Shown here: piece by piece, positions 1-64,000 of the stretch
Numbering within the stretch: the first letter of the stretch is position 1
Layout of the letters: the number at the start of each line of letters is the position of its first letter
Assembly (NCBI RefSeq): GCF_001449115.1
Contig: NZ_LAIJ01000012.1
Location: 424,947 to 488,946, forward strand
Source of the DNA: Occallatibacter gabretensis
GTDB taxonomy: Bacteria > Acidobacteriota > Terriglobia > Terriglobales > Acidobacteriaceae
Reading direction: 5' to 3'
Length of the DNA stretch: 64,000 bases
Notes under the pieces: generated by a model
Told to the model about the DNA's origin: nothing
Database searches by the model: none
What the model saw: the letters and a program-made list of their open reading frames with translations, nothing else
Position numbers and translations under genes: made by a program

Positions 1-82
1 CACCTGCGCCTAAGGGCGGAGCTGCCCAAACAGCTCCGGTGATATGATCCGCCCAAAGCGTTGTTTTCCCCGGAGGCTAAGC

Positions 83-451
83 ATGATGCGTAAATTGTGG
101 GCTTTTGCATTGCTTTTTCTGCTCTCCGCTGCCACTGCCTTTGCCGGTGATTTCAACGGCAAATGGACGGCACAGTTCGACACACAAATTGGGCCGCAGA
201 AATATACATTCGAGTTTCATGTGGATGGAACAAAACTGACCGGCAAAGCGGTAAATGAACAGTTCGGGAGCACGGACATTGCAGAAGGCAAGGTGGATGG
301 CGATTCCATCAGCTTTGTCGAACCGCTTGACTTTCAGGGCAGTGCGCTGCGGATCATCTATACCGGCAAGATGGATGGCGACTCCATCAAGTTCACGCGC
401 AAGGTCGGAGAGTTCGCCACGGAAGAACTGACCGCGACACGAGTGAAATAA
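83..451 (+). CDS. small secreted beta-rich protein, unknown function
   Basis: This is a 122-residue protein with a clear signal peptide (MMRKLW, a hydrophobic run, then a cut near ATAFAG). The mature part is short beta-strand-like stretches with recurring 'DGTKLTG' and 'DGDSI' turns, which suggests a small beta-barrel or sandwich. Proteins of this look are common as exported hypotheticals in Acidobacteria; that is recalled knowledge, not a search. I chose the ATG at 83 because GGAGG lies 6 bases upstream at 72-76; an in-frame ATG at 44 has no such site and would bury the signal peptide. No enzymatic motif is visible. Confidence 0.75.
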   Translation: MMRKLWAFALLFLLSAATAFAGDFNGKWTAQFDTQIGPQKYTFEFHVDGTKLTGKAVNEQFGSTDIAEGKVDGDSISFVEPLDFQGSALRIIYTGKMDGDSIKFTRKVGEFATEELTATRVK

Positions 452-586
452 AACTGCGGGATGAGGTCATTCAATGCCGCACATCGAACTGGGACGCGCT
501 ACCGCTGCAATTGCATTTATGCTGATTGCAGTTTTACCGGTGTGGCGGAGAGCGCGAAATAGAAGCTGCGTTCCCTTGCCCTCTTC

Positions 587-1354
587 TCAGCCTTCCCGCT
601 GTCTTTCGATGATCGCGACCTTCTTGCCATACCGCCCGACGAGGGCATTCCAGCGCACAATCGCTAATTCCTTCAACATCTGCAGCCCGTCGCGCAGATA
701 ACTGATGCGCGAGCGCGCGTCATGCGCCCAGCTCACCGGAACCTCCTGCACACGGAAGCCGCGCTTGCGCGCAATGAAGAGGATCTCCGGATCGAAGCCC
801 CAGCGCTCAATTGTCTGCAATTGGAATACAGTCTGCGCGGCCTCGCGAGTAAAAGCCTTGAAGCCGCACTGCGTATCCGCATACGGTAGGCGCATCACGG
901 CGCGGGTCAGTAGATTGAAGCAACGGCCAAAAATCTGCCGGTACAGCGGCTGGCGGTGAGTTTGGCGGCTGGTCGCCAGCCAGCGCGAGCCAATGGCAAT
1001 ATCTGCGCCGGCGGCAATGGCGTCAAACAGCCGCTGGGCCTCGTCAATCGGCGCTGAGAGATCGGCATCCGTGAACATGACCACCTCTCCCAGCGCGTGC
1101 AGCAGACCCGAGCGAACGCTGTATCCCTTGCCGCGGTTACCGGGGTTCTCCATCAACCGGACTTCCGGAGCAGTGAGAGCAAATTTTTTTACCAAGCTGG
1201 CGGTCTCGTCGGTAGAGCCGTCATTGACGACGATGACCTCCGCGAACCATCCATGGCTGCGAACGGCCGCTATCACGGCCTCCAGCGTTGGTAGAATGCG
1301 CGCCCGCTCGTTATATGCCGGGACAACAATGCTGTATTTGGGATACGGCGTCAC
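587..1354 (-). CDS. family 2 glycosyltransferase (dolichyl-phosphate glucosyltransferase-like)
   Basis: This 255-residue GT-A enzyme opens with 'YSIVVPAYNE', has the 'VNDGSTDETA' nucleotide-binding segment and carries the catalytic-metal motif in 'MFTDADLSAP' near residue 95. 'GFKAFTREAA' and 'WGFDPEIL' are typical of the DPM1/ALG5 group, which moves a sugar from an NDP-sugar to a polyprenyl phosphate on the inner membrane face. No C-terminal membrane helices are seen, so it is a short, soluble or peripheral form. The start is GTG. It is divergent from the HU/IHF gene, with about 220 bases between them in which I see no clear element. The exact lipid and sugar substrates cannot be read from the sequence. 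Confidence 0.85.
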   Translation of the reverse strand: MTPYPKYSIVVPAYNERARILPTLEAVIAAVRSHGWFAEVIVVNDGSTDETASLVKKFALTAPEVRLMENPGNRGKGYSVRSGLLHALGEVVMFTDADLSAPIDEAQRLFDAIAAGADIAIGSRWLATSRQTHRQPLYRQIFGRCFNLLTRAVMRLPYADTQCGFKAFTREAAQTVFQLQTIERWGFDPEILFIARKRGFRVQEVPVSWAHDARSRISYLRDGLQMLKELAIVRWNALVGRYGKKVAIIERQREG

Positions 1355-1576
1355 TTAACAAGTCTCTTTTGGCCCCGGGCAAGCGATTGTCCAGGCGAAC
1401 TTGGGGTACTTTGCACATGATATACGCGCTGGCCTGCGAACGTTTCGAAGCCTTGCAGTATGCGGGCTTATACGCCAAATGACTGATGCATAAAGGTCAA
1501 ATCCACAGCAAGTCGCGTCTTTTTCGCGCACCACGCGTCGATTTTGGGTATGCTTGGTAGCGGAGGCGAACGAGGC

Positions 1577-1891
1577 ATGACGAAGGCGGACCTTGTAGAG
1601 AAAGTAACCAGCCTGGGAGATCTGACTCGCCGCGACGGCGAGGTGATCGTCGAAACCATCTTTGAGTCGGTGATCAATGCTCTGCAGACTGGCGACAAGA
1701 TCGAGATTCGCGGATTCGGGTCGTTTCGTATCCGCCAGCGCAATCCCCGCATCGGACGCAACCCCAAGACAGGCGAGCGCGTCGAGGTGCCTGCTAAGCG
1801 TGTGCCCTACTTCAAGCCCTCCAAGGAGTTGCGCGACCTGGTTAATCCGGACGAGGCCAAAGCGGCGTCTAAAGGGGAAAAGACGGAGTAA
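1577..1891 (+). CDS. HU/IHF family DNA-bending protein (IHF-beta-like)
   Basis: This 104-residue histone-like protein begins MTKADLVEKV and contains the beta-arm signature 'IEIRGFGSF', followed by 'GRNPKTGE' and 'VPYFKPSKELRD'. These resemble IHF-beta more than HU, although naming an alpha or beta subunit is unsafe outside Proteobacteria. It should bind and bend DNA as a dimer in the nucleoid. I chose the ATG at 1577, which puts the protein at family length; the in-frame ATG at 1544 would add 11 residues of low-complexity sequence. CGAGG just upstream can act as a ribosome site. The C-terminal tail after 'NPDEAK' is a short charged extension. Confidence 0.93.
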   Translation: MTKADLVEKVTSLGDLTRRDGEVIVETIFESVINALQTGDKIEIRGFGSFRIRQRNPRIGRNPKTGERVEVPAKRVPYFKPSKELRDLVNPDEAKAASKGEKTE

Positions 1892-1931
1892 GCCGCGCGG
1901 GAATCCGGCTTACACACAAACGCGTCGAAAT

Positions 1932-3062
1932 TCAGCCCCGGATGCCGACCACGCTCAGCATCCGGCCCGCGCGGCCCTGTGAGCCACGGTGCGAGAAGAA
2001 AAGCTCAGGCTGGCATCGGGTGCAACCGCCAACCATACTGATATTGCGCGGTTTAAGGCCTGCATCGAGCAGTTGCCTGCGGTTCGCTTCCGCCACATCC
2101 AGATGCAAACCCGGGCCTTGGGACGAGTCTCCAGGCGCGCGCTGCGTAAGAAACAGCAGGGGATATTCCTGCTTTACAGAGTCTGAGTCATAGACCTCGT
2201 GAAACAGCTCCGGCGCGTAGGCAAACTGCGAAGTGAACTCCGAAAATACGTCCTCACCCACGGCATAGCAGCATGGCCCAATGCTTGGGCCGATCGCCGC
2301 AACCAGATCCTCGGGATCCGAGCCGAATTCCAGCCGCATCCGCCCAATGCCGCTCTCTACAATGCGCTTGACGGTGCCGCGCCAGCCGGCGTGGAAAGCA
2401 GCAACAACCTTCTTCTTGCGGTCAGTCACCAGAACGGGCGTGCAATCCGCAGTCAGAATGCCGAGCAGCAGGCCGGGCTTGTCGGTCATCAGCCCGTCTC
2501 CCTCGCATGGCTGACCAATATGCGATGAATCCGCCACAGCCACCATGCTCGAATGAATTTGCCGAATGGTCACGATCGGTGTGGAAGCATTGCCGGTAAT
2601 GGCTTCGGCGAAGAGCTCGCGGTTGCGCAGCACATGTTCGCGTGTATCGTCCGCGGTAAAGCCCAGATTCAGCTCTGCTGGCTCGCCTTCTGCTGCATAG
2701 GCGGTACTCATACCGCCGCGCCGTGTGCTGAAGCCGTGCCATAGCCATGAAATTCGCTTAAGGGCCGGCGCAGAAACCCATTCGACGCCATTGCCGGCGT
2801 GAATTGGCTCGGCGGCAGCCGGACGTAGATCGTCGGGACTCTTATTGCTTAGATCGTGGCGCGGGGTGGTTTTGCGACCGCCTGCAGCCTTCTCTGTCTG
2901 ACCGCGAACCAATCCGGCTGCAGAAAACAGAGCGTCAACCTGCTCGATCTGGTCCTCAATGCGCGCATCAATCTGCGCCTCAATGAGGGATTCTGCACCA
3001 GCGGATTTCGCAAGCGCGGAAACGGAGCGGGTAATGGGGATGCTGGAGGGCATGGACTTCAT
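1932..3062 (-). CDS. pgeF: PgeF/YfiH (laccase-domain) multicopper oxidase-fold protein
   Basis: The C-terminal ~280 residues match the YfiH/PgeF family (Pfam Cu-oxidase_4), now linked to purine nucleoside phosphorolysis or deamination and to removal of wrongly joined peptidoglycan precursors. Visible zinc-site motifs are 'IRQIHSS', 'LTADCTPVLV', 'AAFHAGWRGT' and 'GPSIGPCCYAVG', and the protein ends with the usual 'CTRCQPELFFSHR'. The family is normally about 240-270 residues; this one has an extra N-terminal segment of roughly 90 residues that is charged, low in hydrophobicity and without a signal peptide. An internal start could remove part of it. The gene is divergent from the 3380 gene. 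Confidence 0.9.
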   Translation of the reverse strand: MKSMPSSIPITRSVSALAKSAGAESLIEAQIDARIEDQIEQVDALFSAAGLVRGQTEKAAGGRKTTPRHDLSNKSPDDLRPAAAEPIHAGNGVEWVSAPALKRISWLWHGFSTRRGGMSTAYAAEGEPAELNLGFTADDTREHVLRNRELFAEAITGNASTPIVTIRQIHSSMVAVADSSHIGQPCEGDGLMTDKPGLLLGILTADCTPVLVTDRKKKVVAAFHAGWRGTVKRIVESGIGRMRLEFGSDPEDLVAAIGPSIGPCCYAVGEDVFSEFTSQFAYAPELFHEVYDSDSVKQEYPLLFLTQRAPGDSSQGPGLHLDVAEANRRQLLDAGLKPRNISMVGGCTRCQPELFFSHRGSQGRAGRMLSVVGIRG

Positions 3063-3103
3063 TTTAGCGGGAGAGAAATTATTTCAGCCGGAATAAAGCT
3101 TGT

Positions 3104-3125
3104 GGGCCTGCCTTCCGGCAGGCCC
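3104..3125. repeat. perfect 9-bp inverted repeat in a divergent intergenic region
   Basis: GGGCCTGCC at 3104-3112 and GGCAGGCCC at 3117-3125 flank a TTCC loop. No T-run follows on either strand, so a terminator is not well supported. The element lies in the 317-base gap between the divergent pgeF and the 3380 gene. In the rest of that gap I see no gene, only purine-rich stretches and T-rich DNA near 3300. Confidence 0.55.
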
Positions 3126-3379
3126 GCTAGAGAGGCATTGGGGGTGGGGTATCCAGAAAGGGGGGATTGAGGTGAAGATCGTAAACGACCTTCAAAGAGG
3201 ATGGTTTCCTACCTTGGAGGGTGATACTACGGGGAAGCCTCTGCTTGTTAATAAATAAGACGCCAAGCCCCGGGGAATGGTTGCTCGACTTCCGGAAGGA
3301 TTTTTTTGAGCCCGAAAATGTATGAAAACAGAGCATTATTCTATTGCGCGCGCGATTCCCGATTGGCACTCTAATAGTT

Positions 3380-4051
3380 GTGAAGAACTGGCCATACATT
3401 CTGATTGTGCTGATCGTCATCGGTGGCGCGGGGTTTCTGGTATACAGCGACCGGCAGCGACTTGGGGTCGGACATATGCTAGGAGCCAGTTCCGCCAGTG
3501 AAAATACCGGTGAAAGCACCAGCGGCGTCAGTGCAGCCCTGAACGCGATGAAACCGTCGAAGGCGAAATGGCGGTCCATCTCCCGTCCCGCTGACGGGTT
3601 CACCGTCGAACTGCCCGCAGGCACGCGAGATTCCGAAGCTCCTGCCTTCAATGAAACCGGGAGCACGGAGCCGGTCAAAATGCTGGAGTCAACCTCTGAC
3701 GACGACACGGTTTACGCCATCACCTGGCAGGACAATCCGCCCATCGCGCGCATCAACAATAACGTGCCGGACCGCACGCTGGACCAGGCCCAGGACGGAA
3801 TGCTTAGCCGCACACAGACGACGCTGATGAGCCAGACCCGAATCGTCGCCGGCGGATCTCCGGGGCGGGAGATTCTGGCGCACAATGCCTCGGGCGGCGT
3901 TCTGAATGCGCGGTTGATCTATGTGAAGCTCCCCGGAGCAAATGACCGGCTCTATACCCTGATGGCGCTCTTTCCCACCGCCGGTGCGCGGCACGAACAG
4001 GACGTGACACGCTTCTTCAATTCCTTTGTCATGTCAGCGCCCGGTGCCTGA
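3380..4051 (+). CDS. single-pass membrane-anchored protein with PsbP/DUF1795-like domain
   Basis: The protein has one N-terminal membrane helix ('PYILIVLIVIGGAGFLVY') and an exported or periplasmic domain of about 190 residues. Its middle part ('RPADGFTVELPAGT...') and the C-terminal 'RLYTLMALFP...EQDVTRFFNSF' resemble the PsbP/DUF1795 type of small alpha-beta domain; this is a fold-level impression only. The start is uncertain. A GTG at 3380 places the helix right at the N-terminus, while an upstream TTG at 3344 would add 12 residues; neither has a convincing ribosome site. It is convergent with the MmcQ gene, 27 bases away. Function unknown. Confidence 0.7.
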   Translation: MKNWPYILIVLIVIGGAGFLVYSDRQRLGVGHMLGASSASENTGESTSGVSAALNAMKPSKAKWRSISRPADGFTVELPAGTRDSEAPAFNETGSTEPVKMLESTSDDDTVYAITWQDNPPIARINNNVPDRTLDQAQDGMLSRTQTTLMSQTRIVAGGSPGREILAHNASGGVLNARLIYVKLPGANDRLYTLMALFPTAGARHEQDVTRFFNSFVMSAPGA

Positions 4052-4078
4052 TCCCGGCCTTTGAGCCCGATCTGGGCA

Positions 4079-4498
4079 TCAATTTTCCGCTCGCTTCTTC
4101 GTTGCTGCGCGTTTCTTCGCCGGCTTACGGTTCTTCTCTACGCGCAGCTTCCAGGCAGTGTGCAGCGCACCGGTAAGCAAGTCCTCATTGGCTGCGGCCA
4201 GCAACACATGTGTGGCGCCCATGCGTCCCCATCCGCCAAAAACCGGCAGAAATACCTCTGGCTGCTCAGCGATAAAGCCCGCTTGCATCCCCGGTGTCAG
4301 CATCAGGTTTCCGTAGCCTTTGCTTTGCATGGCCAGCGTAGCAAAGATGCGCCCGCCGACGCGGAAATCCGCCGAGCCCATGTGCGAGCCTTCCTCCGCG
4401 CCTTCCATGCTGAGCGCGATGCGCCGAAAGTCCGCAACGCTTAAGCCAGCGCCGGTTTGCTTTCGAATTTCCCCATCTCGAATTCCTCGCCGAGCCAT
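4079..4498 (-). CDS. MmcQ/YjbR family protein
   Basis: This is a 139-residue protein with the family opening 'VADFRRIALSMEGAEEGSHMG', the core 'FRVGGRIFATLAMQ' and a lysine-rich C-tail (about residues 120-139). MmcQ/YjbR proteins have a double-wing DNA-binding-like fold and poorly defined roles. The only in-frame start is the ATG at 4498, which puts the first 19 codons inside the 3' end of the M3 peptidase gene (58-base overlap in another frame). The overlap predicts translational coupling to the peptidase. The gene is certain; its function is not. Confidence 0.82.
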   Translation of the reverse strand: MARRGIRDGEIRKQTGAGLSVADFRRIALSMEGAEEGSHMGSADFRVGGRIFATLAMQSKGYGNLMLTPGMQAGFIAEQPEVFLPVFGGWGRMGATHVLLAAANEDLLTGALHTAWKLRVEKNRKPAKKRAATKKRAEN

Positions 4499-6483
4499 CT
4501 CTGAAAAGCCTCAAATTCCTCGTCCCTGCCCAGAAAATCGCGAACCATCGTCCGCCCCGGCTTTGAGCCGCCCTGCTCCAGCACCGCCTTACGATAGCGC
4601 GTGGCTGCGTCACCGTCGAGCAGATTTTCCGGATCGAACTGCGCAAAGAAGTCCAGCGCGATCACCTTGTCGAAGGCGTACGTATAGTAGTTCGACGAGT
4701 AACCCGTCAGATGCCCGAAGCTCGCATACATGCGGCTGCCGTCCAGCCACTTCCACGGCAGCAGGCTGGTGTAGAGCGAATGAATCGTCTTGTCCAGATC
4801 GATCTGCGCCGGGTCTTCATCATGCAGATTCAGCGAAATTGCCGTGTAGTAAATCTGCTGCCGCATTCCATCCGCACGTCCAAACGCACTCGCGGCCTTC
4901 ATCCGCTGAATGATCTCCGCCGGCAGAACCTCGCCCGTTTCGTGGTGCTTTGCAAAGCTCTGCAGCAGCTTCACGTCGCGGAAAAACTCCTCCAGCATCT
5001 GCGAAGGCACCTCAATGAAATCTCCCTCCGTCGCAAATCCTGAAAGCCCGGCCCACTCTGTGTGGCCGCCCAGAATCGCGTGCATCAGGTGCCCGAATTC
5101 ATGGAAGTACGTCACCACGTCGTTGTACTGCATCAGTCCCGGGTCCTTCTGATCTGACCCACCCTCTTCGCCGCCGGGGAAGTTGCAGATCAGCGAAACC
5201 TCCGGCAGATAGCGCCCCTTCACGCCCGTCACCACCGGCGCAGCCGAAAACCACTTATCCTTGCCCTCGCGCGGATGCATGTCGAGATAAAACCGCCCGA
5301 TCCGCTTACCACCTTCGAACACATCAAAGACCTTCACAGCCTTGTCCCAGGCAGTCGCATCCGACGCCCGAAACTCTACCTTGAACAGCCGCGCCGCCGT
5401 CGCCAGCACGCCTGCCTCCACCTGCTCGTACGGAAAATAAGGCCGCACGGACTGCGAATCAAAATCAAACTTTGCCCGCCGGAACTGTTCATACCAGTAG
5501 CCGCGGCTGGTAATGTCGATCTCGTCAAGTCGCGGCTCATTCTTCGGCTGCTGCTCCCGTGCAAATTCCAGAATCATCTCGTGCTCGCGCTTCGCACCCT
5601 CGCGGCTAGCCTCATCCAGCTTGTGCAGAAACGCACGCACATTCTTCGCCGAACCCATCATCTGGTCCGCGGTCGCCAGATCGGCCCAACTTCTAAAGCC
5701 AAGCACTGACGCGATTTCCTGCCGCGTCTTGAGCAAATCTTCCAGGATCGTCTTGTTCGCCGGATACGCCCGCGTGTTGTACGCCAGATACATCCGCTCG
5801 CGCAGCTCTCCGTTCGCCGCAAATGTCATGACCGGCTGCATATCGGGCTGATCCGTCGAAATCGTCACTTTGCCCTCAGCATTTGCCGGATGCCGTGCCA
5901 GGTAATCGGCCGGCAAACCGTCCAGCTCCTCCAGCGCGGCCTCAATCGTCTTTGCGCCCTCCTGGATGTTCCGGCTGAAATCCAGCGAGTGCTTCGTCGC
6001 CTGCTCATGTAGCTGCTGCAGATGCATGCGCGTAGCCTCGTCCTTGTCCACGCCGGCCAGCCGATACCCCAGCAGCGTGCGCTCCACATAATGCTTTGTC
6101 GCGTCACTGGTTCCGGTCCTGCCCATTGCAGCCAGCGCGTCATACACCCCGCGATTCAGGCTCAGCGCCGCGCCGGCCTGCGAGACCCGCTGCGCAGCCG
6201 TCTGCGCCGCATCGCGCACACCCTTATCCGCAGCCACGGAGTTCAGCACGCCAGCCTGCGACCCGGCCAGGCTCAGCTGCTCGATCGCCGCGTCATACAG
6301 CCGCAGCGTGTTTTCGAGCGTCCGCTGCCCTGGGACCGCCAGCAGCGCAGCCAGCGCCTCCTCATGCGCCGCAAGGCGCGCACTAACCCACTTGTCCAGC
6401 GCTTCTGCGGACTCGGCCCCGCCTTCATCCCAGGCATGAATCTCTTCAGTCACAAGCAAAGCGGCAACGGTATCGGCTGGCAT
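4441..6483 (-). CDS. M3 family zinc oligopeptidase (thimet oligopeptidase/Dcp-like)
   Basis: This is a 680-residue cytosolic metallopeptidase. The zinc site 'YFHEFGHLMHAILGG' supplies HExxH, and 'DFIEVPSQMLEEF' about 28 residues later supplies the third ligand. 'YSSNYYTYAFDKVIA' near the C-terminus is the substrate-binding segment of the thimet/Dcp group. Size fits full-length M3A enzymes, which trim short peptides released by other proteases. The reading frame stays open to 6690, but those residues look non-coding and overlap the divergent aroDE gene. I therefore place the start at ATG 6483; a TTG at 6489 is equally close to the GGAGG just upstream. The 3' end overlaps the MmcQ gene. Confidence 0.93.
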   Translation of the reverse strand: MPADTVAALLVTEEIHAWDEGGAESAEALDKWVSARLAAHEEALAALLAVPGQRTLENTLRLYDAAIEQLSLAGSQAGVLNSVAADKGVRDAAQTAAQRVSQAGAALSLNRGVYDALAAMGRTGTSDATKHYVERTLLGYRLAGVDKDEATRMHLQQLHEQATKHSLDFSRNIQEGAKTIEAALEELDGLPADYLARHPANAEGKVTISTDQPDMQPVMTFAANGELRERMYLAYNTRAYPANKTILEDLLKTRQEIASVLGFRSWADLATADQMMGSAKNVRAFLHKLDEASREGAKREHEMILEFAREQQPKNEPRLDEIDITSRGYWYEQFRRAKFDFDSQSVRPYFPYEQVEAGVLATAARLFKVEFRASDATAWDKAVKVFDVFEGGKRIGRFYLDMHPREGKDKWFSAAPVVTGVKGRYLPEVSLICNFPGGEEGGSDQKDPGLMQYNDVVTYFHEFGHLMHAILGGHTEWAGLSGFATEGDFIEVPSQMLEEFFRDVKLLQSFAKHHETGEVLPAEIIQRMKAASAFGRADGMRQQIYYTAISLNLHDEDPAQIDLDKTIHSLYTSLLPWKWLDGSRMYASFGHLTGYSSNYYTYAFDKVIALDFFAQFDPENLLDGDAATRYRKAVLEQGGSKPGRTMVRDFLGRDEEFEAFQRWLGEEFEMGKFESKPALA

Positions 6484-6581
6484 CGGCAAACATTCCTCCA
6501 AAGAACTAGCTTGCCACACCGGGCGCATGCAATGCCTTGTACCGCAGCGTTCAACCCTTCTACGATAGGACAGTTGACCGT

Positions 6582-8135
6582 ATGAAAACTGCGCCCAAGT
6601 CCCCACTGTCAGGCCCAAAACTTCGCCACGGAAAGATCTGCGTCGCCATACAGGCCGCCACGCCTGCTGAGATGCTGGACCGCGCAGCACGGGCTCTCAA
6701 AGACGCAAAATTCCTCGAATTCCGTCTCGATTCGCTCAGAAATCCCGCCGCCGCACTGCCGCGCCTGAAAGCATTTCTCACCGCAAATCCCAGCGTCGTA
6801 GCCATCGGCACATGCCGCCGCAAACCCAACGGCGGGCACTTTGTTGGGCCCTTGTCAGACGAGCTTGCAATCCTGCTCAAGGCCTCACGCACCGGATGCA
6901 GAATCATTGATCTCGAAGTCGAATCCGCCGAAGAAGCCTCTTCCGCGCAGCTCGAAAAATTCCGTACCGCTCTGCACTCCGCAGGCGCATCACTGCTCAT
7001 CAGCTTCCATGACTTCTCCAAAACTCGCCATCTGGACCGCGCCGCAGGTCGCATAGCCGCCTTCGCGCCGGATTACATCAAGGTTGTCTCCACCGCACAG
7101 ACGCTCTCCGACAACCTCGCCATCCTGCGCCTCATAGAAGACCGCGCCACATCGTCGCGCGTCGTCGGCATTGCCATGGGCGAAGAAGGCCTGGTGAGCC
7201 GCGTTCTCGGCCCGCGCGAGGGCGCGACCTTCACCTTCGCATCCTTGGTGGATGGTTCCGAAACCGCGCCGGGCCAGGTCTCCGCCCGCACGCTGCGCCG
7301 CCTCTACCGCGCCGACAAGCTCAACGCCGAGACCCGCATCTTCGGCGTCGCTGGCAATCCCATCACGCACTCGCTCTCACCGCTGATGCACAACACCGCC
7401 TTCCAACGCGAAAAAGTAAACGCTGTCCTGCTTCCGCTCAAGGCCAAAACTGCGGCCGACCTCATCGCACTCATGATCGAGCTGCCCATGAGCGGAGCGG
7501 CGATCACCATGCCGCTCAAGCTCGAGGTCCTTCCGTACCTCGATCACATCGACCCCATCGCCCGTCGCATCGGGGCCGTCAACACGCTGCGCGTCTCCGC
7601 AGACGGCAAGCTCTCCGGCTACAACACCGATGTCCACGGCATCGTAAACCCACTCGCCCAGCGCATCCAGCTAAAAGGCGCGCGCATCGCCGTTCTCGGC
7701 GCAGGCGGAGCAGCCCGCGCGGCGGTCTTCGGGCTCGTCGATGCAGGCGCAGAGGTCTTCATCATCAACCGCACGCATGAAAATGCCGTAGCCCTGGCCC
7801 GCGCCGCAAAAGCAAAAGCTCTCAAGCACAATCAGCTCACAAAACATCGCTTCGACGCCATCCTCAACTCCACGCCCTGCGGCATGAAAGGCTCCGCGCA
7901 GCCGCTGCCACTGGCAGAAAGCGAGCTCAACGCCAACCTGATTTTCGAAATGGTCTATAACCCGCTTGAAACGCCTCTGCTTCGCCTCGCCAGATCACGC
8001 GGCATTCCCACCATCAGTGGCCTCGAAATGTTCGTGCAACAAGGCGTGCGCCAATTCGAAATCTGGACCGGCAAAACGCCGCCAGAAGCCGAAATGCGCC
8101 GAGTAGTCGAGCGCGAACTGAAGCGACGCGGCTAA
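6582..8135 (+). CDS. aroDE: bifunctional type I 3-dehydroquinate dehydratase / shikimate 5-dehydrogenase
   Basis: The 517-residue protein is a fusion of two consecutive shikimate-pathway enzymes. Residues ~10-235 are a class I dehydroquinase: 'FLEFRLD', 'LLISFHDF' (His) and 'YIKVVSTAQT' (Schiff-base Lys), with 'APGQVS' closing the site. Residues ~250-517 are shikimate dehydrogenase: 'GNPITHSLSPLMHN' binds shikimate, 'ITMPLK' holds the catalytic lysine, and 'VLGAGGAARAAVFGL' is the NADP loop. Together they convert 3-dehydroquinate to shikimate in the cytosol. This domain order is also found in plants and in some bacteria. An upstream TTG (6537) is possible, but ATG 6582 starts nearer the first domain. 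It is divergent from the M3 peptidase. Confidence 0.95.
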   Translation: MKTAPKSPLSGPKLRHGKICVAIQAATPAEMLDRAARALKDAKFLEFRLDSLRNPAAALPRLKAFLTANPSVVAIGTCRRKPNGGHFVGPLSDELAILLKASRTGCRIIDLEVESAEEASSAQLEKFRTALHSAGASLLISFHDFSKTRHLDRAAGRIAAFAPDYIKVVSTAQTLSDNLAILRLIEDRATSSRVVGIAMGEEGLVSRVLGPREGATFTFASLVDGSETAPGQVSARTLRRLYRADKLNAETRIFGVAGNPITHSLSPLMHNTAFQREKVNAVLLPLKAKTAADLIALMIELPMSGAAITMPLKLEVLPYLDHIDPIARRIGAVNTLRVSADGKLSGYNTDVHGIVNPLAQRIQLKGARIAVLGAGGAARAAVFGLVDAGAEVFIINRTHENAVALARAAKAKALKHNQLTKHRFDAILNSTPCGMKGSAQPLPLAESELNANLIFEMVYNPLETPLLRLARSRGIPTISGLEMFVQQGVRQFEIWTGKTPPEAEMRRVVERELKRRG

Positions 8136-8173
8136 GCATCTGGACAATTGCTGGAATGGATGGAAAAATCAAG

Positions 8174-8188
8174 TAGGATTAAATCCTA
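8174..8188. promoter_or_regulatory. perfect palindrome, probable autoregulatory operator
   Basis: TAGGATT-A-AATCCTA is a perfect 7-bp inverted repeat with a single central base, ending 12 bases before the ATG of the ParD-like gene. Ribbon-helix-helix antitoxins usually bind such sites over their own promoter, so an operator role is the natural inference; nothing in the sequence proves binding. Confidence 0.6.
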
Positions 8189-8200
8189 TCTGAGGCCATC

Positions 8201-8560
8201 ATGCGTTCCACAAAGCAAATGAGCATCACACTCCCCAACGAGCTAGCCGGTATGGTCCGCAAGAAAGTTGAGTCCGGAAATTACGCCTCGGAGAGCGAAG
8301 TCATTCGTGATGGCTTGCGCGCCCTTCAACGGGAAGATGAAGCGCTGGAGCATTGGCTGCGAACTGAAGTCGTGGCAAGCTATGAAGAAGTTAAAGCAGA
8401 CCCCTCACGGGTACTCACTTCTGAGCAAGTGCTGGCAAAACTTGTCCAGCACCGCAAAGCACGTCTGAGGGCTGGTTGCATCGCAGATTCTTCCTCTGAA
8501 GAGAGAGCCAGCGCACGCGAACTGAAGCCCGCAGCTAGTCGCGAACAAAATAGAAGATGA
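8201..8560 (+). CDS. ParD-like ribbon-helix-helix antitoxin without an adjacent toxin
   Basis: Residues 5-60 ('MSITLPNELAGMVRKKVESG' followed by 'ASESEVIRDGLRAL') are a ribbon-helix-helix DNA-binding domain of the ParD/type II antitoxin family. The next 30 residues ('LEHWLRTEVVASYEEVKADP') are the usual toxin-binding region. A further ~30 residues rich in Arg, Ser and Ala form an atypical tail and may be read-through into formerly non-coding DNA. GAGG lies just upstream of the ATG. No RelE/ParE gene follows: the next gene is on the opposite strand and overlaps the 3' end by 26 bases. It is either an orphan regulator or a pair that has lost its toxin. Confidence 0.85.
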   Translation: MRSTKQMSITLPNELAGMVRKKVESGNYASESEVIRDGLRALQREDEALEHWLRTEVVASYEEVKADPSRVLTSEQVLAKLVQHRKARLRAGCIADSSSEERASARELKPAASREQNRR

Positions 8561-8879
8561 TTCCAAGGACGAAGGAAATCATCGGCCAGAATCGAACTGG
8601 AATATAGAACAACTTATCCCGGTGCTTCAGAATCGATCTCTGCTCGACAACCTCGCCGGTTCCGTCCAAAACCTCTTCTCGCCCAGGCAAGAGGAATTGC
8701 ACAATCACGCCCGCCGCCCAAAATGCGGCTAGCTTCGGCCAGCCATTATGGGCGTAATAATTGGAGTCGTGATAATACAGCCCCGTTAGATAATCGGAGG
8801 CAAGCAGGCATACAACTGTCGCAGCACCGGCAATCCAGCCCCGGCCAGAAAACGAGAAGAAAAGCGAAGTGTTAATCAT
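8535..8879 (-). CDS. small membrane protein of unknown function
   Basis: The protein has 114 residues with three likely membrane helices: 'WIAGAATVVCLLASDYL', 'LAAFWAAGVIVQFLLP' and the C-terminal 'FWPMISFVLGIIFYFV'. A charged loop ('REEVLDGTGEVVEQRSILKHRDK') sits between the second and third. No family is recognised. It is convergent with the ParD-like gene and overlaps its last 26 bases. The ATG at 8879 is the only sensible start. Confidence 0.65.
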   Translation of the reverse strand: MINTSLFFSFSGRGWIAGAATVVCLLASDYLTGLYYHDSNYYAHNGWPKLAAFWAAGVIVQFLLPGREEVLDGTGEVVEQRSILKHRDKLFYIPVRFWPMISFVLGIIFYFVRD

Positions 8880-8920
8880 TCAGCAAACAGTTACGGGAAT
8901 TGCCTTCGACTATATCAAAA

Positions 8921-10180
8921 CTACTTTTTCTTCTTCCCCGTCTTCGCCCCTGGCTTCTTCCCACCCTTAGCGCCCTTCTCTTCTTCCTTGCGCGAAGAAG
9001 GAATCGGGTCCATATCCGGCCCTACGCGCTTCACCGTCGTATCAATCAGCTGATAGTTCAACGTGCGCGGCGCAACCGGGCTCACGACGCCGGTTTCCGG
9101 ATCAACCTTTACGCTCTCCGGCAAGCCCAGCAGGAAGCTGAACTGCGGAGCCACGCCGCCCGGCACACCCGGCCCCTTGGGCACGGAAGCCTGCGTCACC
9201 TTCACCGGCAGAAAGCCCGCAATCGGATGCAGACGGAAGGCCGTCTCATAGCGGTGCCGCTTGGCGCTCCACGTAAACACGCGCACCTGGTCGAAATCAA
9301 ACGGCAGCCCGGCCTTCGGCGGAGCAAGCACCGTAACAAACTCCGGCTTCTCAGTCGTCACCGGCTGGCCGTCCTTGTCCACATTCTCGTCCGATACCTT
9401 GGTCAGTACGTATGCACCAATGATGCGTTGCCCCTCGGCATACTGCGCAATCTCGTCCGGCACATCGATATCCATCCTGCTGGAAAGCACCCATCCAGCG
9501 CGGCCCTGGCCATCGCGCACCAGCCACCAGTCCTCCAGGATCGGTGCAGCCGCAGGGCCTCCTGCGACAAGGCCAGTCGGAACCGCACCTGATGCCGGCG
9601 TTGCGGCCGCGTTCGGTGCTGCCGTCTTTCCTGCCTTCGGCGCCACCGGAGCATTCGCAGCCGGCGCACTCCCCGCAGGCTTGCGAACCGGCGCACCTGC
9701 TGCCGCCTTCGCCACCGAAGCCCTCACCAGCAGCTCTACCTTGTCATTTGCCGGCAGCAGATAGTAACGCTCCGTATCGCGCCCCGGCGCAAGATGCAGA
9801 AACACGTCGTCCCGCAACACCGCCCTCGCGACCACGTTGTCATTCTTGTGCTGCTGGCCAATCTTCGCAAAAGACTCGTAGGTCGGCTGGTCAATCACGG
9901 CATGCTGCTCAAGCCAGCCAATTTCGTTCTTTTCCGTCTTGACCTTCAGGAAGCGCCGCCCATGCTCCAGCACCTCCAGCTTCTGCCCGTTCTTTACCTC
10001 GCCAACGCGGTTTGACACCGCAGCCACCCGGTCATGCAGATACTGCTGCTGCGCCACCACGTAAACCGTCTCATGGTTGTCCGGGTGCAGGCGATTACAT
10101 CCAGCCAGCATCGCGACTGGCAGAATTGCAGCAGCAAAGAATGAAAGTTTCATTCGGGAGAGCAAAGATTTGAGTGACAT
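8921..10180 (-). CDS. lipoprotein with SH3-like domain
   Basis: An N-terminal lipoprotein signal with lipobox 'MLAGC' sends this ~419-residue protein to the membrane. The segment after it ('[39 protein letters not shown]') reads as a bacterial SH3 domain. A second SH3-like half follows after an Ala/Pro-rich linker around residues 165-215 ('[20 protein letters not shown]'). The C-tail is a lysine-rich, low-complexity run. SH3b domains usually bind cell-wall peptides. Start choice is open: GTG 10207, ATG 10180 or ATG 10153; I use 10180, which leaves a normal-length signal peptide. It is flanked by an opposite-facing small gap and the TerC gene. Confidence 0.78.
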
Positions 10181-10314
10181 GGGGAATGTCATGAGCACAG
10201 CGTTCACGTTGAGAATATCAGGGAACAGCGCAGGGCAATCAACGATGTACCGCCTTCGCGCGCGCGGAGAACCTATGTAGCACCTGTGTCAATTTCGGGA
10301 ATCTCCTCAACGCT

Positions 10315-11190
10315 TTACGCAGAGGGGTTCTGCTCCCCACCCTTCGCCAGTAACGAAACCGCCGCGCACACACCCAGGATCCCCGCAATCACGCCCAGAG
10401 AAACTGTAATCGGAATCTCGATCCAGTGCGCAACCAGCATCTTGAAAGCCACAAACGCCAGCAGTATGCCCAGCCCATAGTGCAGATAGCGCAACCGGTC
10501 CAGCAGGCCAGACAACACAAAATACAGCGACCGCAGCCCCAGAATCGCCGCAATGTTTGACGTGTACACGATAAACGGATTCCGCGAAATCGCCAGCACC
10601 GCGGGAATCGAGTCCACCGCAAAGAGCAGATCCGTCACCTCCACCGCGAGAATCACCGGTAAGAGCGACCCCTTCGCCGGCTGCAGCTTGCGAATCCACT
10701 CCGGAATCACTTCCTTGGCCGAGCCGCCGCGCAGCAGCTTCCACGCCGCATACAGCAGCAGCAGGCCAAATATCCATGTGATCCACTCAAAATGCTGCAG
10801 CAGCGTCACGCCGACTGCAATAAATCCGGCGCGCAGCACAATCGCTCCAGCCACGCCCCACGCCAGCGCGTGATGCTGCCCTTCTTTGTCGATGCCGAAC
10901 CCGCGAAACAGCACAAGAAAGACAAAAAGATTGTCGATACTCAGCGAAGTCTCAATCGAGTACCCTGCAATCCACTGCAGCCCCAGGGCGTGCCCGTCCT
11001 TCATCGTAATCCAGGCCGCGAAGCACCCCGAAGCAACAAAAAGCGCCAGTGTCCATGCCAGAGCAATCCTCTGGTTTGCCTTGTCGCTCCTGTGCCCGCC
11101 GGTCAGCAGCGAGTCCACAACCACCAGCATAATTACCGCTGCGTGAAAGCCAACCCACCACGTCCATGAGGCTCCGCCGATCATAGGCAC
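10315..11190 (-). CDS. TerC/Alx family integral membrane protein
   Basis: The 291 residues form about eight or nine membrane helices. The family motifs are present: 'SIETSLSIDNLFVFLVLF' near residue 80 and 'VEVTDLLFAVDSIPAVLAIS' near 190, each carrying the conserved acidic residues inside helices. TerC/Alx proteins export manganese or support metalation of secreted proteins; tellurite resistance is the historical name. Start may be GTG 11190 or ATG 11184. There is no ter cluster around it, so a general metal-homeostasis role fits better than tellurite resistance. Confidence 0.92.
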   Translation of the reverse strand: MPMIGGASWTWWVGFHAAVIMLVVVDSLLTGGHRSDKANQRIALAWTLALFVASGCFAAWITMKDGHALGLQWIAGYSIETSLSIDNLFVFLVLFRGFGIDKEGQHHALAWGVAGAIVLRAGFIAVGVTLLQHFEWITWIFGLLLLYAAWKLLRGGSAKEVIPEWIRKLQPAKGSLLPVILAVEVTDLLFAVDSIPAVLAISRNPFIVYTSNIAAILGLRSLYFVLSGLLDRLRYLHYGLGILLAFVAFKMLVAHWIEIPITVSLGVIAGILGVCAAVSLLAKGGEQNPSA

Positions 11191-11218
11191 GATGCTACAG
11201 GACCGTCAGGCGCAATGG

Positions 11219-14200
11219 TCAGAATTCCAGCTTCAGCGCAAACTGCATCTCACGCGGCGTGCCTGATCCTACCGGCGTAATCGGCGATACGTTCAGGTTC
11301 ACCGTCGTAATGATGCTGCCGAAGCCGGTCGTGTTCGCCGGATTGAAAGTAGCCTGCGGCTCGCCAAGCTGCGGATGATTGAAGATGTTGTAAAACTCCG
11401 AGCGGAACTCGAGCCGCGCGCGCTCCCCCAGCGGGAACGTCTTACCGGCGCCAAGATCGATCTGCCAGGTGCCCGGCCCGCGAATCAGGTTGCGCGGCGC
11501 AGTGCCGAACTCTCCAGCCGGAGTCGCGAATGCAGCCGGATTGATCCACCCTGCCACGTTTCTGCCTCCTGAAGGCGTGAGAGAAACGCCCGGAATAAGA
11601 TCAGGGCGCTGTGTGCCGGAGGCCCCATCCGGCGCGGTGTAGCTTGAAGGCATCACTACATTCACCGGAAAGCCTGTGCGGGCCAGCGCCGTTGTTGTCA
11701 GCTCCCAGTTGCCCACAATGGCGTTCACAATCCCGTTCTCGTTCAGCATCGGCTTGCCCTGGCCAAAGGGAAGTTCATACACCGCGTTGCCGTTGAACAC
11801 ATTGCGCGCATCCCAGTTGCCGCTGGTGCGATCGCAAGCCAGACACAACGGATTCTGCGGGTCCTGGTTGTCGCCGTCGCCGCTTCCATTCGATCCGTTA
11901 TCGATCTCGTGCGACCACATGTAATTGCCCGTCACCAGCAGGCCGCTTGAAAACGCTCGCCGCAGCGCCGCCGACAAGCCGCTGTAAGAGCTCATTCCGA
12001 TCGAACCGCGCCAGCCGATCGCCGGGGCAAAGGCCGGATACTGCACCAATCCCGTCGTCGGATCGATCAGGTTCACCACGTTCGTATCCAGCAGATGCAC
12101 GCCATGGCTTCCCAGGTAGGAGAGAGTGCCGACGAATTTCGCAGGCAGTTCCTGCTGCGCCGAGAGGCTCCACTGCTCGGTATACGAGTCCTTGCGATTT
12201 CGCTGTTCGGCATTCGGTGAGATGGTTCCCGCACCAAATGTGACCGGATAGGAAATCGGATTGGTCGCGCTGCTTGTCTTCGAATAGGAGGGAACCTCGT
12301 TCTTGGCCGGCAGATTCTGATCGTCCAGTTGTCCGTCCTCGTGGTACATGCCGAATCCGCCGCGGATCACGGTCCCTCCGTTCTTTCGCGGCTCCCACAC
12401 AAAGGCCACACGCGGATCAATATCGCCGTAATTCTGGTTGCCAAAGCTTGCGCCCACGCCGCAGAATCCCTGCGGACCGCAGGTATCAAAATCAAAGGGG
12501 TTGGCCTTTCCATGCGCCTCATCAAAGAGATTGAAGATGGTGTAACGCAGGCCCAGGTTGAGCGTGAGATTCGGCCGCCACTTGAACTCATCCTGCGCAT
12601 AGAAGAAGTAATTGTTCTTGCGCAATCCGTTCACCGGCAGAGAGCCTGTCAGGCTGGCCTTTTTCACGTTGTTCGCCGCCAGGTCCTCCACGGTATTAAA
12701 CGTAACCGTCCCGTGCTCGCCATATTCCTGGTTCACCTGAATGTAGCGGAACTCCATTCCGGCCTTGAAAGTATGCCGGTCATGCGTCCAGGTCAGGTTG
12801 TCAATTGCGGAATACGAGTTGCCCACATAAACGCTGGTGTAGTCGTAATTCTGCGTGATCACTCCCGGAGAAGAAGGCGTTGAAACCGCAATCTGATAAG
12901 CAATCCCGGAGTTGCTGTAGTTGTACTGGTTGTCGCTGGAGCGGTTGAAGGCAACCTTGGACTCATTCACGAAGTGAGAATTGAAAATGTGCAGCAGCTC
13001 CAGCATGCCGTTCACCGGCGCGGAGACCTTCTGCGTCAGATCCGTCGCAGAGGCCGAAAGCGGCTGCGTATCCACTGACCGGTCGTAATTAAAGCGCATA
13101 AAGCCCGTCGTCTTCGATGTGAAGTGCTGGTCCAGTCGCAGCATGAACGAGCTCTCGTTCACCACCTGCGTGCATGCGCATGTCAGCAGGTCGATGTCCG
13201 GGTCGCTGGTCGGTGTCAGAATTGTATTTGGACCGGCGCCAGGATATCCGTGCAGGATGTTGTACACCGGCGAAGTCGATGGAACCGACGCAATGAGCGC
13301 CTGGCTCGGCACGTCTCCACTCACCGGGTAGCCCCAGTTCTGCCGGTAAGCTTCAGCGGCGAGGAAGAAAAACGTCTTGTCGCGTATGATCGGCCCGCCC
13401 AGTGATCCGCCAAACTGATTCAGGCGCAGCGGTTGCTGTGTCTCACCCTTCGAGGCCCACAGAGGCAGCGGTGCGTCAAAAGCGTCATTGCGCAGGTACT
13501 CGAAGATCCGTCCATGCAGCGCGTTGGTGCCGCTCGGCGAAGTCACATCCAGCTGCGCGCCTCCCGTAGCGCCCACCTCCGCGGTCGACATCAGCGAATC
13601 CACCCGGAACTCCGAGATCGCATCCAGCGGAATTGCAAGCCTCACCCATTGGCGCTGTGTCTGATTCACAATGTTGGTGGCGTCCACACCGTCGTAAGTA
13701 AAGTTGCTGTCGTCCAGACCGCGCCCGGCAAAGCGAATCGTCCGCTGGTTGCTGCCACCCGTGTCAATGGCGCCGGGAATGAACGCCGTCAGCGCCGCCC
13801 AGTTGCGGCCATTCAGCGGCAATTCGTTGGCCTGTGTTTTCTCAATCAGGCCTGTCACCGCGCCGGTAGTGCGATCGATCAAAGCCGAGCTGGAGGGAAC
13901 TTCTACACGCTGCTCGCCGCCCGATACCTGTAGCGTCGCATTCAGCGTGCGCGTCCTCCCGATCACTTCTTCCACGCTTACAAACGTGATGCTCTTGAAT
14001 CCCGCATGGGCAAACGTGATCGTGTAGACGCCCACCGGCAGCTCAAGAATGCTATAGCTTCCATCGGAACGCGATTCCGTTTCGCGGCGCAGATCGGTCG
14101 CATTCTGAACCGCCGTAATGCGTGCCTGCGGCAGCACGCGGCCCGCCGGATCGCTCACCACACCATTCAATCCGCTGCGATCCACCTGGGCAAAGCTGAC

Positions 14201-14272
14201 GGAAGCTGCCAGCAAAAGAAGAAACATAATAGCTGCCATGCGAAGCTGATAAATAGCAGAAAGCATGGTCAT
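11219..14272 (-). CDS. Oar-like TonB-dependent outer-membrane receptor
   Basis: The protein has about 1017 residues. After the signal peptide ('AAIMFLLLLAASVSFAQ') comes a carboxypeptidase-regulatory-like domain ('LNGVVSDPAGRVLPQARI...SDGSYSILELPVGVYTITF'). A plug-type region follows ('NELPLNGRNWAAL', 'VTSPSGTNALHGRIFEYLRND', 'GGSLGGPIIRDKTFFFLAAE'), then a long beta-barrel ending in 'LKLEF' with a terminal Phe. Acidobacteria carry many such receptors for large substrates. The frame is open upstream to 14929, but that part lies antisense to the M20 gene and is not protein-like. I place the start at ATG 14272. It is divergent from the M20 peptidase, which suggests a shared promoter region and a shared substrate. 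Confidence 0.93.
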   Translation of the reverse strand: MTMLSAIYQLRMAAIMFLLLLAASVSFAQVDRSGLNGVVSDPAGRVLPQARITAVQNATDLRRETESRSDGSYSILELPVGVYTITFAHAGFKSITFVSVEEVIGRTRTLNATLQVSGGEQRVEVPSSSALIDRTTGAVTGLIEKTQANELPLNGRNWAALTAFIPGAIDTGGSNQRTIRFAGRGLDDSNFTYDGVDATNIVNQTQRQWVRLAIPLDAISEFRVDSLMSTAEVGATGGAQLDVTSPSGTNALHGRIFEYLRNDAFDAPLPLWASKGETQQPLRLNQFGGSLGGPIIRDKTFFFLAAEAYRQNWGYPVSGDVPSQALIASVPSTSPVYNILHGYPGAGPNTILTPTSDPDIDLLTCACTQVVNESSFMLRLDQHFTSKTTGFMRFNYDRSVDTQPLSASATDLTQKVSAPVNGMLELLHIFNSHFVNESKVAFNRSSDNQYNYSNSGIAYQIAVSTPSSPGVITQNYDYTSVYVGNSYSAIDNLTWTHDRHTFKAGMEFRYIQVNQEYGEHGTVTFNTVEDLAANNVKKASLTGSLPVNGLRKNNYFFYAQDEFKWRPNLTLNLGLRYTIFNLFDEAHGKANPFDFDTCGPQGFCGVGASFGNQNYGDIDPRVAFVWEPRKNGGTVIRGGFGMYHEDGQLDDQNLPAKNEVPSYSKTSSATNPISYPVTFGAGTISPNAEQRNRKDSYTEQWSLSAQQELPAKFVGTLSYLGSHGVHLLDTNVVNLIDPTTGLVQYPAFAPAIGWRGSIGMSSYSGLSAALRRAFSSGLLVTGNYMWSHEIDNGSNGSGDGDNQDPQNPLCLACDRTSGNWDARNVFNGNAVYELPFGQGKPMLNENGIVNAIVGNWELTTTALARTGFPVNVVMPSSYTAPDGASGTQRPDLIPGVSLTPSGGRNVAGWINPAAFATPAGEFGTAPRNLIRGPGTWQIDLGAGKTFPLGERARLEFRSEFYNIFNHPQLGEPQATFNPANTTGFGSIITTVNLNVSPITPVGSGTPREMQFALKLEF

Positions 14273-14374
14273 TACTCTATCGTCCGCGCTGCAGCTTAGT
14301 GTCAGAGCAATGTTAAGAGTTGGCGGACTTTCCCGGCAGCCGATTTGCCGGCTCCTGTTATCCTCAGCACACCT

Positions 14375-15742
14375 ATGCGCCGCATCTCTCATGCATTTCT
14401 TCCATTCACGCTTGCCTCTGTCTTTGCGCTCGCCATCCACTCGCAATCCGTACAGCCGCTCTCCCCTGCGGAAAAGGCAATGGTAGCGTACATCGATACC
14501 AACGAACAGGCGTCGAGCCAGATGCTCGAGCAGCTGGTGAATATCAACAGTGGCACACATAACCTCGAAGGCGTCCGCGCCGTTGGCAAGATCATGATGG
14601 ACCAGCTCAGCTCGCTCGGCTTCCAGGTACATTGGGTCAACATGGATGCAGTGCACCGTGCCGGCGCCCTGGTCGCCGAGCATCCATGTCCGCAGCCCAA
14701 CACATGCGGCAAGCGGATGCTTCTCATCGGTCACATGGACACGGTCTTCGATAAAGACAGTCCCTTTCAGCAATACACCGTGCAGGGCCACATCGGCACC
14801 GGCCCAGGCGTCAACGACATGAAGGGCGGTCTCGTCGACATGCTCTTCGCGCTCAAAGCCATGCAGGCCGCAGATGTGCTGAAACAAACGGAGATCACCA
14901 TCGTTCTCAGTGGCGATGAAGAAGCGCACGGCGAGCCAGCCAGCATCTCACGGCGTGACATGATCGCCGCCGCAAAACACAGTGACGTCGCACTCGAATT
15001 CGAGGGCACGCCGCGCCAGGACGGCATCTTTTACGGCAGCGTCAGCCGGCGCAGCTCCATCTCGTGGCACATCAACACCACGGGCGAAACAGGCCACTCC
15101 ACCGGCATCTTCGGCTCCAGCAAAGGCTATGGCGCAATCTACGAGCTCACTCGCATCCTGGATGCCTTTCGCACGCAGCTTCCTGAGCAATATCTCACCT
15201 TCAACGTGGGCCTCCTTGTCGGCGGTACAAGCCTCACCGTCGATGACTCGGGCAACAACGCCACCGCGACCGGCAAGGGCAATGTAATTCCCCCCACGGC
15301 CTACGCCAGCGGCGACATCCGCACCATCTCCAATGAACAATCCGAACGCGTCGAGAAAAAGATGCAATCCATCGTCGCGCAGCATCTGGCAAAAACCGGC
15401 GCAACCCTCACCTTCAGCGAGGGCTACCCCGCCATGGCGCCCACCGCGCAGAGCCGCGCCCTGCTCGGCGTTCTCAATCAGGCCAATGCAAGTCTTGGCT
15501 TTGGCGCAATGCCGGAGCTCGATCCCATGAAGCGAGGCGCGGGCGACATCGCATTCGTCGCGGACATTCTTCCCGGCCTCGCCGGCATTGGCGCAACCGG
15601 CGAAGGCGCGCACGCACCGGGTGAAACCATTGATCTCTCCACGCAGCCCATCAACACCAAGCGCGACGCCATGCTGATGTATCGCCTCAGCAAAATCGAT
15701 CAGAAAGCCGACCTGATCAGCGTGGCGGGCAAAGCAAAGTAA
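14375..15742 (+). CDS. secreted M20 family zinc peptidase (glutamate carboxypeptidase-like)
   Basis: A signal peptide (MRRISHAFLPFTLASVFALA) precedes a 455-residue M20 peptidase of the carboxypeptidase G2 type. Seen are 'LLIGHMDTVFD' (first zinc His and Asp), 'GPGVNDMKGGLVDMLFAL' (bridging Asp), 'VLSGDEEAHGEP' (catalytic Glu pair), a dimerisation domain around residues 220-345, and 'GAHAPGETID' (last zinc His). It should remove C-terminal residues, often glutamate, in the periplasm. The start is ATG 14375; an earlier TTG (14345) would spoil the signal peptide. The head-to-head TonB receptor suggests uptake of its substrate or product. Confidence 0.92.
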   Translation: MRRISHAFLPFTLASVFALAIHSQSVQPLSPAEKAMVAYIDTNEQASSQMLEQLVNINSGTHNLEGVRAVGKIMMDQLSSLGFQVHWVNMDAVHRAGALVAEHPCPQPNTCGKRMLLIGHMDTVFDKDSPFQQYTVQGHIGTGPGVNDMKGGLVDMLFALKAMQAADVLKQTEITIVLSGDEEAHGEPASISRRDMIAAAKHSDVALEFEGTPRQDGIFYGSVSRRSSISWHINTTGETGHSTGIFGSSKGYGAIYELTRILDAFRTQLPEQYLTFNVGLLVGGTSLTVDDSGNNATATGKGNVIPPTAYASGDIRTISNEQSERVEKKMQSIVAQHLAKTGATLTFSEGYPAMAPTAQSRALLGVLNQANASLGFGAMPELDPMKRGAGDIAFVADILPGLAGIGATGEGAHAPGETIDLSTQPINTKRDAMLMYRLSKIDQKADLISVAGKAK

Positions 15743-15743
15743 G

Positions 15744-16274
15744 CTACGGATGCGCCGCGCTCAAATCCGAGTGCCCCGCCACATTCAGCTCGCGATAGAG
15801 CTTCAAATCCGCTCCGGTCAGCATCTTCACAATGTAGAGAATCTGCCCGTAGTGCAGTCCGAAGTGCTCGACAACCTGGTACACCGCATCGAGGCCGGAC
15901 ACGTGATAGCCCTGAATCTCCATCGGCGCAGTAAGCTCATCCGCCGTGAGCCGTGCCAGCACCTTCTCTGCGTCGCCCAGCGTCGCGCCGAGTCTTTCCA
16001 ATAACTCTGCCGCAGAAATCCCATCTTGCTCGCTGAATTCCAGCGGACGATTGCGCTCATCCTTTTGTCCGTTGAATGAATCCACCAGCCACTGGCGCAC
16101 ATTGCCGTTCAGATGCAGCAGAAGATTCCCGATACTGTTGGATGCATCGTTCGGACGCCACCACACCTGCTCATCCGTAAGCGGCTCGACAGCTCCGCGC
16201 ATCCGCGGCCAATACTGATCCAGCAGCTTCTTGCGCGAGTACGCCAGAAACAACGTCGTAATATCCTGAGCCAT
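15744..16274 (-). CDS. DinB-like four-helix protein
   Basis: This is a 176-residue DinB/YfiT-type four-helix bundle. The metal-site pattern is visible: 'LLLHLNGNVRQW' gives the first His and 'VVEHFGLHYGQILYI' gives the other two. Some members are thiol-dependent S-transferases (bacillithiol, mycothiol); most are unassigned. It lies 14 bases after the M28 gene on the same strand and is probably the last gene of the tatB-tatC-M28-dinB run. It nearly abuts the convergent M20 gene (stop codons a base apart). Confidence 0.88.
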   Translation of the reverse strand: MAQDITTLFLAYSRKKLLDQYWPRMRGAVEPLTDEQVWWRPNDASNSIGNLLLHLNGNVRQWLVDSFNGQKDERNRPLEFSEQDGISAAELLERLGATLGDAEKVLARLTADELTAPMEIQGYHVSGLDAVYQVVEHFGLHYGQILYIVKMLTGADLKLYRELNVAGHSDLSAAHP

Positions 16275-16288
16275 GACAAGCCGCCTTA

Positions 16289-17182
16289 CTATCGTTGGTT
16301 TATAAGCTTGATCGTCTCAAGAAACACGTCGCCATCCATCGTCAGGCTCTTCGTGCTGATCTTGTCCATTGTGTCCTGCGCCGTGTGATGGTACGCATTG
16401 TTCGGCCCGTAATTCAGGTCGATCACATCCACGCTCGGCACTCCACGATGCACGAACGGCAGATGATCGTCCTCCACCGCCTCGTCCGTCTGGAAGAAAT
16501 ACTTGTCGTATCCAAACTTGTGCGCAGCCTGCTTCACCAGGTCGCTTAGCCACGGCGTTGAATTCGTCTCGCGCTGAATGTCCAGATCCTTATCGCCAAT
16601 CATGTCCGCCAGCACAAACGCCTTGATCTTCGGCAGCGTTCCGTCACGTCCCCACTTCGCCGCCAGGTGCCGACTTCCATACGTCGAATCCGACTGTGAC
16701 CAGGTCTGGAATGCCTCTTCTCCGTCAAAAAATACCAGCCACACCGAATAGCCATCGTTAGGTTTACCGCGTAGCGTATCGGCAATCGCCATCAGCAGCC
16801 CCGTCGTCGAGCCGCCGTCATTCGCGCCCACAAAATTGATATTCCGCAGAGGATAATTCGTCTCGTAGTGCGACGCCAGCACAACAATGCCCTGCTTCTT
16901 GCCCGGAAACTTCACGATAAAATTTCGCAGCGCCACAGGCCCAATCGGCGTGTCCGCGGTAAAGGTATCTTCTTCCACCTGGTCGTGCTGAAAATGCGCG
17001 CGAAGATACGCTTCAGCCTTCAGGTGGCCCAGGCTCGTAGGCCAGCGCGGCCCAATCGCCACAAACTCCCGCGTGTATTGCATGGCGTGCTCGCCACTGA
17101 AGTGCCCCTGCGCCGCCAATGAAAGCGCGCCTGCGCATCCCGCAAACACAACAAGAGCCAACCGCCGCAGAAATGCCTTCAT
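16289..17182 (-). CDS. secreted M28 family protein, glutaminyl-peptide cyclotransferase-like
   Basis: A signal peptide ('FLRRLALVVFAGCAGALSLAAQ') leads a 297-residue M28-fold enzyme. The segments 'GANDGGSTTGLLMAIA' (Asp), 'LVFFDGEEAFQTWS...YGSRHLA' (Glu pair and Trp), 'DMIGDKDLDI' and 'HTAQDTMDKIS' (last His) follow the order seen in animal-type glutaminyl cyclases. Those enzymes turn N-terminal Gln into pyroglutamate using one zinc. A plain aminopeptidase cannot be excluded. It starts 10 bases after tatC and its signal peptide carries a twin arginine, so Tat export is possible, though the motif after RR is not the consensus. Confidence 0.88.
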   Translation of the reverse strand: MKAFLRRLALVVFAGCAGALSLAAQGHFSGEHAMQYTREFVAIGPRWPTSLGHLKAEAYLRAHFQHDQVEEDTFTADTPIGPVALRNFIVKFPGKKQGIVVLASHYETNYPLRNINFVGANDGGSTTGLLMAIADTLRGKPNDGYSVWLVFFDGEEAFQTWSQSDSTYGSRHLAAKWGRDGTLPKIKAFVLADMIGDKDLDIQRETNSTPWLSDLVKQAAHKFGYDKYFFQTDEAVEDDHLPFVHRGVPSVDVIDLNYGPNNAYHHTAQDTMDKISTKSLTMDGDVFLETIKLINQR

Positions 17183-17192
17183 CCGACCTGCC

Positions 17193-17990
17193 TTATGCGG
17201 CCCGCGCCGCTTCTTTCTTGCGCCGCCGCTCCGGATGCACCCACCACGCCACGCCTATCCCAAGCAGATAGAGCGAAAACATCGGGACCGCATACGCGCA
17301 CATCGTCCACGGATCAGGCGTTGGCGTAATAATCGCCGCCACGATGAAAATAATCAAAATCGCATAACGAATGTTCTTCCACAGAAACTTCGGGCTCACA
17401 ATCCCGAACATTGCCAGAAAGAAAATCAGGATCGGCAGCTCAAAGCTGATGCCCAACCCCAGGATGATTGACATAAAGAAGCCTGTGTAATCCTCAATCG
17501 TGATCATCGGATTGAACGGCTTGCCGAAGCCGAAGATCAAAATCTTCAGTGCGCTCGGAAACACGAAAAAATATCCAAACGAAGCACCCGTTAAAAACAG
17601 CCCAAGCGTGGCCGTCATAAACGGAATCACAAACCGCCGCTCTTTTTGATACAGCCCCGGCGAGATAAACAGCCACACCTGGTAAAGAATGAACGGAGCC
17701 GCCAGAATCGCTCCTCCAATCAAAGCCACCTGCATCGACAGGTTCATGCCATCCATCGGATGTGTCATGTTCAGCTTCAAATTGAGCTTGTTGATCGGCG
17801 CCTGAACCAGTCCATACAGCCGGTCGTGAAAATAAAACGCGATAAAGAATCCGGCTGCAAGATAAATCGCGGAGTGCACAATTCTCTTGCGCAGCTCCTC
17901 CAGATGCTCCATCAGGCTCATGCCGGGCAGGTCCGCGCGCTCGCTCACCGCGGCGCGAGCTTTGCCGATTGCATCCCCGGCATCAACCAT
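17193..17990 (-). CDS. tatC: Sec-independent protein translocase TatC
   Basis: This 265-residue six-helix protein is the twin-arginine signal receptor. The signature 'SLMEHLEELRKRIVHSAIYL' is at residues ~25-45, and 'FELPILIFFLAMFGIVSP' and 'IIFIVAAIITPTPDPWT' are in the second half. The ATG lies 8 bases inside the tatB reading frame, so the two are translationally coupled. A short N-terminal arm of about 20 residues precedes the usual start of the family. Confidence 0.97.
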   Translation of the reverse strand: MVDAGDAIGKARAAVSERADLPGMSLMEHLEELRKRIVHSAIYLAAGFFIAFYFHDRLYGLVQAPINKLNLKLNMTHPMDGMNLSMQVALIGGAILAAPFILYQVWLFISPGLYQKERRFVIPFMTATLGLFLTGASFGYFFVFPSALKILIFGFGKPFNPMITIEDYTGFFMSIILGLGISFELPILIFFLAMFGIVSPKFLWKNIRYAILIIFIVAAIITPTPDPWTMCAYAVPMFSLYLLGIGVAWWVHPERRRKKEAARAA

Positions 17991-18528
17991 GCTGGCTCAC
18001 CGTCTCTCCCGCCGATAAGGATTCAGATGGCGATGTCGGCAAGGATGGTGCGGCATCTTCCGCTCCGATGTTCGCCTCCACAACAGGCTCCGTCACATCC
18101 GCTCTCGAAACCGGCTTCGCGGCGGCAACCGTCTCGCCCGTCGAAGGCGGCTGAATCACCAGCGTCGATGGAGACTCCGAAATCGGTGCAGACATGCGCG
18201 GCGGCTGTACCTCGGGCATTTTCTCCACGGTAGGATCTTCCAGCGGCGCGGCCAAAGCCGGGGCAGAGACCGACTGCGCAGCCAGCGTCTGCTGCCGTTG
18301 CGCCTCTTCCTTCTGCTTCCGTTCAGCCTCTTCAGACATCCGCAACTCTTCTTCCATCTGGAACTTGAAATCATTGGAAGCCTTGCGGAATTCGTACATC
18401 AGCTTGCCGATCTGCCGGCCAATCTGCGGAAGCTTGCGCGGCCCAAAAACCACCAACGCCAGGATCATCAGAATGATGGAGTCCGCCATGCCAACGCTGG
18501 CTTGCTCAATTGGTAAAGGCGTTCCCAT
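17983..18528 (-). CDS. tatB: TatA/TatB family translocase subunit
   Basis: One N-terminal helix followed by the hinge 'LVVFGPRKLPQIGRQIGKLM' and an amphipathic helix mark a TatA/B subunit. At 181 residues with a long Pro/Ala/Ser-rich C-tail it is closer to TatB in length. Position directly before tatC fits either. In phyla with few tat genes one protein may serve both roles. Start is ATG 18528 or ATG 18489; the second leaves a more usual short N-terminus. Downstream genes tatC, M28 and dinB follow on the same strand. Confidence 0.93.
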   Translation of the reverse strand: MGTPLPIEQASVGMADSIILMILALVVFGPRKLPQIGRQIGKLMYEFRKASNDFKFQMEEELRMSEEAERKQKEEAQRQQTLAAQSVSAPALAAPLEDPTVEKMPEVQPPRMSAPISESPSTLVIQPPSTGETVAAAKPVSRADVTEPVVEANIGAEDAAPSLPTSPSESLSAGETVSQHG

Positions 18529-18617
18529 GAACCACCATCATAATCGCCCGCCTCAACCCCTCACAAACGGACACAAAGGGTACGAGCTTTAGCGCATACA
18601 TAACCTCAAAACAAAAA

Positions 18618-18702
18618 TGAGGTGTCATCCTGAGCGAACGGGCCCTAAACGTACTTCAGTTTGGGGGTGGTGAGTCGAAGGACCTGCTTTTGCTTTTTCT
18701 CG
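18618..18702. repeat. dispersed repeat family A, copy 1
   Basis: The stretch holds GTCATCCTGAGCGAA at 18624-18638 and GAGTCGAAGGACCTGCTTTT at 18672-18691. Similar halves recur near 51898-51959, 60411-60478 and 60561-60625. It fills the gap between the second dinB-like gene and tatB. No open frame of interest is present. Confidence 0.7.
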
Positions 18703-18727
18703 TTCCCTTGTCCCGGCTCTTTCGCCC

Positions 18728-19234
18728 TCACCAATCAAACCCACCCTTCGGCGGCGGCCACGCACCCAGCAGCTGCCGAAGCAGCACAATCCGCCCAAAG
18801 TGATACCCGTTGTGCGCCGCCAGGCTTTCCAGCTGCTCCCGCACCGTCATTACGCGCACCGGCTCGTCGGGCCGTGACGTGCAACGCACCGGCACATTCA
18901 ACCGTCCCTCATCCTTCGCCGCCTCGCCCGCCTTTCGGTTCCCCGCCAGAAATCGCTCGCAAAGCTGCCCCCAATATTCCTTCTCAGCGTCCTGCACCGT
19001 CGGAAACGCATCCCGCGGACTCGCCGGATACAGCCTCTCCACGCCGGCAATCCACTCCAGGGTGATCTGCTGCCAGAACGCGATATGCCACAGCTCCTCA
19101 TAAATCGAATGCGGCGCTCCCGCAGGCGTTTTATGCGCCAACTCCTGCGTCAACCCCTCCAGAATGTGCGCCGGCGGCGTATATGCGCTGTCTCCGATAA
19201 GTGCCTGCTCCAGTTCGCTCACAGCTTCCTCCAT
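18728..19234 (-). CDS. DinB-like four-helix protein (second copy)
   Basis: The protein has 168 residues. 'IYEELWHIAFWQQITLEW' and 'LAAHNGYHFGRIVLLRQLLG' carry the metal-ligand histidines of the DinB fold. It resembles but is not a close copy of the dinB-like gene at 15744. It is divergent from riboswitch-nadA; the ATG is at 19234. Function unassigned. Confidence 0.87.
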   Translation of the reverse strand: MEEAVSELEQALIGDSAYTPPAHILEGLTQELAHKTPAGAPHSIYEELWHIAFWQQITLEWIAGVERLYPASPRDAFPTVQDAEKEYWGQLCERFLAGNRKAGEAAKDEGRLNVPVRCTSRPDEPVRVMTVREQLESLAAHNGYHFGRIVLLRQLLGAWPPPKGGFDW

Positions 19235-19266
19235 ACCTCACTCAAAATACCGTAATCTCGACAAAT

Positions 19267-19293
19267 TTGAATCATGTGCGTGTTTGTTAAAAT
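19267..19293 (+). promoter_or_regulatory. candidate nadA promoter
   Basis: TTGAAT (19267-19272) and TAAAAT (19288-19293) are spaced by 15 bases, short of the ideal 17. A start near 19300 would put the riboswitch at the very 5' end of the transcript, which is the expected layout. Confidence 0.4.
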
Positions 19294-19307
19294 CGAATGA
19301 TGTAACA

Positions 19308-19418
19308 GGCTGCAACATCCCCGTGGGCGGAAAAGTAGCGCGCTCACTGCAGCCGATAAGAAAGCTTTCAACATCCCCGTTCGCCGGACCAGCACTTCGG
19401 GCCGGCAGAGCTGAAGGC
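19308..19418 (+). ncRNA. NAD+-I riboswitch (nadA motif), two tandem domains
   Basis: Two similar hairpin domains precede nadA, each with the loop core CAACATCCCCGT (19313-19324 and 19369-19380). Domain 1 is closed by GGCTGC (19308-19313) with GCAGCC (19349-19354). Inside it GUGGGC pairs with GCUCAC, and AGCG sits before the 3' strand. Domain 2 is closed by GCTTTC (19364-19369) with GAAGGC (19413-19418), and its inner GCCGG/CCGGC forms a second stem. The 3' strand of the domain 2 stem contains the GAAGG that would bind the ribosome 9 bases before the GTG of nadA, so ligand binding should block translation. Class, core and gene context match the acidobacterial nadA motif as I recall it. Confidence 0.85.
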
Positions 19419-19426
19419 GGAATACA

Positions 19427-20572
19427 GTGACTCTGGTTCTTGACGATCTTGCGCAGGCTGCTGACTCGTGCAGTCTTGAAAACTATCTCGCGCTCCCCGA
19501 CCACACCATGGATGACCGCATCACCGCGGCGCGCGCCAAACTTGGCTCCTCCACCATCCTCCTCGGCCACCACTACCAGCGCGATGAAGTCATCCGCTTC
19601 GCCGATTTCACCGGCGACAGCTACAAACTCTCGAAGATCGCCGCTGAGACCGACGCAAAATACCTCATCTTCTGCGGTGTGCACTTCATGGCAGAAAGCG
19701 CCGATGTCCTTGGCCGCGACTCGCAGCAGGTCATCCTGCCCGACCTGAACGCCGGCTGCTCCATGGCCGATATGGCAGAGATCTCGCAGGTTGAAGCCTG
19801 CTGGGAGGCGCTCGCGCGCACCTGCGATCTAAGCAAGATCGTTCCCATCACCTACATGAACTCCTCCGCCGCCATCAAAGCCTTCTGCGGAGAAAACGGC
19901 GGCCTCGTCTGCACCTCCTCGAACGCCCGCCAGGCCTTCGAGTGGGCCTTCCAGCGCGGAAAACAGATCCTCTTCCTCCCCGATCAGCACCTCGGCCGCA
20001 ACACCGGCTTCGCCATGGGCATTCCCCTCGATGAAATGAAGATCTGGGACCCCTGGGCCGTTCAGCTCCCCGTAAATCAGGGCGGCCTTTCCACCAGCGA
20101 GCTCAACTCTGCCCGCATCCTACTCTGGAAAGGCCACTGCTCGGTCCATCAGCGCTTCCTGCCCAGCCATGTGGACGCAGTCCGCGCCAAGTACCCCGGC
20201 ATCCAGGTCATCGTCCACCCGGAGTGCCGCTGGGAGGTCTGCCAGAAGGCCGACGCCCTCGGCTCCACGGAACGCCTCATTCAACTCGTAGAAGACGCCC
20301 CCGCCGGAACCACCTTTGCCATCGGAACGGAAATCCATCTCATCAACCGCCTGGCCAAACGTTTCGCCCCGGAGGGCAAAAAGATCATCACCCTCGACGA
20401 CACCGGCTGCCTCTGCACCACCATGTACCGCATCAGCCCGCAGCACCTGGCCTGGGCGCTCGAAAACCTCGTCGAAGGCCGCGTCGTCAACCGCATCCAG
20501 GTCCGCAAAAACGTCAAGCACTGGGCCCGCGTCGCCCTGGACCGCATGTTGGAGATCAATCCCGGAAAATGA
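19427..20572 (+). CDS. nadA: quinolinate synthase NadA
   Basis: The 381-residue [4Fe-4S] enzyme condenses iminoaspartate with dihydroxyacetone phosphate to quinolinate in de novo NAD synthesis. 'LLGHHYQRDEVIRFADFTGDS', 'FCGVHFMAESADVL', 'YMNSSAAIKAFCG', 'HPECRWEVCQKAD' and 'DDTGCLCTTMYRIS' are family blocks and contain the cluster cysteines. The start is GTG at 19427, preceded by GAAGG inside the riboswitch. nadB lies 4 kb away on the opposite strand. A repeat/hairpin (20580-20622) follows the stop and may end the transcript. Confidence 0.97.
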   Translation: MTLVLDDLAQAADSCSLENYLALPDHTMDDRITAARAKLGSSTILLGHHYQRDEVIRFADFTGDSYKLSKIAAETDAKYLIFCGVHFMAESADVLGRDSQQVILPDLNAGCSMADMAEISQVEACWEALARTCDLSKIVPITYMNSSAAIKAFCGENGGLVCTSSNARQAFEWAFQRGKQILFLPDQHLGRNTGFAMGIPLDEMKIWDPWAVQLPVNQGGLSTSELNSARILLWKGHCSVHQRFLPSHVDAVRAKYPGIQVIVHPECRWEVCQKADALGSTERLIQLVEDAPAGTTFAIGTEIHLINRLAKRFAPEGKKIITLDDTGCLCTTMYRISPQHLAWALENLVEGRVVNRIQVRKNVKHWARVALDRMLEINPGK

Positions 20573-20579
20573 GGAGTGC

Positions 20580-20622
20580 TGCGGGTGCCCCTGGTCCCGA
20601 TTTTGGGACCAGGGATACCACA
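20580..20622. repeat. dispersed repeat family C, copy after nadA
   Basis: The flanks GCGGGTGCCCC and GGGATACCAC enclose a perfect stem: CCCTGGTCCC (20588-20597) with GGGACCAGGG (20604-20613). It starts 8 bases after the nadA stop and could also act as a terminator-like structure. Related copies are at 58808, 60338 and 60513. Confidence 0.65.
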
Positions 20623-20724
20623 AAAGCCAGCCTCACCGTCTGTAATCCACAACCTCAATTTTTTCAAGATAGTTTGCACAAAATTACCGCCATCTGTGCC
20701 ATAATCATCTCGAAATCAAAAAAA

Positions 20725-20748
20725 GGCCCGGTCCTTAAGGACCGGGCC
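20725..20748. terminator. strong hairpin, probable terminator
   Basis: GGCCCGGTCC (20725-20734), TTAA loop, GGACCGGGCC (20739-20748): a perfect 10-bp stem. It is preceded by a run of A (terminator-like for leftward transcripts) and followed by only TT, so for nadA it is a weaker intrinsic terminator. Confidence 0.6.
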
Positions 20749-20903
20749 TTCGCATTTCCGCGGATTGGAGCTCAAAAAGTGGCATTTTCACCAGCATTTC
20801 ACCGCAATTTCGCACCCTCTTTCCAGCAAAAATTTACCCGCAATCGCATGAATATAAACAGCCTATAAGAATCCCCTAACCGAAAAACACATTTTTTCAC
20901 TCC

Positions 20904-21012
20904 CCACAGAATCTGTGGTTTCAGTAAATCTGTGGGCGAGCGCAAGGCTAAACCTATAAAAAGGAACAAGATAGTATTTTCGGACCTCGGATTTTCTCCA
21001 CAGATTCTGTGG
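20904..21012. repeat. paired CCACAGA-N-TCTGTGG palindromes
   Basis: Perfect palindromes CCACAGA-A-TCTGTGG (20904-20918) and CCACAGA-T-TCTGTGG (20998-21012) lie 94 bases apart centre to centre, with an extra half-site TCTGTGG at 20930-20936. The DNA between is AT-rich. They lie upstream of the DUF2203 gene, so a repressor site is possible. Confidence 0.6.
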
Positions 21013-21096
21013 AACCTGGAATTCCCCCGGCCGAACCGCTTAAACCCACCACCCAAACCAAAGCAACCGCAAAACGCAGTATCCTAGGATCACGCA

Positions 21097-21543
21097 ATGA
21101 AGACCTTCACCATCGACGAAGCACAATCCCTGCTCCCCGTCCTCGACTCGCTCCTCAAGCGCGCCATTGAGGGCAAGCAGTCCGCCGAGCTGGCCGAGAA
21201 CCGCCTGCAGGAACTGATCCGCCGCATCTATATCTCCGGCGGCATGAGGGTTGATGTCGCCGCCGTCGCCCGCGACCGCTTCGAGATGGAAGAGCACCTC
21301 AAGCAGGTCAAGGAGACCGTCGCGGAAATCGACGCCATCGGCGTTCAGGTCAAGGACCTCGACACCGGCCTGCTCGACTTCCCGTTCCGCCTCGAAGACG
21401 AGGTGGTGCTGCTCTGCTGGCGTCTGGGCGAGCCGGCCATCGAGCACTGGCACACCGTCGAATCCGGCTTCCAGGGTCGCCAGCCCGTCGATGATCGCTT
21501 CCGCCGCCGGTCTGGATCAGGCTCATCCACGCGCCCCAACTAG
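21097..21543 (+). CDS. DUF2203 family protein
   Basis: This 148-residue protein opens 'FTIDEAQSLLPVLDSLLKRA', has a predicted long helix pair, then the family signature 'IGVQVKDLDTGLLDFPF', 'LCWRLGEPAIEHWHTVESGF' and 'GRQP'. The function of DUF2203 is unknown. Three bases separate its stop from the ornithine-cyclodeaminase-like gene, so the two are surely co-transcribed. The C-tail is a short Arg/Ser-rich extension. Confidence 0.92.
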   Translation: MKTFTIDEAQSLLPVLDSLLKRAIEGKQSAELAENRLQELIRRIYISGGMRVDVAAVARDRFEMEEHLKQVKETVAEIDAIGVQVKDLDTGLLDFPFRLEDEVVLLCWRLGEPAIEHWHTVESGFQGRQPVDDRFRRRSGSGSSTRPN

Positions 21544-21546
21544 CCC

Positions 21547-22464
21547 ATGTACATACCGGAAGAAGAAGTCCGCTCGCTTCTCACATACGACGCGCTGATC
21601 CCCGCCATTCGCGAAGCCTTGATCGACTACTCCACAGGCAAAGATGAAAAAAGCAAGGTAGTTCAGCCTCCGCGCTCCATCCTCCGCCCCAGCGATAAAG
21701 ACTGGTTCGCCGTCATGCCCGTCATCCACGGCGAAGTCATGGGCGTAAAATCCGTCACCTTCTTCCCCGGCAATGCAAACCACGGCCTCCACACCCACAT
21801 GGCCGTCATCACGCTCTTCAGCCGTACCACCGGCGAGCCGCTTGCCGTCATGGATGGCCGCCTGATCACAGCCATGCGCACCGCTGCTGTCTCCGCAGTC
21901 GCCCTTGATGCCCTCGCCGACCCGGGCGTCACAAGCCTCGGCATCCTCGGTGCAGGCGTTCAGGCCCACTCGCATCTGGAAACTCTGCGCAGCGTCCGCC
22001 CTTCGCTGACCGACATCCGCATCTGGTCCCGCACCTCCGCCAATGCCGAACAGCTCGCGGCAGAGAATGGCGCTCGCGCCACAACACTCGAAGAAGCCGC
22101 CGGTTCTGACATTGTCCTCACCGCAACCGCATCGCCCACGCCTGTCCTCGAAGGCCACTGGCTCTCGCCCAAAGCCGTCATCCTTGCCGTCGGAGCCGTC
22201 GGCGCACATCTGCGCGAGCTCGATGATGAAGCGGCCCGCTCCTGCTGGGTCGTTGCCGAATCGCGCCAGGGCGTCGAGCGCGAATCAGGCGACATTCTTC
22301 TCTCCGGCGCTCGCGTCCAGGCCGAAATCGGTGAGATTCTTGCGAATCCCGCATATCCCGTCCCGCGCGGCAGCCGCATCCTCTTCAAATCCGTCGGCAT
22401 GGCCATTGAGGACCTCGTCGCAGCCCGTCTCGTATGGCAGGCCCATTCAGCCAGCCAAACATGA
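21547..22464 (+). CDS. ornithine cyclodeaminase / mu-crystallin family dehydrogenase
   Basis: The 305-residue NAD(P)-binding enzyme has the family blocks 'GVKSVTFFPGNA', 'LAVMDGRLITAMRTAAVSAVA', the Rossmann loop 'LGILGAGVQAHSHLETL' (about residues 130-150) and 'ILAVGAVGAHLRELDDE'. Family members reduce imines: ornithine to proline, alanine dehydrogenase, ketimine reductase. The substrate here cannot be assigned. It is paired with the DUF2203 gene. ATG 21547. Confidence 0.92.
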   Translation: MYIPEEEVRSLLTYDALIPAIREALIDYSTGKDEKSKVVQPPRSILRPSDKDWFAVMPVIHGEVMGVKSVTFFPGNANHGLHTHMAVITLFSRTTGEPLAVMDGRLITAMRTAAVSAVALDALADPGVTSLGILGAGVQAHSHLETLRSVRPSLTDIRIWSRTSANAEQLAAENGARATTLEEAAGSDIVLTATASPTPVLEGHWLSPKAVILAVGAVGAHLRELDDEAARSCWVVAESRQGVERESGDILLSGARVQAEIGEILANPAYPVPRGSRILFKSVGMAIEDLVAARLVWQAHSASQT

Positions 22465-22537
22465 ACGAATCGAACCACCTCCACGTCAATAAACTTAGGC
22501 AATCTTGCGGTAGTCTAAGCACATATCAAGGAGCGTC

Positions 22538-23722
22538 ATGAGGACAGCCAGGTGGGTTCGCGGAATCATTGTGGCCGTAGCAGCAATTGCAGTAGCCGCA
22601 ATCTCCGGCTGCGCCGGATTCTGGGATCCGCTGCCCAACTCCGGCGGTGGCGGCACCAATCCCGTGAGCGGCACCTTTTACGTCCTTAATCAAAAGACCA
22701 ATCAGCTCGCCGGCTTTGCTTTCGCCGCCGGCGCCTCATCTCCAACCGCGGTGACGAACAGCCCATACTCGCTTCCCTCGCAGCCGCTGGCCATGGCCAT
22801 CGCGCCCAGTGGAAGTTACCTGTATGTCAGCACCCTCTCCGGCATCCTTTACTACACCATTAACGCAGATGGCTCGCTGACCGCCGGCGACAGCGGCCAG
22901 ATCCTCAGCAGTGACACCGCCTTTGCCATGCAGGTTGACCCCAGCGGATCGTGGCTTATCGAGTCCGTCTCCGGAAGCGGCGTTCTGGCTGCTCTCCCCC
23001 TCGACTCCAGTACCGGAGCCCTCAACGGGACCGCACAAACCGTCAATCTCCCTGCCACCACACTCAAGGAAATCGCCGTCACACCCAGCGGAGCCGCTAC
23101 GCCGTATGTCTTTGTCGCCATGGGAACCGGCGGAACCGCAGTAGTAGCCTTCAATTCAGGCAACGCGAATCCCTTCGGCGTAGTGAGCAAAATTGGTGTG
23201 AAGAACTCGCTCGGCGCCGACAACGCTGTCGCCGTCGATCCGGGGAGCCGCCTGCTCTATGTGGGAGAAACCGTGGCCGTAAGTGGAACACAATCCGGCG
23301 GTCTGCGCGTCTTCACCATCGGAAGCTCGGCCATCAGTGAAATCTCCGGCTCGCCCTATGCAACCGGCGGCACCGGGCCTTCCGCCATCCTACCCACAAC
23401 TGGCATCGTCTACGTGGCCAACAGCGCCGTCAGCGGCAGCTCCAGCGGAAACATCAGCGGTTTCTCTATCGTAACTTCAACTTCTGGAACCAGCTACTCC
23501 TTAACCGCTATCAACACTATTTCCGCCGGTTCGCTCACGTCCGCAATCGCAGAAGACAACACAAATGCATACATCCTCGCCGTAAACTTCGGTGGCAGTC
23601 CGGATCTCAGCACATTCACCTTTGATTCCACCACGCAAGGCCAGCTCGATGCCGGCCCCACCTCATCCACTGGCACAGATCCCACCGGCACCATTGCAAT
23701 CATCGCCGCGCCTGCTCTTTAA
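22538..23722 (+). CDS. lipoprotein with YncE/lactonase-like beta-propeller
   Basis: The lipobox 'AISGC' follows a long hydrophobic signal. A Gly-rich spacer ('PNSGGGGTNP') leads into about seven repeats of the type 'YVLNQKTNQLAGFAF', 'PSGSYLYVSTLSGILYYT', 'DPGSRLLYVGETVAV'. This is the 6-phosphogluconolactonase-like/YncE beta-propeller fold, common as surface proteins in Acidobacteria, here probably non-enzymatic. AGGAG sits 6 bases before the ATG. It is convergent with nadB and overlaps it by 4 bases. Confidence 0.88.
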   Translation: MRTARWVRGIIVAVAAIAVAAISGCAGFWDPLPNSGGGGTNPVSGTFYVLNQKTNQLAGFAFAAGASSPTAVTNSPYSLPSQPLAMAIAPSGSYLYVSTLSGILYYTINADGSLTAGDSGQILSSDTAFAMQVDPSGSWLIESVSGSGVLAALPLDSSTGALNGTAQTVNLPATTLKEIAVTPSGAATPYVFVAMGTGGTAVVAFNSGNANPFGVVSKIGVKNSLGADNAVAVDPGSRLLYVGETVAVSGTQSGGLRVFTIGSSAISEISGSPYATGGTGPSAILPTTGIVYVANSAVSGSSSGNISGFSIVTSTSGTSYSLTAINTISAGSLTSAIAEDNTNAYILAVNFGGSPDLSTFTFDSTTQGQLDAGPTSSTGTDPTGTIAIIAAPAL

Positions 23723-25302
23723 TCGGCAAACGTCACGTACTTGCCGTCAAAGATCGAGTGCTTTCCGAATCGCTCATCATCCCGCCGGGGATAATCTGTG
23801 CGAAAGTGTGCGCCACGGCTCTCCGTTCGCGCCAGCGCCGAACTCAGGATCGCTTCTGCAACCGCGCACAGCGACTGCGCTTCCACAATCTCGCGCGACG
23901 GCGTGGCTCGCCCGGCAATCTCATCCAGAGCCTCCGCGCAACGCGCCTGCAGAGCAAGTCCGTCACGCAGGCCGTTTTCCTCTCGCAGCAAGCCTGCGCA
24001 GCGGTCCATTGTCTGCCTCAGTTCCTGAACTATCTCCGCTACTAGCCCTTCCGGCACAGCCACAGCCCGCATAGGCTCGGCATCCGGAACCACCGCAAGC
24101 GACAGCGCATCGGCAAGCATAGCCTGTGCAGCCCGCGCGCCAAACACCAGCCCTTCCAGCAGCGAGTTCGAAGCAAGCCGATTCGCCCCATGCAGGCCAG
24201 TACATGCTGCCTCGCCTGCCGCATACAGCCCACGCACCCGCGTGCGCCCGTCGAGATCGGTCCTCACGCCGCCCATCAGGTAGTGCGCCGCCGGACGAAT
24301 CGGAATCCGGTCCCGATGCAGGTCCAGCCCATGCTGTGCCAGGAACGCGCTGATGCCCGGAAAACGCTTGTGCAAATCTATTCCGGTCACATGCCGCATG
24401 TCGAGATACACCTGCCGCGCCTGACGCCCGGCCTCGTCCATTCCTTCACGCCATACCGCGCGCGCCACCACATCGCGGGGCGCAAGCTCCAGCCGCGCAT
24501 CGTAGCGCTCCATAAAGCGCTCGCCGCGATCATTCACCAGCCATGCGCCCTCGCCGCGCAGAGCCTCAGAGAGCAGAAACGCCGGCACACCCGGCAGCGC
24601 CAGCGCCGTGGGATGAAACTGGTAAAACTCCATGTCAGACAGCTCGGCCCCGGCGCGCAAGGCAAGCGCCAGCCCATCGCCCGTCGCCACGGCCGGATTG
24701 GTCGTATGCGAATACATCTGCCCCGCGCCGCCGGCAGCTACGAGCACCGCGCGCGCCGGTACTCGCGAAAGTACGCCATCGCGATCCAGCAGATCCGCGC
24801 CCACAACGCGTCCATCGGCAACCACAAGGTTCGTAACCGTGGTCCACTCGGCAAAGCGAATGTTGGCTTGACTTCTTGCCAGCACCGCCAGCGCGCGTCC
24901 AATCTCTGCTCCTGTCGCATCGCCATTTGCATGAAGAATTCGAGGCCTGGAATGCGCCGCCTCGCGCGTACGCAGCAATTGACCTGCCTCGCGATCAAAC
25001 TGCGCACCCCACTCCATCAACTCCGCCACGCGCAGCGGTCCCTCGCGCACCAGCGTCTCCGCGGCGGCGCGATCCACCAATCCATCTCCAGCCACAATTG
25101 TGTCTTCGAAGTGCAGCGCTACATCCGCATCGCCTTCCATCGCCACAGCAATGCCGCCCTGCGCATAGTGCGTATTCGACTCGCTCACTGCTTCCTTCGT
25201 GACAACAAGCACGGAGCCATAGGCGGCCAACTCAACCGCCGCACGCAGCCCGGCCACGCCAGCGCCGATTACCAGGAAATCCGATTGCAAAAAAGGGTTC
25301 AC
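23719..25302 (-). CDS. nadB: L-aspartate oxidase NadB
   Basis: The 527-residue flavoprotein oxidises L-aspartate to iminoaspartate, the substrate of NadA. It carries the FAD loop 'FLVIGAGVAGLRAAVELA', 'SNTHYAQGGIAVAM', 'HSRPRILHANGDATG', 'YQFHPTALALPG', 'LLSEALRGEGAWLVN' and 'GLYAAGEAACTGLHGANRLASNSLLEGLVFG'-type blocks, then the C-terminal helical domain. The start codon is GTG at 25302. It is divergent from aroB. nadA is 4 kb away on the other strand, so the two genes are not one operon. No copy of the NAD+-I core is seen upstream of nadB. Confidence 0.97.
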   Translation of the reverse strand: MNPFLQSDFLVIGAGVAGLRAAVELAAYGSVLVVTKEAVSESNTHYAQGGIAVAMEGDADVALHFEDTIVAGDGLVDRAAAETLVREGPLRVAELMEWGAQFDREAGQLLRTREAAHSRPRILHANGDATGAEIGRALAVLARSQANIRFAEWTTVTNLVVADGRVVGADLLDRDGVLSRVPARAVLVAAGGAGQMYSHTTNPAVATGDGLALALRAGAELSDMEFYQFHPTALALPGVPAFLLSEALRGEGAWLVNDRGERFMERYDARLELAPRDVVARAVWREGMDEAGRQARQVYLDMRHVTGIDLHKRFPGISAFLAQHGLDLHRDRIPIRPAAHYLMGGVRTDLDGRTRVRGLYAAGEAACTGLHGANRLASNSLLEGLVFGARAAQAMLADALSLAVVPDAEPMRAVAVPEGLVAEIVQELRQTMDRCAGLLREENGLRDGLALQARCAEALDEIAGRATPSREIVEAQSLCAVAEAILSSALARTESRGAHFRTDYPRRDDERFGKHSIFDGKYVTFAD

Positions 25303-25380
25303 CCATCAGGCTAAAGCATTTTCTTGTCCCTTGTCCCTGTTTCCTTATCCCTCGCTCCGCACATTTACGATAGAGATAGC

Positions 25381-26508
25381 GTGCAGACCATACGAGTAGA
25401 CACCCCATCAGCACGATATGACGTCTTCGCGGGCAGCGGCCTGTTGGACACGCTCGGGTCCCGCATTGAGCGCGTGGCCGGCCAGCTTCCGCGCCGCGTC
25501 TTTGTCTTAACCTCGCCCGAAATCTGGGCGCTCTGGGGCGAAACGCTGGAAAAATCCTTTCCGCAGCCGCCCATCGCTCTTTTCCTTCCTGCCGGCGAGA
25601 AAAGCAAGACGCTCTCCAGCGTGGAGCGCCTCGCCCGCCAGATGATTGAAGCCGGCGGCGACCGCGGCTCCTTGCTTATCGCCTTTGGCGGCGGCATCGT
25701 CGGCGACGTCGGCGGATTCCTCGCCGCCATCTTCATGCGAGGAATCCCATATATCCAGGTCCCCACCACATTTCTCGCGCAGGTTGATTCCTCCGTCGGC
25801 GGCAAGACCGGCGTAAACCTGCCAAACGGCAAGAACCTCCTCGGCAGCTTTCATCACCCCCTCGCCGTCTTTGCGGACATTGGCGTCCTCGGCACGCTCA
25901 GCGAGCGCGAGCTGCGCGCCGGTCTCATGGAAAGCGTGAAAGCCGGTATCATCCGTGACCGCGCGCTGGTTCGCTACATGGATGAGCGTGCCGAAGACGT
26001 GCTGGCGCGCGATCCCAAAGCCCTCGAAAAGGTTATTGCCGCATCCGTCCGCATGAAGGCCGATGTCGTCAACCGCGATGAGCGCGAAAGCGGCCTGCGC
26101 ATGATTCTCAACTTCGGCCACACTCTCGGTCACGCCATTGAGCAGGTCACACGCTACAAAGTCCTGCTGCACGGCGAAGCCGTCGGCTGGGGCATGATTG
26201 CCGCGCTCTACATCGCAGGCCTGCGCGGAACCATCACACGCGCACAATCAGACCGCATGGAAGAACTGATCCACCACTATGGCGCTCTTCCGCCATTCGA
26301 AGCGAGCGCGGCCAGGCTCGTTGCCGCCAGCGGCGCGGATAAAAAGAACGTCGGCGGCATACGCCGCTTCGTGCTTCCCATCGGTATCGGTGACGCCGGC
26401 GTTGTGGAAGACATCACCGTCAGTGAGCTGCGCGAAGCAGCCGAATACATGCTGGCGCAGGCCGCGCCCAAACCCCAACCGGCTCATCGCACGGAGCAAA
26501 AGGCCTGA
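25381..26508 (+). CDS. aroB: 3-dehydroquinate synthase
   Basis: The 375-residue enzyme closes DAHP to 3-dehydroquinate. Motifs: '[16 protein letters not shown]', '[20 protein letters not shown]', '[21 protein letters not shown]', and the zinc ligands within '[10 protein letters not shown]', '[11 protein letters not shown]' and '[11 protein letters not shown]'. An in-frame TTG at 25324 exists, but GTG 25381 gives the normal N-terminus ('[15 protein letters not shown]'). The stop codon overlaps the menG start as TGATG, so translation is coupled. Other shikimate genes aroDE and aroC lie elsewhere in the window. Confidence 0.96.
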
Positions 26509-27296
26509 TGGCAAACACCGGCGCAAAACCCGCAGGCGCGCAGGATGAAGCCAGTGCCGCACAGGCCGTGCAGGCCATGTTTAACTCCATTGCGCCGCGC
26601 TACGACCTGCTCAACCATGTCCTCTCCGCCAACGTGGACCGCATCTGGTGGAACCGCACCGCCCGCCGCTTTCACGACATCCTCGCACAGCCCGACTCCG
26701 CTATACTCGACATCTGCTGCGGCACCGGCGACATGACGCTGGCGCTGCTCAAGCATCGTCCCGCCGGCTCTCGCCCGATTCTGGCGGCGGATTTCGCACG
26801 CGCCATGCTCTCGCGGGCCGAAGAAAAATTCGCAACACGCGCTCCAAACCAGCCCACGGCAACCACCCTCGAAGCCGACGCCCTTCATCTCCCGCTGCAA
26901 TCCGGCTCGCTGGATCTCGTCGTCAGCGCCTTCGGCTTTCGCAACCTGGCTAACTACGATGCCGGCCTGCGAGAATTTCATCGCGTGCTCAAGCCCGGCG
27001 GCCAGCTCGGCATCCTCGACTTCAGCGAACCGGGCGGCCTGCTCGGCAAGCTCTACGCCATCTACTTCCGTCGTGTCCTACCCGCCATCGGCCGCGTCAT
27101 CACCGGCCAAACAAGTCCTTACCAATATCTTCCCGAATCTGTCGGCAACTTTCCCGCCCCTCCACAAATGCTTGAGATGATGCGCCAAGCGGGTCACACC
27201 GATTGCACCTGGCAGCCCTATACCTTCGGAATCGCCGGACTTTACACTGGTATCCGTCCAATGGATGAAAGCGCGGAGCGCCTGAAACTCGCATGA
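26508..27296 (+). CDS. menG: demethylmenaquinone methyltransferase (MenG/UbiE)
   Basis: This 262-residue SAM-dependent C-methyltransferase has the UbiE signatures 'YDLLNHVLSANVDRIWW', 'ILDICCGTGDMTLAL' (SAM loop), 'LDLVVSAFGFRNLANYDAGL' and 'RVLKPGGQLGILDFSEP', ending in 'GIAGLYTGIRP'. It performs the last step of menaquinone synthesis at the membrane. The ATG overlaps the aroB stop by one base, and its own stop overlaps the CDF start (ATGA), so three genes are translationally coupled. Confidence 0.95.
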   Translation: MANTGAKPAGAQDEASAAQAVQAMFNSIAPRYDLLNHVLSANVDRIWWNRTARRFHDILAQPDSAILDICCGTGDMTLALLKHRPAGSRPILAADFARAMLSRAEEKFATRAPNQPTATTLEADALHLPLQSGSLDLVVSAFGFRNLANYDAGLREFHRVLKPGGQLGILDFSEPGGLLGKLYAIYFRRVLPAIGRVITGQTSPYQYLPESVGNFPAPPQMLEMMRQAGHTDCTWQPYTFGIAGLYTGIRPMDESAERLKLA

Positions 27297-28720
27297 CCTC
27301 TGTTGCGCCCAACCTCGCCTCCATCACCGCTGAAAAGCGGCGCGTGGCGCTTTATTCCATTCTGGGCGCCACATGCATGACGCTGCTCAAGCTCCTGGTG
27401 GGCCTGCTCTCGGGCTCGCTCGGCGTGCTCTCAGATGCTGCGCACTCTGCCATCGATCTCGTCGCCGCCGTTCTCACCTTCTTCTCCGTGCGGGTGGCAG
27501 ACAAGCCCGCGGACGAAGATCACACCTACGGCCACGGCAAAATTGAAAACGTCTCCGCCTTCATTGAAGCCGGCCTAATGGCCGTTTCCTGCGTATGGAT
27601 CATTTCGGAGGCGCTCAGCCATATTGCACGTCAAACCATTCAGCTGCACCACTCCATCTGGCCCGTGCTGGTGCTGCTCGCTTCCATCGCCGTGGATTAC
27701 TGGCGCTCGCGCGAGTTACGCGAGGTAGCGCGGCGCACAGGATCTCCCGCGCTTGAAACCGACGCCTTCCACTTTGCATCCGACATCTGGGCTACACTGG
27801 CTGTTCTCGTCGGTCTGGGTGCAAGCTGGGCCGGCGCGCGCTTCGGTATTCCCTGGCTGGAATTTGCCGATCCATTCGCGGCCATTGTGGTTTCACTCAT
27901 GATCCTGCGCCTCACAATCCATCTCACGCGCCAGACTATCGCCGCGCTGATCGACGAGATCCCTGCTGAAACCCGTCAACGTGTCATTCACGCGGCAGCA
28001 GGCGTGGATGGCGTGCTGGCCGTGGAGCAGGCGCGCGTGCGCCGCTCCGGCGCATCCTACTTTGCCGATCTCACGCTCGCGCTGCCGCGCCGCTTCACCT
28101 TCGAGCACACCGGCGAAGTCGTCCGCGCCGCCACCGAGGCCGTCGATCAGGCTCTTCCCGGCACAGACGTAGTGATTCACACAGTCCCACGCGACCCCGG
28201 CACGGAAAGCATCTTCGATCGCGTGCGCACCGTGGCTGCGCGCAACAACGTCTTCGTGCATGAGCTCAGTGTGCAATCGCACCATGGGAAGCTGCGCGTA
28301 GAACAGCACGTCGAGCTTGACGAGCGCTTGCCGCTCATCGAGGCGCATCGTTTCGTCACCGCGCTCGAACAGGAAATCCTGCATGAAGCTCCGGAGATTC
28401 ACTCCGTGCTCACGCACATTGAGAGCGAGCCGGCAACCATCGAGCAACCTGAAGAAATCGTGGTTGAAGACCGACGCATTGAGCAGGCCCTGCGTTCCAC
28501 TGCGACGCAGTTTCCTGAGATCATCGACGTGCATGAGCTTACAGTGCTGCGCGTGGGCGACCATATCGATCTCTCCTGCCACTGCACCCTGCCCGATGCG
28601 CTGCCGATGGGTCATGTGCATGAAATCATCACAGCGCTTGAAGATCGGCTGAAACAGGAATGCCCGGAGGTGAACCGCATGACCATTCACCCCGAGCCCG
28701 CAACGGAAAACACAAGATAA
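27293..28720 (+). CDS. cation diffusion facilitator transporter with extended cytoplasmic tail
   Basis: Six membrane helices occupy residues ~15-215. Metal-site residues are in 'LGVLSDAAHSAIDLVA' (helix 2) and 'FHFASDIWATLAVLV' (helix 5), with 'HTYGHGKIEN' between. CDF proteins export Zn, Mn, Fe or Co by proton exchange. The usual protein is about 300 residues with one ferredoxin-like cytoplasmic domain; this one has 475 and the tail repeats that pattern about three times (blocks near residues 220-300, 300-385 and 395-470, with several His/Glu-rich segments). Coupled to menG by ATGA. Confidence 0.92.
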   Translation: MTSVAPNLASITAEKRRVALYSILGATCMTLLKLLVGLLSGSLGVLSDAAHSAIDLVAAVLTFFSVRVADKPADEDHTYGHGKIENVSAFIEAGLMAVSCVWIISEALSHIARQTIQLHHSIWPVLVLLASIAVDYWRSRELREVARRTGSPALETDAFHFASDIWATLAVLVGLGASWAGARFGIPWLEFADPFAAIVVSLMILRLTIHLTRQTIAALIDEIPAETRQRVIHAAAGVDGVLAVEQARVRRSGASYFADLTLALPRRFTFEHTGEVVRAATEAVDQALPGTDVVIHTVPRDPGTESIFDRVRTVAARNNVFVHELSVQSHHGKLRVEQHVELDERLPLIEAHRFVTALEQEILHEAPEIHSVLTHIESEPATIEQPEEIVVEDRRIEQALRSTATQFPEIIDVHELTVLRVGDHIDLSCHCTLPDALPMGHVHEIITALEDRLKQECPEVNRMTIHPEPATENTR

Positions 28721-28733
28721 GAGGATCACCGCA

Positions 28734-29147
28734 ATGAATGTTTACAGCGACTGGAAGAACGACAGCATCTATGAAGCAGTCTCGGAAGGCAACAAAATCG
28801 TCTTCGATACCGACAGCGCCCACACGCACGGCGCAAGTCCTGTGCAAGCCGTGTTAATGGCTCTCTGCGCATGCACTTCTGTCGATGTCGTAAGCATCCT
28901 CAAAAAGAAACGGCAGGAAATCACCGGCCTGCGCGTCTCCGCTGAGGCCGAGCGCGCTCCCGACCCTCCACAGGTCTTCACAAAAATCATGCTCACGTAC
29001 ACCATCCGTGGCAAAGTCGATCGCAGGGCCGCGGAAGACGCTGTTTCGCTTTCGAAAAACAAATACTGTTCCGTATCGAAGATGCTCGAATGCAAAGCTG
29101 AGATCAGTTACGAGATCGCACTCCCCGATGGAGAACCAGAAGCATAA
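28734..29147 (+). CDS. OsmC family protein
   Basis: The 137-residue alpha-beta protein has the OsmC family features 'GASPVQAVLMALCACTSVDVVSIL' with a first redox-type Cys and 'NKYCSVSKML' with the second. Members reduce organic hydroperoxides or act in thiol chemistry. It lies 13 bases after the CDF gene and is likely in the same transcript; AGAGGA precedes the ATG. Confidence 0.92.
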   Translation: MNVYSDWKNDSIYEAVSEGNKIVFDTDSAHTHGASPVQAVLMALCACTSVDVVSILKKKRQEITGLRVSAEAERAPDPPQVFTKIMLTYTIRGKVDRRAAEDAVSLSKNKYCSVSKMLECKAEISYEIALPDGEPEA

Positions 29148-29177
29148 GCACGGAGCCACACACATGAGTCCCCAGTC

Positions 29178-29957
29178 ATGAGCCCACAAATCGCTCGCCC
29201 CGTCGTCGGCTTCTTCCGCGTGGCATCGGTCATCCTGCTGGTGGTCGCTGTAGGCCTTCTTGCGGCCATCACCACCATGCACTTTGTCATTCACGGCGCG
29301 GAGGTTCAGGTTCCAACGCTCAAAGGCATGACGGTTGCGGACGCACGCAGTCAGGCCGCGGGTCTGGGTCTCAACCTCGATGTGGACAATCGCTACTTCT
29401 CTTCCGATGTGGCCGCCGGACACATCCTCACACAATCGCCCACGCCTGGAACCGTGGTGCGGCGCGAGTGGCATGTGCGGGTCGCCGAAAGCCTCGGGGC
29501 GCAGCAGGTGGATGTGCCCGACACGATCGGCATGGATGAGCATCTTGCCGCGCTCAAGCTGCGCCGCGTGGGCCTCACCGTAGGTACAACCGCCCGCCTG
29601 CCCAACGCAAAAACCCCGGAAGGCACGGTTCTCGCGCAGGATCCGCCCGCGCACGCAAAAGGCATTGAAGGACCCAGCATCAATCTCCTCGTCGCTGCTC
29701 CGCCCGATGTAGGCGCGGACGGCTTTCTCATGCCAGATCTGAAGGGAATGACGCTTGAGTCTGCCCAGGCTCAATTGGCCCATGTCGGCCTCACCGCAGC
29801 CCCACCCACTTTCATGGAGATGGATGTTCCGCCTGTCGGGCCCGATGGCTCAAGCGTAAAACTGCCCGTTGCGCCGGACACCGTAATTCAGCAGCAGCCG
29901 CTGCCCGGCGCACGCGTGGATGCAAACACTCTTGTCAGGCTCACCGTCGCGCGATAG
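29178..29957 (+). CDS. membrane-anchored PASTA-domain protein
   Basis: A short cytoplasmic start is followed by one membrane helix ('VASVILLVVAVGLLAAITTM') and three PASTA repeats: 'VQVPTLKGMTVADARSQAAG', 'VDVPDTIGMDEHLAALKLRR' and 'FLMPDLKGMTLESAQAQLAH', each with the closing '...QSPTPGTVV' or 'QQQPLPGARV' type end. PASTA modules bind muropeptides or beta-lactams in kinases and PBPs; here no kinase or transpeptidase is attached. Last gene of the aroB-menG-CDF-osmC run. Confidence 0.93.
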   Translation: MSPQIARPVVGFFRVASVILLVVAVGLLAAITTMHFVIHGAEVQVPTLKGMTVADARSQAAGLGLNLDVDNRYFSSDVAAGHILTQSPTPGTVVRREWHVRVAESLGAQQVDVPDTIGMDEHLAALKLRRVGLTVGTTARLPNAKTPEGTVLAQDPPAHAKGIEGPSINLLVAAPPDVGADGFLMPDLKGMTLESAQAQLAHVGLTAAPPTFMEMDVPPVGPDGSSVKLPVAPDTVIQQQPLPGARVDANTLVRLTVAR

Positions 29958-30113
29958 AGCAGAATCACCACGACTGAGCCCTACCGCGAAGATGCCGGAT
30001 CGGATTTTTGTTAAGAAAAATCCAATGCATTACAGGTTTCACCGGCCACGCCCATGCTGATCCGCTCTTATATGCGCGTCGTAGGAGCAGCCTGGAGCGT
30101 CAAACAAATACGC

Positions 30114-31445
30114 ATGTCCGTTGAGTCGAGCAAAGAATCCAAGACACCCCAGCCCGAAGGCATCTCGCACGCATGGCGTGCTTTAAAGCATAGGAATTTC
30201 AGGCTCTTCTTCGGCGGCCAGAGCATCTCGCTCATCGGCACGTGGATGACGCGCATTGCCACCTCCTGGCTGGTTTACCAACTCACTAAATCCCCTCTGA
30301 TGCTGGGAACCGTGGGCTTCGCCGGACAAATTCCCTCGTTTCTGTTCGCGCCGCTCGCCGGCGTTGTCGTAGACCGTATGGATCGCCGCAAAGTCCTCCT
30401 ATGGACGCAGGCCCTCGCCATGCTTCAGTCGCTGCTGCTCGCCGCTCTCACCCTCACCCATCGCATCAACGTAACGGAAATCCTCCTTCTCAGCGTCATG
30501 CAAGGCATGATCAACGCCTTTGACATGCCTGCGCGCCAGTCTTTCATGATCCGCATGGTTGAAGACCGCGCCGATCTGCAGAATGCCATCGCAATCAACT
30601 CGTCGATGGTCAACGCCGCCCGTCTCATCGGCCCCTCGCTCGCGGGAATCCTCATCGCCGCCACCAATGAAGGCTGGTGCTTCCTCGTCGACGGCATCAG
30701 CTACATCGCTGTCATCGCCTCGCTGCTCATGATGCGGGTTCGTCACGAAGAGCTGCAGGCACATGGCGCCACCATGACCCAGCAGCTTCGCCAGGGATGG
30801 GAGTATGTAACGCACTCCGTACCCATCCGCAACATCCTGTTGCTCTTTGCCGTGCTCAGCCTCATGGGCTGGCCGTTCATGGTGCTTATGCCGATCTTTG
30901 CCGCGGAAGTGCTCAAAGGCGGCGCGCACACGCAGGGCTTCCTCATGGGCGCAGTCGGCGTCGGCGCACTCGCTTCCGCTCTTGTGCTCGTGGTTCGCAA
31001 ATCCGTGCGCGGGCTCACCAAAATTATTCCCATCGGCGCATGCGTATTCGGTGCCGGGCTCATCGCCTTTGGCTTCTCGCACAGCCTCTGGCTCTCACTG
31101 CCCATCATGCTCGTCACAGGCTTCGGCATGATGCAGGGCATCACCTCCAGCAACACCATTCTGCAAACGCTGGTCGATGAAAAGATGCGCGGCCGAGTCA
31201 TGAGCTACTACACCATGGCCTTCGTCGGCATGGCGCCCTTCGGCAGCCTCTTCGCAGGCGCGCTGGCGCGCGTCGTCGGCGCGCAGAACACAGTCATCGT
31301 CAGCGGCATCGCCTGCATCTCCGGCGGCATCTGGTTCTTCACGCGCCTCCCCCGCATTCGCAAAGAGATACGTCCCATCTATGAGCGGCTCGGCATCATT
31401 CCGATCCGGCAGCCGGCGCTGGTAGAAGAAGCCGCCGAGAACTAA
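30114..31445 (+). CDS. major facilitator superfamily exporter (EntS-like)
   Basis: The protein has about 12 membrane helices. The opening 'ALKHRNFRLFFGGQSISLIGTWM' and 'APLAGVVVDRMDRRKVLLWTQ' (MFS loop A) are typical of the enterobactin-exporter-like group. 'PARQSFMIRMVEDRADLQNAIAINSS' is a second family block. The transported substrate is unknown; no siderophore genes are nearby. The start is either ATG 30114, used here, or ATG 30054 (20 extra residues); neither has a clear ribosome site. Confidence 0.88.
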   Translation: MSVESSKESKTPQPEGISHAWRALKHRNFRLFFGGQSISLIGTWMTRIATSWLVYQLTKSPLMLGTVGFAGQIPSFLFAPLAGVVVDRMDRRKVLLWTQALAMLQSLLLAALTLTHRINVTEILLLSVMQGMINAFDMPARQSFMIRMVEDRADLQNAIAINSSMVNAARLIGPSLAGILIAATNEGWCFLVDGISYIAVIASLLMMRVRHEELQAHGATMTQQLRQGWEYVTHSVPIRNILLLFAVLSLMGWPFMVLMPIFAAEVLKGGAHTQGFLMGAVGVGALASALVLVVRKSVRGLTKIIPIGACVFGAGLIAFGFSHSLWLSLPIMLVTGFGMMQGITSSNTILQTLVDEKMRGRVMSYYTMAFVGMAPFGSLFAGALARVVGAQNTVIVSGIACISGGIWFFTRLPRIRKEIRPIYERLGIIPIRQPALVEEAAEN

Positions 31446-31482
31446 GCGGTTACCATGAGTAGATCAGGGAGACACCGCCGAC

Positions 31483-31980
31483 ATGAGCTTGCAGTCAGAC
31501 CTCGAACGAATCGCATTCCAGGAACGCGAACTCACACTTCCAGAATTTGGTGCGGATACTGCCTGGGATCTCGGCTCGCGCCTGCGCCAAATGGCGCATG
31601 AACGTAAGCTTGCCGTCGTCATCGACGTGCGCCGCATCGGTCAGCCGCTCTTCTACACGGCTCTCGAAGGCACAACTCCCGACAATGTCGATTGGGTGCG
31701 CCGCAAGAACAATGTCGTCGAGCGCTTCCACATCAGCTCATACGCAGCCGGCATCAAGGAAAAGATCAAAGGACACTCGCTCACGGAAAGCCAGGCCCTG
31801 CCCGTGGCCGACTACGCAACCCATGGCGGTGCATTTCCGCTGCGCGTCACCGGCGCAGGCATTGTAGGCATCGCTACAGTCTCCGGTCTGCCCATGCGCG
31901 CCGATCACGAATTAGTCATCGAAGCACTCTGCGCGTTGCTCGGCCGCGATTATGCCGAACTCAAGCTGCCCACTGAGTAG
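31483..31980 (+). CDS. UPF0303 / heme-degrading-domain protein
   Basis: This 165-residue protein resembles the UPF0303 (HbpS-like, GlcG-related) fold: 'LGSRLRQMAHERKLAVVIDVRRIGQPLFYTAL', 'VVERFHISSYA' and 'GAFPLRVTGAGIVGIATVSGLPMRADHELVIEAL' match its blocks. Some members bind or degrade heme, others are unassigned. GGGAGA precedes the ATG. It is convergent with rsmB, 4 bases away. Confidence 0.88.
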   Translation: MSLQSDLERIAFQERELTLPEFGADTAWDLGSRLRQMAHERKLAVVIDVRRIGQPLFYTALEGTTPDNVDWVRRKNNVVERFHISSYAAGIKEKIKGHSLTESQALPVADYATHGGAFPLRVTGAGIVGIATVSGLPMRADHELVIEALCALLGRDYAELKLPTE

Positions 31981-31984
31981 CCGT

Positions 31985-33322
31985 TCACGCAAGCTTTTCC
32001 ATAAGCGCAATAAAGAATCCGTCTGTGCCGAAATCGCCCGGAAATAGACGCAGGAAACCATCTGTGGAAGTATTTTTGAATAGCCTTTCAGCGCCATCTG
32101 ACGTAATTATGGCCTTTTCGCGCAGTTGCACAGTGCGCACGGCAAGTGAAACAAGCCTCACTCCCGGCACCTCCGCAAGTACCGCTTGAATCACTTGCTC
32201 ATTCTCCTCCGGCTCCAGCGAACAGGTCGAGTACACAATCCTCGCGCCCCGCCGCGCTACACGCAGAGCTGTTGTCAGAATCGCCTTCTGTCGCTCCGCC
32301 TGCCGCGCAAAATCCTCCGGCTGCAACCGATGCCGAATCTCCGGATTCCTCCCAAGCGTCCCTGTACCGCTGCATGGCACATCCGCAAGCACGAGATCAA
32401 ACGCGTCTTTCTCTTCAAGTTCCGTCGCATCCGCCTGCCTGCACTCCACGCGACTCCCAAGCGAAGCAAGCCTCTTCCGCAGCGAAGCATACCGCTGCGG
32501 GTTCACTTCGCAGGCCACAATTTGTGCCTGCGGATTCCGCTCGGCAAGAATCAGCGTCTTGCCTCCCGGCGCAGCACATGCGTCCAGAATCTCCGCTCCA
32601 CTCCCCGCAATCTCCGCCACAAGCTGCGAACCCTCATCCTGAATCCGCACCCGCCCATCGCGGAACGCCGCCGTCTCCATCACATCCCCGGAGAGGATTT
32701 TGCGAGCCGCTGTCAGCAATTGCCCTTGCGTAAATCTAACTCCCGCGTCCACAAGCTCAGTTGCAGTTGAGGAGCCCTGGATGCGAACACTCGTCTCCGG
32801 CTCTGAAAGACCGTTCCTGCAAATCGCTTCTGCCTTCTCTACGCCGAAGAAGCGCATCCAGCGCGTCACCATCCATAGGGGATATGCAGCCTTCGGATCA
32901 TCCTCACGTATCCTCGCATCTGCAGTCGCCAGCTTTCGCAGCACCGCATTCACCATGCCGGAAGCAAAGCGATGCCCCGCTGCCTGGGCCAGCTCCACAC
33001 TCTCATCAATCGCCGCATGAGCCGGAATCCGGTCCAGCTTCAGCATTTGAAACGCACCTAGCCGCAACGCAAGAAGCACTTCCGCATCGAGCTTCGCGTT
33101 GGGGCGCGTAAGCAGCGGTCGAATCCGCGCATCAAGCGCAATCTGCCATCGCAGAACACCCAGCACCATTGTTGTCGCAAGGTTCCTGTCGGATGCAGAA
33201 AGGCGCGAGACGGATTTACTTCGCAGGAGATCGTCCGAGTGACCGCGTCCCCGCTCCACGGCCAGCAGGATCTCGAATGCAGCCTTCCGTGCCGGCGAGA
33301 TTTTCTCGGAAGTACGAGCCAT
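31985..33322 (-). CDS. rsmB: 16S rRNA (cytosine-967-C5)-methyltransferase RsmB
   Basis: The 445-residue enzyme joins an N-terminal NusB-like RNA-binding domain (residues ~10-140) to a SAM methyltransferase. Seen are 'ILDACAAPGGKT' (SAM loop), 'DVPCSGTGTLGRNPEIRHRL' (release Cys) and 'IVYSTCSLEPEENEQVI' (attacking Cys). It starts 2 bases after the fmt stop, giving a def-fmt-rsmB run on the minus strand as in many bacteria. Confidence 0.95.
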   Translation of the reverse strand: MARTSEKISPARKAAFEILLAVERGRGHSDDLLRSKSVSRLSASDRNLATTMVLGVLRWQIALDARIRPLLTRPNAKLDAEVLLALRLGAFQMLKLDRIPAHAAIDESVELAQAAGHRFASGMVNAVLRKLATADARIREDDPKAAYPLWMVTRWMRFFGVEKAEAICRNGLSEPETSVRIQGSSTATELVDAGVRFTQGQLLTAARKILSGDVMETAAFRDGRVRIQDEGSQLVAEIAGSGAEILDACAAPGGKTLILAERNPQAQIVACEVNPQRYASLRKRLASLGSRVECRQADATELEEKDAFDLVLADVPCSGTGTLGRNPEIRHRLQPEDFARQAERQKAILTTALRVARRGARIVYSTCSLEPEENEQVIQAVLAEVPGVRLVSLAVRTVQLREKAIITSDGAERLFKNTSTDGFLRLFPGDFGTDGFFIALMEKLA

Positions 33323-33324
33323 GT

Positions 33325-34266
33325 CTAACCTAACCGCAAATGCGTATGCGCCGGCTGCTGCCCACGCAGAAATTCAGCGGCAGCGATGCGCTTCTTGCCT
33401 TCCAACTGCACTTCCAGCAATTCCAGCCACGTATTCTGCGCGCAGGCAACAAGCATCCGCTTGTCCTTCACACTCACCATACCGGGATCAGAAGTTCCTG
33501 GCTGTCCATCCACCACAACCATATGATGCACAATCAGCTTCTTCCCATCAAACGAAGTAAAGGCTCCCGGCCAGGGCTGAAAGCCGCGCCAGCGATTCAC
33601 AAGCTCCACCGCGCTCCGTGCCGCAAAATCCATCCGCCCGTCCTCGCGCTCTAAAATCGGCGCAAGCGTAGCCTTTGTGTGATCCTGCACTTGCGGCACA
33701 ATGCTCCCTGCGTCAAGCCCGGCAAGCGTCTCCACCACCAGCGGCGCGCCCTGCACAGCCAGCTCACCAAAAAGGTCAGCTGCTGTCTGCTCCGGCGCAA
33801 TCGGCAGCGTCTGCTGCAGCAGAATCGGCCCCGTATCAAGTCCTTCTTCCAGCAGCATGGTCGTGTTGCCAGTCACCGTTTCGCCCATCGCCACGGCCCA
33901 CTGGATCGGCGCTGCACCGCGATACTTCGGCAGTAGCGACCCATGCAGATTGATGCAACCAAGCCGTGGCAGCGCCAGCATCCACGGCGGAATAATCCGC
34001 CCATACGCAACCACCACAATCGCATCCGGCGCTATTGCCTCAAGCTGCACCCGAAACTCCGCATTGTTGCGAATCTTCTCCGGCTGCGTCACCTGCAACC
34101 CCGCAGCCTGCGCCGTCTGCTTCACCGGCGGCGCATGTAGCTCCTGAGTGCGCCCCACAGGCCTGTCCGGCTGCGTCACCACCAGCGGAACCTTATGCCC
34201 CGCCGCGATCAACGCCTCAAGCGTAGGCACTGCGAATCGCGGCGTACCACAGAATACGAGTTCCAT
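33325..34266 (-). CDS. fmt: methionyl-tRNA formyltransferase
   Basis: The 313-residue enzyme formylates initiator Met-tRNA. 'LVFCGTPRFAVPTLEAL' opens the formyltransferase domain; 'INLHGSLLPKYRGAAPIQWA' holds the catalytic Asn-His and the SLLPKYRG loop; 'GLDTGPIL' has the Asp. The C-terminal domain ('FQPWPGAFTSFDGKKLIVH') binds tRNA. It sits between def and rsmB. Confidence 0.96.
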   Translation of the reverse strand: MELVFCGTPRFAVPTLEALIAAGHKVPLVVTQPDRPVGRTQELHAPPVKQTAQAAGLQVTQPEKIRNNAEFRVQLEAIAPDAIVVVAYGRIIPPWMLALPRLGCINLHGSLLPKYRGAAPIQWAVAMGETVTGNTTMLLEEGLDTGPILLQQTLPIAPEQTAADLFGELAVQGAPLVVETLAGLDAGSIVPQVQDHTKATLAPILEREDGRMDFAARSAVELVNRWRGFQPWPGAFTSFDGKKLIVHHMVVVDGQPGTSDPGMVSVKDKRMLVACAQNTWLELLEVQLEGKKRIAAAEFLRGQQPAHTHLRLG

Positions 34267-34358
34267 GCCTTACTCCTGAACCCTTGTGCCAACCAGCAGG
34301 AGGCCCACCGCTGCCGGTGTGGCGCGCGAGAGCGCGCTGTCACCTGGACGGCCAGTCT

Positions 34359-34868
34359 CTACCAGGTGCCTTCGCGTTGCGCCTTGCGAATGCGGCGCAA
34401 AATCATGTCGCGCTTCAGGCCGCTCATGCGGAAGATGAACAGCACGCCGTCCAGATGGTCAAACTCATGCTGAAACGCACGCGACAGCAGCTCCTCGCCA
34501 TCCATCTCAAACCACTTTCCGTACTCATCCTGTGCGCGCACCGTCACCTTGGCCGCACGCTGCACCTTCTCATGAATATCAGGAAAGCTCAGGCAGCCTT
34601 CTTCTTCATACTGCTTGCCCTCGCGCGCAATAATCTCCGGATTGATCAGCACCAGCTTCTCTTCCGGATTCTTTCCGCTGCTCAGGTCAATCACAGTAAT
34701 GCGCTTGGAGGCGCCCACCTGCGGCGCAGCCAGCCCAATCCCCTTGGCCGCATACATCGTCTCAAAGAGATCAGCGACAAAGCCGCGCAGCTCATCATTG
34801 AATTCAGTCACAGGTTCACCGGGCTGCTGCAGCACCGGCTCCGGGTATTTAACGATCTTCAACACCAT
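34359..34868 (-). CDS. def: peptide deformylase
   Basis: The 169-residue metal hydrolase has all three motifs: 'GIGLAAPQ' at residues 43-50, 'EGCLS' at 90-94 (metal Cys) and 'QHEFDH' at 133-138 (metal His pair and catalytic Glu). It removes the N-formyl group from new proteins. The fmt gene follows 92 bases downstream; aroC lies upstream on the same strand with 24 bases between. Confidence 0.97.
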   Translation of the reverse strand: MVLKIVKYPEPVLQQPGEPVTEFNDELRGFVADLFETMYAAKGIGLAAPQVGASKRITVIDLSSGKNPEEKLVLINPEIIAREGKQYEEEGCLSFPDIHEKVQRAAKVTVRAQDEYGKWFEMDGEELLSRAFQHEFDHLDGVLFIFRMSGLKRDMILRRIRKAQREGTW

Positions 34869-34892
34869 GTCCGAAAACTAAAATCTCCTGAC

Positions 34893-36071
34893 CTAGAATT
34901 TCCGAATCTGTTCAATATAACCATCAAAGTTCCGCTTCATTTCGAGCGCGCTGTCTCCGCCAAACTTCTGCTGCGCCAGGCTCGCAATTGTCATCGCAAC
35001 CATCGACTCCGCCGCCACGCCCGCCGCCGGCACCACGCAGATATCGCTGCGCTCGTAGCTGGCGCTTGTCGTCTCCCGCGTATCAAAACGCACCGACTCA
35101 AGCGGCCGCCGCAGCGTCGAAATCGGCTTTAGATAGCCGCGCACCACAATGTCCTCGCCATTGGAAACACCGCCTTCCACGCCGCCCGCGTTGTTCTGCT
35201 CGCGCGTAAAGCGCGTCGGCTTACCGTTGGGCTCCGGCGCATAGTGGATCGCATCATGCACCTGAGAGCCAAAGCTCTCCGCCGCCGTCACACCACGGCC
35301 AATCTCCACGGCCTTCACCGCCTGTAGACTCATCACGCTCCACGCCAGCAGTCCATCCAGCCGCTCATCCCACGTGGCGTAAGTGCCCAGGCCGGCAGGC
35401 GCGTTATGCACGACAACTTCAAATACGCCGCCCACCGTATCGCCTGTGCGCGAGACCTTCTCAACCTCTTCCTTCATGCGCGCTTCGGTCTCAGCGTCCA
35501 CACAGCTCAGCAGCACGTCGTCCTTCGCCGCCACCGCGACAATCTCATCCCACGCCGCCGTGCGCTTCAACTCCACATGGCCCACGCGAATCACATGGCT
35601 AAGGATCTCAATGCCCAACTCGCGCAGCATCAGCTTGGCAAACGCCCCCGCAGCCACGCGCGCCGTAGACTCACGCGCCGAAGCCCGCTCCAGCACATAC
35701 CGCGCATCGGGAAAGTTGTACTTGAGCGCGCCGGCCAGATCGGCATGGCCCGGTCGCGGTGAAGCCACAGCCTGGTGCTTGGCCGGATCGCCCGCCTCCA
35801 CCGGCAGCTTCTCTTCCCAGTTCTTCCAGTCGCGGTTAATAATCTCAATCGCCACCGGCGAACCAATCGTCTTGCCGTGACGCACGCCCGAGAGAATATG
35901 CGCCTTGTCGGTCTCAATCTTCATGCGGCCGCCGCGGCCATAGCCCTGCTGCCGCCGCCACAACTCGCGGTTCACAAAATCGAGATCGACAGGAATGCCC
36001 GCAGGGAGCCCCGTGACCAGCGCAATCAGCGCCTCACCGTGCGACTCACCGGCAGTGGAATAACGAATCAT
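34893..36071 (-). CDS. aroC: chorismate synthase
   Basis: The 392-residue FMN-dependent enzyme makes chorismate from EPSP. Visible blocks: 'STAGESHGEALIALVTGLPAG', 'YGRGGRMKIETD', 'RPGHADLAGALKY' (catalytic His), 'ERASARESTARVAAGAFAK' and 'NGEDIVVRGYLKPISTL'. It is the most upstream of the aroC-def-fmt-rsmB run and thus may be co-transcribed with translation genes. Confidence 0.97.
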   Translation of the reverse strand: MIRYSTAGESHGEALIALVTGLPAGIPVDLDFVNRELWRRQQGYGRGGRMKIETDKAHILSGVRHGKTIGSPVAIEIINRDWKNWEEKLPVEAGDPAKHQAVASPRPGHADLAGALKYNFPDARYVLERASARESTARVAAGAFAKLMLRELGIEILSHVIRVGHVELKRTAAWDEIVAVAAKDDVLLSCVDAETEARMKEEVEKVSRTGDTVGGVFEVVVHNAPAGLGTYATWDERLDGLLAWSVMSLQAVKAVEIGRGVTAAESFGSQVHDAIHYAPEPNGKPTRFTREQNNAGGVEGGVSNGEDIVVRGYLKPISTLRRPLESVRFDTRETTSASYERSDICVVPAAGVAAESMVAMTIASLAQQKFGGDSALEMKRNFDGYIEQIRKF

Positions 36072-36109
36072 GATGAATTTGATTTTAAATCAGCGGTCAG
36101 TCCGGGCCT

Positions 36110-37300
36110 CTACTTCGCCGTCCGCATCTTTCCGCCCGGCAGAAGCTGGTAAATCCTGCTCCGCCAATGAATATGGCTGGAGGTATAACTCGCCGCCCAG
36201 AAGAAAAACCCCATCAGGTCGCGTACGGGATACAGCACCAGCAGCGCCAGCCAGCTCGGGTCCTGCACCACCATCCGGCCTACGGAAAGTGAAATGGCCA
36301 GACGCGACAAAAGCGCCCACGCAAGCAGCGCAAATCCCCAACCCCAATGCCCCAGCGCCCCGCCCGCAGCTAGTCCCAGCAGCCCAAACGGCATGGCAAA
36401 GGTAAGCGCCGTGCCAAAGTGCCCTTTGGGCCGCGAAAAGCGCGTGGACTTCATCCACCGAACCTGGTGCAGCATCGACTGCCAGAAGCTCGCGTTGATC
36501 ACCATGTGATCAATCGCATGGTGGCTCAGCACAATCGCATCGCCCTGCTTGAAAGCCTCATTGCCCAGCACAAAATCATCCGCGCAATAATCCGCCGTCA
36601 CGGCAAATCCGCCCATCTTGCGGATCGTTCCACGGCGAAACGCCATCGTCGGCCCCAGCGTGAACTGCATCCCCTCCATATTCCGCGCCACCAGCACACC
36701 TGCGGTCATCTCCACAGACATGCCTACCGCTTCCAGCCCCGCCCACAAACCAATGCCGGATTGACCTGGGGCCACCACCCCGCGATACGGGCAGGTCATG
36801 CCGCCCACCTTTAAATCGGCAAAGGGCAGCGCCACCGCGCGCAGATAATCCGGCGTCACGCACACATCGCTGTCACTGATGATGAGAATTTCGTGCTCAG
36901 CAGCAGCCTCCATATGTTCCAAAGATGCGGCCTTGGCGTTGATGTAATCCGGTTCACCGCCAGTCGCCAGAAACTTCACCGGAATCGCCGGATGCCGCTC
37001 GGCCACGCTCTGCGCAATCGCCAGCCCCGCGTCTTCCGCGAAGCGCGCGCAAAAGAGGATCTCGTACCGTGGATAGTCCTGCGTAAAGAATGTTTCGAGG
37101 AAGCCTTCGAGCCCTGGCTCCGCGCCATGCAGGGGTTTAAGCAGGCTCAGCGGCGGCGTAAATGGCGCACCGGAGGCAAGTTTTTCAAGAGCGGCTCTGC
37201 GCTCCCGCAGATACGAGGGCAAAGCGGCCAGCACCATGCCGGTAAAGACCGAAGAAGTAATTAGGCCAAAAATGGCCAATCCAAGCAAGACGTACAACAT
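36110..37300 (-). CDS. GT21-like membrane glycosyltransferase (ceramide glucosyltransferase/HpnI type)
   Basis: The 396-residue protein has an N-terminal helix, a GT-A domain with 'LKPLHGAEPGLEGFLETFF', 'IISDSDVCVTPDYL' (metal Asp), 'ADDFVLGNEAF' and the acceptor motif 'HQVRWMKSTRFSRP' (Q/RxxRW), then two or three C-terminal helices. This is the layout of ceramide glucosyltransferase and of hopanoid HpnI. Acidobacteria make hopanoids, so a lipid acceptor is likely, but no other hpn gene is in view. Start ATG 37300. Confidence 0.85.
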   Translation of the reverse strand: MLYVLLGLAIFGLITSSVFTGMVLAALPSYLRERRAALEKLASGAPFTPPLSLLKPLHGAEPGLEGFLETFFTQDYPRYEILFCARFAEDAGLAIAQSVAERHPAIPVKFLATGGEPDYINAKAASLEHMEAAAEHEILIISDSDVCVTPDYLRAVALPFADLKVGGMTCPYRGVVAPGQSGIGLWAGLEAVGMSVEMTAGVLVARNMEGMQFTLGPTMAFRRGTIRKMGGFAVTADYCADDFVLGNEAFKQGDAIVLSHHAIDHMVINASFWQSMLHQVRWMKSTRFSRPKGHFGTALTFAMPFGLLGLAAGGALGHWGWGFALLAWALLSRLAISLSVGRMVVQDPSWLALLVLYPVRDLMGFFFWAASYTSSHIHWRSRIYQLLPGGKMRTAK

Positions 37301-37333
37301 GCAGCTATCAGAATACCTTCAAGTGCACGCGAA

Positions 37334-37753
37334 TCAAGACTCGCGCTTCGGATTAGTCCTGGTAACCACCACCGGCCGGGCCACAGCAGGCTTCCGCAGC
37401 GGAACAATCGCTCCCGCCGTGCTCGGCGCATTCTGCTGAAAGCGCGTCAGCATCTCCGAGCGCACATACTCCACAAAGCTCTGCATCTGGCGGTTCATCT
37501 CTTCCATGCGCTCGCGCATCTGGAGAATGATCGCAATGCCGGCAATGTTCACGCCCAGGTCGCGCGCCAGGTTCAAAATGAACTCCAGCCGCTCAATATC
37601 CTCGTCCGTATAAAGCCGCGTATTGCCTTCCGTGCGCGAAGGCTTCAGCAATCCCTCGCGCTCATAAAGCCGAAGCGTCTGCGGATGAATACCATACATC
37701 TCGGCCACCGCCGAGATCATGTACGCGCCCTTCGATTTGCGTTTTGCAGGCAT
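37334..37753 (-). CDS. hspR: heat-shock repressor HspR (MerR family)
   Basis: The 139-residue protein has a MerR-type winged helix: 'YMISAVAEMYGIHPQTLRLYEREGLLKPSRTEGNTRLYTDEDIERL' region (residues ~11-56), then a coiled-coil dimer helix ('MRERMEEMNRQMQSF'). 'HPQTLRLYEREGLL' and the direct placement 31 bases after dnaJ are hallmarks of HspR, which represses dnaK-type genes at HAIR sites. A HAIR-like site is found at dnaK, 5 kb away. The C-tail is basic and Pro-rich. Confidence 0.92.
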   Translation of the reverse strand: MPAKRKSKGAYMISAVAEMYGIHPQTLRLYEREGLLKPSRTEGNTRLYTDEDIERLEFILNLARDLGVNIAGIAIILQMRERMEEMNRQMQSFVEYVRSEMLTRFQQNAPSTAGAIVPLRKPAVARPVVVTRTNPKRES

Positions 37754-37784
37754 GGCTTCTTCCCACCACTCTACACAATCCGGC

Positions 37785-38993
37785 CTACAGCTTATCGAAC
37801 AACTGCACCCGCGGGTCTTGATTATTCAGCTTCGCCAGCTCGCGCATAATCTCGCGGCTGCGCTCATCCTGTAGCGTCGGCACCAGAACTTCAACAGTCA
37901 CAATCTGGTCGCCGCGCTGGCCCGCGCTCTGCGCGCTTTCCACCCCGCGCTCCCGCATCCGCAGCTTTTGCCCACTCTGCGTTCCCGGCGGAATCTTCAG
38001 CTGCGCGCGCCCATCGATCGTCGGCACATCCACCTTCGCACCCAGCGAGGCCTCCGGCACCGTCACCGGAACCGTGAGGTGAATATCATCTCCCTGCCGT
38101 GAAAACACCGCATTCGAGCCGGTGCGGATAATCAGATACAAATCTCCCGCCGCTCCGCCGTGAATGCCCGCATTGCCCTTGCCCTGCAGCCGGATGCGCT
38201 GACCATCCCGCGTGCCAGCCTTGATGCGGAACTCCACATTCTCCGAGCGGTCCATTACACCCTCTCCGTGGCAGGTGCCGCAGGCATTTGAAATACGCCC
38301 CGTACCATTGCACCGCGGGCACGGAATGTTGAACTTCATGCGCCCGCCCATCTGCGTCACTTGCCCCGTGCCATTGCACTCCGGGCAAGCCTGCGGACCG
38401 CCTGTCGAAGCCTTGCCGTGGCACGTCGGGCAAACCTCCTGCCGGTGCACAGTCAGCCGCGCCTGGCCGCCGCGAATCGCCGTCCAGAAGTCCACCGTCA
38501 CCTGGTACTCCAGGTCCGTTCCCGGCTGCGGTCCACGGGGACGGCCCGGTTGCTGCGATCCCGAAAAAATCCCCGAGAAAATATCCTTGAAGCTGCCCCA
38601 GCCCGGAGATCCCGGACCCGTCGCACCTGGACCGGACGAGGCGCCGCCATGCGCACCGCCGCCCTGAAAGCCCGAAAAATCAAAGCCGCCAAAGTCCACC
38701 GGCGGCTGCCCGCCCATGTTCTGCTGGCGCGCATAGGCCTCGGCCTGCGCCGGATCAATCTGGTCGGAGTAGAAGCCAAGCTGGTCGTAAACCTTCCGCT
38801 TCTTCTCGTCGCTCAGAATGTCATTCGCCTCTGAGATTTCCTTAAATTTCTCCTCGGCCTTCTTATCGTTCGGGTTCACGTCCGGGTGATACTTGCGCGC
38901 CGCCTTGCGAAAGGCCTTGCGAATCTCCTCCGGCGTGGCCGCTTTCTTCACGCCGAGCGTTGCGTAATAGTCTTTGTTGGTTGTCGTTGCCAT
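37785..38993 (-). CDS. dnaJ: chaperone DnaJ
   Basis: The 402-residue co-chaperone has a J domain with HPD at residues 36-38 ('[12 protein letters not shown]'), a Gly/Phe-rich stretch (~90-150), a zinc-binding domain with four Cys pairs ('CPTCHGKAS', 'CPECNGTGQ', 'CPRCNGTGR', 'CGTCHGEG'; the first is degenerate in its glycines) and the C-terminal substrate domains. It works with the DnaK encoded at 40787. Here dnaJ lies apart from dnaK and behind the higBA pair. Confidence 0.96.
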
Positions 38994-39037
38994 GTTTGTC
39001 CTGTTCTGCCCATTCTTTATCGGCAGTCGCCCGCTAT

Positions 39038-39319
39038 TTATGCAGCAACATTGAAACGTTCAATCCTGGGACGCTTCCTGCGCGCCGCCTGCCACATGTC
39101 ATAGTCCATCTGCAACTGGTACCAGAGGCTCTCGTGAGTACCAAGGGCAGCGGACAGGCGCAACGACATATCCGCAGAGATACCGGCAGCGCTGTTCAAA
39201 ATGCGCGAAAGAGTGGTGCGCGAGACATGCAGCTTCTTTGCCGCCGAGGTCACATCCATATCGCCAAGCGCATCGCGCAAAATCTTGCCCGGATGGGGCG
39301 GATTGTGCATTCGCTGCAT
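39038..39319 (-). CDS. higA: HigA-type antitoxin
   Basis: The 93-residue HTH protein opens '[20 protein letters not shown]' and continues through an HTH ('[20 protein letters not shown]') to '[23 protein letters not shown]', the HigA/VapI pattern. AGGAGG lies 5 bases before the ATG. It follows the toxin gene by 8 bases, the usual inverted order for higBA, and precedes dnaJ by 44 bases on the same strand. Confidence 0.93.
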
Positions 39320-39327
39320 AACACCTC

Positions 39328-39606
39328 CTAGTGATAGTCCTGGTAATCCACCAGGATCGCATCTTCCTTTTCAAAAGCGAACGTCAAACGCCAGTTCCCG
39401 CTGACCTTCACCGCCCAATGGCCTTTCAGATCACCGGCCAGCGAATGCAATCCCCATCCCGGCATATTCATGTCTGCAGAAGACTTCGCAAAATTCAATA
39501 CCTGCAGCCGATTTGCCAGCCTTTCGGCATGAGCCGGCAGGATTCCCGCCTTGCTCCCCGTCTTGAAAAACTTCTCAACGCCAGCGTGCCGGAAGCTCGT
39601 GATCAC
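39328..39606 (-). CDS. higB: HigB-type mRNA interferase toxin
   Basis: The 92-residue RelE-fold protein has 'ITSFRHAGVEKFFKTGSKAGI', 'MPGWGLHSLAGDLKGHWAVKVSGNWRLTFAF' and ends 'DYQDYH', the HigB/Killer family pattern. These toxins cut mRNA on the ribosome. The start is GTG at 39606, inside a perfect CGTGATCACG palindrome (39598-39607). HigA follows. The pair heads a minus-strand run into dnaJ and hspR. Confidence 0.93.
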   Translation of the reverse strand: MITSFRHAGVEKFFKTGSKAGILPAHAERLANRLQVLNFAKSSADMNMPGWGLHSLAGDLKGHWAVKVSGNWRLTFAFEKEDAILVDYQDYH

Positions 39607-39706
39607 GCGTTAAGTGTAGCGCATCACGCATCAGAAAGCCAGATACGCATCCTTTACTTCAAGAAATCTCCTTGCGCCTCAGCCCGTCTATTGCTATCGT
39701 TCCGCC

Positions 39707-40729
39707 ATGCGAAAACAACCCGTCCGCATTGTGCTCTTCGGCTTAGGCCTTGCGCTCCTGCCTTGCATCCTAGCTTCCGCGGAGGAGCCCACCGATCCCA
39801 AGGCTCTGATGCTCGCAGCACTAAAGCTCAACAATCTCACCACAGAAGACGCCAAACCCTGGCACATCAAAGCCTCCTTCCAGCTCTTCGACGACCAGGG
39901 CGCGGTAACCGACGAGGGCACCTACGAAGAGTTCTGGGCCAGCCCTTTTCAATTCAAGCGCGTCTTCGCTGGAAAGAATTTTTCGCAAACTGCATATGGC
40001 GGCAAAGCAGGCATCCTGCTCTCCGAAGTCCATGGAGACACTCCCGATCTCCTGCTCGCTGCCCGAAATAATCTCGTCAACCCGCTGCCGCCCGAAGCTA
40101 TCATCGAACACACCACCTATACAACCAAACCCCTCGACGCCGGCAATCTCAAACTCACTTGTGTGATCCCATCCGCGTCCACACCCGGCGCGCCAGCGGA
40201 CAACTCCGCATATTGCTTGAATCAGGATGAGCCTCTCCTGCGCATTGCTGCACGCCCTTCAACCTCTGATCAGACATTTCACAACAAGCTCATCCGCGTC
40301 GAAGGTCGCGTCATTGCCGGCGATCTTAAGATCACGCATGACGGCAAGGCAACAGTCACGGTTCACGTAGAAACAGCCTCGGTTCTCGACCCTTCGGAAG
40401 AAGCAGTTTTCGCTCCTCCTGCAGATGCGGTCCCGGAGCCGCTGCGCACCCTGAATGCACCGGGCGTTACACCACCTCGCCTTAAATACAGCGTCGAGCC
40501 TGTTTATCCGCGCGATGCTCACTCCAATCACATCTCCGGGGAGATTTATATCTCAGCCATTATCGGCAAGGATGGAAAGCCCCGAGAAGTTCACGCCGTT
40601 CGTGGGCCGAAAGAACTGCAAATGTCCGCAATAGAAGCTGTGAACCAATACCGCTTCTGGCCCGCTTTGCTGAACGGCAAGCCAGTCGATGTGCAGATGA
40701 CGGTACAAGTGAACTTCAATCTGCAATAA
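39707..40729 (+). CDS. exported protein with TonB C-terminal domain
   Basis: A signal peptide ('IVLFGLGLALLPCILASAEE') is followed by ~240 residues without a recognised domain and a C-terminal TonB domain ('PRLKYSVEPVYPRDAHSNHISGEIY...AIEAVNQYRFWPALLNGKPVDVQMTVQVNF'). Acidobacteria have many such proteins that lack the usual TonB membrane anchor and proline linker, so an energy-coupling role is uncertain. The gene is divergent from higB. Confidence 0.87.
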   Translation: MRKQPVRIVLFGLGLALLPCILASAEEPTDPKALMLAALKLNNLTTEDAKPWHIKASFQLFDDQGAVTDEGTYEEFWASPFQFKRVFAGKNFSQTAYGGKAGILLSEVHGDTPDLLLAARNNLVNPLPPEAIIEHTTYTTKPLDAGNLKLTCVIPSASTPGAPADNSAYCLNQDEPLLRIAARPSTSDQTFHNKLIRVEGRVIAGDLKITHDGKATVTVHVETASVLDPSEEAVFAPPADAVPEPLRTLNAPGVTPPRLKYSVEPVYPRDAHSNHISGEIYISAIIGKDGKPREVHAVRGPKELQMSAIEAVNQYRFWPALLNGKPVDVQMTVQVNFNLQ

Positions 40730-40731
40730 AA

Positions 40732-40769
40732 AAACAGTGAGGAAGCCATATAGGCATTCCCCACTGTTT
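40732..40769. terminator. bidirectional terminator between convergent genes
   Basis: AAACAGTG...AAGCC and GGCATT...CACTGTTT form a long hairpin with a TATA loop, bounded by an A-run on the left and TTT on the right. It lies between the ends of the TonB-C gene and dnaK and suits both directions. Confidence 0.75.
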
Positions 40770-40786
40770 GCCAGTCCTGGCGAGTC

Positions 40787-42697
40787 CTATTTCTTGTCCT
40801 CGACATCCACGTACTCAGCGTCAATCACGCCTTCATCCTTCTTCTGCTCGGCAGCAGGTTCGCCCGCCGCAGCATCAGGTGAAGGAGCAGCCGCATTCGC
40901 CTTATACATTGCCGCAGCCAGATTGTGGCTCGCCGTAGTCAGCTTCTCGTGTGAGGCCTTCAGCTCGTCCACAGAAGGCGTTCCAGCCAGCGTGGTCTTC
41001 GCTTCGGCAAGAGCAGCTTCTACATCCGTCTTGTCCGCAGCTTCCACCTTCTCGCCTGCGTCCTTCAGCATCTTCTCTATGTTGTAGACCAGCGAGTCCA
41101 GCCCGTTGCGCGCCTCAATCTCCTCGCGCTTCGACTTGTCCTCGGCCGCATGCGCCTCGGCGTCCTTGGCCATGCGCTCCACCTCATCCTTGCTCAAACC
41201 TGAGCTCGAAGTAATAGTGATGCGCGTGTCCTTGCCTGTCGCGTTGTCCTTCGCCGTCACATTCAGAATGCCGTTCGCATCAATATCGAACGTCACCTCA
41301 ATCTGCGGCACGCCGCGCTGCGCCGGAGGAATTCCCGCCAGCTTGAACTTGCCCAGCGTACGGTTCTGTCCCGCCATCGGGCGCTCGCCCTGCAGCACAT
41401 GCACCTCAACCTCGGTCTGCGAGTCAGCCGCCGTCGAAAACGTCTCCGTCTTCTTCGTCGGAATCGTCGTGTTCCGCGGAATCATCGGCGTCGCCACTCC
41501 ACCCAGCGTCTCAATCGAGAGGGTCAGCGGTGTCACGTCCAGCAACAGCAGATCCTTCACTTCGCCAGCCAACACGCCAGCCTGAACCGCCGCGCCTATG
41601 GCAACCACTTCATCCGGGTTCACGCCGCGATGTGGCTCCTTGCCAAAGAGCTGCTTCACAATCTCCTGGATCTTCGGCATACGCGTCTGGCCGCCAACGA
41701 GCACAACCTCGTCAATCTGCGCCGCCGTCACGCCAGCGTCACTCATCGCCTTCTTGCAAGGCTCCAGTGACCGCTGCAGCAGATCGTCCACCAGCGACTC
41801 GAGCTTCGCCCGCGTCAGCTTGCGAACCAGGTGCTTCGGTCCCGTCGCATCCGCCGTAATAAACGGCAGATTGATTTCCGTCTCAACCGTAGTTGAAAGC
41901 TCAATCTTGGCCTTTTCCGCCGCGTCCTTCAAACGCTGCAGAGCCATCTCGTTGCCCTTCGAGCCCAGGTCCAGGCCTTCCTCAGCCTTGAACTCGGCAA
42001 TGAGCCACTCCACAATCCGCTGATCCAGGTTGTCGCCGCCCAGGTGCGTATCGCCGTTGGTCGACTTGACCTCAATGACGCCTTCGCCCACTTCCAGGAT
42101 CGAAATATCGAACGTACCGCCGCCGAAGTCGTACACGGCAATCGTCTCGTCCTTCTTCTTGTCCAAACCGTACGCCAGTGCAGCCGCCGTCGGCTCGTTC
42201 ACAATGCGCTTCACGTCCAGGCCGGCAATCTTGCCCGCGTCCTTGGTCGCCTGCCGCTGTGCGTCGTTAAAGTACGCCGGAACCGTAATCACAGCCTCGG
42301 TCACGGTCTCGCCCAGGTAGGCCTCGGCAGACTTCTTCAACTTCTGCAGAATCATCGCCGAAATCTCCGGCGGCGTGTACTCTTTGCCCTGCGCTAAAAC
42401 AGCAATGTGATCGCCCTGCTGCATGACCTTGTAGGGCACCATCTTCATCTCGTCATTGACTTCATTAAAGCGGCGGCCCATAAACCGCTTGATGGAGAAA
42501 ATCGTGTTCTCCGGGTTCGTAATCGCCTGCCGCTTGGCCACCTGGCCCACAAGGCGCTCGCCGGTCTTTGAAAACGCGACGATCGAGGGCGTAGTACGCG
42601 CACCCTCTTCATTCGGAATGACTTTTGGCTCGCCCCCCTCAAGGACAGCGACGCACGAGTTGGTGGTTCCGAGATCGATACCAATAATTTTTGCCAT
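40787..42697 (-). CDS. dnaK: chaperone DnaK (Hsp70)
   Basis: The 636-residue ATPase has '[18 protein letters not shown]' at the start, '[19 protein letters not shown]', '[17 protein letters not shown]', the linker '[15 protein letters not shown]' and the C-terminal 'DAEYVDVED' tail. The frame is open to 42730, but the ATG at 42697 has CAGGAG 8 bases upstream and gives the canonical N-terminus. A HAIR-like site lies at 42745-42765. grpE is not adjacent, and dnaJ and hspR lie 2-5 kb away. Confidence 0.98.
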
Positions 42698-42744
42698 ATT
42701 TTGGCTCCTGCCGGTAAAAGATACTGACAAATATAAGATGCAAG

Positions 42745-42765
42745 ATTGAGTGACTTAGTGTCAAG
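42745..42765 (-). promoter_or_regulatory. HAIR-like HspR operator overlapping the dnaK -35 box
   Basis: Read on the dnaK strand, CTTGACA-N7-ACTCAAT matches the HAIR consensus CTTGAGT-N7-ACTCAAG at 11 of 14 positions. TTGACA in the first half is also a perfect sigma-70 -35 box (42759-42764). A matching -10 is not obvious; weak candidates lie 17-23 bases on. The operator ends 48 bases before the dnaK ATG. HspR bound here would block RNA polymerase. Confidence 0.72.
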
Positions 42766-42948
42766 TTTTTTTGAAGTTGTTTATATAAACCTTACTCGCG
42801 AGTTCGTAGTCCCAGACCGGGCAAAATCTTCGCCTAATTCCACAACGGCTTTTCGGGCTTTTTTTAATAAATAGTCTGGCAGTTCGGTGTACGATCAGGT
42901 CCACAATCTCCTACAGCGCAATTGCTCCCCAATAGGACGGTAAGAACC

Positions 42949-43632
42949 ATGTCTGCAGCCGAGGTTCAAAAATTCCTGCTCAGCCCGCTGGCCTATGTAA
43001 AATCCACCTGCATCAACCTGCAAACCAAGGGAGGGGTGCCATTGACGGCATTCAACCCCAACCTGGCCTACGACACGCTCTATTTCGACCTGTTGCCATG
43101 GTCGGCTTCCCTCTTCGGTTCCACCTCGCAGGTCATGCTGGAGCCGCAGATCGCCGCCGGACCAGGCCTCATCTCCGGCTACTATGCGCCCTATCTCGCC
43201 TTCGGCACGGTCACCAGCAATAACCAGGCACTGCAGCCGCTGGATAATATCCCCAAGGCCGCACCGCCGCGCAGATTCATCTTTACCGGCGGTCAGAACG
43301 GCTGCAGCCTTCTCCTGCTGCGCGGAACCGGCGCGGACACAGTCTGCGCCCTGCATTACCCGAATTCAGAAGGAAAGAAGCAGGGCTACCCGCTGCTCGA
43401 ACGCATCGGCCGCACCACAGCCGACGTTCTGCTCTCAATCGACTTCGATCTCTACGGAGACGCAAAGCAGCCCAACGCCTGCAGTTTCTTCTTCCACAAC
43501 GGCACGGAGTGGATCGGCATAACTCAGCCGCAGATTCAGGGCGCACCCAGTATGGATTGGGGCCGCTGCTCCATGTCCCTCAACGGCAGCCCAAAGATGG
43601 TCTCCTCAAAGTCAGCCGGCACCATTCCATAG
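42949..43632 (+). CDS. unrecognised 227-residue protein divergent from dnaK
   Basis: I recognise no family. The sequence is well-behaved protein (MSAAEVQKFLLSPLAYVKST...), without signal peptide or membrane helix, with many aromatic and beta-type segments ('NGCSLLLLRGTGADTVCALHYP', 'SFFFHNGTEWIGITQPQ') and six Cys. The ATG at 42949 has AGGA about 12 bases upstream; an in-frame TTG at 42922 is less likely. It shares a 251-base intergenic region with dnaK, rich in T-runs. It is convergent with the carbonic anhydrase. Confidence 0.7.
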   Translation: MSAAEVQKFLLSPLAYVKSTCINLQTKGGVPLTAFNPNLAYDTLYFDLLPWSASLFGSTSQVMLEPQIAAGPGLISGYYAPYLAFGTVTSNNQALQPLDNIPKAAPPRRFIFTGGQNGCSLLLLRGTGADTVCALHYPNSEGKKQGYPLLERIGRTTADVLLSIDFDLYGDAKQPNACSFFFHNGTEWIGITQPQIQGAPSMDWGRCSMSLNGSPKMVSSKSAGTIP

Positions 43633-43654
43633 GAAAAGGAAACCGCTCACAGCC

Positions 43655-44272
43655 TCACTCCCCCAGCGCCACAAACCGCCGATCCTTCTCGTCATACTGC
43701 TCAATCGTTCCGGTCAGAATGTCGTAGTACCAGCCGAAAACCTGCAGCGTGCCCGCCTCCATTGCCTGCCGCACCACCGGGTCGGCCTTCAGGTTCCTGA
43801 GCTGTGCCACCACGTTCCCGCGAATCACCGCTGCCAGCTCTGCGTTTTCCCCCTCTTCGGGCCGCTCCGGCTGCTTAAATTCCAGCGCCGCGTCAATATG
43901 GTGCAGCCACCGCGCCACCTTCGGCAGATCGTCCACATTCTTGTTGTAGAGCACAGCTTTCAGCGCCCCGCAGTCCGAGTGCCCGCACAGAATCGCATAT
44001 TTCACCTTTAGCACCTGCACCGCATACTCAATCGTCGCGGTAATTCCGTCCACATCATTGCCGGCAACCGGCACCACATTCCCTGCGTTCCGGGCAAGGA
44101 ACAATTCGCCCGGCCCCGCCTGCAAAATCAGATTCGGCACCACTCGCGAGTCCGCACACGTAATCAACAGGTACTCCGGCGACTGCCCTTCCGCCAGCAA
44201 ATGGAACTGGTCGCGGCAAGTCGGGAAAACCTCCGCGTGGAACTTCTTATAACCATCAATCAAATGTTGCAT
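43655..44272 (-). CDS. beta-class carbonic anhydrase
   Basis: The 205-residue zinc enzyme interconverts CO2 and bicarbonate. Zinc ligands are Cys39 in 'ITCADSRVVP', His98 and Cys101 in 'LCGHSDCGALKA', with the Asp41-Arg43 dyad in place. The length and 'FLARNAGNVVP' fit the bacterial type II-like beta group. It is divergent from the SpoIIE phosphatase gene. Confidence 0.95.
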   Translation of the reverse strand: MQHLIDGYKKFHAEVFPTCRDQFHLLAEGQSPEYLLITCADSRVVPNLILQAGPGELFLARNAGNVVPVAGNDVDGITATIEYAVQVLKVKYAILCGHSDCGALKAVLYNKNVDDLPKVARWLHHIDAALEFKQPERPEEGENAELAAVIRGNVVAQLRNLKADPVVRQAMEAGTLQVFGWYYDILTGTIEQYDEKDRRFVALGE

Positions 44273-44377
44273 ATCGATTCCTCTCCGCCGTCCAGCCCGA
44301 ACTCTCTCAATTGCAAGCCTGAACCAGCCTACAGGATTCTCGTTCCAGGGAAATCACGCTGCGGTATATTGAGGGCG

Positions 44378-46363
44378 ATGCCCCGTACCAGAATTTGTCT
44401 GCGACTAAGCGGTTTTCTGCTGACCACGCTGCTCTGCGTCTCAGCGGCGAGCGCGCAAACTCCAATTCCAGATCCACGCAGCGTCGACGCAACAGACATT
44501 GGAGAGCGCATCGAGCTCGGGCCGCTATGGCTCTTCCAGCCCGGCGACAATCCCGAATGGGCATCGTCTACATTTGACGACACCAGCTGGCAGGTCATCT
44601 CGGCCAACAAGCAGCTCCTTGACTACAACATCCGCGACATCCGCTTCGGCTGGTATCGCATGCACATCCATCTCCGTACTGACGCGCCCCCACCTGCCAT
44701 CACCCTCGATTCCACCCTCGGCACGTATGAAGTCTTCGCCAACGGCATCTCCCTCGGCGGCAACGGCCCCATTCCCGGCGCAACCTACCGCTATCAATAC
44801 CGTCTGCTCGCCTTTCCGGTTCCACAATCAGCAATTCCCTCAACTGGCGACCTCGTCGTCGCCATCCGCTTCGCTATAAATCCTGCAGGCCGCCAGATCC
44901 GCACCCATGGGCGTCGCACCGCCACGCCCATCGGCTTCGAGTCGCACATCTTCCTCACCAGCCCCGCGCAGGCCGACATCAATGCCAGCTTCATCAGCGC
45001 TCACAGCACATGGGCGCTCTTCCTGCTCGCGGGCCTCGCCTTCCTCACCTGCGTCATCGCCCTCGGCCTCTATCTCGCCCTCAGTACGCGCAAGGAATAC
45101 CTCGCCGCCGCCGCCGCTCTCTTTGCCTACGGGCAGCTTTTTCTCTGCGACATCTGGCTCATGCTCGGTGATCGCACTCCATTCTCTGACTGGATCGATT
45201 ACGCCCTCTTCGGCATCGCCCAGGGTCTGCTCCTTGAGTTCTTCCGCATCCTGCTTGCACCTTACCTTGGCAAAAAACGCCCCCGCTGGCTGCTCATCGC
45301 GCAAATCATTGTCGTGGGTTCCGCGCTGGCTGGCCCGCTCGTCAACTACGGCCTGCCCGGCATCTACCAGTTGGGCTTGATCACCTTCTTCCTCCCCACG
45401 CTCGTCGTGGAAGCAATCGTCCTGGCGCTCCTCATCCGCAGCTGGCGCGCCGGCAGCACAGAAGCCCGCATCCTCACACCCGCAGTCGTAGCCGTCGTCA
45501 CCTCCAGGGGATGGGTCTTCGCCCGTTATCTGGTCCTCTTCCTGAATCAGCCCTTCAGGCTGCCCGCGCTTCCCTCTCTCCATCTCGGTAGTTACTCCAT
45601 CACCTTCGACAACCTCTGTGACGTCCTCTTCTTCCTCTGCATCCTCCTCTTCCTGGTCTTCCGCACCGTCGGTATCGCCCGGCATAACGCAGAAGCCGCC
45701 ACGGAGATGGACGCCGCGCGCACCCTGCAGAACCTGCAGCTCACGCGCTCAAAGGATGTCACTCCGGGCTTTGACGTGCAGGTCGAATACCACCCAGCCA
45801 AAGAAGTAGGCGGCGATTTCTTCTTACTCTCTTCCGGCAAAGACGGCTCGCTGCTCGCAGTTGTGGGGGATGTCAGCGGCAAGGGCCTGCAGGCGGCCAT
45901 GCGCGTCGCAGCCATTCTCGGCTCGCTGCGGCGCGAAGACTCGCGCGATCCCTCCATCGTGCTCTCAAACCTGAACCTGGAGCTTCTGGGCCAGACCGAA
46001 ATCGGCTTCACCACTGCCTGCTGCATCCGCATTGAGCAATCCGGCAACTACACCCTCGCAAGCGCAGGCCACATCCCTCCCTACATTGCAGGCGCAGAAG
46101 TGGCCACATCGCCTGCCCTCCCGCTCGGCCTTGCCGCCGCCGCAGACTACGAATCCATAACCGGACGCCTCGCACCCGGCCAGACACTTTTCCTTATCAC
46201 AGATGGCGTCGTAGAAGCGCGTTCCCCATCCGGCGAACTCCTCGGCTTTAAGCAAACCGAAGAGCTCATGTCCGGCCACACCGCCAGCCAGATAGCCCAT
46301 GCCGCACGCTCCTTCGGTCAGGAGGATGACATCATCGTCCTGTCCATCGCCTTTGCATCCTGA
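44378..46363 (+). CDS. 7TM-DISM receptor-type SpoIIE/PP2C phosphatase
   Basis: The 661-residue protein has, in order: a signal peptide; an extracellular galactose-binding-like domain (about residues 40-200, 'PLWLFQPGDNPEWASSTFDD', 'GWYRMHIHL'); seven membrane helices (~205-420); a short coiled segment; and a SpoIIE-type PP2C domain (~450-661). Metal and catalytic motifs are present: 'EVGGDFFLL', 'VVGDVSGKGLQAA', 'FLITDGVVEAR' and 'EDDIIVLSIAF'. Such proteins sense an outside ligand and dephosphorylate an anti-anti-sigma factor. No anti-sigma or STAS partner is near. The start ATG 44378 has GAGGG just 3 bases before it. Confidence 0.9.
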   Translation: MPRTRICLRLSGFLLTTLLCVSAASAQTPIPDPRSVDATDIGERIELGPLWLFQPGDNPEWASSTFDDTSWQVISANKQLLDYNIRDIRFGWYRMHIHLRTDAPPPAITLDSTLGTYEVFANGISLGGNGPIPGATYRYQYRLLAFPVPQSAIPSTGDLVVAIRFAINPAGRQIRTHGRRTATPIGFESHIFLTSPAQADINASFISAHSTWALFLLAGLAFLTCVIALGLYLALSTRKEYLAAAAALFAYGQLFLCDIWLMLGDRTPFSDWIDYALFGIAQGLLLEFFRILLAPYLGKKRPRWLLIAQIIVVGSALAGPLVNYGLPGIYQLGLITFFLPTLVVEAIVLALLIRSWRAGSTEARILTPAVVAVVTSRGWVFARYLVLFLNQPFRLPALPSLHLGSYSITFDNLCDVLFFLCILLFLVFRTVGIARHNAEAATEMDAARTLQNLQLTRSKDVTPGFDVQVEYHPAKEVGGDFFLLSSGKDGSLLAVVGDVSGKGLQAAMRVAAILGSLRREDSRDPSIVLSNLNLELLGQTEIGFTTACCIRIEQSGNYTLASAGHIPPYIAGAEVATSPALPLGLAAAADYESITGRLAPGQTLFLITDGVVEARSPSGELLGFKQTEELMSGHTASQIAHAARSFGQEDDIIVLSIAFAS

Positions 46364-46400
46364 AACCCTGCGTTTATCCTGCTCCGAGAGGATTCTTCTC

Positions 46401-47819
46401 ATGCCCTGCTTCACCCGGCTCTTCCGCGCCTCGCTTCTGCTTGCTCTCGCCTCTGTTTCTGCACTCTCGCTCACCGCCCAAACCATCGACACCATCGACC
46501 CGGCCCTCAAAACCAAAATCGACCGCATCGCCGCCGGTGTCATGGAGCAGCGCGGAGTTCCCTCAGCCTCCATCGCAGTTATTCAGCACGGCAAGCTCGT
46601 TTTCACGCACGCCTACGGCCTGGCGCACATCAATCCGGACAAGCCAGCCACGCCGGAGATGCGCTATTCCATCGGGTCGATCTCCAAACAATTCACTGCT
46701 GCCGCAATTCTCCTTTTGCAGGAACAGGGCAAACTCACCCTCGACGACCCGGTCGGCAAATACATCCCCGATCTCACCCGCGGCAACGAGATCACCATCC
46801 GCCAGGTTCTCTCCCACACCTCCGGCTACCAGGATTACTGGCCCGAGGACTACCTCATGACACCCATGATGAAGCCCACCACGGGTCAGTACATCCTCGA
46901 CACCTGGGCCAAAAAACCGCTCGACTTCGAGCCCGGCACGCAGTGGCAGTACTCCAACACGAACTTCGTCATCGCAGGCCTGATCGTTGAAAAAGTCTCC
47001 GGCCAAAAACTCATGGAATTCCTCGGCGAGCATATCTTCCACCCGCTCGGCATGAAGAGCGTCTATGACACCGATCAGGACAAGCTCACCTCCACAGACG
47101 CCACAGCCTACATCCGCGCCGCCCTCGGCCCGCTACGCCCCGCCCCCAAGGAAGGCCGCAACTGGATGTTCGCCGCCGGCGAGCTGGCCATGACACCGCA
47201 CGACCTCGCCCTCTGGAACGAAAGCCTCATCGCCCAATCCATCCTCAAGCCCGAAAGCTACAAAGAAATGTTCACCAGCATCAAGCTCAAAGGCGGCCCA
47301 AAAGACGGCCAGGACACGCATTACGGCCTCGGCATCTTCGTGCGCAAGTATGACAACCATCTCCTCCTCGAACACTCGGGAGAAGTCACCGGCTTCGTTG
47401 CCGAAAGCATGATCCTCCCCGACGATGGCGCTTCCGTCATCGTCCTGACGAATCACATGGCCTCAGGCGCGTCTCAAATCGCAACGATGACCGCTGACGC
47501 CATCCTCGGCTCCAAATCCTCCGCCCCTCTACAGCAAGCCCTCGAAATCTACCACGGCCTCCAGCAGGGCAAAATCGACCGCTCGCTCCTCGCGCCCAAC
47601 CTCAGCGACTACTTCGACGCGCAAACTCTCGCGGACTTCAAAACCAGCCTCGGCCCTCTCGGAGAGCTGCTCTCCTTCATCCCGACCGGCGAATCCCTCC
47701 GCGGCGGCATGACCGAGCGCTCCTACCGCATCGTCTATCCCTCACGTCGCCTCTCCGTCTCCACGTACACCTACCCCGACGGTAAGCTAGAACAATACCT
47801 CGTCTCTCCCGCAGACTGA
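46401..47819 (+). CDS. secreted class C beta-lactamase-fold serine hydrolase
   Basis: The 472-residue protein has a signal peptide, then the serine-hydrolase motifs: 'SISK' at residues 93-96 (nucleophile Ser and Lys), 'WQYSNTNF' (Y-S-N) and 'LEHSGEVTGF' (H-S-G, replacing KTG). This is the AmpC/D-aminopeptidase/esterase superfamily; the substrate may be an ester, peptide or D-amino-acid compound. The C-terminal ~120 residues form a separate small domain. GAGAGGA precedes ATG 46401. It follows the phosphatase gene by 37 bases. Confidence 0.92.
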   Translation: MPCFTRLFRASLLLALASVSALSLTAQTIDTIDPALKTKIDRIAAGVMEQRGVPSASIAVIQHGKLVFTHAYGLAHINPDKPATPEMRYSIGSISKQFTAAAILLLQEQGKLTLDDPVGKYIPDLTRGNEITIRQVLSHTSGYQDYWPEDYLMTPMMKPTTGQYILDTWAKKPLDFEPGTQWQYSNTNFVIAGLIVEKVSGQKLMEFLGEHIFHPLGMKSVYDTDQDKLTSTDATAYIRAALGPLRPAPKEGRNWMFAAGELAMTPHDLALWNESLIAQSILKPESYKEMFTSIKLKGGPKDGQDTHYGLGIFVRKYDNHLLLEHSGEVTGFVAESMILPDDGASVIVLTNHMASGASQIATMTADAILGSKSSAPLQQALEIYHGLQQGKIDRSLLAPNLSDYFDAQTLADFKTSLGPLGELLSFIPTGESLRGGMTERSYRIVYPSRRLSVSTYTYPDGKLEQYLVSPAD

Positions 47820-47840
47820 AGCGGCTTTGAAAGGGCACGG

Positions 47841-47923
47841 CTGGTAGGCCGGGGATTTATCCCCGGCACCTGGAGGTCGGAGGAAAAGATTTTCGGGCTT
47901 TAGTCCCTGAGGACGCTTCTCAA
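47841..47923. repeat. dispersed repeat family B, copy 1
   Basis: GGTAGGCCGGGGATTTATCC opens the element (stem GCCGGGGAT 47848-47856 with ATCCCCGGC 47859-47867), and CGGGCTTTAGTCCCTGAGGA with CTTCTCAA ends it, about 20 bases before the amidohydrolase start. The second copy is at 51119-51204. Confidence 0.7.
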
Positions 47924-47943
47924 ACTCTGTTTCGGAGAAACCA

Positions 47944-49395
47944 ATGCACGCTGCACGCCTGCCCATCTCTCTTCTCGCTCTCGTCGCTTTCACCGCCGCA
48001 GCCCAGCAGCCCCGCAACCCTCTCGCCACCTACATTTCCGTGCCGGAGCCCACCGTCGCACTCACGCATGTCGAAGTCATCGATGGCACAGGAACAGCTC
48101 CCGTCCTCGACCAAACCATCCTTCTCGCAAACGGCAAAATCGAGAGCATCGGCCCCGCATCCTCAGCTAAAATTCCCACCGGCACGCGCATCCTCGACCT
48201 CACCGGCCACACCGTCTTCCCCGGTATCGTCGGCATGCACGAGCATCTCTTCTACACCGAGCCGGAAAACTCGAGTCTCCACGCATTCCTCATCGGCCAA
48301 TCGCTCCAGACCGCCCCGCGCCTCTACCTCGCCGGCGGAGTCACCACTGGCCGCACCACCGGCAGCATCGAGCCCTACGCCGATATCACCCTCCGCACCC
48401 GCATTGAAAAAGGTCTCGACCCCGGCCCGGATCTCGACATCACAGGCCCCTACCTCGACGGCCCCGGCACCTTCATCATGCAGGCAGTCCCGTTGCAGGA
48501 CGCCGCCTCAGCCCGCGCCGCCGTCAACTACTGGGCCGATCAGGGCGTCACCTCCTTCAAGGCCTACATGTTCATCAAGCCTGAGGCCCTCAAAGCAGCC
48601 ATCGACACAGTCCACGCCCGCGGTCTCAAGATCACCGGCCATCTTTGCTCTGTCTCCATACCAGAAGCCGCGGAGATGGGCATCGACAACCTTGAACACG
48701 GCCTTCTCGAAGACTCCGAATTCACCCCCAACCGCAAGCCCGGCATCTGCAGCCCCGGCAACGCAGGCATAAAGGCAATCGCGGACACAGTCGATATCAA
48801 CGGCCCGCAGGTCCAGGCGCTCATCCACACCCTCGTCGACCACCACGTCGCCATCACATCCACACTCGCCATCTTCGAGAGCTTCACGCCCAACCGCCCG
48901 CCCATGTCCTTCCTCGATCGCGAGCACGACTCCATGCTCCCGGAAGCCTGGTCCTCCGTCCTCGAAAATCGCGCCTACATCGCCCCTGGCGGCGAAAAAT
49001 CCCCCTGGCTCGCCGCTTTCAAAAAAGAAATGGCCTTCGAGCATGCCTTCGCCGCTGCCGGTGGCCTCCTCATGGCCGGCTGCGATCCCACCGGCTACGG
49101 CGCAGTCCTCCCCGGCTTCGGCGACCAGCGCGGAATCGAGCTGCTAGTAGAAGCCGGCTTCACGCCAGTTCAGGCCATCCAGATCGCCACACAAAACGGC
49201 GCGCGTTACCTCGGTCGTGACAAGCAGATCGGCACCATCGCGGCAGGCAAGCAGGCGGACCTAGTCATCGTCAAAGGCGACCCCGCCAAAAACATCTCCG
49301 CCGTGGAAAACGTCGAATACGTCTTCAAAAAAGGCATCGGCTACGACCCGGCAAAACTCATCGAATCCACCCGAGGCATGGTCGGAATCCGCTGA
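47944..49395 (+). CDS. secreted metal-dependent amidohydrolase
   Basis: The signal peptide ('LPISLLALVAFTAAAQQ') is followed by a 483-residue amidohydrolase of the imidazolonepropionase/prolidase-like type. 'ALTHVEVIDGTG', 'VFPGIVGMHEHLF' (metal HxH), 'GVTTGRTTG', 'SFKAYMFIKPEALKAAI' (metal-bridging Lys region), 'ITGHLCSV', 'DNLEHGLLEDSEF', and 'GCDPTGYGAVLPGFG' (catalytic Asp) are visible. Cyclic dipeptidase or related amide hydrolase is the best guess. CGGAGA lies upstream of the ATG. Confidence 0.9.
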   Translation: MHAARLPISLLALVAFTAAAQQPRNPLATYISVPEPTVALTHVEVIDGTGTAPVLDQTILLANGKIESIGPASSAKIPTGTRILDLTGHTVFPGIVGMHEHLFYTEPENSSLHAFLIGQSLQTAPRLYLAGGVTTGRTTGSIEPYADITLRTRIEKGLDPGPDLDITGPYLDGPGTFIMQAVPLQDAASARAAVNYWADQGVTSFKAYMFIKPEALKAAIDTVHARGLKITGHLCSVSIPEAAEMGIDNLEHGLLEDSEFTPNRKPGICSPGNAGIKAIADTVDINGPQVQALIHTLVDHHVAITSTLAIFESFTPNRPPMSFLDREHDSMLPEAWSSVLENRAYIAPGGEKSPWLAAFKKEMAFEHAFAAAGGLLMAGCDPTGYGAVLPGFGDQRGIELLVEAGFTPVQAIQIATQNGARYLGRDKQIGTIAAGKQADLVIVKGDPAKNISAVENVEYVFKKGIGYDPAKLIESTRGMVGIR

Positions 49396-49453
49396 TATGC
49401 GACAAGCAGGATCTCAAAATTTCGCTCGGAGATTTACTGAAAGGCACTAGCTA

Positions 49454-49654
49454 TCATGGCTTTTCTGCGAGGCTGGCATGCTCGGTCTTGCCGTAAATTG
49501 CCCAGAGCATCGCAGCGATCCAGCCAATGCCGGTCCAACCCAGAAAGAAACTAAGCAGGAAAATCAGAGAAATATCGGCACATTTGCGACGCTGCACAAT
49601 AATTGCCGGTACCGCGTATAGTGCTGCACCCAGGATGGAGAGGAAAATACGCAT
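49454..49654 (-). CDS. small membrane protein of the superinfection-immunity family
   Basis: The 66 residues hold two helices ('IFLSILGAALYAVPAIIVQ' and 'LIFLLSFFLGWTGIGWIAAMLW'). The pattern 'LSFFLGWTGIGWIAAMLWA' matches the family named after the T4 Imm superinfection-immunity protein, which is widespread in bacterial chromosomes without phage context. ATG 49654 is used; a TTG at 49684 would add ten residues. It is divergent from ffh. Confidence 0.75.
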   Translation of the reverse strand: MRIFLSILGAALYAVPAIIVQRRKCADISLIFLLSFFLGWTGIGWIAAMLWAIYGKTEHASLAEKP

Positions 49655-49725
49655 CGTAACTCTGACGAAGACGGAGTGGGTCAATCCGCTGCAAATCAGG
49701 CTATCCGATACACTAGTAACTGTCT

Positions 49726-51117
49726 ATGTTCGAAACACTCACAGATAAGCTCCAGCGCGCCTTCAAAACCCTCCGCGGCCAGGGCACGCTCACCGAAGAA
49801 AACATCGCCGAAGCCCTGCGCGAAATCCGTGTCGCCCTCCTTGAAGCCGACGTCAACCTGAACGTCGTCAAAGAGCTCATCGAGCACATCCGCGCCAAAG
49901 CCGTCGGCACAGAAGTGATGACCGCGCTCTCGCCCACCGAGCAGATCACCAAGATCGTTCGCGACGAGCTCATCGCCATCCTCGGCAAAGACACTGCGCG
50001 CTTCAACTTCGCCCCGCAGCCGCCCACCGTCATCCTCATGGCCGGCCTCCAGGGCTCCGGTAAAACCACCACCTCCGGCAAGCTCGCCGCATGGCTCAAA
50101 AAAGGTGGCCGCCGCCCGTTGCTGGTTTCGGTAGACGTCTACCGTCCCGCCGCCCGCGAGCAGCTCAAGGTCGTCGCCAAATCCATTGACGCCAAAATCT
50201 ACGAAGGCGACCTCAAGGGCGAGCAGCCCGGCTCAGCGCTGGTAGAGCGCCTGGCGAGCGAAGCGAGGCGCGAGGCCCGCAACTTCGGCTTCGACACGCT
50301 CATCGTCGATACCGCAGGCCGCCTGCACATCGATGAAGAGCTGATGAAAGAAATGGAGCGCCTCAAAAAGCTCCTCAACCCGCAGGAAATCCTCTTCGTC
50401 GCCGACGCCATGACCGGCCAGGACGCCGTCAACTCCGCGCTCGATTTTCATACTCGTCTCGGACTCACTGGAGTAGTCCTGACAAAAATGGACGGCGACG
50501 CCCGCGGCGGCGCAGCGCTCTCCATCCGCCACGTCACCGGCCAGCCCATCAAGTTCATCGGCGTCGGCGAAAAGCCCGATGCCTTCGAGCCCTTCCACCC
50601 CGACCGCATCGTGGGCCGCATCCTCGGCATGGGCGACATCCTCTCGCTCGTCGAAAAAGCCGAAGCCACACTCGACCGCAAAAAGTCCGAAGACTTCGCC
50701 AAGAAGGCGCTGCTCGGCGACGGCTTCACCCTCGAAGACTTCCGTGACCAGCTCCGCCAGATCAAAAAGCTCGGCTCCATGGAATCCATCCTCAAGATGC
50801 TCCCCTCGGTCGGCCCCTTCGCCGGCATGTCCCAGGCCGCGCAGAACGTCGACGAAAAACAATTCGTCCGCCTCGAAGCCATCATCAACTCCATGACGCC
50901 GCACGAGCGCCGCAACCACGAGATCATCTCCGGCTCGCGCCGCAAGCGCATCGCCGCCGGCTCCGGCACCAGCGTGCAGGACGTCAACATGCTCCTCCGC
51001 CAGTACGCGCAGATGAGCAAGATGTTCAAGCAAATGGGCAAAGGCGGCCTGGCCAAACAAATGATGCGCGGCGGCATGAGCAGCATGATGGGCGGCCGCC
51101 AGAAATTCGGGCGGTAG
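49726..51117 (+). CDS. ffh: signal recognition particle protein Ffh
   Basis: The 463-residue SRP54 GTPase has the N helical bundle, G motifs 'GLQGSGKTTTSGKLA' (residues 107-121), 'DTAGRLHIDEELM', 'TKMDGDARGGAALS' and 'FIGVGEKPDAFEPFHPDR', then the Met-rich M domain with the 'SGSRKRIAAGSG'-like RNA-binding loop and a 'MMRGGMSSMMGG' tail. It targets membrane proteins to the Sec translocon. No 4.5S RNA is seen nearby. Confidence 0.98.
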   Translation: MFETLTDKLQRAFKTLRGQGTLTEENIAEALREIRVALLEADVNLNVVKELIEHIRAKAVGTEVMTALSPTEQITKIVRDELIAILGKDTARFNFAPQPPTVILMAGLQGSGKTTTSGKLAAWLKKGGRRPLLVSVDVYRPAAREQLKVVAKSIDAKIYEGDLKGEQPGSALVERLASEARREARNFGFDTLIVDTAGRLHIDEELMKEMERLKKLLNPQEILFVADAMTGQDAVNSALDFHTRLGLTGVVLTKMDGDARGGAALSIRHVTGQPIKFIGVGEKPDAFEPFHPDRIVGRILGMGDILSLVEKAEATLDRKKSEDFAKKALLGDGFTLEDFRDQLRQIKKLGSMESILKMLPSVGPFAGMSQAAQNVDEKQFVRLEAIINSMTPHERRNHEIISGSRRKRIAAGSGTSVQDVNMLLRQYAQMSKMFKQMGKGGLAKQMMRGGMSSMMGGRQKFGR

Positions 51118-51118
51118 A

Positions 51119-51204
51119 TTGGTAGGCCGGGGTTTTAACCTCGGCAATCAAAGGCAGCACAAAATCTGTCCGGGCTTTAGCCCCTGCGGGATGCTCTTCT
51201 CAAC
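51119..51204. repeat. dispersed repeat family B, copy 2
   Basis: GGTAGGCCGGGGTTTTAACC (stem GCCGGGGTT with AACCTCGGC) is followed by CGGGCTTTAGCCCCTGCGGG and CTTCTCAA, ending just before the peroxiredoxin ATG. It starts one or two bases after the ffh stop. Confidence 0.7.
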
Positions 51205-51205
51205 C

Positions 51206-51862
51206 ATGACAACCACCAGCCTGCAAGACCAGCTCGACGAGATCACCTCCAACACCCGTAAGCTGGTGCAGGCCGATCGCCTCGCCATCAGCGAGCGCTC
51301 CGTCGAGGACCTCTTCGCATCAGGCATCGAAGACCGTATCGTTCCGGCAGGCGCACAAGCTCCAGAATTCTCTCTGAAAGATGCAAGAGGAAAAGCCGTC
51401 AGCAGCAAAGACCTGCTCTCCGTAGGCCCGCTCATCGTCAAATTCTTCCGCGGTCGCTGGTGCAGCTACTGCGCAACAGAGCTCGAAATCTGGCGCGACC
51501 TCTACGGCCGCATCCGCGAGCACGGTGCAGTCATGGTCGCCATCAGCCCGCAGACCGCTCGCCAGAACGACTTCATGGCGGGCCAGCACGGCCTTCCTTT
51601 TCCATTGCTTTCAGACCCTGGAAACAAGGTCGCCACGCAATTCGGCCTCACCTACACGCTCTCGCAGGACATGCAGCACTACTACAAATCCATCCTCGTC
51701 AATCTGCCGTTCATCAACAGCGATACCAGCGGCACGCTCGCACTCCCGGCCACATACGTGATCAGCCGCAACGGCAGCGTCCTCTTCGCAGAAGCCCACT
51801 CCGACTTCCGCGTCCGCCCCGAGCCGGAAGAAGTCCTCGCCGCCGCCTTTTCAGCGCGCTGA
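51206..51862 (+). CDS. peroxiredoxin-like thiol protein (AhpC/TSA type)
   Basis: The 218-residue protein starts with a ~45-residue helix-rich N-terminal part, then a thioredoxin-fold domain with 'FRGRWCSYCATELEIW' (Cys86, Cys89), 'LIVKF' and 'LPFPLLSDPGNKVATQFGL'. The CxxC form sits between AhpC and thioredoxin-like peroxiredoxins and suggests thiol peroxidase activity. I chose ATG 51206; earlier ATGs (51191 and further up) fall inside the family B repeat and make poor N-termini. Confidence 0.88.
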   Translation: MTTTSLQDQLDEITSNTRKLVQADRLAISERSVEDLFASGIEDRIVPAGAQAPEFSLKDARGKAVSSKDLLSVGPLIVKFFRGRWCSYCATELEIWRDLYGRIREHGAVMVAISPQTARQNDFMAGQHGLPFPLLSDPGNKVATQFGLTYTLSQDMQHYYKSILVNLPFINSDTSGTLALPATYVISRNGSVLFAEAHSDFRVRPEPEEVLAAAFSAR

Positions 51863-51897
51863 AATCCAGCTCAGCCACCCTCTCCCCCATGAAGGTC

Positions 51898-51959
51898 GTC
51901 ATCCTGACCGTAGCCGTCTTTCAGGCGGAGGGAAGGACCCGCTTTTGTTTTTTCGAGTG
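51898..51959. repeat. dispersed repeat family A, copy 2
   Basis: GTCATCCTGACCG begins at 51898 and GAAGGACCCGCTTTTG lies at 51932-51947, close to the copy at 18618. The right half overlaps the 3' end of the yggU gene. Confidence 0.65.
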
Positions 51960-52268
51960 TTCTCCCACAATCTGCCGCACCCTCTCCACCGAAACCCCAC
52001 GCAATAAAAACACCTTCCCCCGCCCCAACTCCCCCGAAATAATCTCCACCCTCGACTTCGCCAAACCAAACGCATCGGCCAGAAACGCAATCAGCGCCTC
52101 ATTCGCCCGCCCCTCAACAGGCGGAGCCTGCACAGCAATTTTGATCTGAGCTGAATCACCCTCGCCGTAGACGCCCACAATGGCAGTCTTCTTCGCACCC
52201 GGCTGCGCCCGCACAGCCAGCGTAACGCCATCTTTCGTCTCGCGAATCACTCCGCCGGCCCAGTCCAC
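51921..52268 (-). CDS. yggU: DUF167/YggU family protein
   Basis: The 115-residue protein has the YggU core 'DGVTLAVRAQPGAKKTAIVG', 'IKIAVQAPPVEGRANEALIAFL', 'SRVEIISGELGRGKVFLLRGV'. Function is unknown; its place after yggS is common. The last ~13 residues ('EHSKKQKRVLPSA') are encoded by a family A repeat, so the natural C-terminus has probably been replaced. The start overlaps the yggS 3' end by 22 bases. Confidence 0.9.
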   Translation of the reverse strand: MDWAGGVIRETKDGVTLAVRAQPGAKKTAIVGVYGEGDSAQIKIAVQAPPVEGRANEALIAFLADAFGLAKSRVEIISGELGRGKVFLLRGVSVERVRQIVGEHSKKQKRVLPSA

Positions 52269-52993
52269 AGCGCACGCTTGCCAAACAGCGCCGTCCCAAT
52301 CCGCACCCGCGTCGCACCTTCCAGAATCGCCAGCGCAAAATCCCCGCTCATCCCCATCGAAAGCACATCAAACTTCAACTGAGCATGCGCAGCAGCCCAC
52401 CTATCCCGCCACTCACGCAACGCACGAAAACAAGCCCGCGTCTCCGCCTCCGGAACACCAAAAGGCGCAATCGTCATCAGCCCGCGCATATGCAGATGCT
52501 CAAGATCCGGCAGCCGTTCCAGCAGCGCCGCAGCCTCTGCAGATTCAGGCTCCAGCCCATCCTTCGACTCCTCCGGACTCAGCTTCACCTCAATCAGCAC
52601 CGGCAGCCGCTTATGCAACTTGCCCGCCGCATCATTCAGCCGCTCCGCCAGTTTCACTGAATCCAGCGAATCTACAGAATCAAACAACTCCACAGCCCTC
52701 ACCGCTTTATTCGACTGCAAATGCCCAATCAAATGCACAAAAATCGGCTCATCCGTAGCAGCCATCGGCCCCGTGCAGCGGCACGGCTCAAGCTCCGGCG
52801 CCTTGCCCGCAAACTCCTGTACGCGATTCTCACCAAACAGCTGCAGACCCAGTTTTTCGGCCTCCAGAATCGTCTCCGCCGGATACGTCTTCGACACCGC
52901 CATCATCTCAATCTCGTGGCGCGACCGTCCCGCAGCCTTGCAGGCCGCATGAATCTGCTCTTCCACTTTTTCGAGATTTTCTTTCAGTGACAT
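52247..52993 (-). CDS. yggS: YggS/PLPBP family pyridoxal phosphate homeostasis protein
   Basis: The 248-residue TIM-barrel protein binds PLP through Lys in 'MMAVSKTYPAETI' and has 'LFGENRVQEF', 'HLIGHLQSNKA', 'PVLIEVKLSPEESKDG' and 'HLHMRGLMTIAP', all family blocks. It controls free PLP and amino-acid balance. The start overlaps the stop of the DUF4188 gene (TAATG), and the 3' end overlaps yggU. Confidence 0.95.
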   Translation of the reverse strand: MSLKENLEKVEEQIHAACKAAGRSRHEIEMMAVSKTYPAETILEAEKLGLQLFGENRVQEFAGKAPELEPCRCTGPMAATDEPIFVHLIGHLQSNKAVRAVELFDSVDSLDSVKLAERLNDAAGKLHKRLPVLIEVKLSPEESKDGLEPESAEAAALLERLPDLEHLHMRGLMTIAPFGVPEAETRACFRALREWRDRWAAAHAQLKFDVLSMGMSGDFALAILEGATRVRIGTALFGKRALWTGPAE

Positions 52994-53478
52994 TACGATG
53001 ATTGTTTCACTGCGAGCCGTGACCGCGCATCTTGCATCCGCCCCATCGCCGGCACATGCCCCACCGCCGCACCCAGCCCAAACCGCGGCATATTCGCATA
53101 GACGGTCTCAAACTTGCCCGGCTCCACAAGATAGCTCTCATGCCAGATTCCCACCGTGCCATTGCCGCCGATGCGCCGGTTGAACTCCGCCCACGCCGGC
53201 AGATGCTTCGCATCCCGCGCATGCGCATACGCATGAAGATGATCAAAGCTCCGCCAGTACTGAATCACAGCAACGCCACGCCAGTAGACGAAATAGCTCG
53301 CATGGAGCAAACCCAGCTCAGGATGCTGGCGAAGCTCAGCAATCATAGGCGGCATAGCGGCGAACACCCGCGGCCAACTGCCCAGCGCAAAGAGCTTGTT
53401 AACCCGCGCGCCAATGAGAAACACCACAAACGATTCATCACTCTGCGCTGCATACCGGCCGGGAAAGATGGACATCAT
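52993..53478 (-). CDS. DUF4188 (monooxygenase-like) family protein
   Basis: The protein is about 161 residues. 'MSIFPGRYAAQSDESFVVFLIGARVNKLF', 'YWRSFDHLHAYAHARDAKHLPAWAEFNR' and 'GTVGIWHESYLV' match DUF4188, a dimeric ferredoxin-like fold related to heme-binding monooxygenases. Function is unproven. ATG 53478 has AAGGGGG 4 bases upstream; the frame is open further. Co-transcribed with yggS. Confidence 0.88.
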   Translation of the reverse strand: MMSIFPGRYAAQSDESFVVFLIGARVNKLFALGSWPRVFAAMPPMIAELRQHPELGLLHASYFVYWRGVAVIQYWRSFDHLHAYAHARDAKHLPAWAEFNRRIGGNGTVGIWHESYLVEPGKFETVYANMPRFGLGAAVGHVPAMGRMQDARSRLAVKQSS

Positions 53479-53559
53479 GCCCCCTTCAACTGCGCTCCGG
53501 GTAATAATTTCCAACCCATTCAAAGGCGCGAAGCGCAGTTCGCCGTGCGCGTAGCACCA

Positions 53560-54507
53560 TTAGTGCCCGTGCTCTTCCAAATACTTCTCCACCTCAAGCG
53601 CCGCCATGCAGCCCGTTCCAGCAGCCGTAATCGCCTGCCGGTACCGTCGGTCCTGAACGTCTCCGCACGCATACACCCCAGGCACAATCTGCCCATTCCG
53701 CGTAGTAAACACGTTGTTCTGCGTCAGAATGTAACCCTCAGCATCCAGATCAATCTGCCCATGAAACATCTTCGCGTTCGGCTCATGTCCAATGCCGAGA
53801 AAGACGCCGCTCACATGCAGAGTCTCCTCTTCTCCGGTCGCGGTGTTCTTAAGGCGCACACCACATACTTCCTTCTGATCGACTCCCAGAACCTCTTCGA
53901 CAATCACATTCGTCCGCAGCACAATCTGCGGATGCGCAATCGCCCGCTCCAGCATGATCTTGCTCGCCCGGAAATTCTCTCTCCGATGCAGCACAGTCAC
54001 CTTCGTCGCAAAGCGCGACAGAAAGATCGCCTCTTCCATCGCCGTATCGCCGCCGCCCACCACGGCAATCTCCAGCCCACGGAAAAAGAACCCGTCACAG
54101 GTAGCGCAGCTGGAAACACCATGCCCAATCAACTTCTGCTCGCTCTCAATACCCAACCAGCGTGCGCTCGCACCAGAGGCCACAATCAGCGACCGCGTAT
54201 CGATCTCACCAATCGAAGTACTCAGCCGGAACGGATGCCTGTGCAAATCGGCAGCCTTCAAATGTGCCGTCTGAAACTCCGCGCCAAAGCGCTCCGCCTG
54301 CTTCTTCATGTTGGCAATCAGCTCCGGCCCCTGAACGCCCTCCGGCCAGCCCGGAAAATTCTCCACCAGCGTAGTGATAGAGAGCTGCCCACCCGGCTCG
54401 TGGCCTTCCAGCACCAGCGGCTTCAGCCCGGCGCGTGCGGTGTAAATAGCAGCGGTAAGTCCGGCGCAGCCGGAACCAAGAATGACTGTTTCGCGTGTCT
54501 CGCTCAT
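53560..54507 (-). CDS. trxB: thioredoxin-disulfide reductase
   Basis: The 315-residue flavoenzyme moves electrons from NADPH to thioredoxin. 'VILGSGCAGLTAAIYTARAG' (FAD), 'SSCATCDGFFFRG' (redox Cys134 and Cys137) and 'IAVVGGGDTAMEEAIFLSRF' (NADPH) are plain. 'GVYACGDVQDRRYRQAITAAGTGCMAAL' closes the FAD site. CAGGAAA precedes ATG 54507. It lies upstream of DUF4188-yggS-yggU on the same strand. Confidence 0.97.
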   Translation of the reverse strand: MSETRETVILGSGCAGLTAAIYTARAGLKPLVLEGHEPGGQLSITTLVENFPGWPEGVQGPELIANMKKQAERFGAEFQTAHLKAADLHRHPFRLSTSIGEIDTRSLIVASGASARWLGIESEQKLIGHGVSSCATCDGFFFRGLEIAVVGGGDTAMEEAIFLSRFATKVTVLHRRENFRASKIMLERAIAHPQIVLRTNVIVEEVLGVDQKEVCGVRLKNTATGEEETLHVSGVFLGIGHEPNAKMFHGQIDLDAEGYILTQNNVFTTRNGQIVPGVYACGDVQDRRYRQAITAAGTGCMAALEVEKYLEEHGH

Positions 54508-54725
54508 CAATATTTTCCTGAGTCGATTCTATTCGTACAAATCGCCTCGGATCTCCACTAATAAGATGAAAGACGTGCTGGACTGGACTCTTTCCCGCTC
54601 CAGGCTCTCCCGGGATCCTTTTGTTAAGGTCGTGCGCTTCCACACGCTCTTTTGTGTAGCACCCCCTATTCATTTAGTCCGCCACGAGAGATACCTTGTT
54701 CTCAGTGTTCTCAAATGCTTCTGAG

Positions 54726-55292
54726 ATGGCTTTGATCCTGGCCAATACGCCTGGGGTTGATCTTCACAAACGTACCAATGTCAGGTGGGAGGAACTCGAA
54801 GTTATGTTCTCGGAATTAACAAACGTCAATTTAGACAACGCGCCGGCTTACTGGTTTCTGAATGCCCGCCATCTCCTCCTGGCGCATAACGAATCGGGAG
54901 ATGGTGCGTATTCCCTGATTCATCTCACAGCCCCTCCACGCCTTGAAACTCCCTACCATCTTCACCGTGCCGAAGATGAAGCGTTTTACGTATTAGAGGG
55001 TGAGCTTACTGTGATTCGCGATGGAGAGAAAATCGTGGCTGGACCAGGAAGCTATACTTTCCTGCCGAGGGGAGTGCCCCACGGATTTCGAACCAGCAGC
55101 GACAAAGACTCGCAAGTCCTGATCCATGCGATCCCGGGCGGTAAAGTCGGTTTCGTAGGAATGATGCTTGAGATGGCGATACGGATTTATGATCGTCACC
55201 AACTACCCGCAGCAACACCGCCCGATCTCAAAAAACTCAGCTCACTTTGTGAGCAGAACAACATCAGCATTCTCGGCCCGCTCCCGATTTGA
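54726..55292 (+). CDS. cupin-domain protein
   Basis: The 188-residue protein carries a single cupin barrel: 'TPYHLHRAEDEAFYVLEGELTVIRDGE' (motif 1 with His, His, Glu) and 'LPRGVPHGF' (motif 2 His). It resembles quercetin-dioxygenase-like cupins; the substrate is unknown. The surrounding 54.5-55.6 kb is less GC-rich than its neighbours and codon use looks different, a possible sign of transfer. ATG 54726 lacks a strong ribosome site; a TTG at 54696 is an alternative. Confidence 0.83.
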   Translation: MALILANTPGVDLHKRTNVRWEELEVMFSELTNVNLDNAPAYWFLNARHLLLAHNESGDGAYSLIHLTAPPRLETPYHLHRAEDEAFYVLEGELTVIRDGEKIVAGPGSYTFLPRGVPHGFRTSSDKDSQVLIHAIPGGKVGFVGMMLEMAIRIYDRHQLPAATPPDLKKLSSLCEQNNISILGPLPI

Positions 55293-55584
55293 AGAACTTC
55301 ATATCTTCGCGGTAACTGCGCACGAGCTTCAAATGAAGGAAGAATTTGAGATGAAAGCGGATGTATTGACCCTTTCAGTTCCTGCAGCCCTTCCGCATAG
55401 CCTACGTCCCAAAGCCTTGATTGGGGAATCCGTCAGGTTTTTACTCCCGTCTTATAAATGGCCATCCGCTAAATGGCCATCCGTGGCAGCCTAAAGCTAT
55501 CTATAGCCCATAATTCGTTGATTCTATTGGCAATATCATGCGCTTCTCTCTCCACTCAGCCTTCCACAGACCTATAATACGGAT
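55293..55584. other. gene-poor interval with a short tandem repeat
   Basis: About 290 bases. AAATGGCCATCCG occurs twice in tandem near 55456-55483. A short open frame (55351-55494) has no recognisable product. I see no RNA or promoter here. Confidence 0.4.
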
Positions 55585-55785
55585 ATGGCAAATTTGACTC
55601 TCGTCTACGGAATGCGCCTCCTCCCCGAGGGCGAAGTAAAGCAGATTCAGGACGCAACCCTGCAGCTCGCCAACGGCAATGAAGCGCACGTCACCATGCA
55701 CGTGCTCGAGGGCTCCCGCGAGCAGATCGAAGCCCAGCTCAAGCAAAGCCTCGACGCCTTCTTCGACTTTTACCCCGAGATTTGA
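55585..55785 (+). CDS. small hypothetical protein
   Basis: This is a 66-residue acidic protein (MANLTLVYGMRLLPEGEVKQ...FFDFYPEI) with alternating beta and helix patterns and no signal or membrane segment. Its composition is again typical of the host, unlike the cupin region. No ribosome site is obvious. Function unknown. Confidence 0.55.
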   Translation: MANLTLVYGMRLLPEGEVKQIQDATLQLANGNEAHVTMHVLEGSREQIEAQLKQSLDAFFDFYPEI

Positions 55786-55886
55786 TTCCGGCCCTAATCC
55801 GGCTCCGCTCTCCCAGAATTTTTTAATTCTGCCGCAGCCCAAACGGTCTGGCCCCTGCAGCAACTGCGAATGCTTGGAGCACTCGC

Positions 55887-58799
55887 ATGTTGGGCCTTTC
55901 TCATTCCAGAGCGCACCTCGCGCTCATCGGCATTCTTCTCGTCCTCTCACCCGCCATCGTTCAAGCCGGCGGCCCGCGCGCCGTCGCCGGAACCACCTAC
56001 TTCAACTCTTCGGTCATGGGCCAGCCTCTCTACTGGGCCGGCGGAAAGATCAATTACTACGTAGACCAGGGTGCACTCAGCGCCACGGTCAGCAATCAGC
56101 AGGCCGTCGCGATGGTCGACGCAGCCGCCGCGCTCTGGACCGCCATTCCCACCGCCGGTGTCACATTAACTGACAAGGGTTCGCTCGCCGAAGACGTCAG
56201 CGGCTCAAACACCACCCCCGGCAGCAACAACACCTTCGCCACTCCCGCCGACCTGACTCCATTTTCCACGGGATTTCCCGTGGGCGTAGTCTTCGACGCC
56301 GACGGCTCGGTCCTCGACACCCTCTTCGGCACGTATACAAGCGATCCCGCAAGCTGCGAATCGAACGCCGTGACCGTCTGGACCGACAACATCAACACCG
56401 ACGCCACCATCAGCCACGCCATCATGATTCTCAACGGCCGCTGTACAAACACCTCCGCGCGCATGTCGATGATGAACTTTGCCCTCGATCGCGCCTGGGG
56501 AGAAATTCTCGGCCTCGGCTACTCGCAGATTTATCCCAACGCTGCCGCCAGCATCAACACAGCGGAGATGGAAGCCTGGCCTGTCATGCAGCCATTCATG
56601 GGCGCATGCGGCTCCGCAGGTGGAACCTGCATTCCTGAGGAAGGCCAGCTCAGCCAGGACGACATCTCCGAGCTGAACCGCATCTATCCCATCACCGCAG
56701 CCAATCTCGCCGGCTTTCCCGGGAAGCGGCTCACCGCGGCCAACACCCTCTCCATCCAGGGCACAATCAGCTTTCGCGCCGGATACGGCATGCAGGGCGT
56801 AAACGTCCTCGCCACCCCCCTCGATGCCAGCGGCAACCCACTCTACAACTACACCGTAAGCGCAGTTTCAGGAGCCTATTTCAGCGGCAATCATGGCAGC
56901 CTGGTTACCGGCACAAACGCGACCAACGGCATTCCGCTCTCGCAGTACGGATCAAACGACCCCACGCTGCAGGGCTACTTCGATCTGCGCTACATTCCGC
57001 TGCCACCCGGTATGACCTCGGCCGGCTATCTGCTCACCTTTGAGCCCATCAGCACGCTCTACATCTACGGAAACGTCGTCGGCCCGTATCTCGACGGCTC
57101 GCCGCTGCCCTCCGGCACGCTCGCGCCGGTCACAGTCGCGACTCTCAGCGCCGGCGGCTCACAGACCCTCACCGTCAACGTACCCGATTCAGCCATAAGC
57201 GGCTTTGAGGATGCTATCTCCACCGCCGAGTCCCCGCGCATGCTCGCATCGAGCGGCGTCTGGACCGGCCTGCTCGGCCAGGTGCAGCAGGCCGACTGGT
57301 TCACCTTCCCCGTACGCGCCAACCGCACCTTCACCATCGTCACGCAGGCCATCAACGAGCAAGGCATACCGTCGACGTACAAGACCATGCCGGCCCTCGG
57401 CGTGTGGGATGCCTTCGACGCTGCAACTGCCGCACCCGTAGGCGTTGCCCCCGCGCTCAACGGCACCGCCCTCGGGGAAACATGGCTGCAGGTCACCGCC
57501 AGCGCCGATGACACCGTGCGCCTCGGCATCGCCGATATGCGCGGCGACGGCCGCCCCGACTACGCCTACAACGGCTGGGTGCTCTACGCTGACACCATAC
57601 AGCCGCCACGCCTGCCCGCCGCCGGAGGCCCCATTGTCATTGACGGCATGGGCTTCCAACCCTCCGACACGGTAAAGATCAACGGCCAGGCCGCGCAGAT
57701 CACCGGCATCTCGCCCAATGAAATCACCGCCATCGCTCCCGCCGCCGGCCAGGGCATCACCGGCTCCGTGAACGTGGAGGTCGACAGCCTTCCCGGCTAC
57801 AACGCCGTGGCTATTCTCTTAAATGGCATCAGCTATGACGCGGCCACAGGCGACTCACTCACCCTCGTCACCGCGCCTTCGAATACCGTCCCCGTAGGCG
57901 TGCCGCTCGCCTTCACCGTCACCGCGCTTGGCGCGGACCTCACACCCGCCGCAGGAGACACCGTCACCTTCGCCGTCGCTGCCGGAACAGCCACTCTCGC
58001 CTGCGGCCAACCAGTTTGCCCGGTCACTTCCGGTGGAGACGGCAATGCCACCATGAACATCACAGCCGTGGATACCACGCCCTCGGTGGTTACAGCCGCC
58101 CTCACCAACGGCGCGCAGCTCCAGGCACACTTTGAAGGCGGAACTCCGCCCGTGCTCTCTGCGCTCACCCCGCAGCTTTCGCTCGCCGCAGGATCCAGCA
58201 TCTCCTGGCCCACACAGGCGCTCGTGCTCAACAACGGCCTTCCCGTTGGCGGCCAGGCCGTGGCATGGCAAAGCACACCAAGCTCTGGCATCTCGGCTGC
58301 AGGATCCGCGGCAGCCATCACCGCCGGCAGCGGCATCGCCTCCAACATGCTCAGCGTCGGGCCGCTCACCGAGGGCCAGCAGTCCAGCGTCCAGGCCTGC
58401 CTCAACGGCACTCCGCAGTGCGTCAGCTTCTCGGCGCTCGGCTCGCGCCCGGAGTTTGCCACCGTCGAAGCCCTTTCCGGCGCCTCGCAAAGCATGGCCG
58501 CCACCGCTACGCCCAGCCAGATCGTGATGCGCGTCAAGGATATCGACGGCAATCCGATGGCCGGAGCCATCGTCACCTTCTATCAATCCATCTACGCGTG
58601 GAGTCCGCCCTGCCCGCCACACGGGCGTTGCGATCAAGCTCAGCTGTTGGCCGTCGAAAGCGCAACAGGGACATCAGCCATCGATGGCACAGTCAGCTTC
58701 GCCCCTGCGGGAATCCCCGGCGTAGCCACCAACACCACCGGCCTTGCCTCCACCGGCAACACTAGCACCGCCAGTGTGACCATCGAAATGCATCCCTAA
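55887..58799 (+). CDS. secreted IPT/TIG and Ig-like protein with degenerate matrixin domain
   Basis: The 970-residue protein has a signal peptide (cut near IVQAGG). Residues ~50-275 resemble a matrixin metalloprotease: an N-terminal 'INYYVDQG...ALWTAIPTAGVTL', a segment 'DRAWGEILGLGYS' in place of HExxHxxGLxHS, a 'MQPFMGACG' Met-turn-like stretch, and 'LSQDDISELNRIYP' typical of the domain end. The zinc ligands and Glu are all missing (Arg202, Ala203, Glu206, Tyr212). Then come beta domains, an IPT/TIG domain (~570-650) and bacterial Ig-like domains (~660-970). GGAG precedes the ATG. A surface adhesion role is a guess. Confidence 0.85.
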   Translation: MLGLSHSRAHLALIGILLVLSPAIVQAGGPRAVAGTTYFNSSVMGQPLYWAGGKINYYVDQGALSATVSNQQAVAMVDAAAALWTAIPTAGVTLTDKGSLAEDVSGSNTTPGSNNTFATPADLTPFSTGFPVGVVFDADGSVLDTLFGTYTSDPASCESNAVTVWTDNINTDATISHAIMILNGRCTNTSARMSMMNFALDRAWGEILGLGYSQIYPNAAASINTAEMEAWPVMQPFMGACGSAGGTCIPEEGQLSQDDISELNRIYPITAANLAGFPGKRLTAANTLSIQGTISFRAGYGMQGVNVLATPLDASGNPLYNYTVSAVSGAYFSGNHGSLVTGTNATNGIPLSQYGSNDPTLQGYFDLRYIPLPPGMTSAGYLLTFEPISTLYIYGNVVGPYLDGSPLPSGTLAPVTVATLSAGGSQTLTVNVPDSAISGFEDAISTAESPRMLASSGVWTGLLGQVQQADWFTFPVRANRTFTIVTQAINEQGIPSTYKTMPALGVWDAFDAATAAPVGVAPALNGTALGETWLQVTASADDTVRLGIADMRGDGRPDYAYNGWVLYADTIQPPRLPAAGGPIVIDGMGFQPSDTVKINGQAAQITGISPNEITAIAPAAGQGITGSVNVEVDSLPGYNAVAILLNGISYDAATGDSLTLVTAPSNTVPVGVPLAFTVTALGADLTPAAGDTVTFAVAAGTATLACGQPVCPVTSGGDGNATMNITAVDTTPSVVTAALTNGAQLQAHFEGGTPPVLSALTPQLSLAAGSSISWPTQALVLNNGLPVGGQAVAWQSTPSSGISAAGSAAAITAGSGIASNMLSVGPLTEGQQSSVQACLNGTPQCVSFSALGSRPEFATVEALSGASQSMAATATPSQIVMRVKDIDGNPMAGAIVTFYQSIYAWSPPCPPHGRCDQAQLLAVESATGTSAIDGTVSFAPAGIPGVATNTTGLASTGNTSTASVTIEMHP

Positions 58800-58807
58800 G
58801 AGCAGCT

Positions 58808-58866
58808 TCCGGGTGCCCCATTCATTCGGCGTTTCTTGCCGCTAGGGTGGGACAGCACTCCCACCC
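58808..58866. repeat. dispersed repeat family C, copy with imperfect stem
   Basis: CCGGGTGCCCC and GGGACAGCACTCCCACC flank a partly paired stem (CGGC/GCCG and CCCA/TGGG ends with mismatches). It lies between the IPT/TIG gene and ndh. Confidence 0.55.
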
Positions 58867-58956
58867 GTTCTCCCACCACCAAGCCAAAAGCTAATAGCTA
58901 GCAGCTAAGAACTACCCTCCCGCATCTGTTCAAATGAGGCCAGGCGAGGAGGAACA

Positions 58957-60306
58957 TTGAGCCAGCTCACCACTCCACGGGTTCCAGGCGCACGTCCGCG
59001 CGTCGTCATCGTCGGCGGCGGCTTTGCAGGAATCAACGCAGCCCGCGCGCTCGGCAAGCTGCCCGTCGATCTCACCGTTATAGATCGCCGCAACCACCAC
59101 ACCTTTCAGCCGCTCTTGTATCAAGTAGCCCTCGCCGTCCTCTCGCCCGCTGACATCGCGCAGCCCATCCGCGGCATTCTCGCCAAACATCAGAACACGC
59201 AAGTCCTCATGGACGAAGTCACCGCCATCGACACAACCGCCCGCACCCTCGCGCTTTCAAGCGGAGCAAGCATCGGCTACGACTACCTCATCCTGGCCAC
59301 CGGCGCCACGCACTCTTACTTCGGCCACGAGGAATGGGCAAAATTCGCTCCCGGCCTAAAATCCATCGAGGACGCCACCGAGATTCGCCGCCGCGTCCTC
59401 CTCGCCTTTGAGCTCGCCGAGCGCCAGATGCAGGAGCACGGCTGGCACCCGCCGCTGAACTTCGTCATCATCGGTGCCGGTCCCACCGGTGTCGAGCTCG
59501 CCGGAGCCATCGGCGACATCGCACAGTACTATCTCCAGCACGACTTCCGCCACATCGATCCCCGCAAGAGCCGCGTCATGCTGCTCGATGGCGGCGACCG
59601 CGTTCTCGCCACCTATCCACCGCAGCTCTCCGCCCGTGCCGCAGAGGAGCTCGCCGCGCGCGGAGTCGAGGTTCACACCAAAAGCCACGTCACCGGCGTC
59701 GGCGCAGGCTGGGTTGAAGCAAACGGCCAACGCACAGAAGCCGCAGTTATCCTCTGGGCCGCCGGCGTGCAGGCCTCACCCCTCGGCAAGCTGCTCGGCG
59801 CGCCCGTCGACAAGCGCGGCGCCGTCCTCGTCGACAACGAACTCAATCCACCCAGCACTCCAGACAAGTCATTTGAAACCACCTTCGTCCTCGGCGACCT
59901 GGCCCACTTCGAGCAGAACGGCAAACAGGTTCCCGGCGTTGCGCAACCCGCCATCCAGATGGGCAATCACGCCGCCAAAATGATCGCCACCGACCTCCAG
60001 GGCAAGCCCCGCCCGCCCTTCCATTATTTCGACAAAGGTGACATGGCTACCGTAGGCCGCCTGGCCGCCGTAGCCGATGTGAAATGGCCCTTTACCGCAC
60101 TCATGAGCGGCTGGACCGCCTGGTTCGCCTGGCTCACCGTTCACATCTTCTTCTTAATCGGCTTCCGCAACCGGTTCTCAGTCCTGTGGTCCTGGGTCTG
60201 GAATTACCTCACCTTCTCCGGCACCGCCCGCCTCATCACCGGCGACCAGACCCTGCCCGGCTGGGAAGAGCAAATCGAAGAAGGAAAGAAAGCCGCCAAC
60301 CCCTAA
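58957..60306 (+). CDS. ndh: type II NADH:quinone dehydrogenase
   Basis: The 449-residue flavoprotein has two dinucleotide loops: 'VIVGGGFAGINAARALG' (FAD, residues ~20-36) and 'VIIGAGPTGVELAGAIGDIA' (NADH, ~170). 'HHTFQPLLYQVA' and 'FVLGDLAHFEQNGKQVPGVAQPAIQMG' (quinone site region) mark the NDH-2 group; the C-terminal 'WLTVHIFFLIGF' helix gives membrane attachment. It passes electrons from NADH to menaquinone without pumping protons. The start is TTG at 58957 with GAGGAGG 5 bases upstream, which makes it credible. Confidence 0.94.
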   Translation: MSQLTTPRVPGARPRVVIVGGGFAGINAARALGKLPVDLTVIDRRNHHTFQPLLYQVALAVLSPADIAQPIRGILAKHQNTQVLMDEVTAIDTTARTLALSSGASIGYDYLILATGATHSYFGHEEWAKFAPGLKSIEDATEIRRRVLLAFELAERQMQEHGWHPPLNFVIIGAGPTGVELAGAIGDIAQYYLQHDFRHIDPRKSRVMLLDGGDRVLATYPPQLSARAAEELAARGVEVHTKSHVTGVGAGWVEANGQRTEAAVILWAAGVQASPLGKLLGAPVDKRGAVLVDNELNPPSTPDKSFETTFVLGDLAHFEQNGKQVPGVAQPAIQMGNHAAKMIATDLQGKPRPPFHYFDKGDMATVGRLAAVADVKWPFTALMSGWTAWFAWLTVHIFFLIGFRNRFSVLWSWVWNYLTFSGTARLITGDQTLPGWEEQIEEGKKAANP

Positions 60307-60337
60307 CCGCCTTTTGCTTTCGCTTGCCCCGCCATAA

Positions 60338-60396
60338 AGGCCGGGTGCCCCCTTCATGCGCGGCTTTTCGCGCATGAAGGGATAGCACTCCCGCTC
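60338..60396. repeat. dispersed repeat family C, copy with perfect 13-bp stem
   Basis: CCGGGTGCC and GGGATAGCACTCCCGC flank CCCTTCATGCGCG (60350-60362), a GCTTTT loop and CGCGCATGAAGGG (60369-60381). The stem bases differ from the nadA copy but pair perfectly. Confidence 0.7.
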
Positions 60397-60410
60397 ACTC
60401 TCCCTCAAAA

Positions 60411-60478
60411 TTGTCATCCTGAGGAAAGTTTCACGCTTTGCGTGAAACGAGTCGAAGGATCTGCGGTTGTTCTTGGTC
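60411..60478. repeat. dispersed repeat family A, copy 3
   Basis: GTCATCCTGAGGAAA is followed by a perfect hairpin (GTTTCACGC 60428-60436, GCGTGAAAC 60440-60448) and GAGTCGAAGGATCTGC. Confidence 0.7.
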
Positions 60479-60512
60479 TTCCTTTTCGTGAGTTCCATTA
60501 CAGTCGTCGGCT

Positions 60513-60553
60513 GCTCCGGGTCCCTGAAGTTGGAACCTGGGATAGCAATCCGC
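60513..60553. repeat. dispersed repeat family C, degenerate copy
   Basis: CTCCGGGTCCCTGAAG, then TGGAACCTGGGATAGCAATC. Flanks are recognisable, the stem is decayed. Confidence 0.45.
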
Positions 60554-60560
60554 CAACCCG

Positions 60561-60625
60561 CCATCCTGACCATAACCGTCTCATCCTGAGCGAACGAGTC
60601 ACCGAGCGAATTTCAGCTCGGAGGA
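60561..60625. repeat. dispersed repeat family A, copy 4
   Basis: CCATCCTGACCATAACCGTC is followed at 60580 by TCATCCTGAGCGAACGAGTC; the two left-half motifs lie in tandem here. Confidence 0.5.
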
Positions 60626-60671
60626 TAGGGAGCCGAGAATCTGGCATTACCGATTGGGCTAAATATTACCG

Positions 60672-60703
60672 TGCTATAGTTTGTCTGCCGCCGGATATCC
60701 GGC
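60672..60703 (+). promoter_or_regulatory. extended -10 promoter and adjoining palindrome
   Basis: TGCTATAGT (60672-60680) is an extended -10 box; TTGGGC at 60654-60659 is a poor -35 at short spacing. A perfect palindrome GCCGGATATCCGGC follows at 60690-60703, inside the expected 5' leader of the FG-GAP gene. Confidence 0.45.
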
Positions 60704-60765
60704 TTCTCATTCCATCCAGAACGGCTTTATCCAGACAAATCGGAAGCCGGAAACAAGAGGCTCCC

Positions 60766-63700
60766 ATGTTCACTCGTTCGACGGGTCCCCGAATTAGCCT
60801 TCCGCGTTCGTTTTCCCTCATACGCTGGTTTGTCGTCGCAGCCTTTGCGTTACTAGCCACCAGCCAGCAATCTTTCGCTCAGACTGCGACAACCACAACG
60901 CTGTCGATCACCAATGGCAGCGGCCCCGTTACGACAGTCAGCTCCGGCACAGTGGTTACACTCACCGCGACAGTAACGGCAGGATCAACTCCCGTCAGCC
61001 CAGGCCAGGTCAAATTCTGCGACGCCACAGCCGCCTATTGCGAAGACTTCCATATCGTGGGCACCGCTCAGCTCACCTCCGCTGGCACCGCCGCCCTCAA
61101 ATTTCGTCCCACGCTCGGCAGCCATAGCTACAAGGCAGTCTTCATCGGCACCAAAACCAATGCCACAAGCACTTCCGCAGCGTCTTCGCTAAGCGTTACA
61201 GGGCCTGCCCCCACATCTACCACGCTCTCCAATAGCGGAACCAATGCAGCTCCCAGCCTGTCGGCCACCGTGGGTAGTGCCCCTTCTTCACAGCTACCTA
61301 CCGGCAAAATTTCGTACATAGATACAAATCACAGTAAGGCAGTAGTCGGCACTGCCACCTTGAGTTCGTCAAACAACACTTGGCAGCTATCAACTTCAGC
61401 CAATTTCTCGCAGATTCCGGGTAGTTCTGGAGCCGCATTCAACCCGTTTCAGTATCCTGTCGTAGCCGATTTCAATGGCGATGGAATACCGGATATTGCA
61501 ATAGCCTTGGAGAATTCCGTAGTAGTTTATTTAGGCAACGGCAACGGAACGTTTACGCAGACGCGTACATCGGCAATTCCTTCGGGTGTTTCCGGTACAC
61601 AGGTTGCCGTAGGCGACTTTAATGGCGATGGAATTCCTGACCTTGCCTTCGCGGGCTACGGACCGGCGTGGATACTGCTTGGGAAAGGGGACGGCACGTT
61701 CACCGCAAAGTCGTCTATTTCGTCAATTGTGTTTCCCGAGGTTGTAGTCGGTGACTTCAACAATGATGGAATTTCTGATCTGGCAACAACTGCCGCAATT
61801 TTTATTGGCAATGGAGATGGAACTTTTACCCAGGGTCCATCCACGCCGGCTGCTTGCACAGCTGCTACAGAAACTGGCAACATCGTCGCGGCCGATTTTA
61901 ACGGAGATGGGAATCTCGACCTGGCTTGCCTGGCGGGTAATAGTGTGGATATCTTGCTAGGCAAAGGCGATGGCACATTTACCGCCGCTACACCCATTGC
62001 GGTTGGGGTGGATACGTGGAGCTTAGCTGAAGCAGATTTCAACGGCGACGGAATTCCGGATCTCGCAGTTCTCGGTACAAACGGCAAGGGTATTGTCATA
62101 TATCTGGGAACTGGAAACGGGAATTTCACTGCAGAGCCTAACCCTTTGTCATCGAGCTTGGCGGGATTCGCGGTCGGTGATTTCAATGGCGATGGAATTC
62201 CGGATCTTGCAGCGCCTTATGGGAATGGCGTAGTGCTATATCTTGGCAGTGGAACCGGCACTTTTTCGCAGTCGGCTAGCGTTTCGTATCCCAATACTAC
62301 TTCCATGCTTCAAGTCAATGCAGGCGACTTCAATGGAGATGGGCTTTCCGATGTAGTTGGCGTTCCCTTCGATGGTGATCCACAGAACTTCATCACCCAG
62401 GTATTCGTCAGTCTGACCTCCGGCCAGCAAAGCTCAGCTACATTGTCACCAACTCTGACATACGGCATCCACAATATTGCGGCCAGCTACTCCGGAGATA
62501 GCAACTTCGCCGCCAGCACTTCTGGCACTGTTATTATCTCCAACCAGCAATCAACAACTCTCACCTTAAGTGCTACTCCAAGCTCTGGGCTGTTTGCCGG
62601 GCAAACTACCCTGCTAACAGCCACATTGAGCCCGTACACAAACTCAGGCGGCAGTTCCAATGGCGAATCCGTCACATTTTCTGAAGGCGGTTCGCCGATA
62701 TGCACAGGCACGCTTTCAAATGGAGTAGCCACATGCTCATTGCAGATTCTGTTCACCGGATCTCAGAGCTTTAGTGCGGCTTATTCGGGTGACGCTTACT
62801 TCACCGGGAGCGCCTCAAACTCCATCACCATCACCGCCACCGCCGCACCAACCACTCTTACCCTGAGCGCAGCCCCGAGCTCCGGCCTTATTGCCGGCCA
62901 GACAACTTTGCTGACCGCTACTCTTAGCCCCTATTCAATTTCAAGTATTAGCTCGGACTTTCAAGACCTCTCGTTTTATAACGGCAGCACATTTATGGGT
63001 TACGGCAGGCTCTCGGGCGGCGTGGCGACACTCACATCGTCGCCGCTCGCTGCTGGATCTCAGAGCCTGAGTGTGTCTTACCCTGGAAACTCTCTTTTAG
63101 CCCCCCGCAATACCAGCATTACGGTCAGCGTTGCAAAAACCCAGCCCAGCCTGACCCTGAGTGCAACTCCGGGCAGCACGGTGCAGGGCCAGACGGCCAT
63201 TCTCATGGCGACTCTCAGCGGTTATTACGGTTCAGGGAGCAATGAGCCCATTACATTTATGATTGGCAGCCAGGTTCTGGGGACAGGCACCCTGTCCGGC
63301 GGCACGGCAACCTTAAAGCTCTCCACGTTGCCGCCGGGCGCCAGTTCTCTTACTGCAACTTACCCCGGTGACACCAGTAATGTCGGTGCAACTTCGAATA
63401 CTCTCCCTTACACGGTCTATACATCCCAGGCAGCAACGACCACTACGCTCGCCTTGACCAGCGGCGGCAGCTCCGCCACATCGGTTTCTACCGGTTCCGT
63501 GGTCACGCTCACAGCCACAGTCATGGCCGGCTCAACTCCTGTCACCAGGGGGCTGGTCAAATTCTGTGACGCTGCGGCAACGTATTGCGAAGACTTTCAC
63601 ATCATAGGCACCGCCCAACTTACCTCCGCAGGCACCGCTGTCCTCAAGTTCCGTCCCGCAATTGGCAGCCATACTTATAAGGCAGTCTTTGCCGGCACCA

Positions 63701-64000
63701 ACATCAATGTAACAAGCTCCTCAACAGTCTCATCGCTGGCTGTTACCGGCATTTACGGCACTGCCACCACACTTTCCTGGGATGGTTCCACCGCCGACCC
63801 CACCCTGACCAGTTCGGTAAAAGCATTCACCTCCAGCCCGAGTCCTACAGGATCGGTCTCCTTCGTGGACACAAGCAATGGCAACGCCGTCCTGGGAACA
63901 GTGCCACTCGGTGCTTCCACTGCCACACCATCATTATTGACCTCCGCCAGTCTGGCTAACAGCAATGGGGCCTTCGCGATTGCAGACTTTAATAGAGACG
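60766..64000 (+). CDS. giant secreted FG-GAP/VCBS and Ig-repeat protein, 3' end beyond window
   Basis: The frame is open from ATG 60766 (AAGAGG 5 bases upstream) through the last base: at least 1078 codons. A signal peptide ('WFVVAAFALLATSQQSFAQ') is followed by an Ig-like domain (~40-145), then seven FG-GAP/VCBS calcium-type repeats of 'DFNGDGIPDLA' with 'YLGNGNGTF' (~235-540), then several Big_3/Ig-like repeats ('TTLTLSATPSSGLFAGQTTL'). At codon ~890 the first Ig module recurs ('VKFCDAAATYCEDFHIIGTAQL') and a new FG-GAP unit begins at the edge. Such proteins are surface or secreted beta-propeller adhesins; function unproven. Confidence 0.9.
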   Translation, partial: MFTRSTGPRISLPRSFSLIRWFVVAAFALLATSQQSFAQTATTTTLSITNGSGPVTTVSSGTVVTLTATVTAGSTPVSPGQVKFCDATAAYCEDFHIVGTAQLTSAGTAALKFRPTLGSHSYKAVFIGTKTNATSTSAASSLSVTGPAPTSTTLSNSGTNAAPSLSATVGSAPSSQLPTGKISYIDTNHSKAVVGTATLSSSNNTWQLSTSANFSQIPGSSGAAFNPFQYPVVADFNGDGIPDIAIALENSVVVYLGNGNGTFTQTRTSAIPSGVSGTQVAVGDFNGDGIPDLAFAGYGPAWILLGKGDGTFTAKSSISSIVFPEVVVGDFNNDGISDLATTAAIFIGNGDGTFTQGPSTPAACTAATETGNIVAADFNGDGNLDLACLAGNSVDILLGKGDGTFTAATPIAVGVDTWSLAEADFNGDGIPDLAVLGTNGKGIVIYLGTGNGNFTAEPNPLSSSLAGFAVGDFNGDGIPDLAAPYGNGVVLYLGSGTGTFSQSASVSYPNTTSMLQVNAGDFNGDGLSDVVGVPFDGDPQNFITQVFVSLTSGQQSSATLSPTLTYGIHNIAASYSGDSNFAASTSGTVIISNQQSTTLTLSATPSSGLFAGQTTLLTATLSPYTNSGGSSNGESVTFSEGGSPICTGTLSNGVATCSLQILFTGSQSFSAAYSGDAYFTGSASNSITITATAAPTTLTLSAAPSSGLIAGQTTLLTATLSPYSISSISSDFQDLSFYNGSTFMGYGRLSGGVATLTSSPLAAGSQSLSVSYPGNSLLAPRNTSITVSVAKTQPSLTLSATPGSTVQGQTAILMATLSGYYGSGSNEPITFMIGSQVLGTGTLSGGTATLKLSTLPPGASSLTATYPGDTSNVGATSNTLPYTVYTSQAATTTTLALTSGGSSATSVSTGSVVTLTATVMAGSTPVTRGLVKFCDAAATYCEDFHIIGTAQLTSAGTAVLKFRPAIGSHTYKAVFAGTNINVTSSSTVSSLAVTGIYGTATTLSWDGSTADPTLTSSVKAFTSSPSPTGSVSFVDTSNGNAVLGTVPLGASTATPSLLTSASLANSNGAFAIADFNRD

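Follow-up and report, generated by a model that had tools for sequence, protein, structure and literature searches.

In the Acidobacteriaceae member Occallatibacter gabretensis, the nadA gene is directly preceded by a short region in which one sequence occurs twice, each time in a hairpin. This locus raises the question of whether the two hairpins form a tandem NAD+-I riboswitch and, if so, how they share the control of nadA. An original prediction, made from the letters of a 64,000-nucleotide stretch of contig NZ_LAIJ01000012.1 (hereafter the window), proposed such a riboswitch and named an Rfam covariance search as one of its checks. In this study, the element, the gene that follows it, and their counterparts in related genomes were analysed computationally.

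Materials and methods

Rfam covariance models were searched against the window, and E-values are given for the whole window. Folds and their energies were obtained with ViennaRNA and compared with those of shuffled sequences. Positions are those of the window. The papers on relatives (PMC7297122, PMC7708056, PMC10702441, and PMC7749635) are cited from the parts of their text that were available.

A total of 176 distinct leaders were extracted from fetched loci. Of the 174 that precede NadA, 164 had their domain 1 resolved by a second parser; the ten failures (L165, L172, L194, L243, L246, L268, L029, L035, L128, and L160) include none of the first domains that lacked the G-x-G in an earlier parse. 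The parsers accepted only leaders with CA/TG innermost in P1 and a P1' near GCUUUCA, and those columns prove nothing alone. Because the sample was mostly picked by RF03013 matches, reduced forms of the switch are probably under-counted.

A tandem NAD+-I riboswitch precedes nadA

RF03013 (nadA, NAD+-I) matched the window at 19308-19354 (47.6 bits, E 5.3e-8) and again at 19364-19418 (44.1 bits, E 5.9e-7). The search named by the original prediction thus placed both domains above the curated cut-off of 37.5 bits, and the predicted two-domain span, 19308-19418, proved exact. No Rfam family other than RF03013 matched the window at E up to 0.5, and no further RF03013 match was found elsewhere in the 5.3-Mb genome at E up to 0.001. 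The two similar bulged stem-loops lie in tandem, separated by a 9-nt linker assigned by sequence (19355..19363, + strand); 10 of 164 leaders have this length, and linkers of 6 nt (40 leaders) and 7 nt (35 leaders) are the most frequent.

As had been described, CAACATCCCCGT is present in two exact copies, starting at 19313 and 19369 and therefore 56 bases apart, each within a hairpin of its own that folds alone. Domain 1 folds at -20.5 kcal/mol (z -2.1; 2 of 200 shuffles as stable) and domain 2 at -21.6 kcal/mol (z -2.3; 4 of 200). When the 133 nt of 19308-19440 were folded together, the same fold was obtained and was less exceptional (z -1.5; 13 of 200 shuffles as good). The ACANCCCC bulge is found in both domains, as ACAUCCCC at 19315-19322 and 19371-19378. 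The gene directly after the element (19427..20572, + strand; GTG start, 381 aa) belongs to NAD+ synthesis: it is nadA, encoding quinolinate synthase, by TIGR00550 (316 bits vs a cut-off of 263) and Pfam NadA. The class, the tandem form, the core sequence, and the controlled gene are therefore borne out by RF03013, the fold, and TIGR00550, and 19308-19418 is confirmed as a regular member of a known riboswitch class, newly found here.

A chance similarity with no riboswitch behind it is scarcely credible. The 12-mer repeat by itself is within chance, as at least two matches arose in 12 of 100 window shuffles with up to one mismatch allowed; hence, the observation rests on structure and sequence together. 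Two adjacent above-cut-off matches before nadA, and the compensatory changes in relatives described below, refute this explanation.

A simple sigma-70 scan of 19150-20750 recognised no promoter. Upstream of nadA, the opposite strand holds, within 17193-18528 (-), a TatC gene above its NCBIfam cut-off and a TatA/B-like gene whose best matches are below the cut-offs. The nadB gene (23719-25302, - strand) has no RF03013 match, in agreement with the predicted lack of such a leader there. The divergent aroB (25324-26508, + strand) leaves 21 bp between the listed starts and thus little room for one. It had further been suggested that NadA would carry the control of the pathway; this is conjecture, because nadB or enzyme activity could be controlled otherwise.

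Domain 1 lacks the P1b helix

Domain 1 (19308..19354, + strand) corresponds to the aptamer that, in the relatives studied, recognises the ADP part of NAD+. Its P1 helix pairs GGCUGCA (19308..19314) with UGCAGCC (19348-19354) in the fold, and the pairs covary over relatives. The J1 bulge ACAUCCCC (19315..19322), the ligand pocket, contains the residues that PMC7708056 numbers C13 and C14, and ACANCCCC is present in 160 of 164 parsed leaders. P1a (19323..19347) consists of 7 bp, GUGGGCG/CGCUCAC, capped by the 11-nt apical loop GAAAAGUAGCG (19330-19340), which holds the J2 motif AGCG at 19337-19340. The G-Y-G of this motif follows the 7-bp P1a and is able to pair with C13 and C14, these tertiary pairs being predicted. 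The original prediction had noted AGCG in domain 1 and another inner loop in domain 2, and both points were confirmed, the J2 G-x-G being missing from domain 2.

A point that it did not mention is the loss of P1b. The helix beyond the G-Y-G loop, peripheral and not counted as defining, is absent from the window copy, which has the 11-nt loop instead. P1b is missing and the G-x-G kept in 5 of 164 parsed leaders, namely the window copy, L168, L247, L295, and L092. Since the constructs of the published crystals (PMC7708056) retained P1b, with the region distal to it replaced, the window copy raises the question of whether P1b is dispensable. On the 5' side of J2, the second base is A in the window copy; GG is found in 99 of 120 relatives. 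Together with the loss of P1b, this A for G could lower the affinity of domain 1.

A stronger version of this idea is that the window copy is decaying, the loss of P1b having cost domain 1 its affinity and left nadA constitutive or permanently damped. The missing helix would agree with decay, as would the two nearest relatives, L241 and L242, in which J2 is one base shorter and AGG replaces AGYG, and the repeated change of the G-x-G in the domain 1 of the family. However, domain 1 of the window copy is intact at C6-G, A7-U, A8, C9, A10, C12-C15, and AGCG, so that the published pocket residues and their G36/G38 partners are in place, and both domains exceed the Rfam cut-off. We consider decay quite improbable.

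Domain 2 holds the ribosome site

Domain 2 (19364..19418, + strand) is the expression platform. Its J1' bulge ACAUCCCC (19371..19378) is followed by a 4-bp P1a' with a bulged A at 19407 and a distal hairpin (19379..19411), a fold without the J2 G-x-G; of the 164 second domains, 152 retain C13, and in the other 12 it is altered. The 3' strand of P1', UGAAGGC (19412..19418), pairs with GCUUUCA (19364-19370), as assigned from sequence, fold, and relatives. The predicted ribosome site GAAGG (19413-19417) indeed lies within this strand, with 9 nt between GAAGG and the GTG at 19427. Across the parsed relatives, P1' is GCUUUCA paired with UGAAGGC or UGAAAGC, the parsers having required something close. 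The nearest-neighbour increment of P1' is -6.3 kcal/mol vs -11.2 kcal/mol for P1 in the window copy (medians over the leaders, -6.3 and -8.8 kcal/mol), and the weaker P1' fits a lock unable to close unaided.

The domains had also been suggested to differ in ligand binding. For the window copy, such a difference would fit a domain 2 without the J2 G-x-G, by analogy with the relatives for which it was reported (PMC7708056 and PMC10702441). The inequality of the two domains is real and already published; nor is the missing inner loop of domain 2 a novelty, as it was already stated in PMC7297122.

Comparison with known systems

The window copy shares with NAD+-I of Acidobacteria (RF03013) the tandem domains, the ACANCCCC bulges, a domain-1 P1a of 7 bp with AGYG, the ribosome site in P1', and nadA downstream; it differs in the missing P1b, in the A for G on the 5' side of J2, and in a domain 2 built of the 4-bp P1a', the bulged A, and the distal hairpin. 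NAD+-II (pnuC motif) also senses NAD+ or part of it, but it accompanies pnuC and recognises the nicotinamide side (PMC7749635); only RF03013 matched the window at E up to 0.5, in a model library assumed to include NAD+-II. The ubiB variant of the nadA motif has a domain 1 like that of nadA and the ribosome site in P1', but has as domain 2 an uninterrupted stem-loop of 11 bp, where the window copy keeps the J1' bulge (PMC7297122, after Malkowski 2019). The tandem glycine riboswitch likewise has two homologous aptamers joined by a linker, with the expression platform in the second (PMC10702441). It is set apart here by description, not sequence: each glycine aptamer takes one ligand, whereas the full-length NAD+-I relative takes one in all (PMC10702441).

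Distribution of the riboswitch and of NadA

In a sample of the phylum, 36 of 396 genomes had an RF03013 match above the cut-off, all of them in the window's own family and with two domains each. The family is taken to be Acidobacteriaceae, as two leaders from its genomes are identical to those of Terriglobus albidus and Acidobacteriaceae bacterium KBS 83. Outside the family, sub-threshold single matches in G276 and G116 (27.7 bits each), not on nadA contigs, were rejected as chance. In a sample of the family, Acidobacteriaceae, RF03013 matched in 240 of 398 genomes and NadA was found at E up to 1e-60 in 274; comparison of the tables by eye gave 237 genomes with both. The three genomes with a riboswitch match and without such a NadA were G518 (contig edge), G569, and G678 (weak match). 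NadA was found without a riboswitch match in 37 genomes, in 36 of which it scores E 1.8e-128 or weaker (divergent or fragmentary). G468 (NadA E 1.9e-163) and G461 (6e-86) gave no riboswitch even at a lax threshold. A Pfam NadA search of 24 genomes that lack a convincing riboswitch found no match in 11, one above the cut-off in 12, and only a weak fragment in G376; those 12 NadAs are the short form, or the long form at 53-60% identity. Across these genomes, the switch thus largely travels with one NadA lineage.

Among the distinct leaders of the fetched loci, part of which were fetched by their NadA, 174 of 176 have NadA downstream. The two others are L097, a chance match, and L288, in which nadA is mostly deleted. 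At about 1500-1794 of L288 (G569), a complete tandem NAD+-I riboswitch is followed by the remnant, in which, as read by eye, a few codons from the beginning of nadA run into a short internal fragment. The search of G569 gave no second NadA, and by this reading the tandem is an orphan switch.

Eleven genomes with one match, 9 of the 240 in the family sample plus G752 and G777 from a genus-level search, were candidates for single-domain nadA riboswitches, and none was convincing on inspection. A weak second match was found in G401, G480, G562, and G777; the first domain has a very long P1b in G499, G524, and G551; the second bulge motif lies 69 bases away in G476; and a contig edge cuts the locus in G518 and G752. 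In G678, the match is weak (30.2 bits), with no tandem partner in the sequence read and no NadA match in the genome. As a separate observation, six family members (G130, G179, G225, G273, G305, and G313) carry a NadA 53-57% identical to that of the window, without an NAD+-I leader.

Conservation and reduction of the switch in the family

P1 of domain 1 is paired in 97.1% of cells and has 103 two-sided changes over 159 leaders, compared with a mean of 24.5 and a maximum of 37 in shuffles, which ignore relatedness. P1' of domain 2 is near-invariant, with zero two-sided changes in 164 leaders, as expected if the ribosome site fixes its strands. The G-x-G stands at its canonical place in 143 of 164 first domains vs 8 of 164 second domains, and the part of domain 2 beyond J1' is at most 20 nt long in 20 of 165 leaders. 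Some leaders showed peculiarities of their own: the interdomain linkers of L085 and L131 (G759 and G621) measure 127 and 131 nt, that of L085 with a palindromic segment resembling a dispersed repeat, and L193, L196, L280, and L285 have, by eye, an apparent one-base bulge on the 5' side of P1 in domain 1.

The canonical G-x-G is absent from 21 of 164 first domains. On a FastTree tree of 161 NadA proteins, in which 43 of 158 inner branches are well supported, the G-x-G of domain 1 must have changed state at least 13 times; for short second domains, the count is 12. Some losses in domain 1 are single substitutions, others leave J2 one base shorter, and in others the whole inner loop is gone. The last form is found in the window's genus (G615, G653, G705, G657, G735, G744, and G720, the latter apart on the tree) and in other genera (G562, G564, G491, G446, and G406). 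In seven leaders of the window's genus (L144, L145, L147, L148, L163, L170, and L266), J2 is gone and the linker is a GC-rich hairpin of 21-22 nt. Both domains are small bulged hairpins in G562/L091, G564/L292, and G491/L289; in G687/L260 and G742/L142, a long domain 1 without the motif is combined with a plain hairpin as domain 2. P1 is nevertheless paired in 99.3% of cells in the 21 first domains without G-x-G, where 15 two-sided changes were counted, against at most 9 in shuffles.

Four of 164 first domains, from four genera (G562, G777, G564, and G446), have a changed C13, and all four lack the G-x-G (Fisher p 2e-4). A tree-based test had four pairs only, of which 2 to 3 changed the same way and none the opposite way (p 0.25-0.5); as this test lacks power, proven co-evolution was rejected, and the joint change of C13 and G-x-G in domain 1 is suggestive only. 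Among second domains, the G-x-G is missing from each of the 12 in which C13 is changed and from 144 of the 152 others (p 1.0).

The single mutants G36C and G38C of domain 1 were reported to have no NAD+ binding (PMC7708056); hence, natural domains without G-x-G are predicted to bind poorly or differently. As a tentative proposal, which we hold to be doubtful as a whole, the NAD+-I riboswitch may have repeatedly lost the J1-J2 contact in this family while P1 pairing and the ACANCCCC bulge stayed under selection. Ligand would then be bound through another geometry, perhaps bulge-bulge docking, or the ligand would be another one, and the P1b-less domain 1 of the window would be an intermediate form on that path. 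In open-access listings, no description of J2 loss in domain 1 or of P1b-less forms was recognised.

Mode of action

We consider it highly probable that the window element is a translational OFF riboswitch of the NAD+-I class, in which domain 1 senses and domain 2 closes the ribosome site. Family membership, both folds, the position of the ribosome site, the gene, and the conservation pattern are observed at this locus. The ligand, the OFF direction, and one ligand per full-length RNA are taken from the literature on relatives, and from these we infer the action of domain 1 on domain 2 and the function of the P1b-less window copy. In relatives, domain 1 binds the ADP moiety of NAD+ (PMC7297122, PMC7708056, and PMC10702441), a full-length RNA was reported to bind one ligand and to need both domains for regulation (PMC10702441), and repression at abundant NAD+ has been reported (as cited in PMC10702441).

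Domain 1 would fold so that the P1/J1 junction forms a pocket for ADP. The two G's of AGCG would brace this pocket by pairing with C13 and C14 in J1, and would here reach them from the apical loop and not from between helices. When NAD+ or another ADP-bearing nucleotide fills the pocket, domain 1 would favour closure of domain 2; the closed P1' would sequester GAAGG and keep ribosomes off, and less quinolinate synthase would be made. When ligand is scarce, the weak P1' would open and nadA would be translated. The one-ligand stoichiometry and the need for both domains make this the best model, in which ligand bound to domain 1 would promote the closure of P1'. The J2 G's are rare in domain 2, which makes it unlikely that docking generally depends on them; interdomain contacts from the C's of J1' are possible.

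PMC7708056 proposes, instead, a sensor with two thresholds, in which domain 1 binds tightly, domain 2 binds millimolar NAD+, and the second binding closes the ribosome site. NAD+ is present in the crystal of one second domain (PMC7708056); A8, C9, and A10 of J1' are conserved in every one of 165 second domains, with one bulge mismatch allowed, and C6-G and A7-U of P1' are likewise paired in 164 of 164, P1' being partly required by the parser. However, the second domain of KBS 83, the crystal organism, is among the 12 of 165 that keep the G-x-G in the earlier parse; most second domains, that of the window included, lack it. In addition, isothermal titration was reported to give one site in the full-length relative and none in the isolated domain II (PMC10702441). 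Two thresholds thus seem rather unlikely to us.

The physiological ligand is less than certain for the OFF switch sensed through domain 1, because the full-length relative is reported not to distinguish NAD+ from ATP (PMC10702441). The reported order of affinity in that relative, ADP equal to ATP and both above NAD+ (PMC10702441), would even suit a switch that senses ADP/ATP, the energy state, and not NAD+ as such. This is unlikely, given that 174 of 176 leaders stand before NadA, a gene specific to NAD+ synthesis.

Significance

The literature is divided between one-ligand and two-ligand models of NAD+-I. Natural leaders without the J2 G-x-G of domain 2 (156 of 164), the P1b of domain 1 (5), or the G-x-G of domain 1 (21 of 164) are ready-made constructs for deciding which contacts are essential. 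The value of the window copy is comparative, as part of this natural deletion series. NAD+-I is thought to let soil Acidobacteriaceae lower NadA when NAD+ is plentiful, and the relatives show that parts of the switch have been repeatedly discarded.
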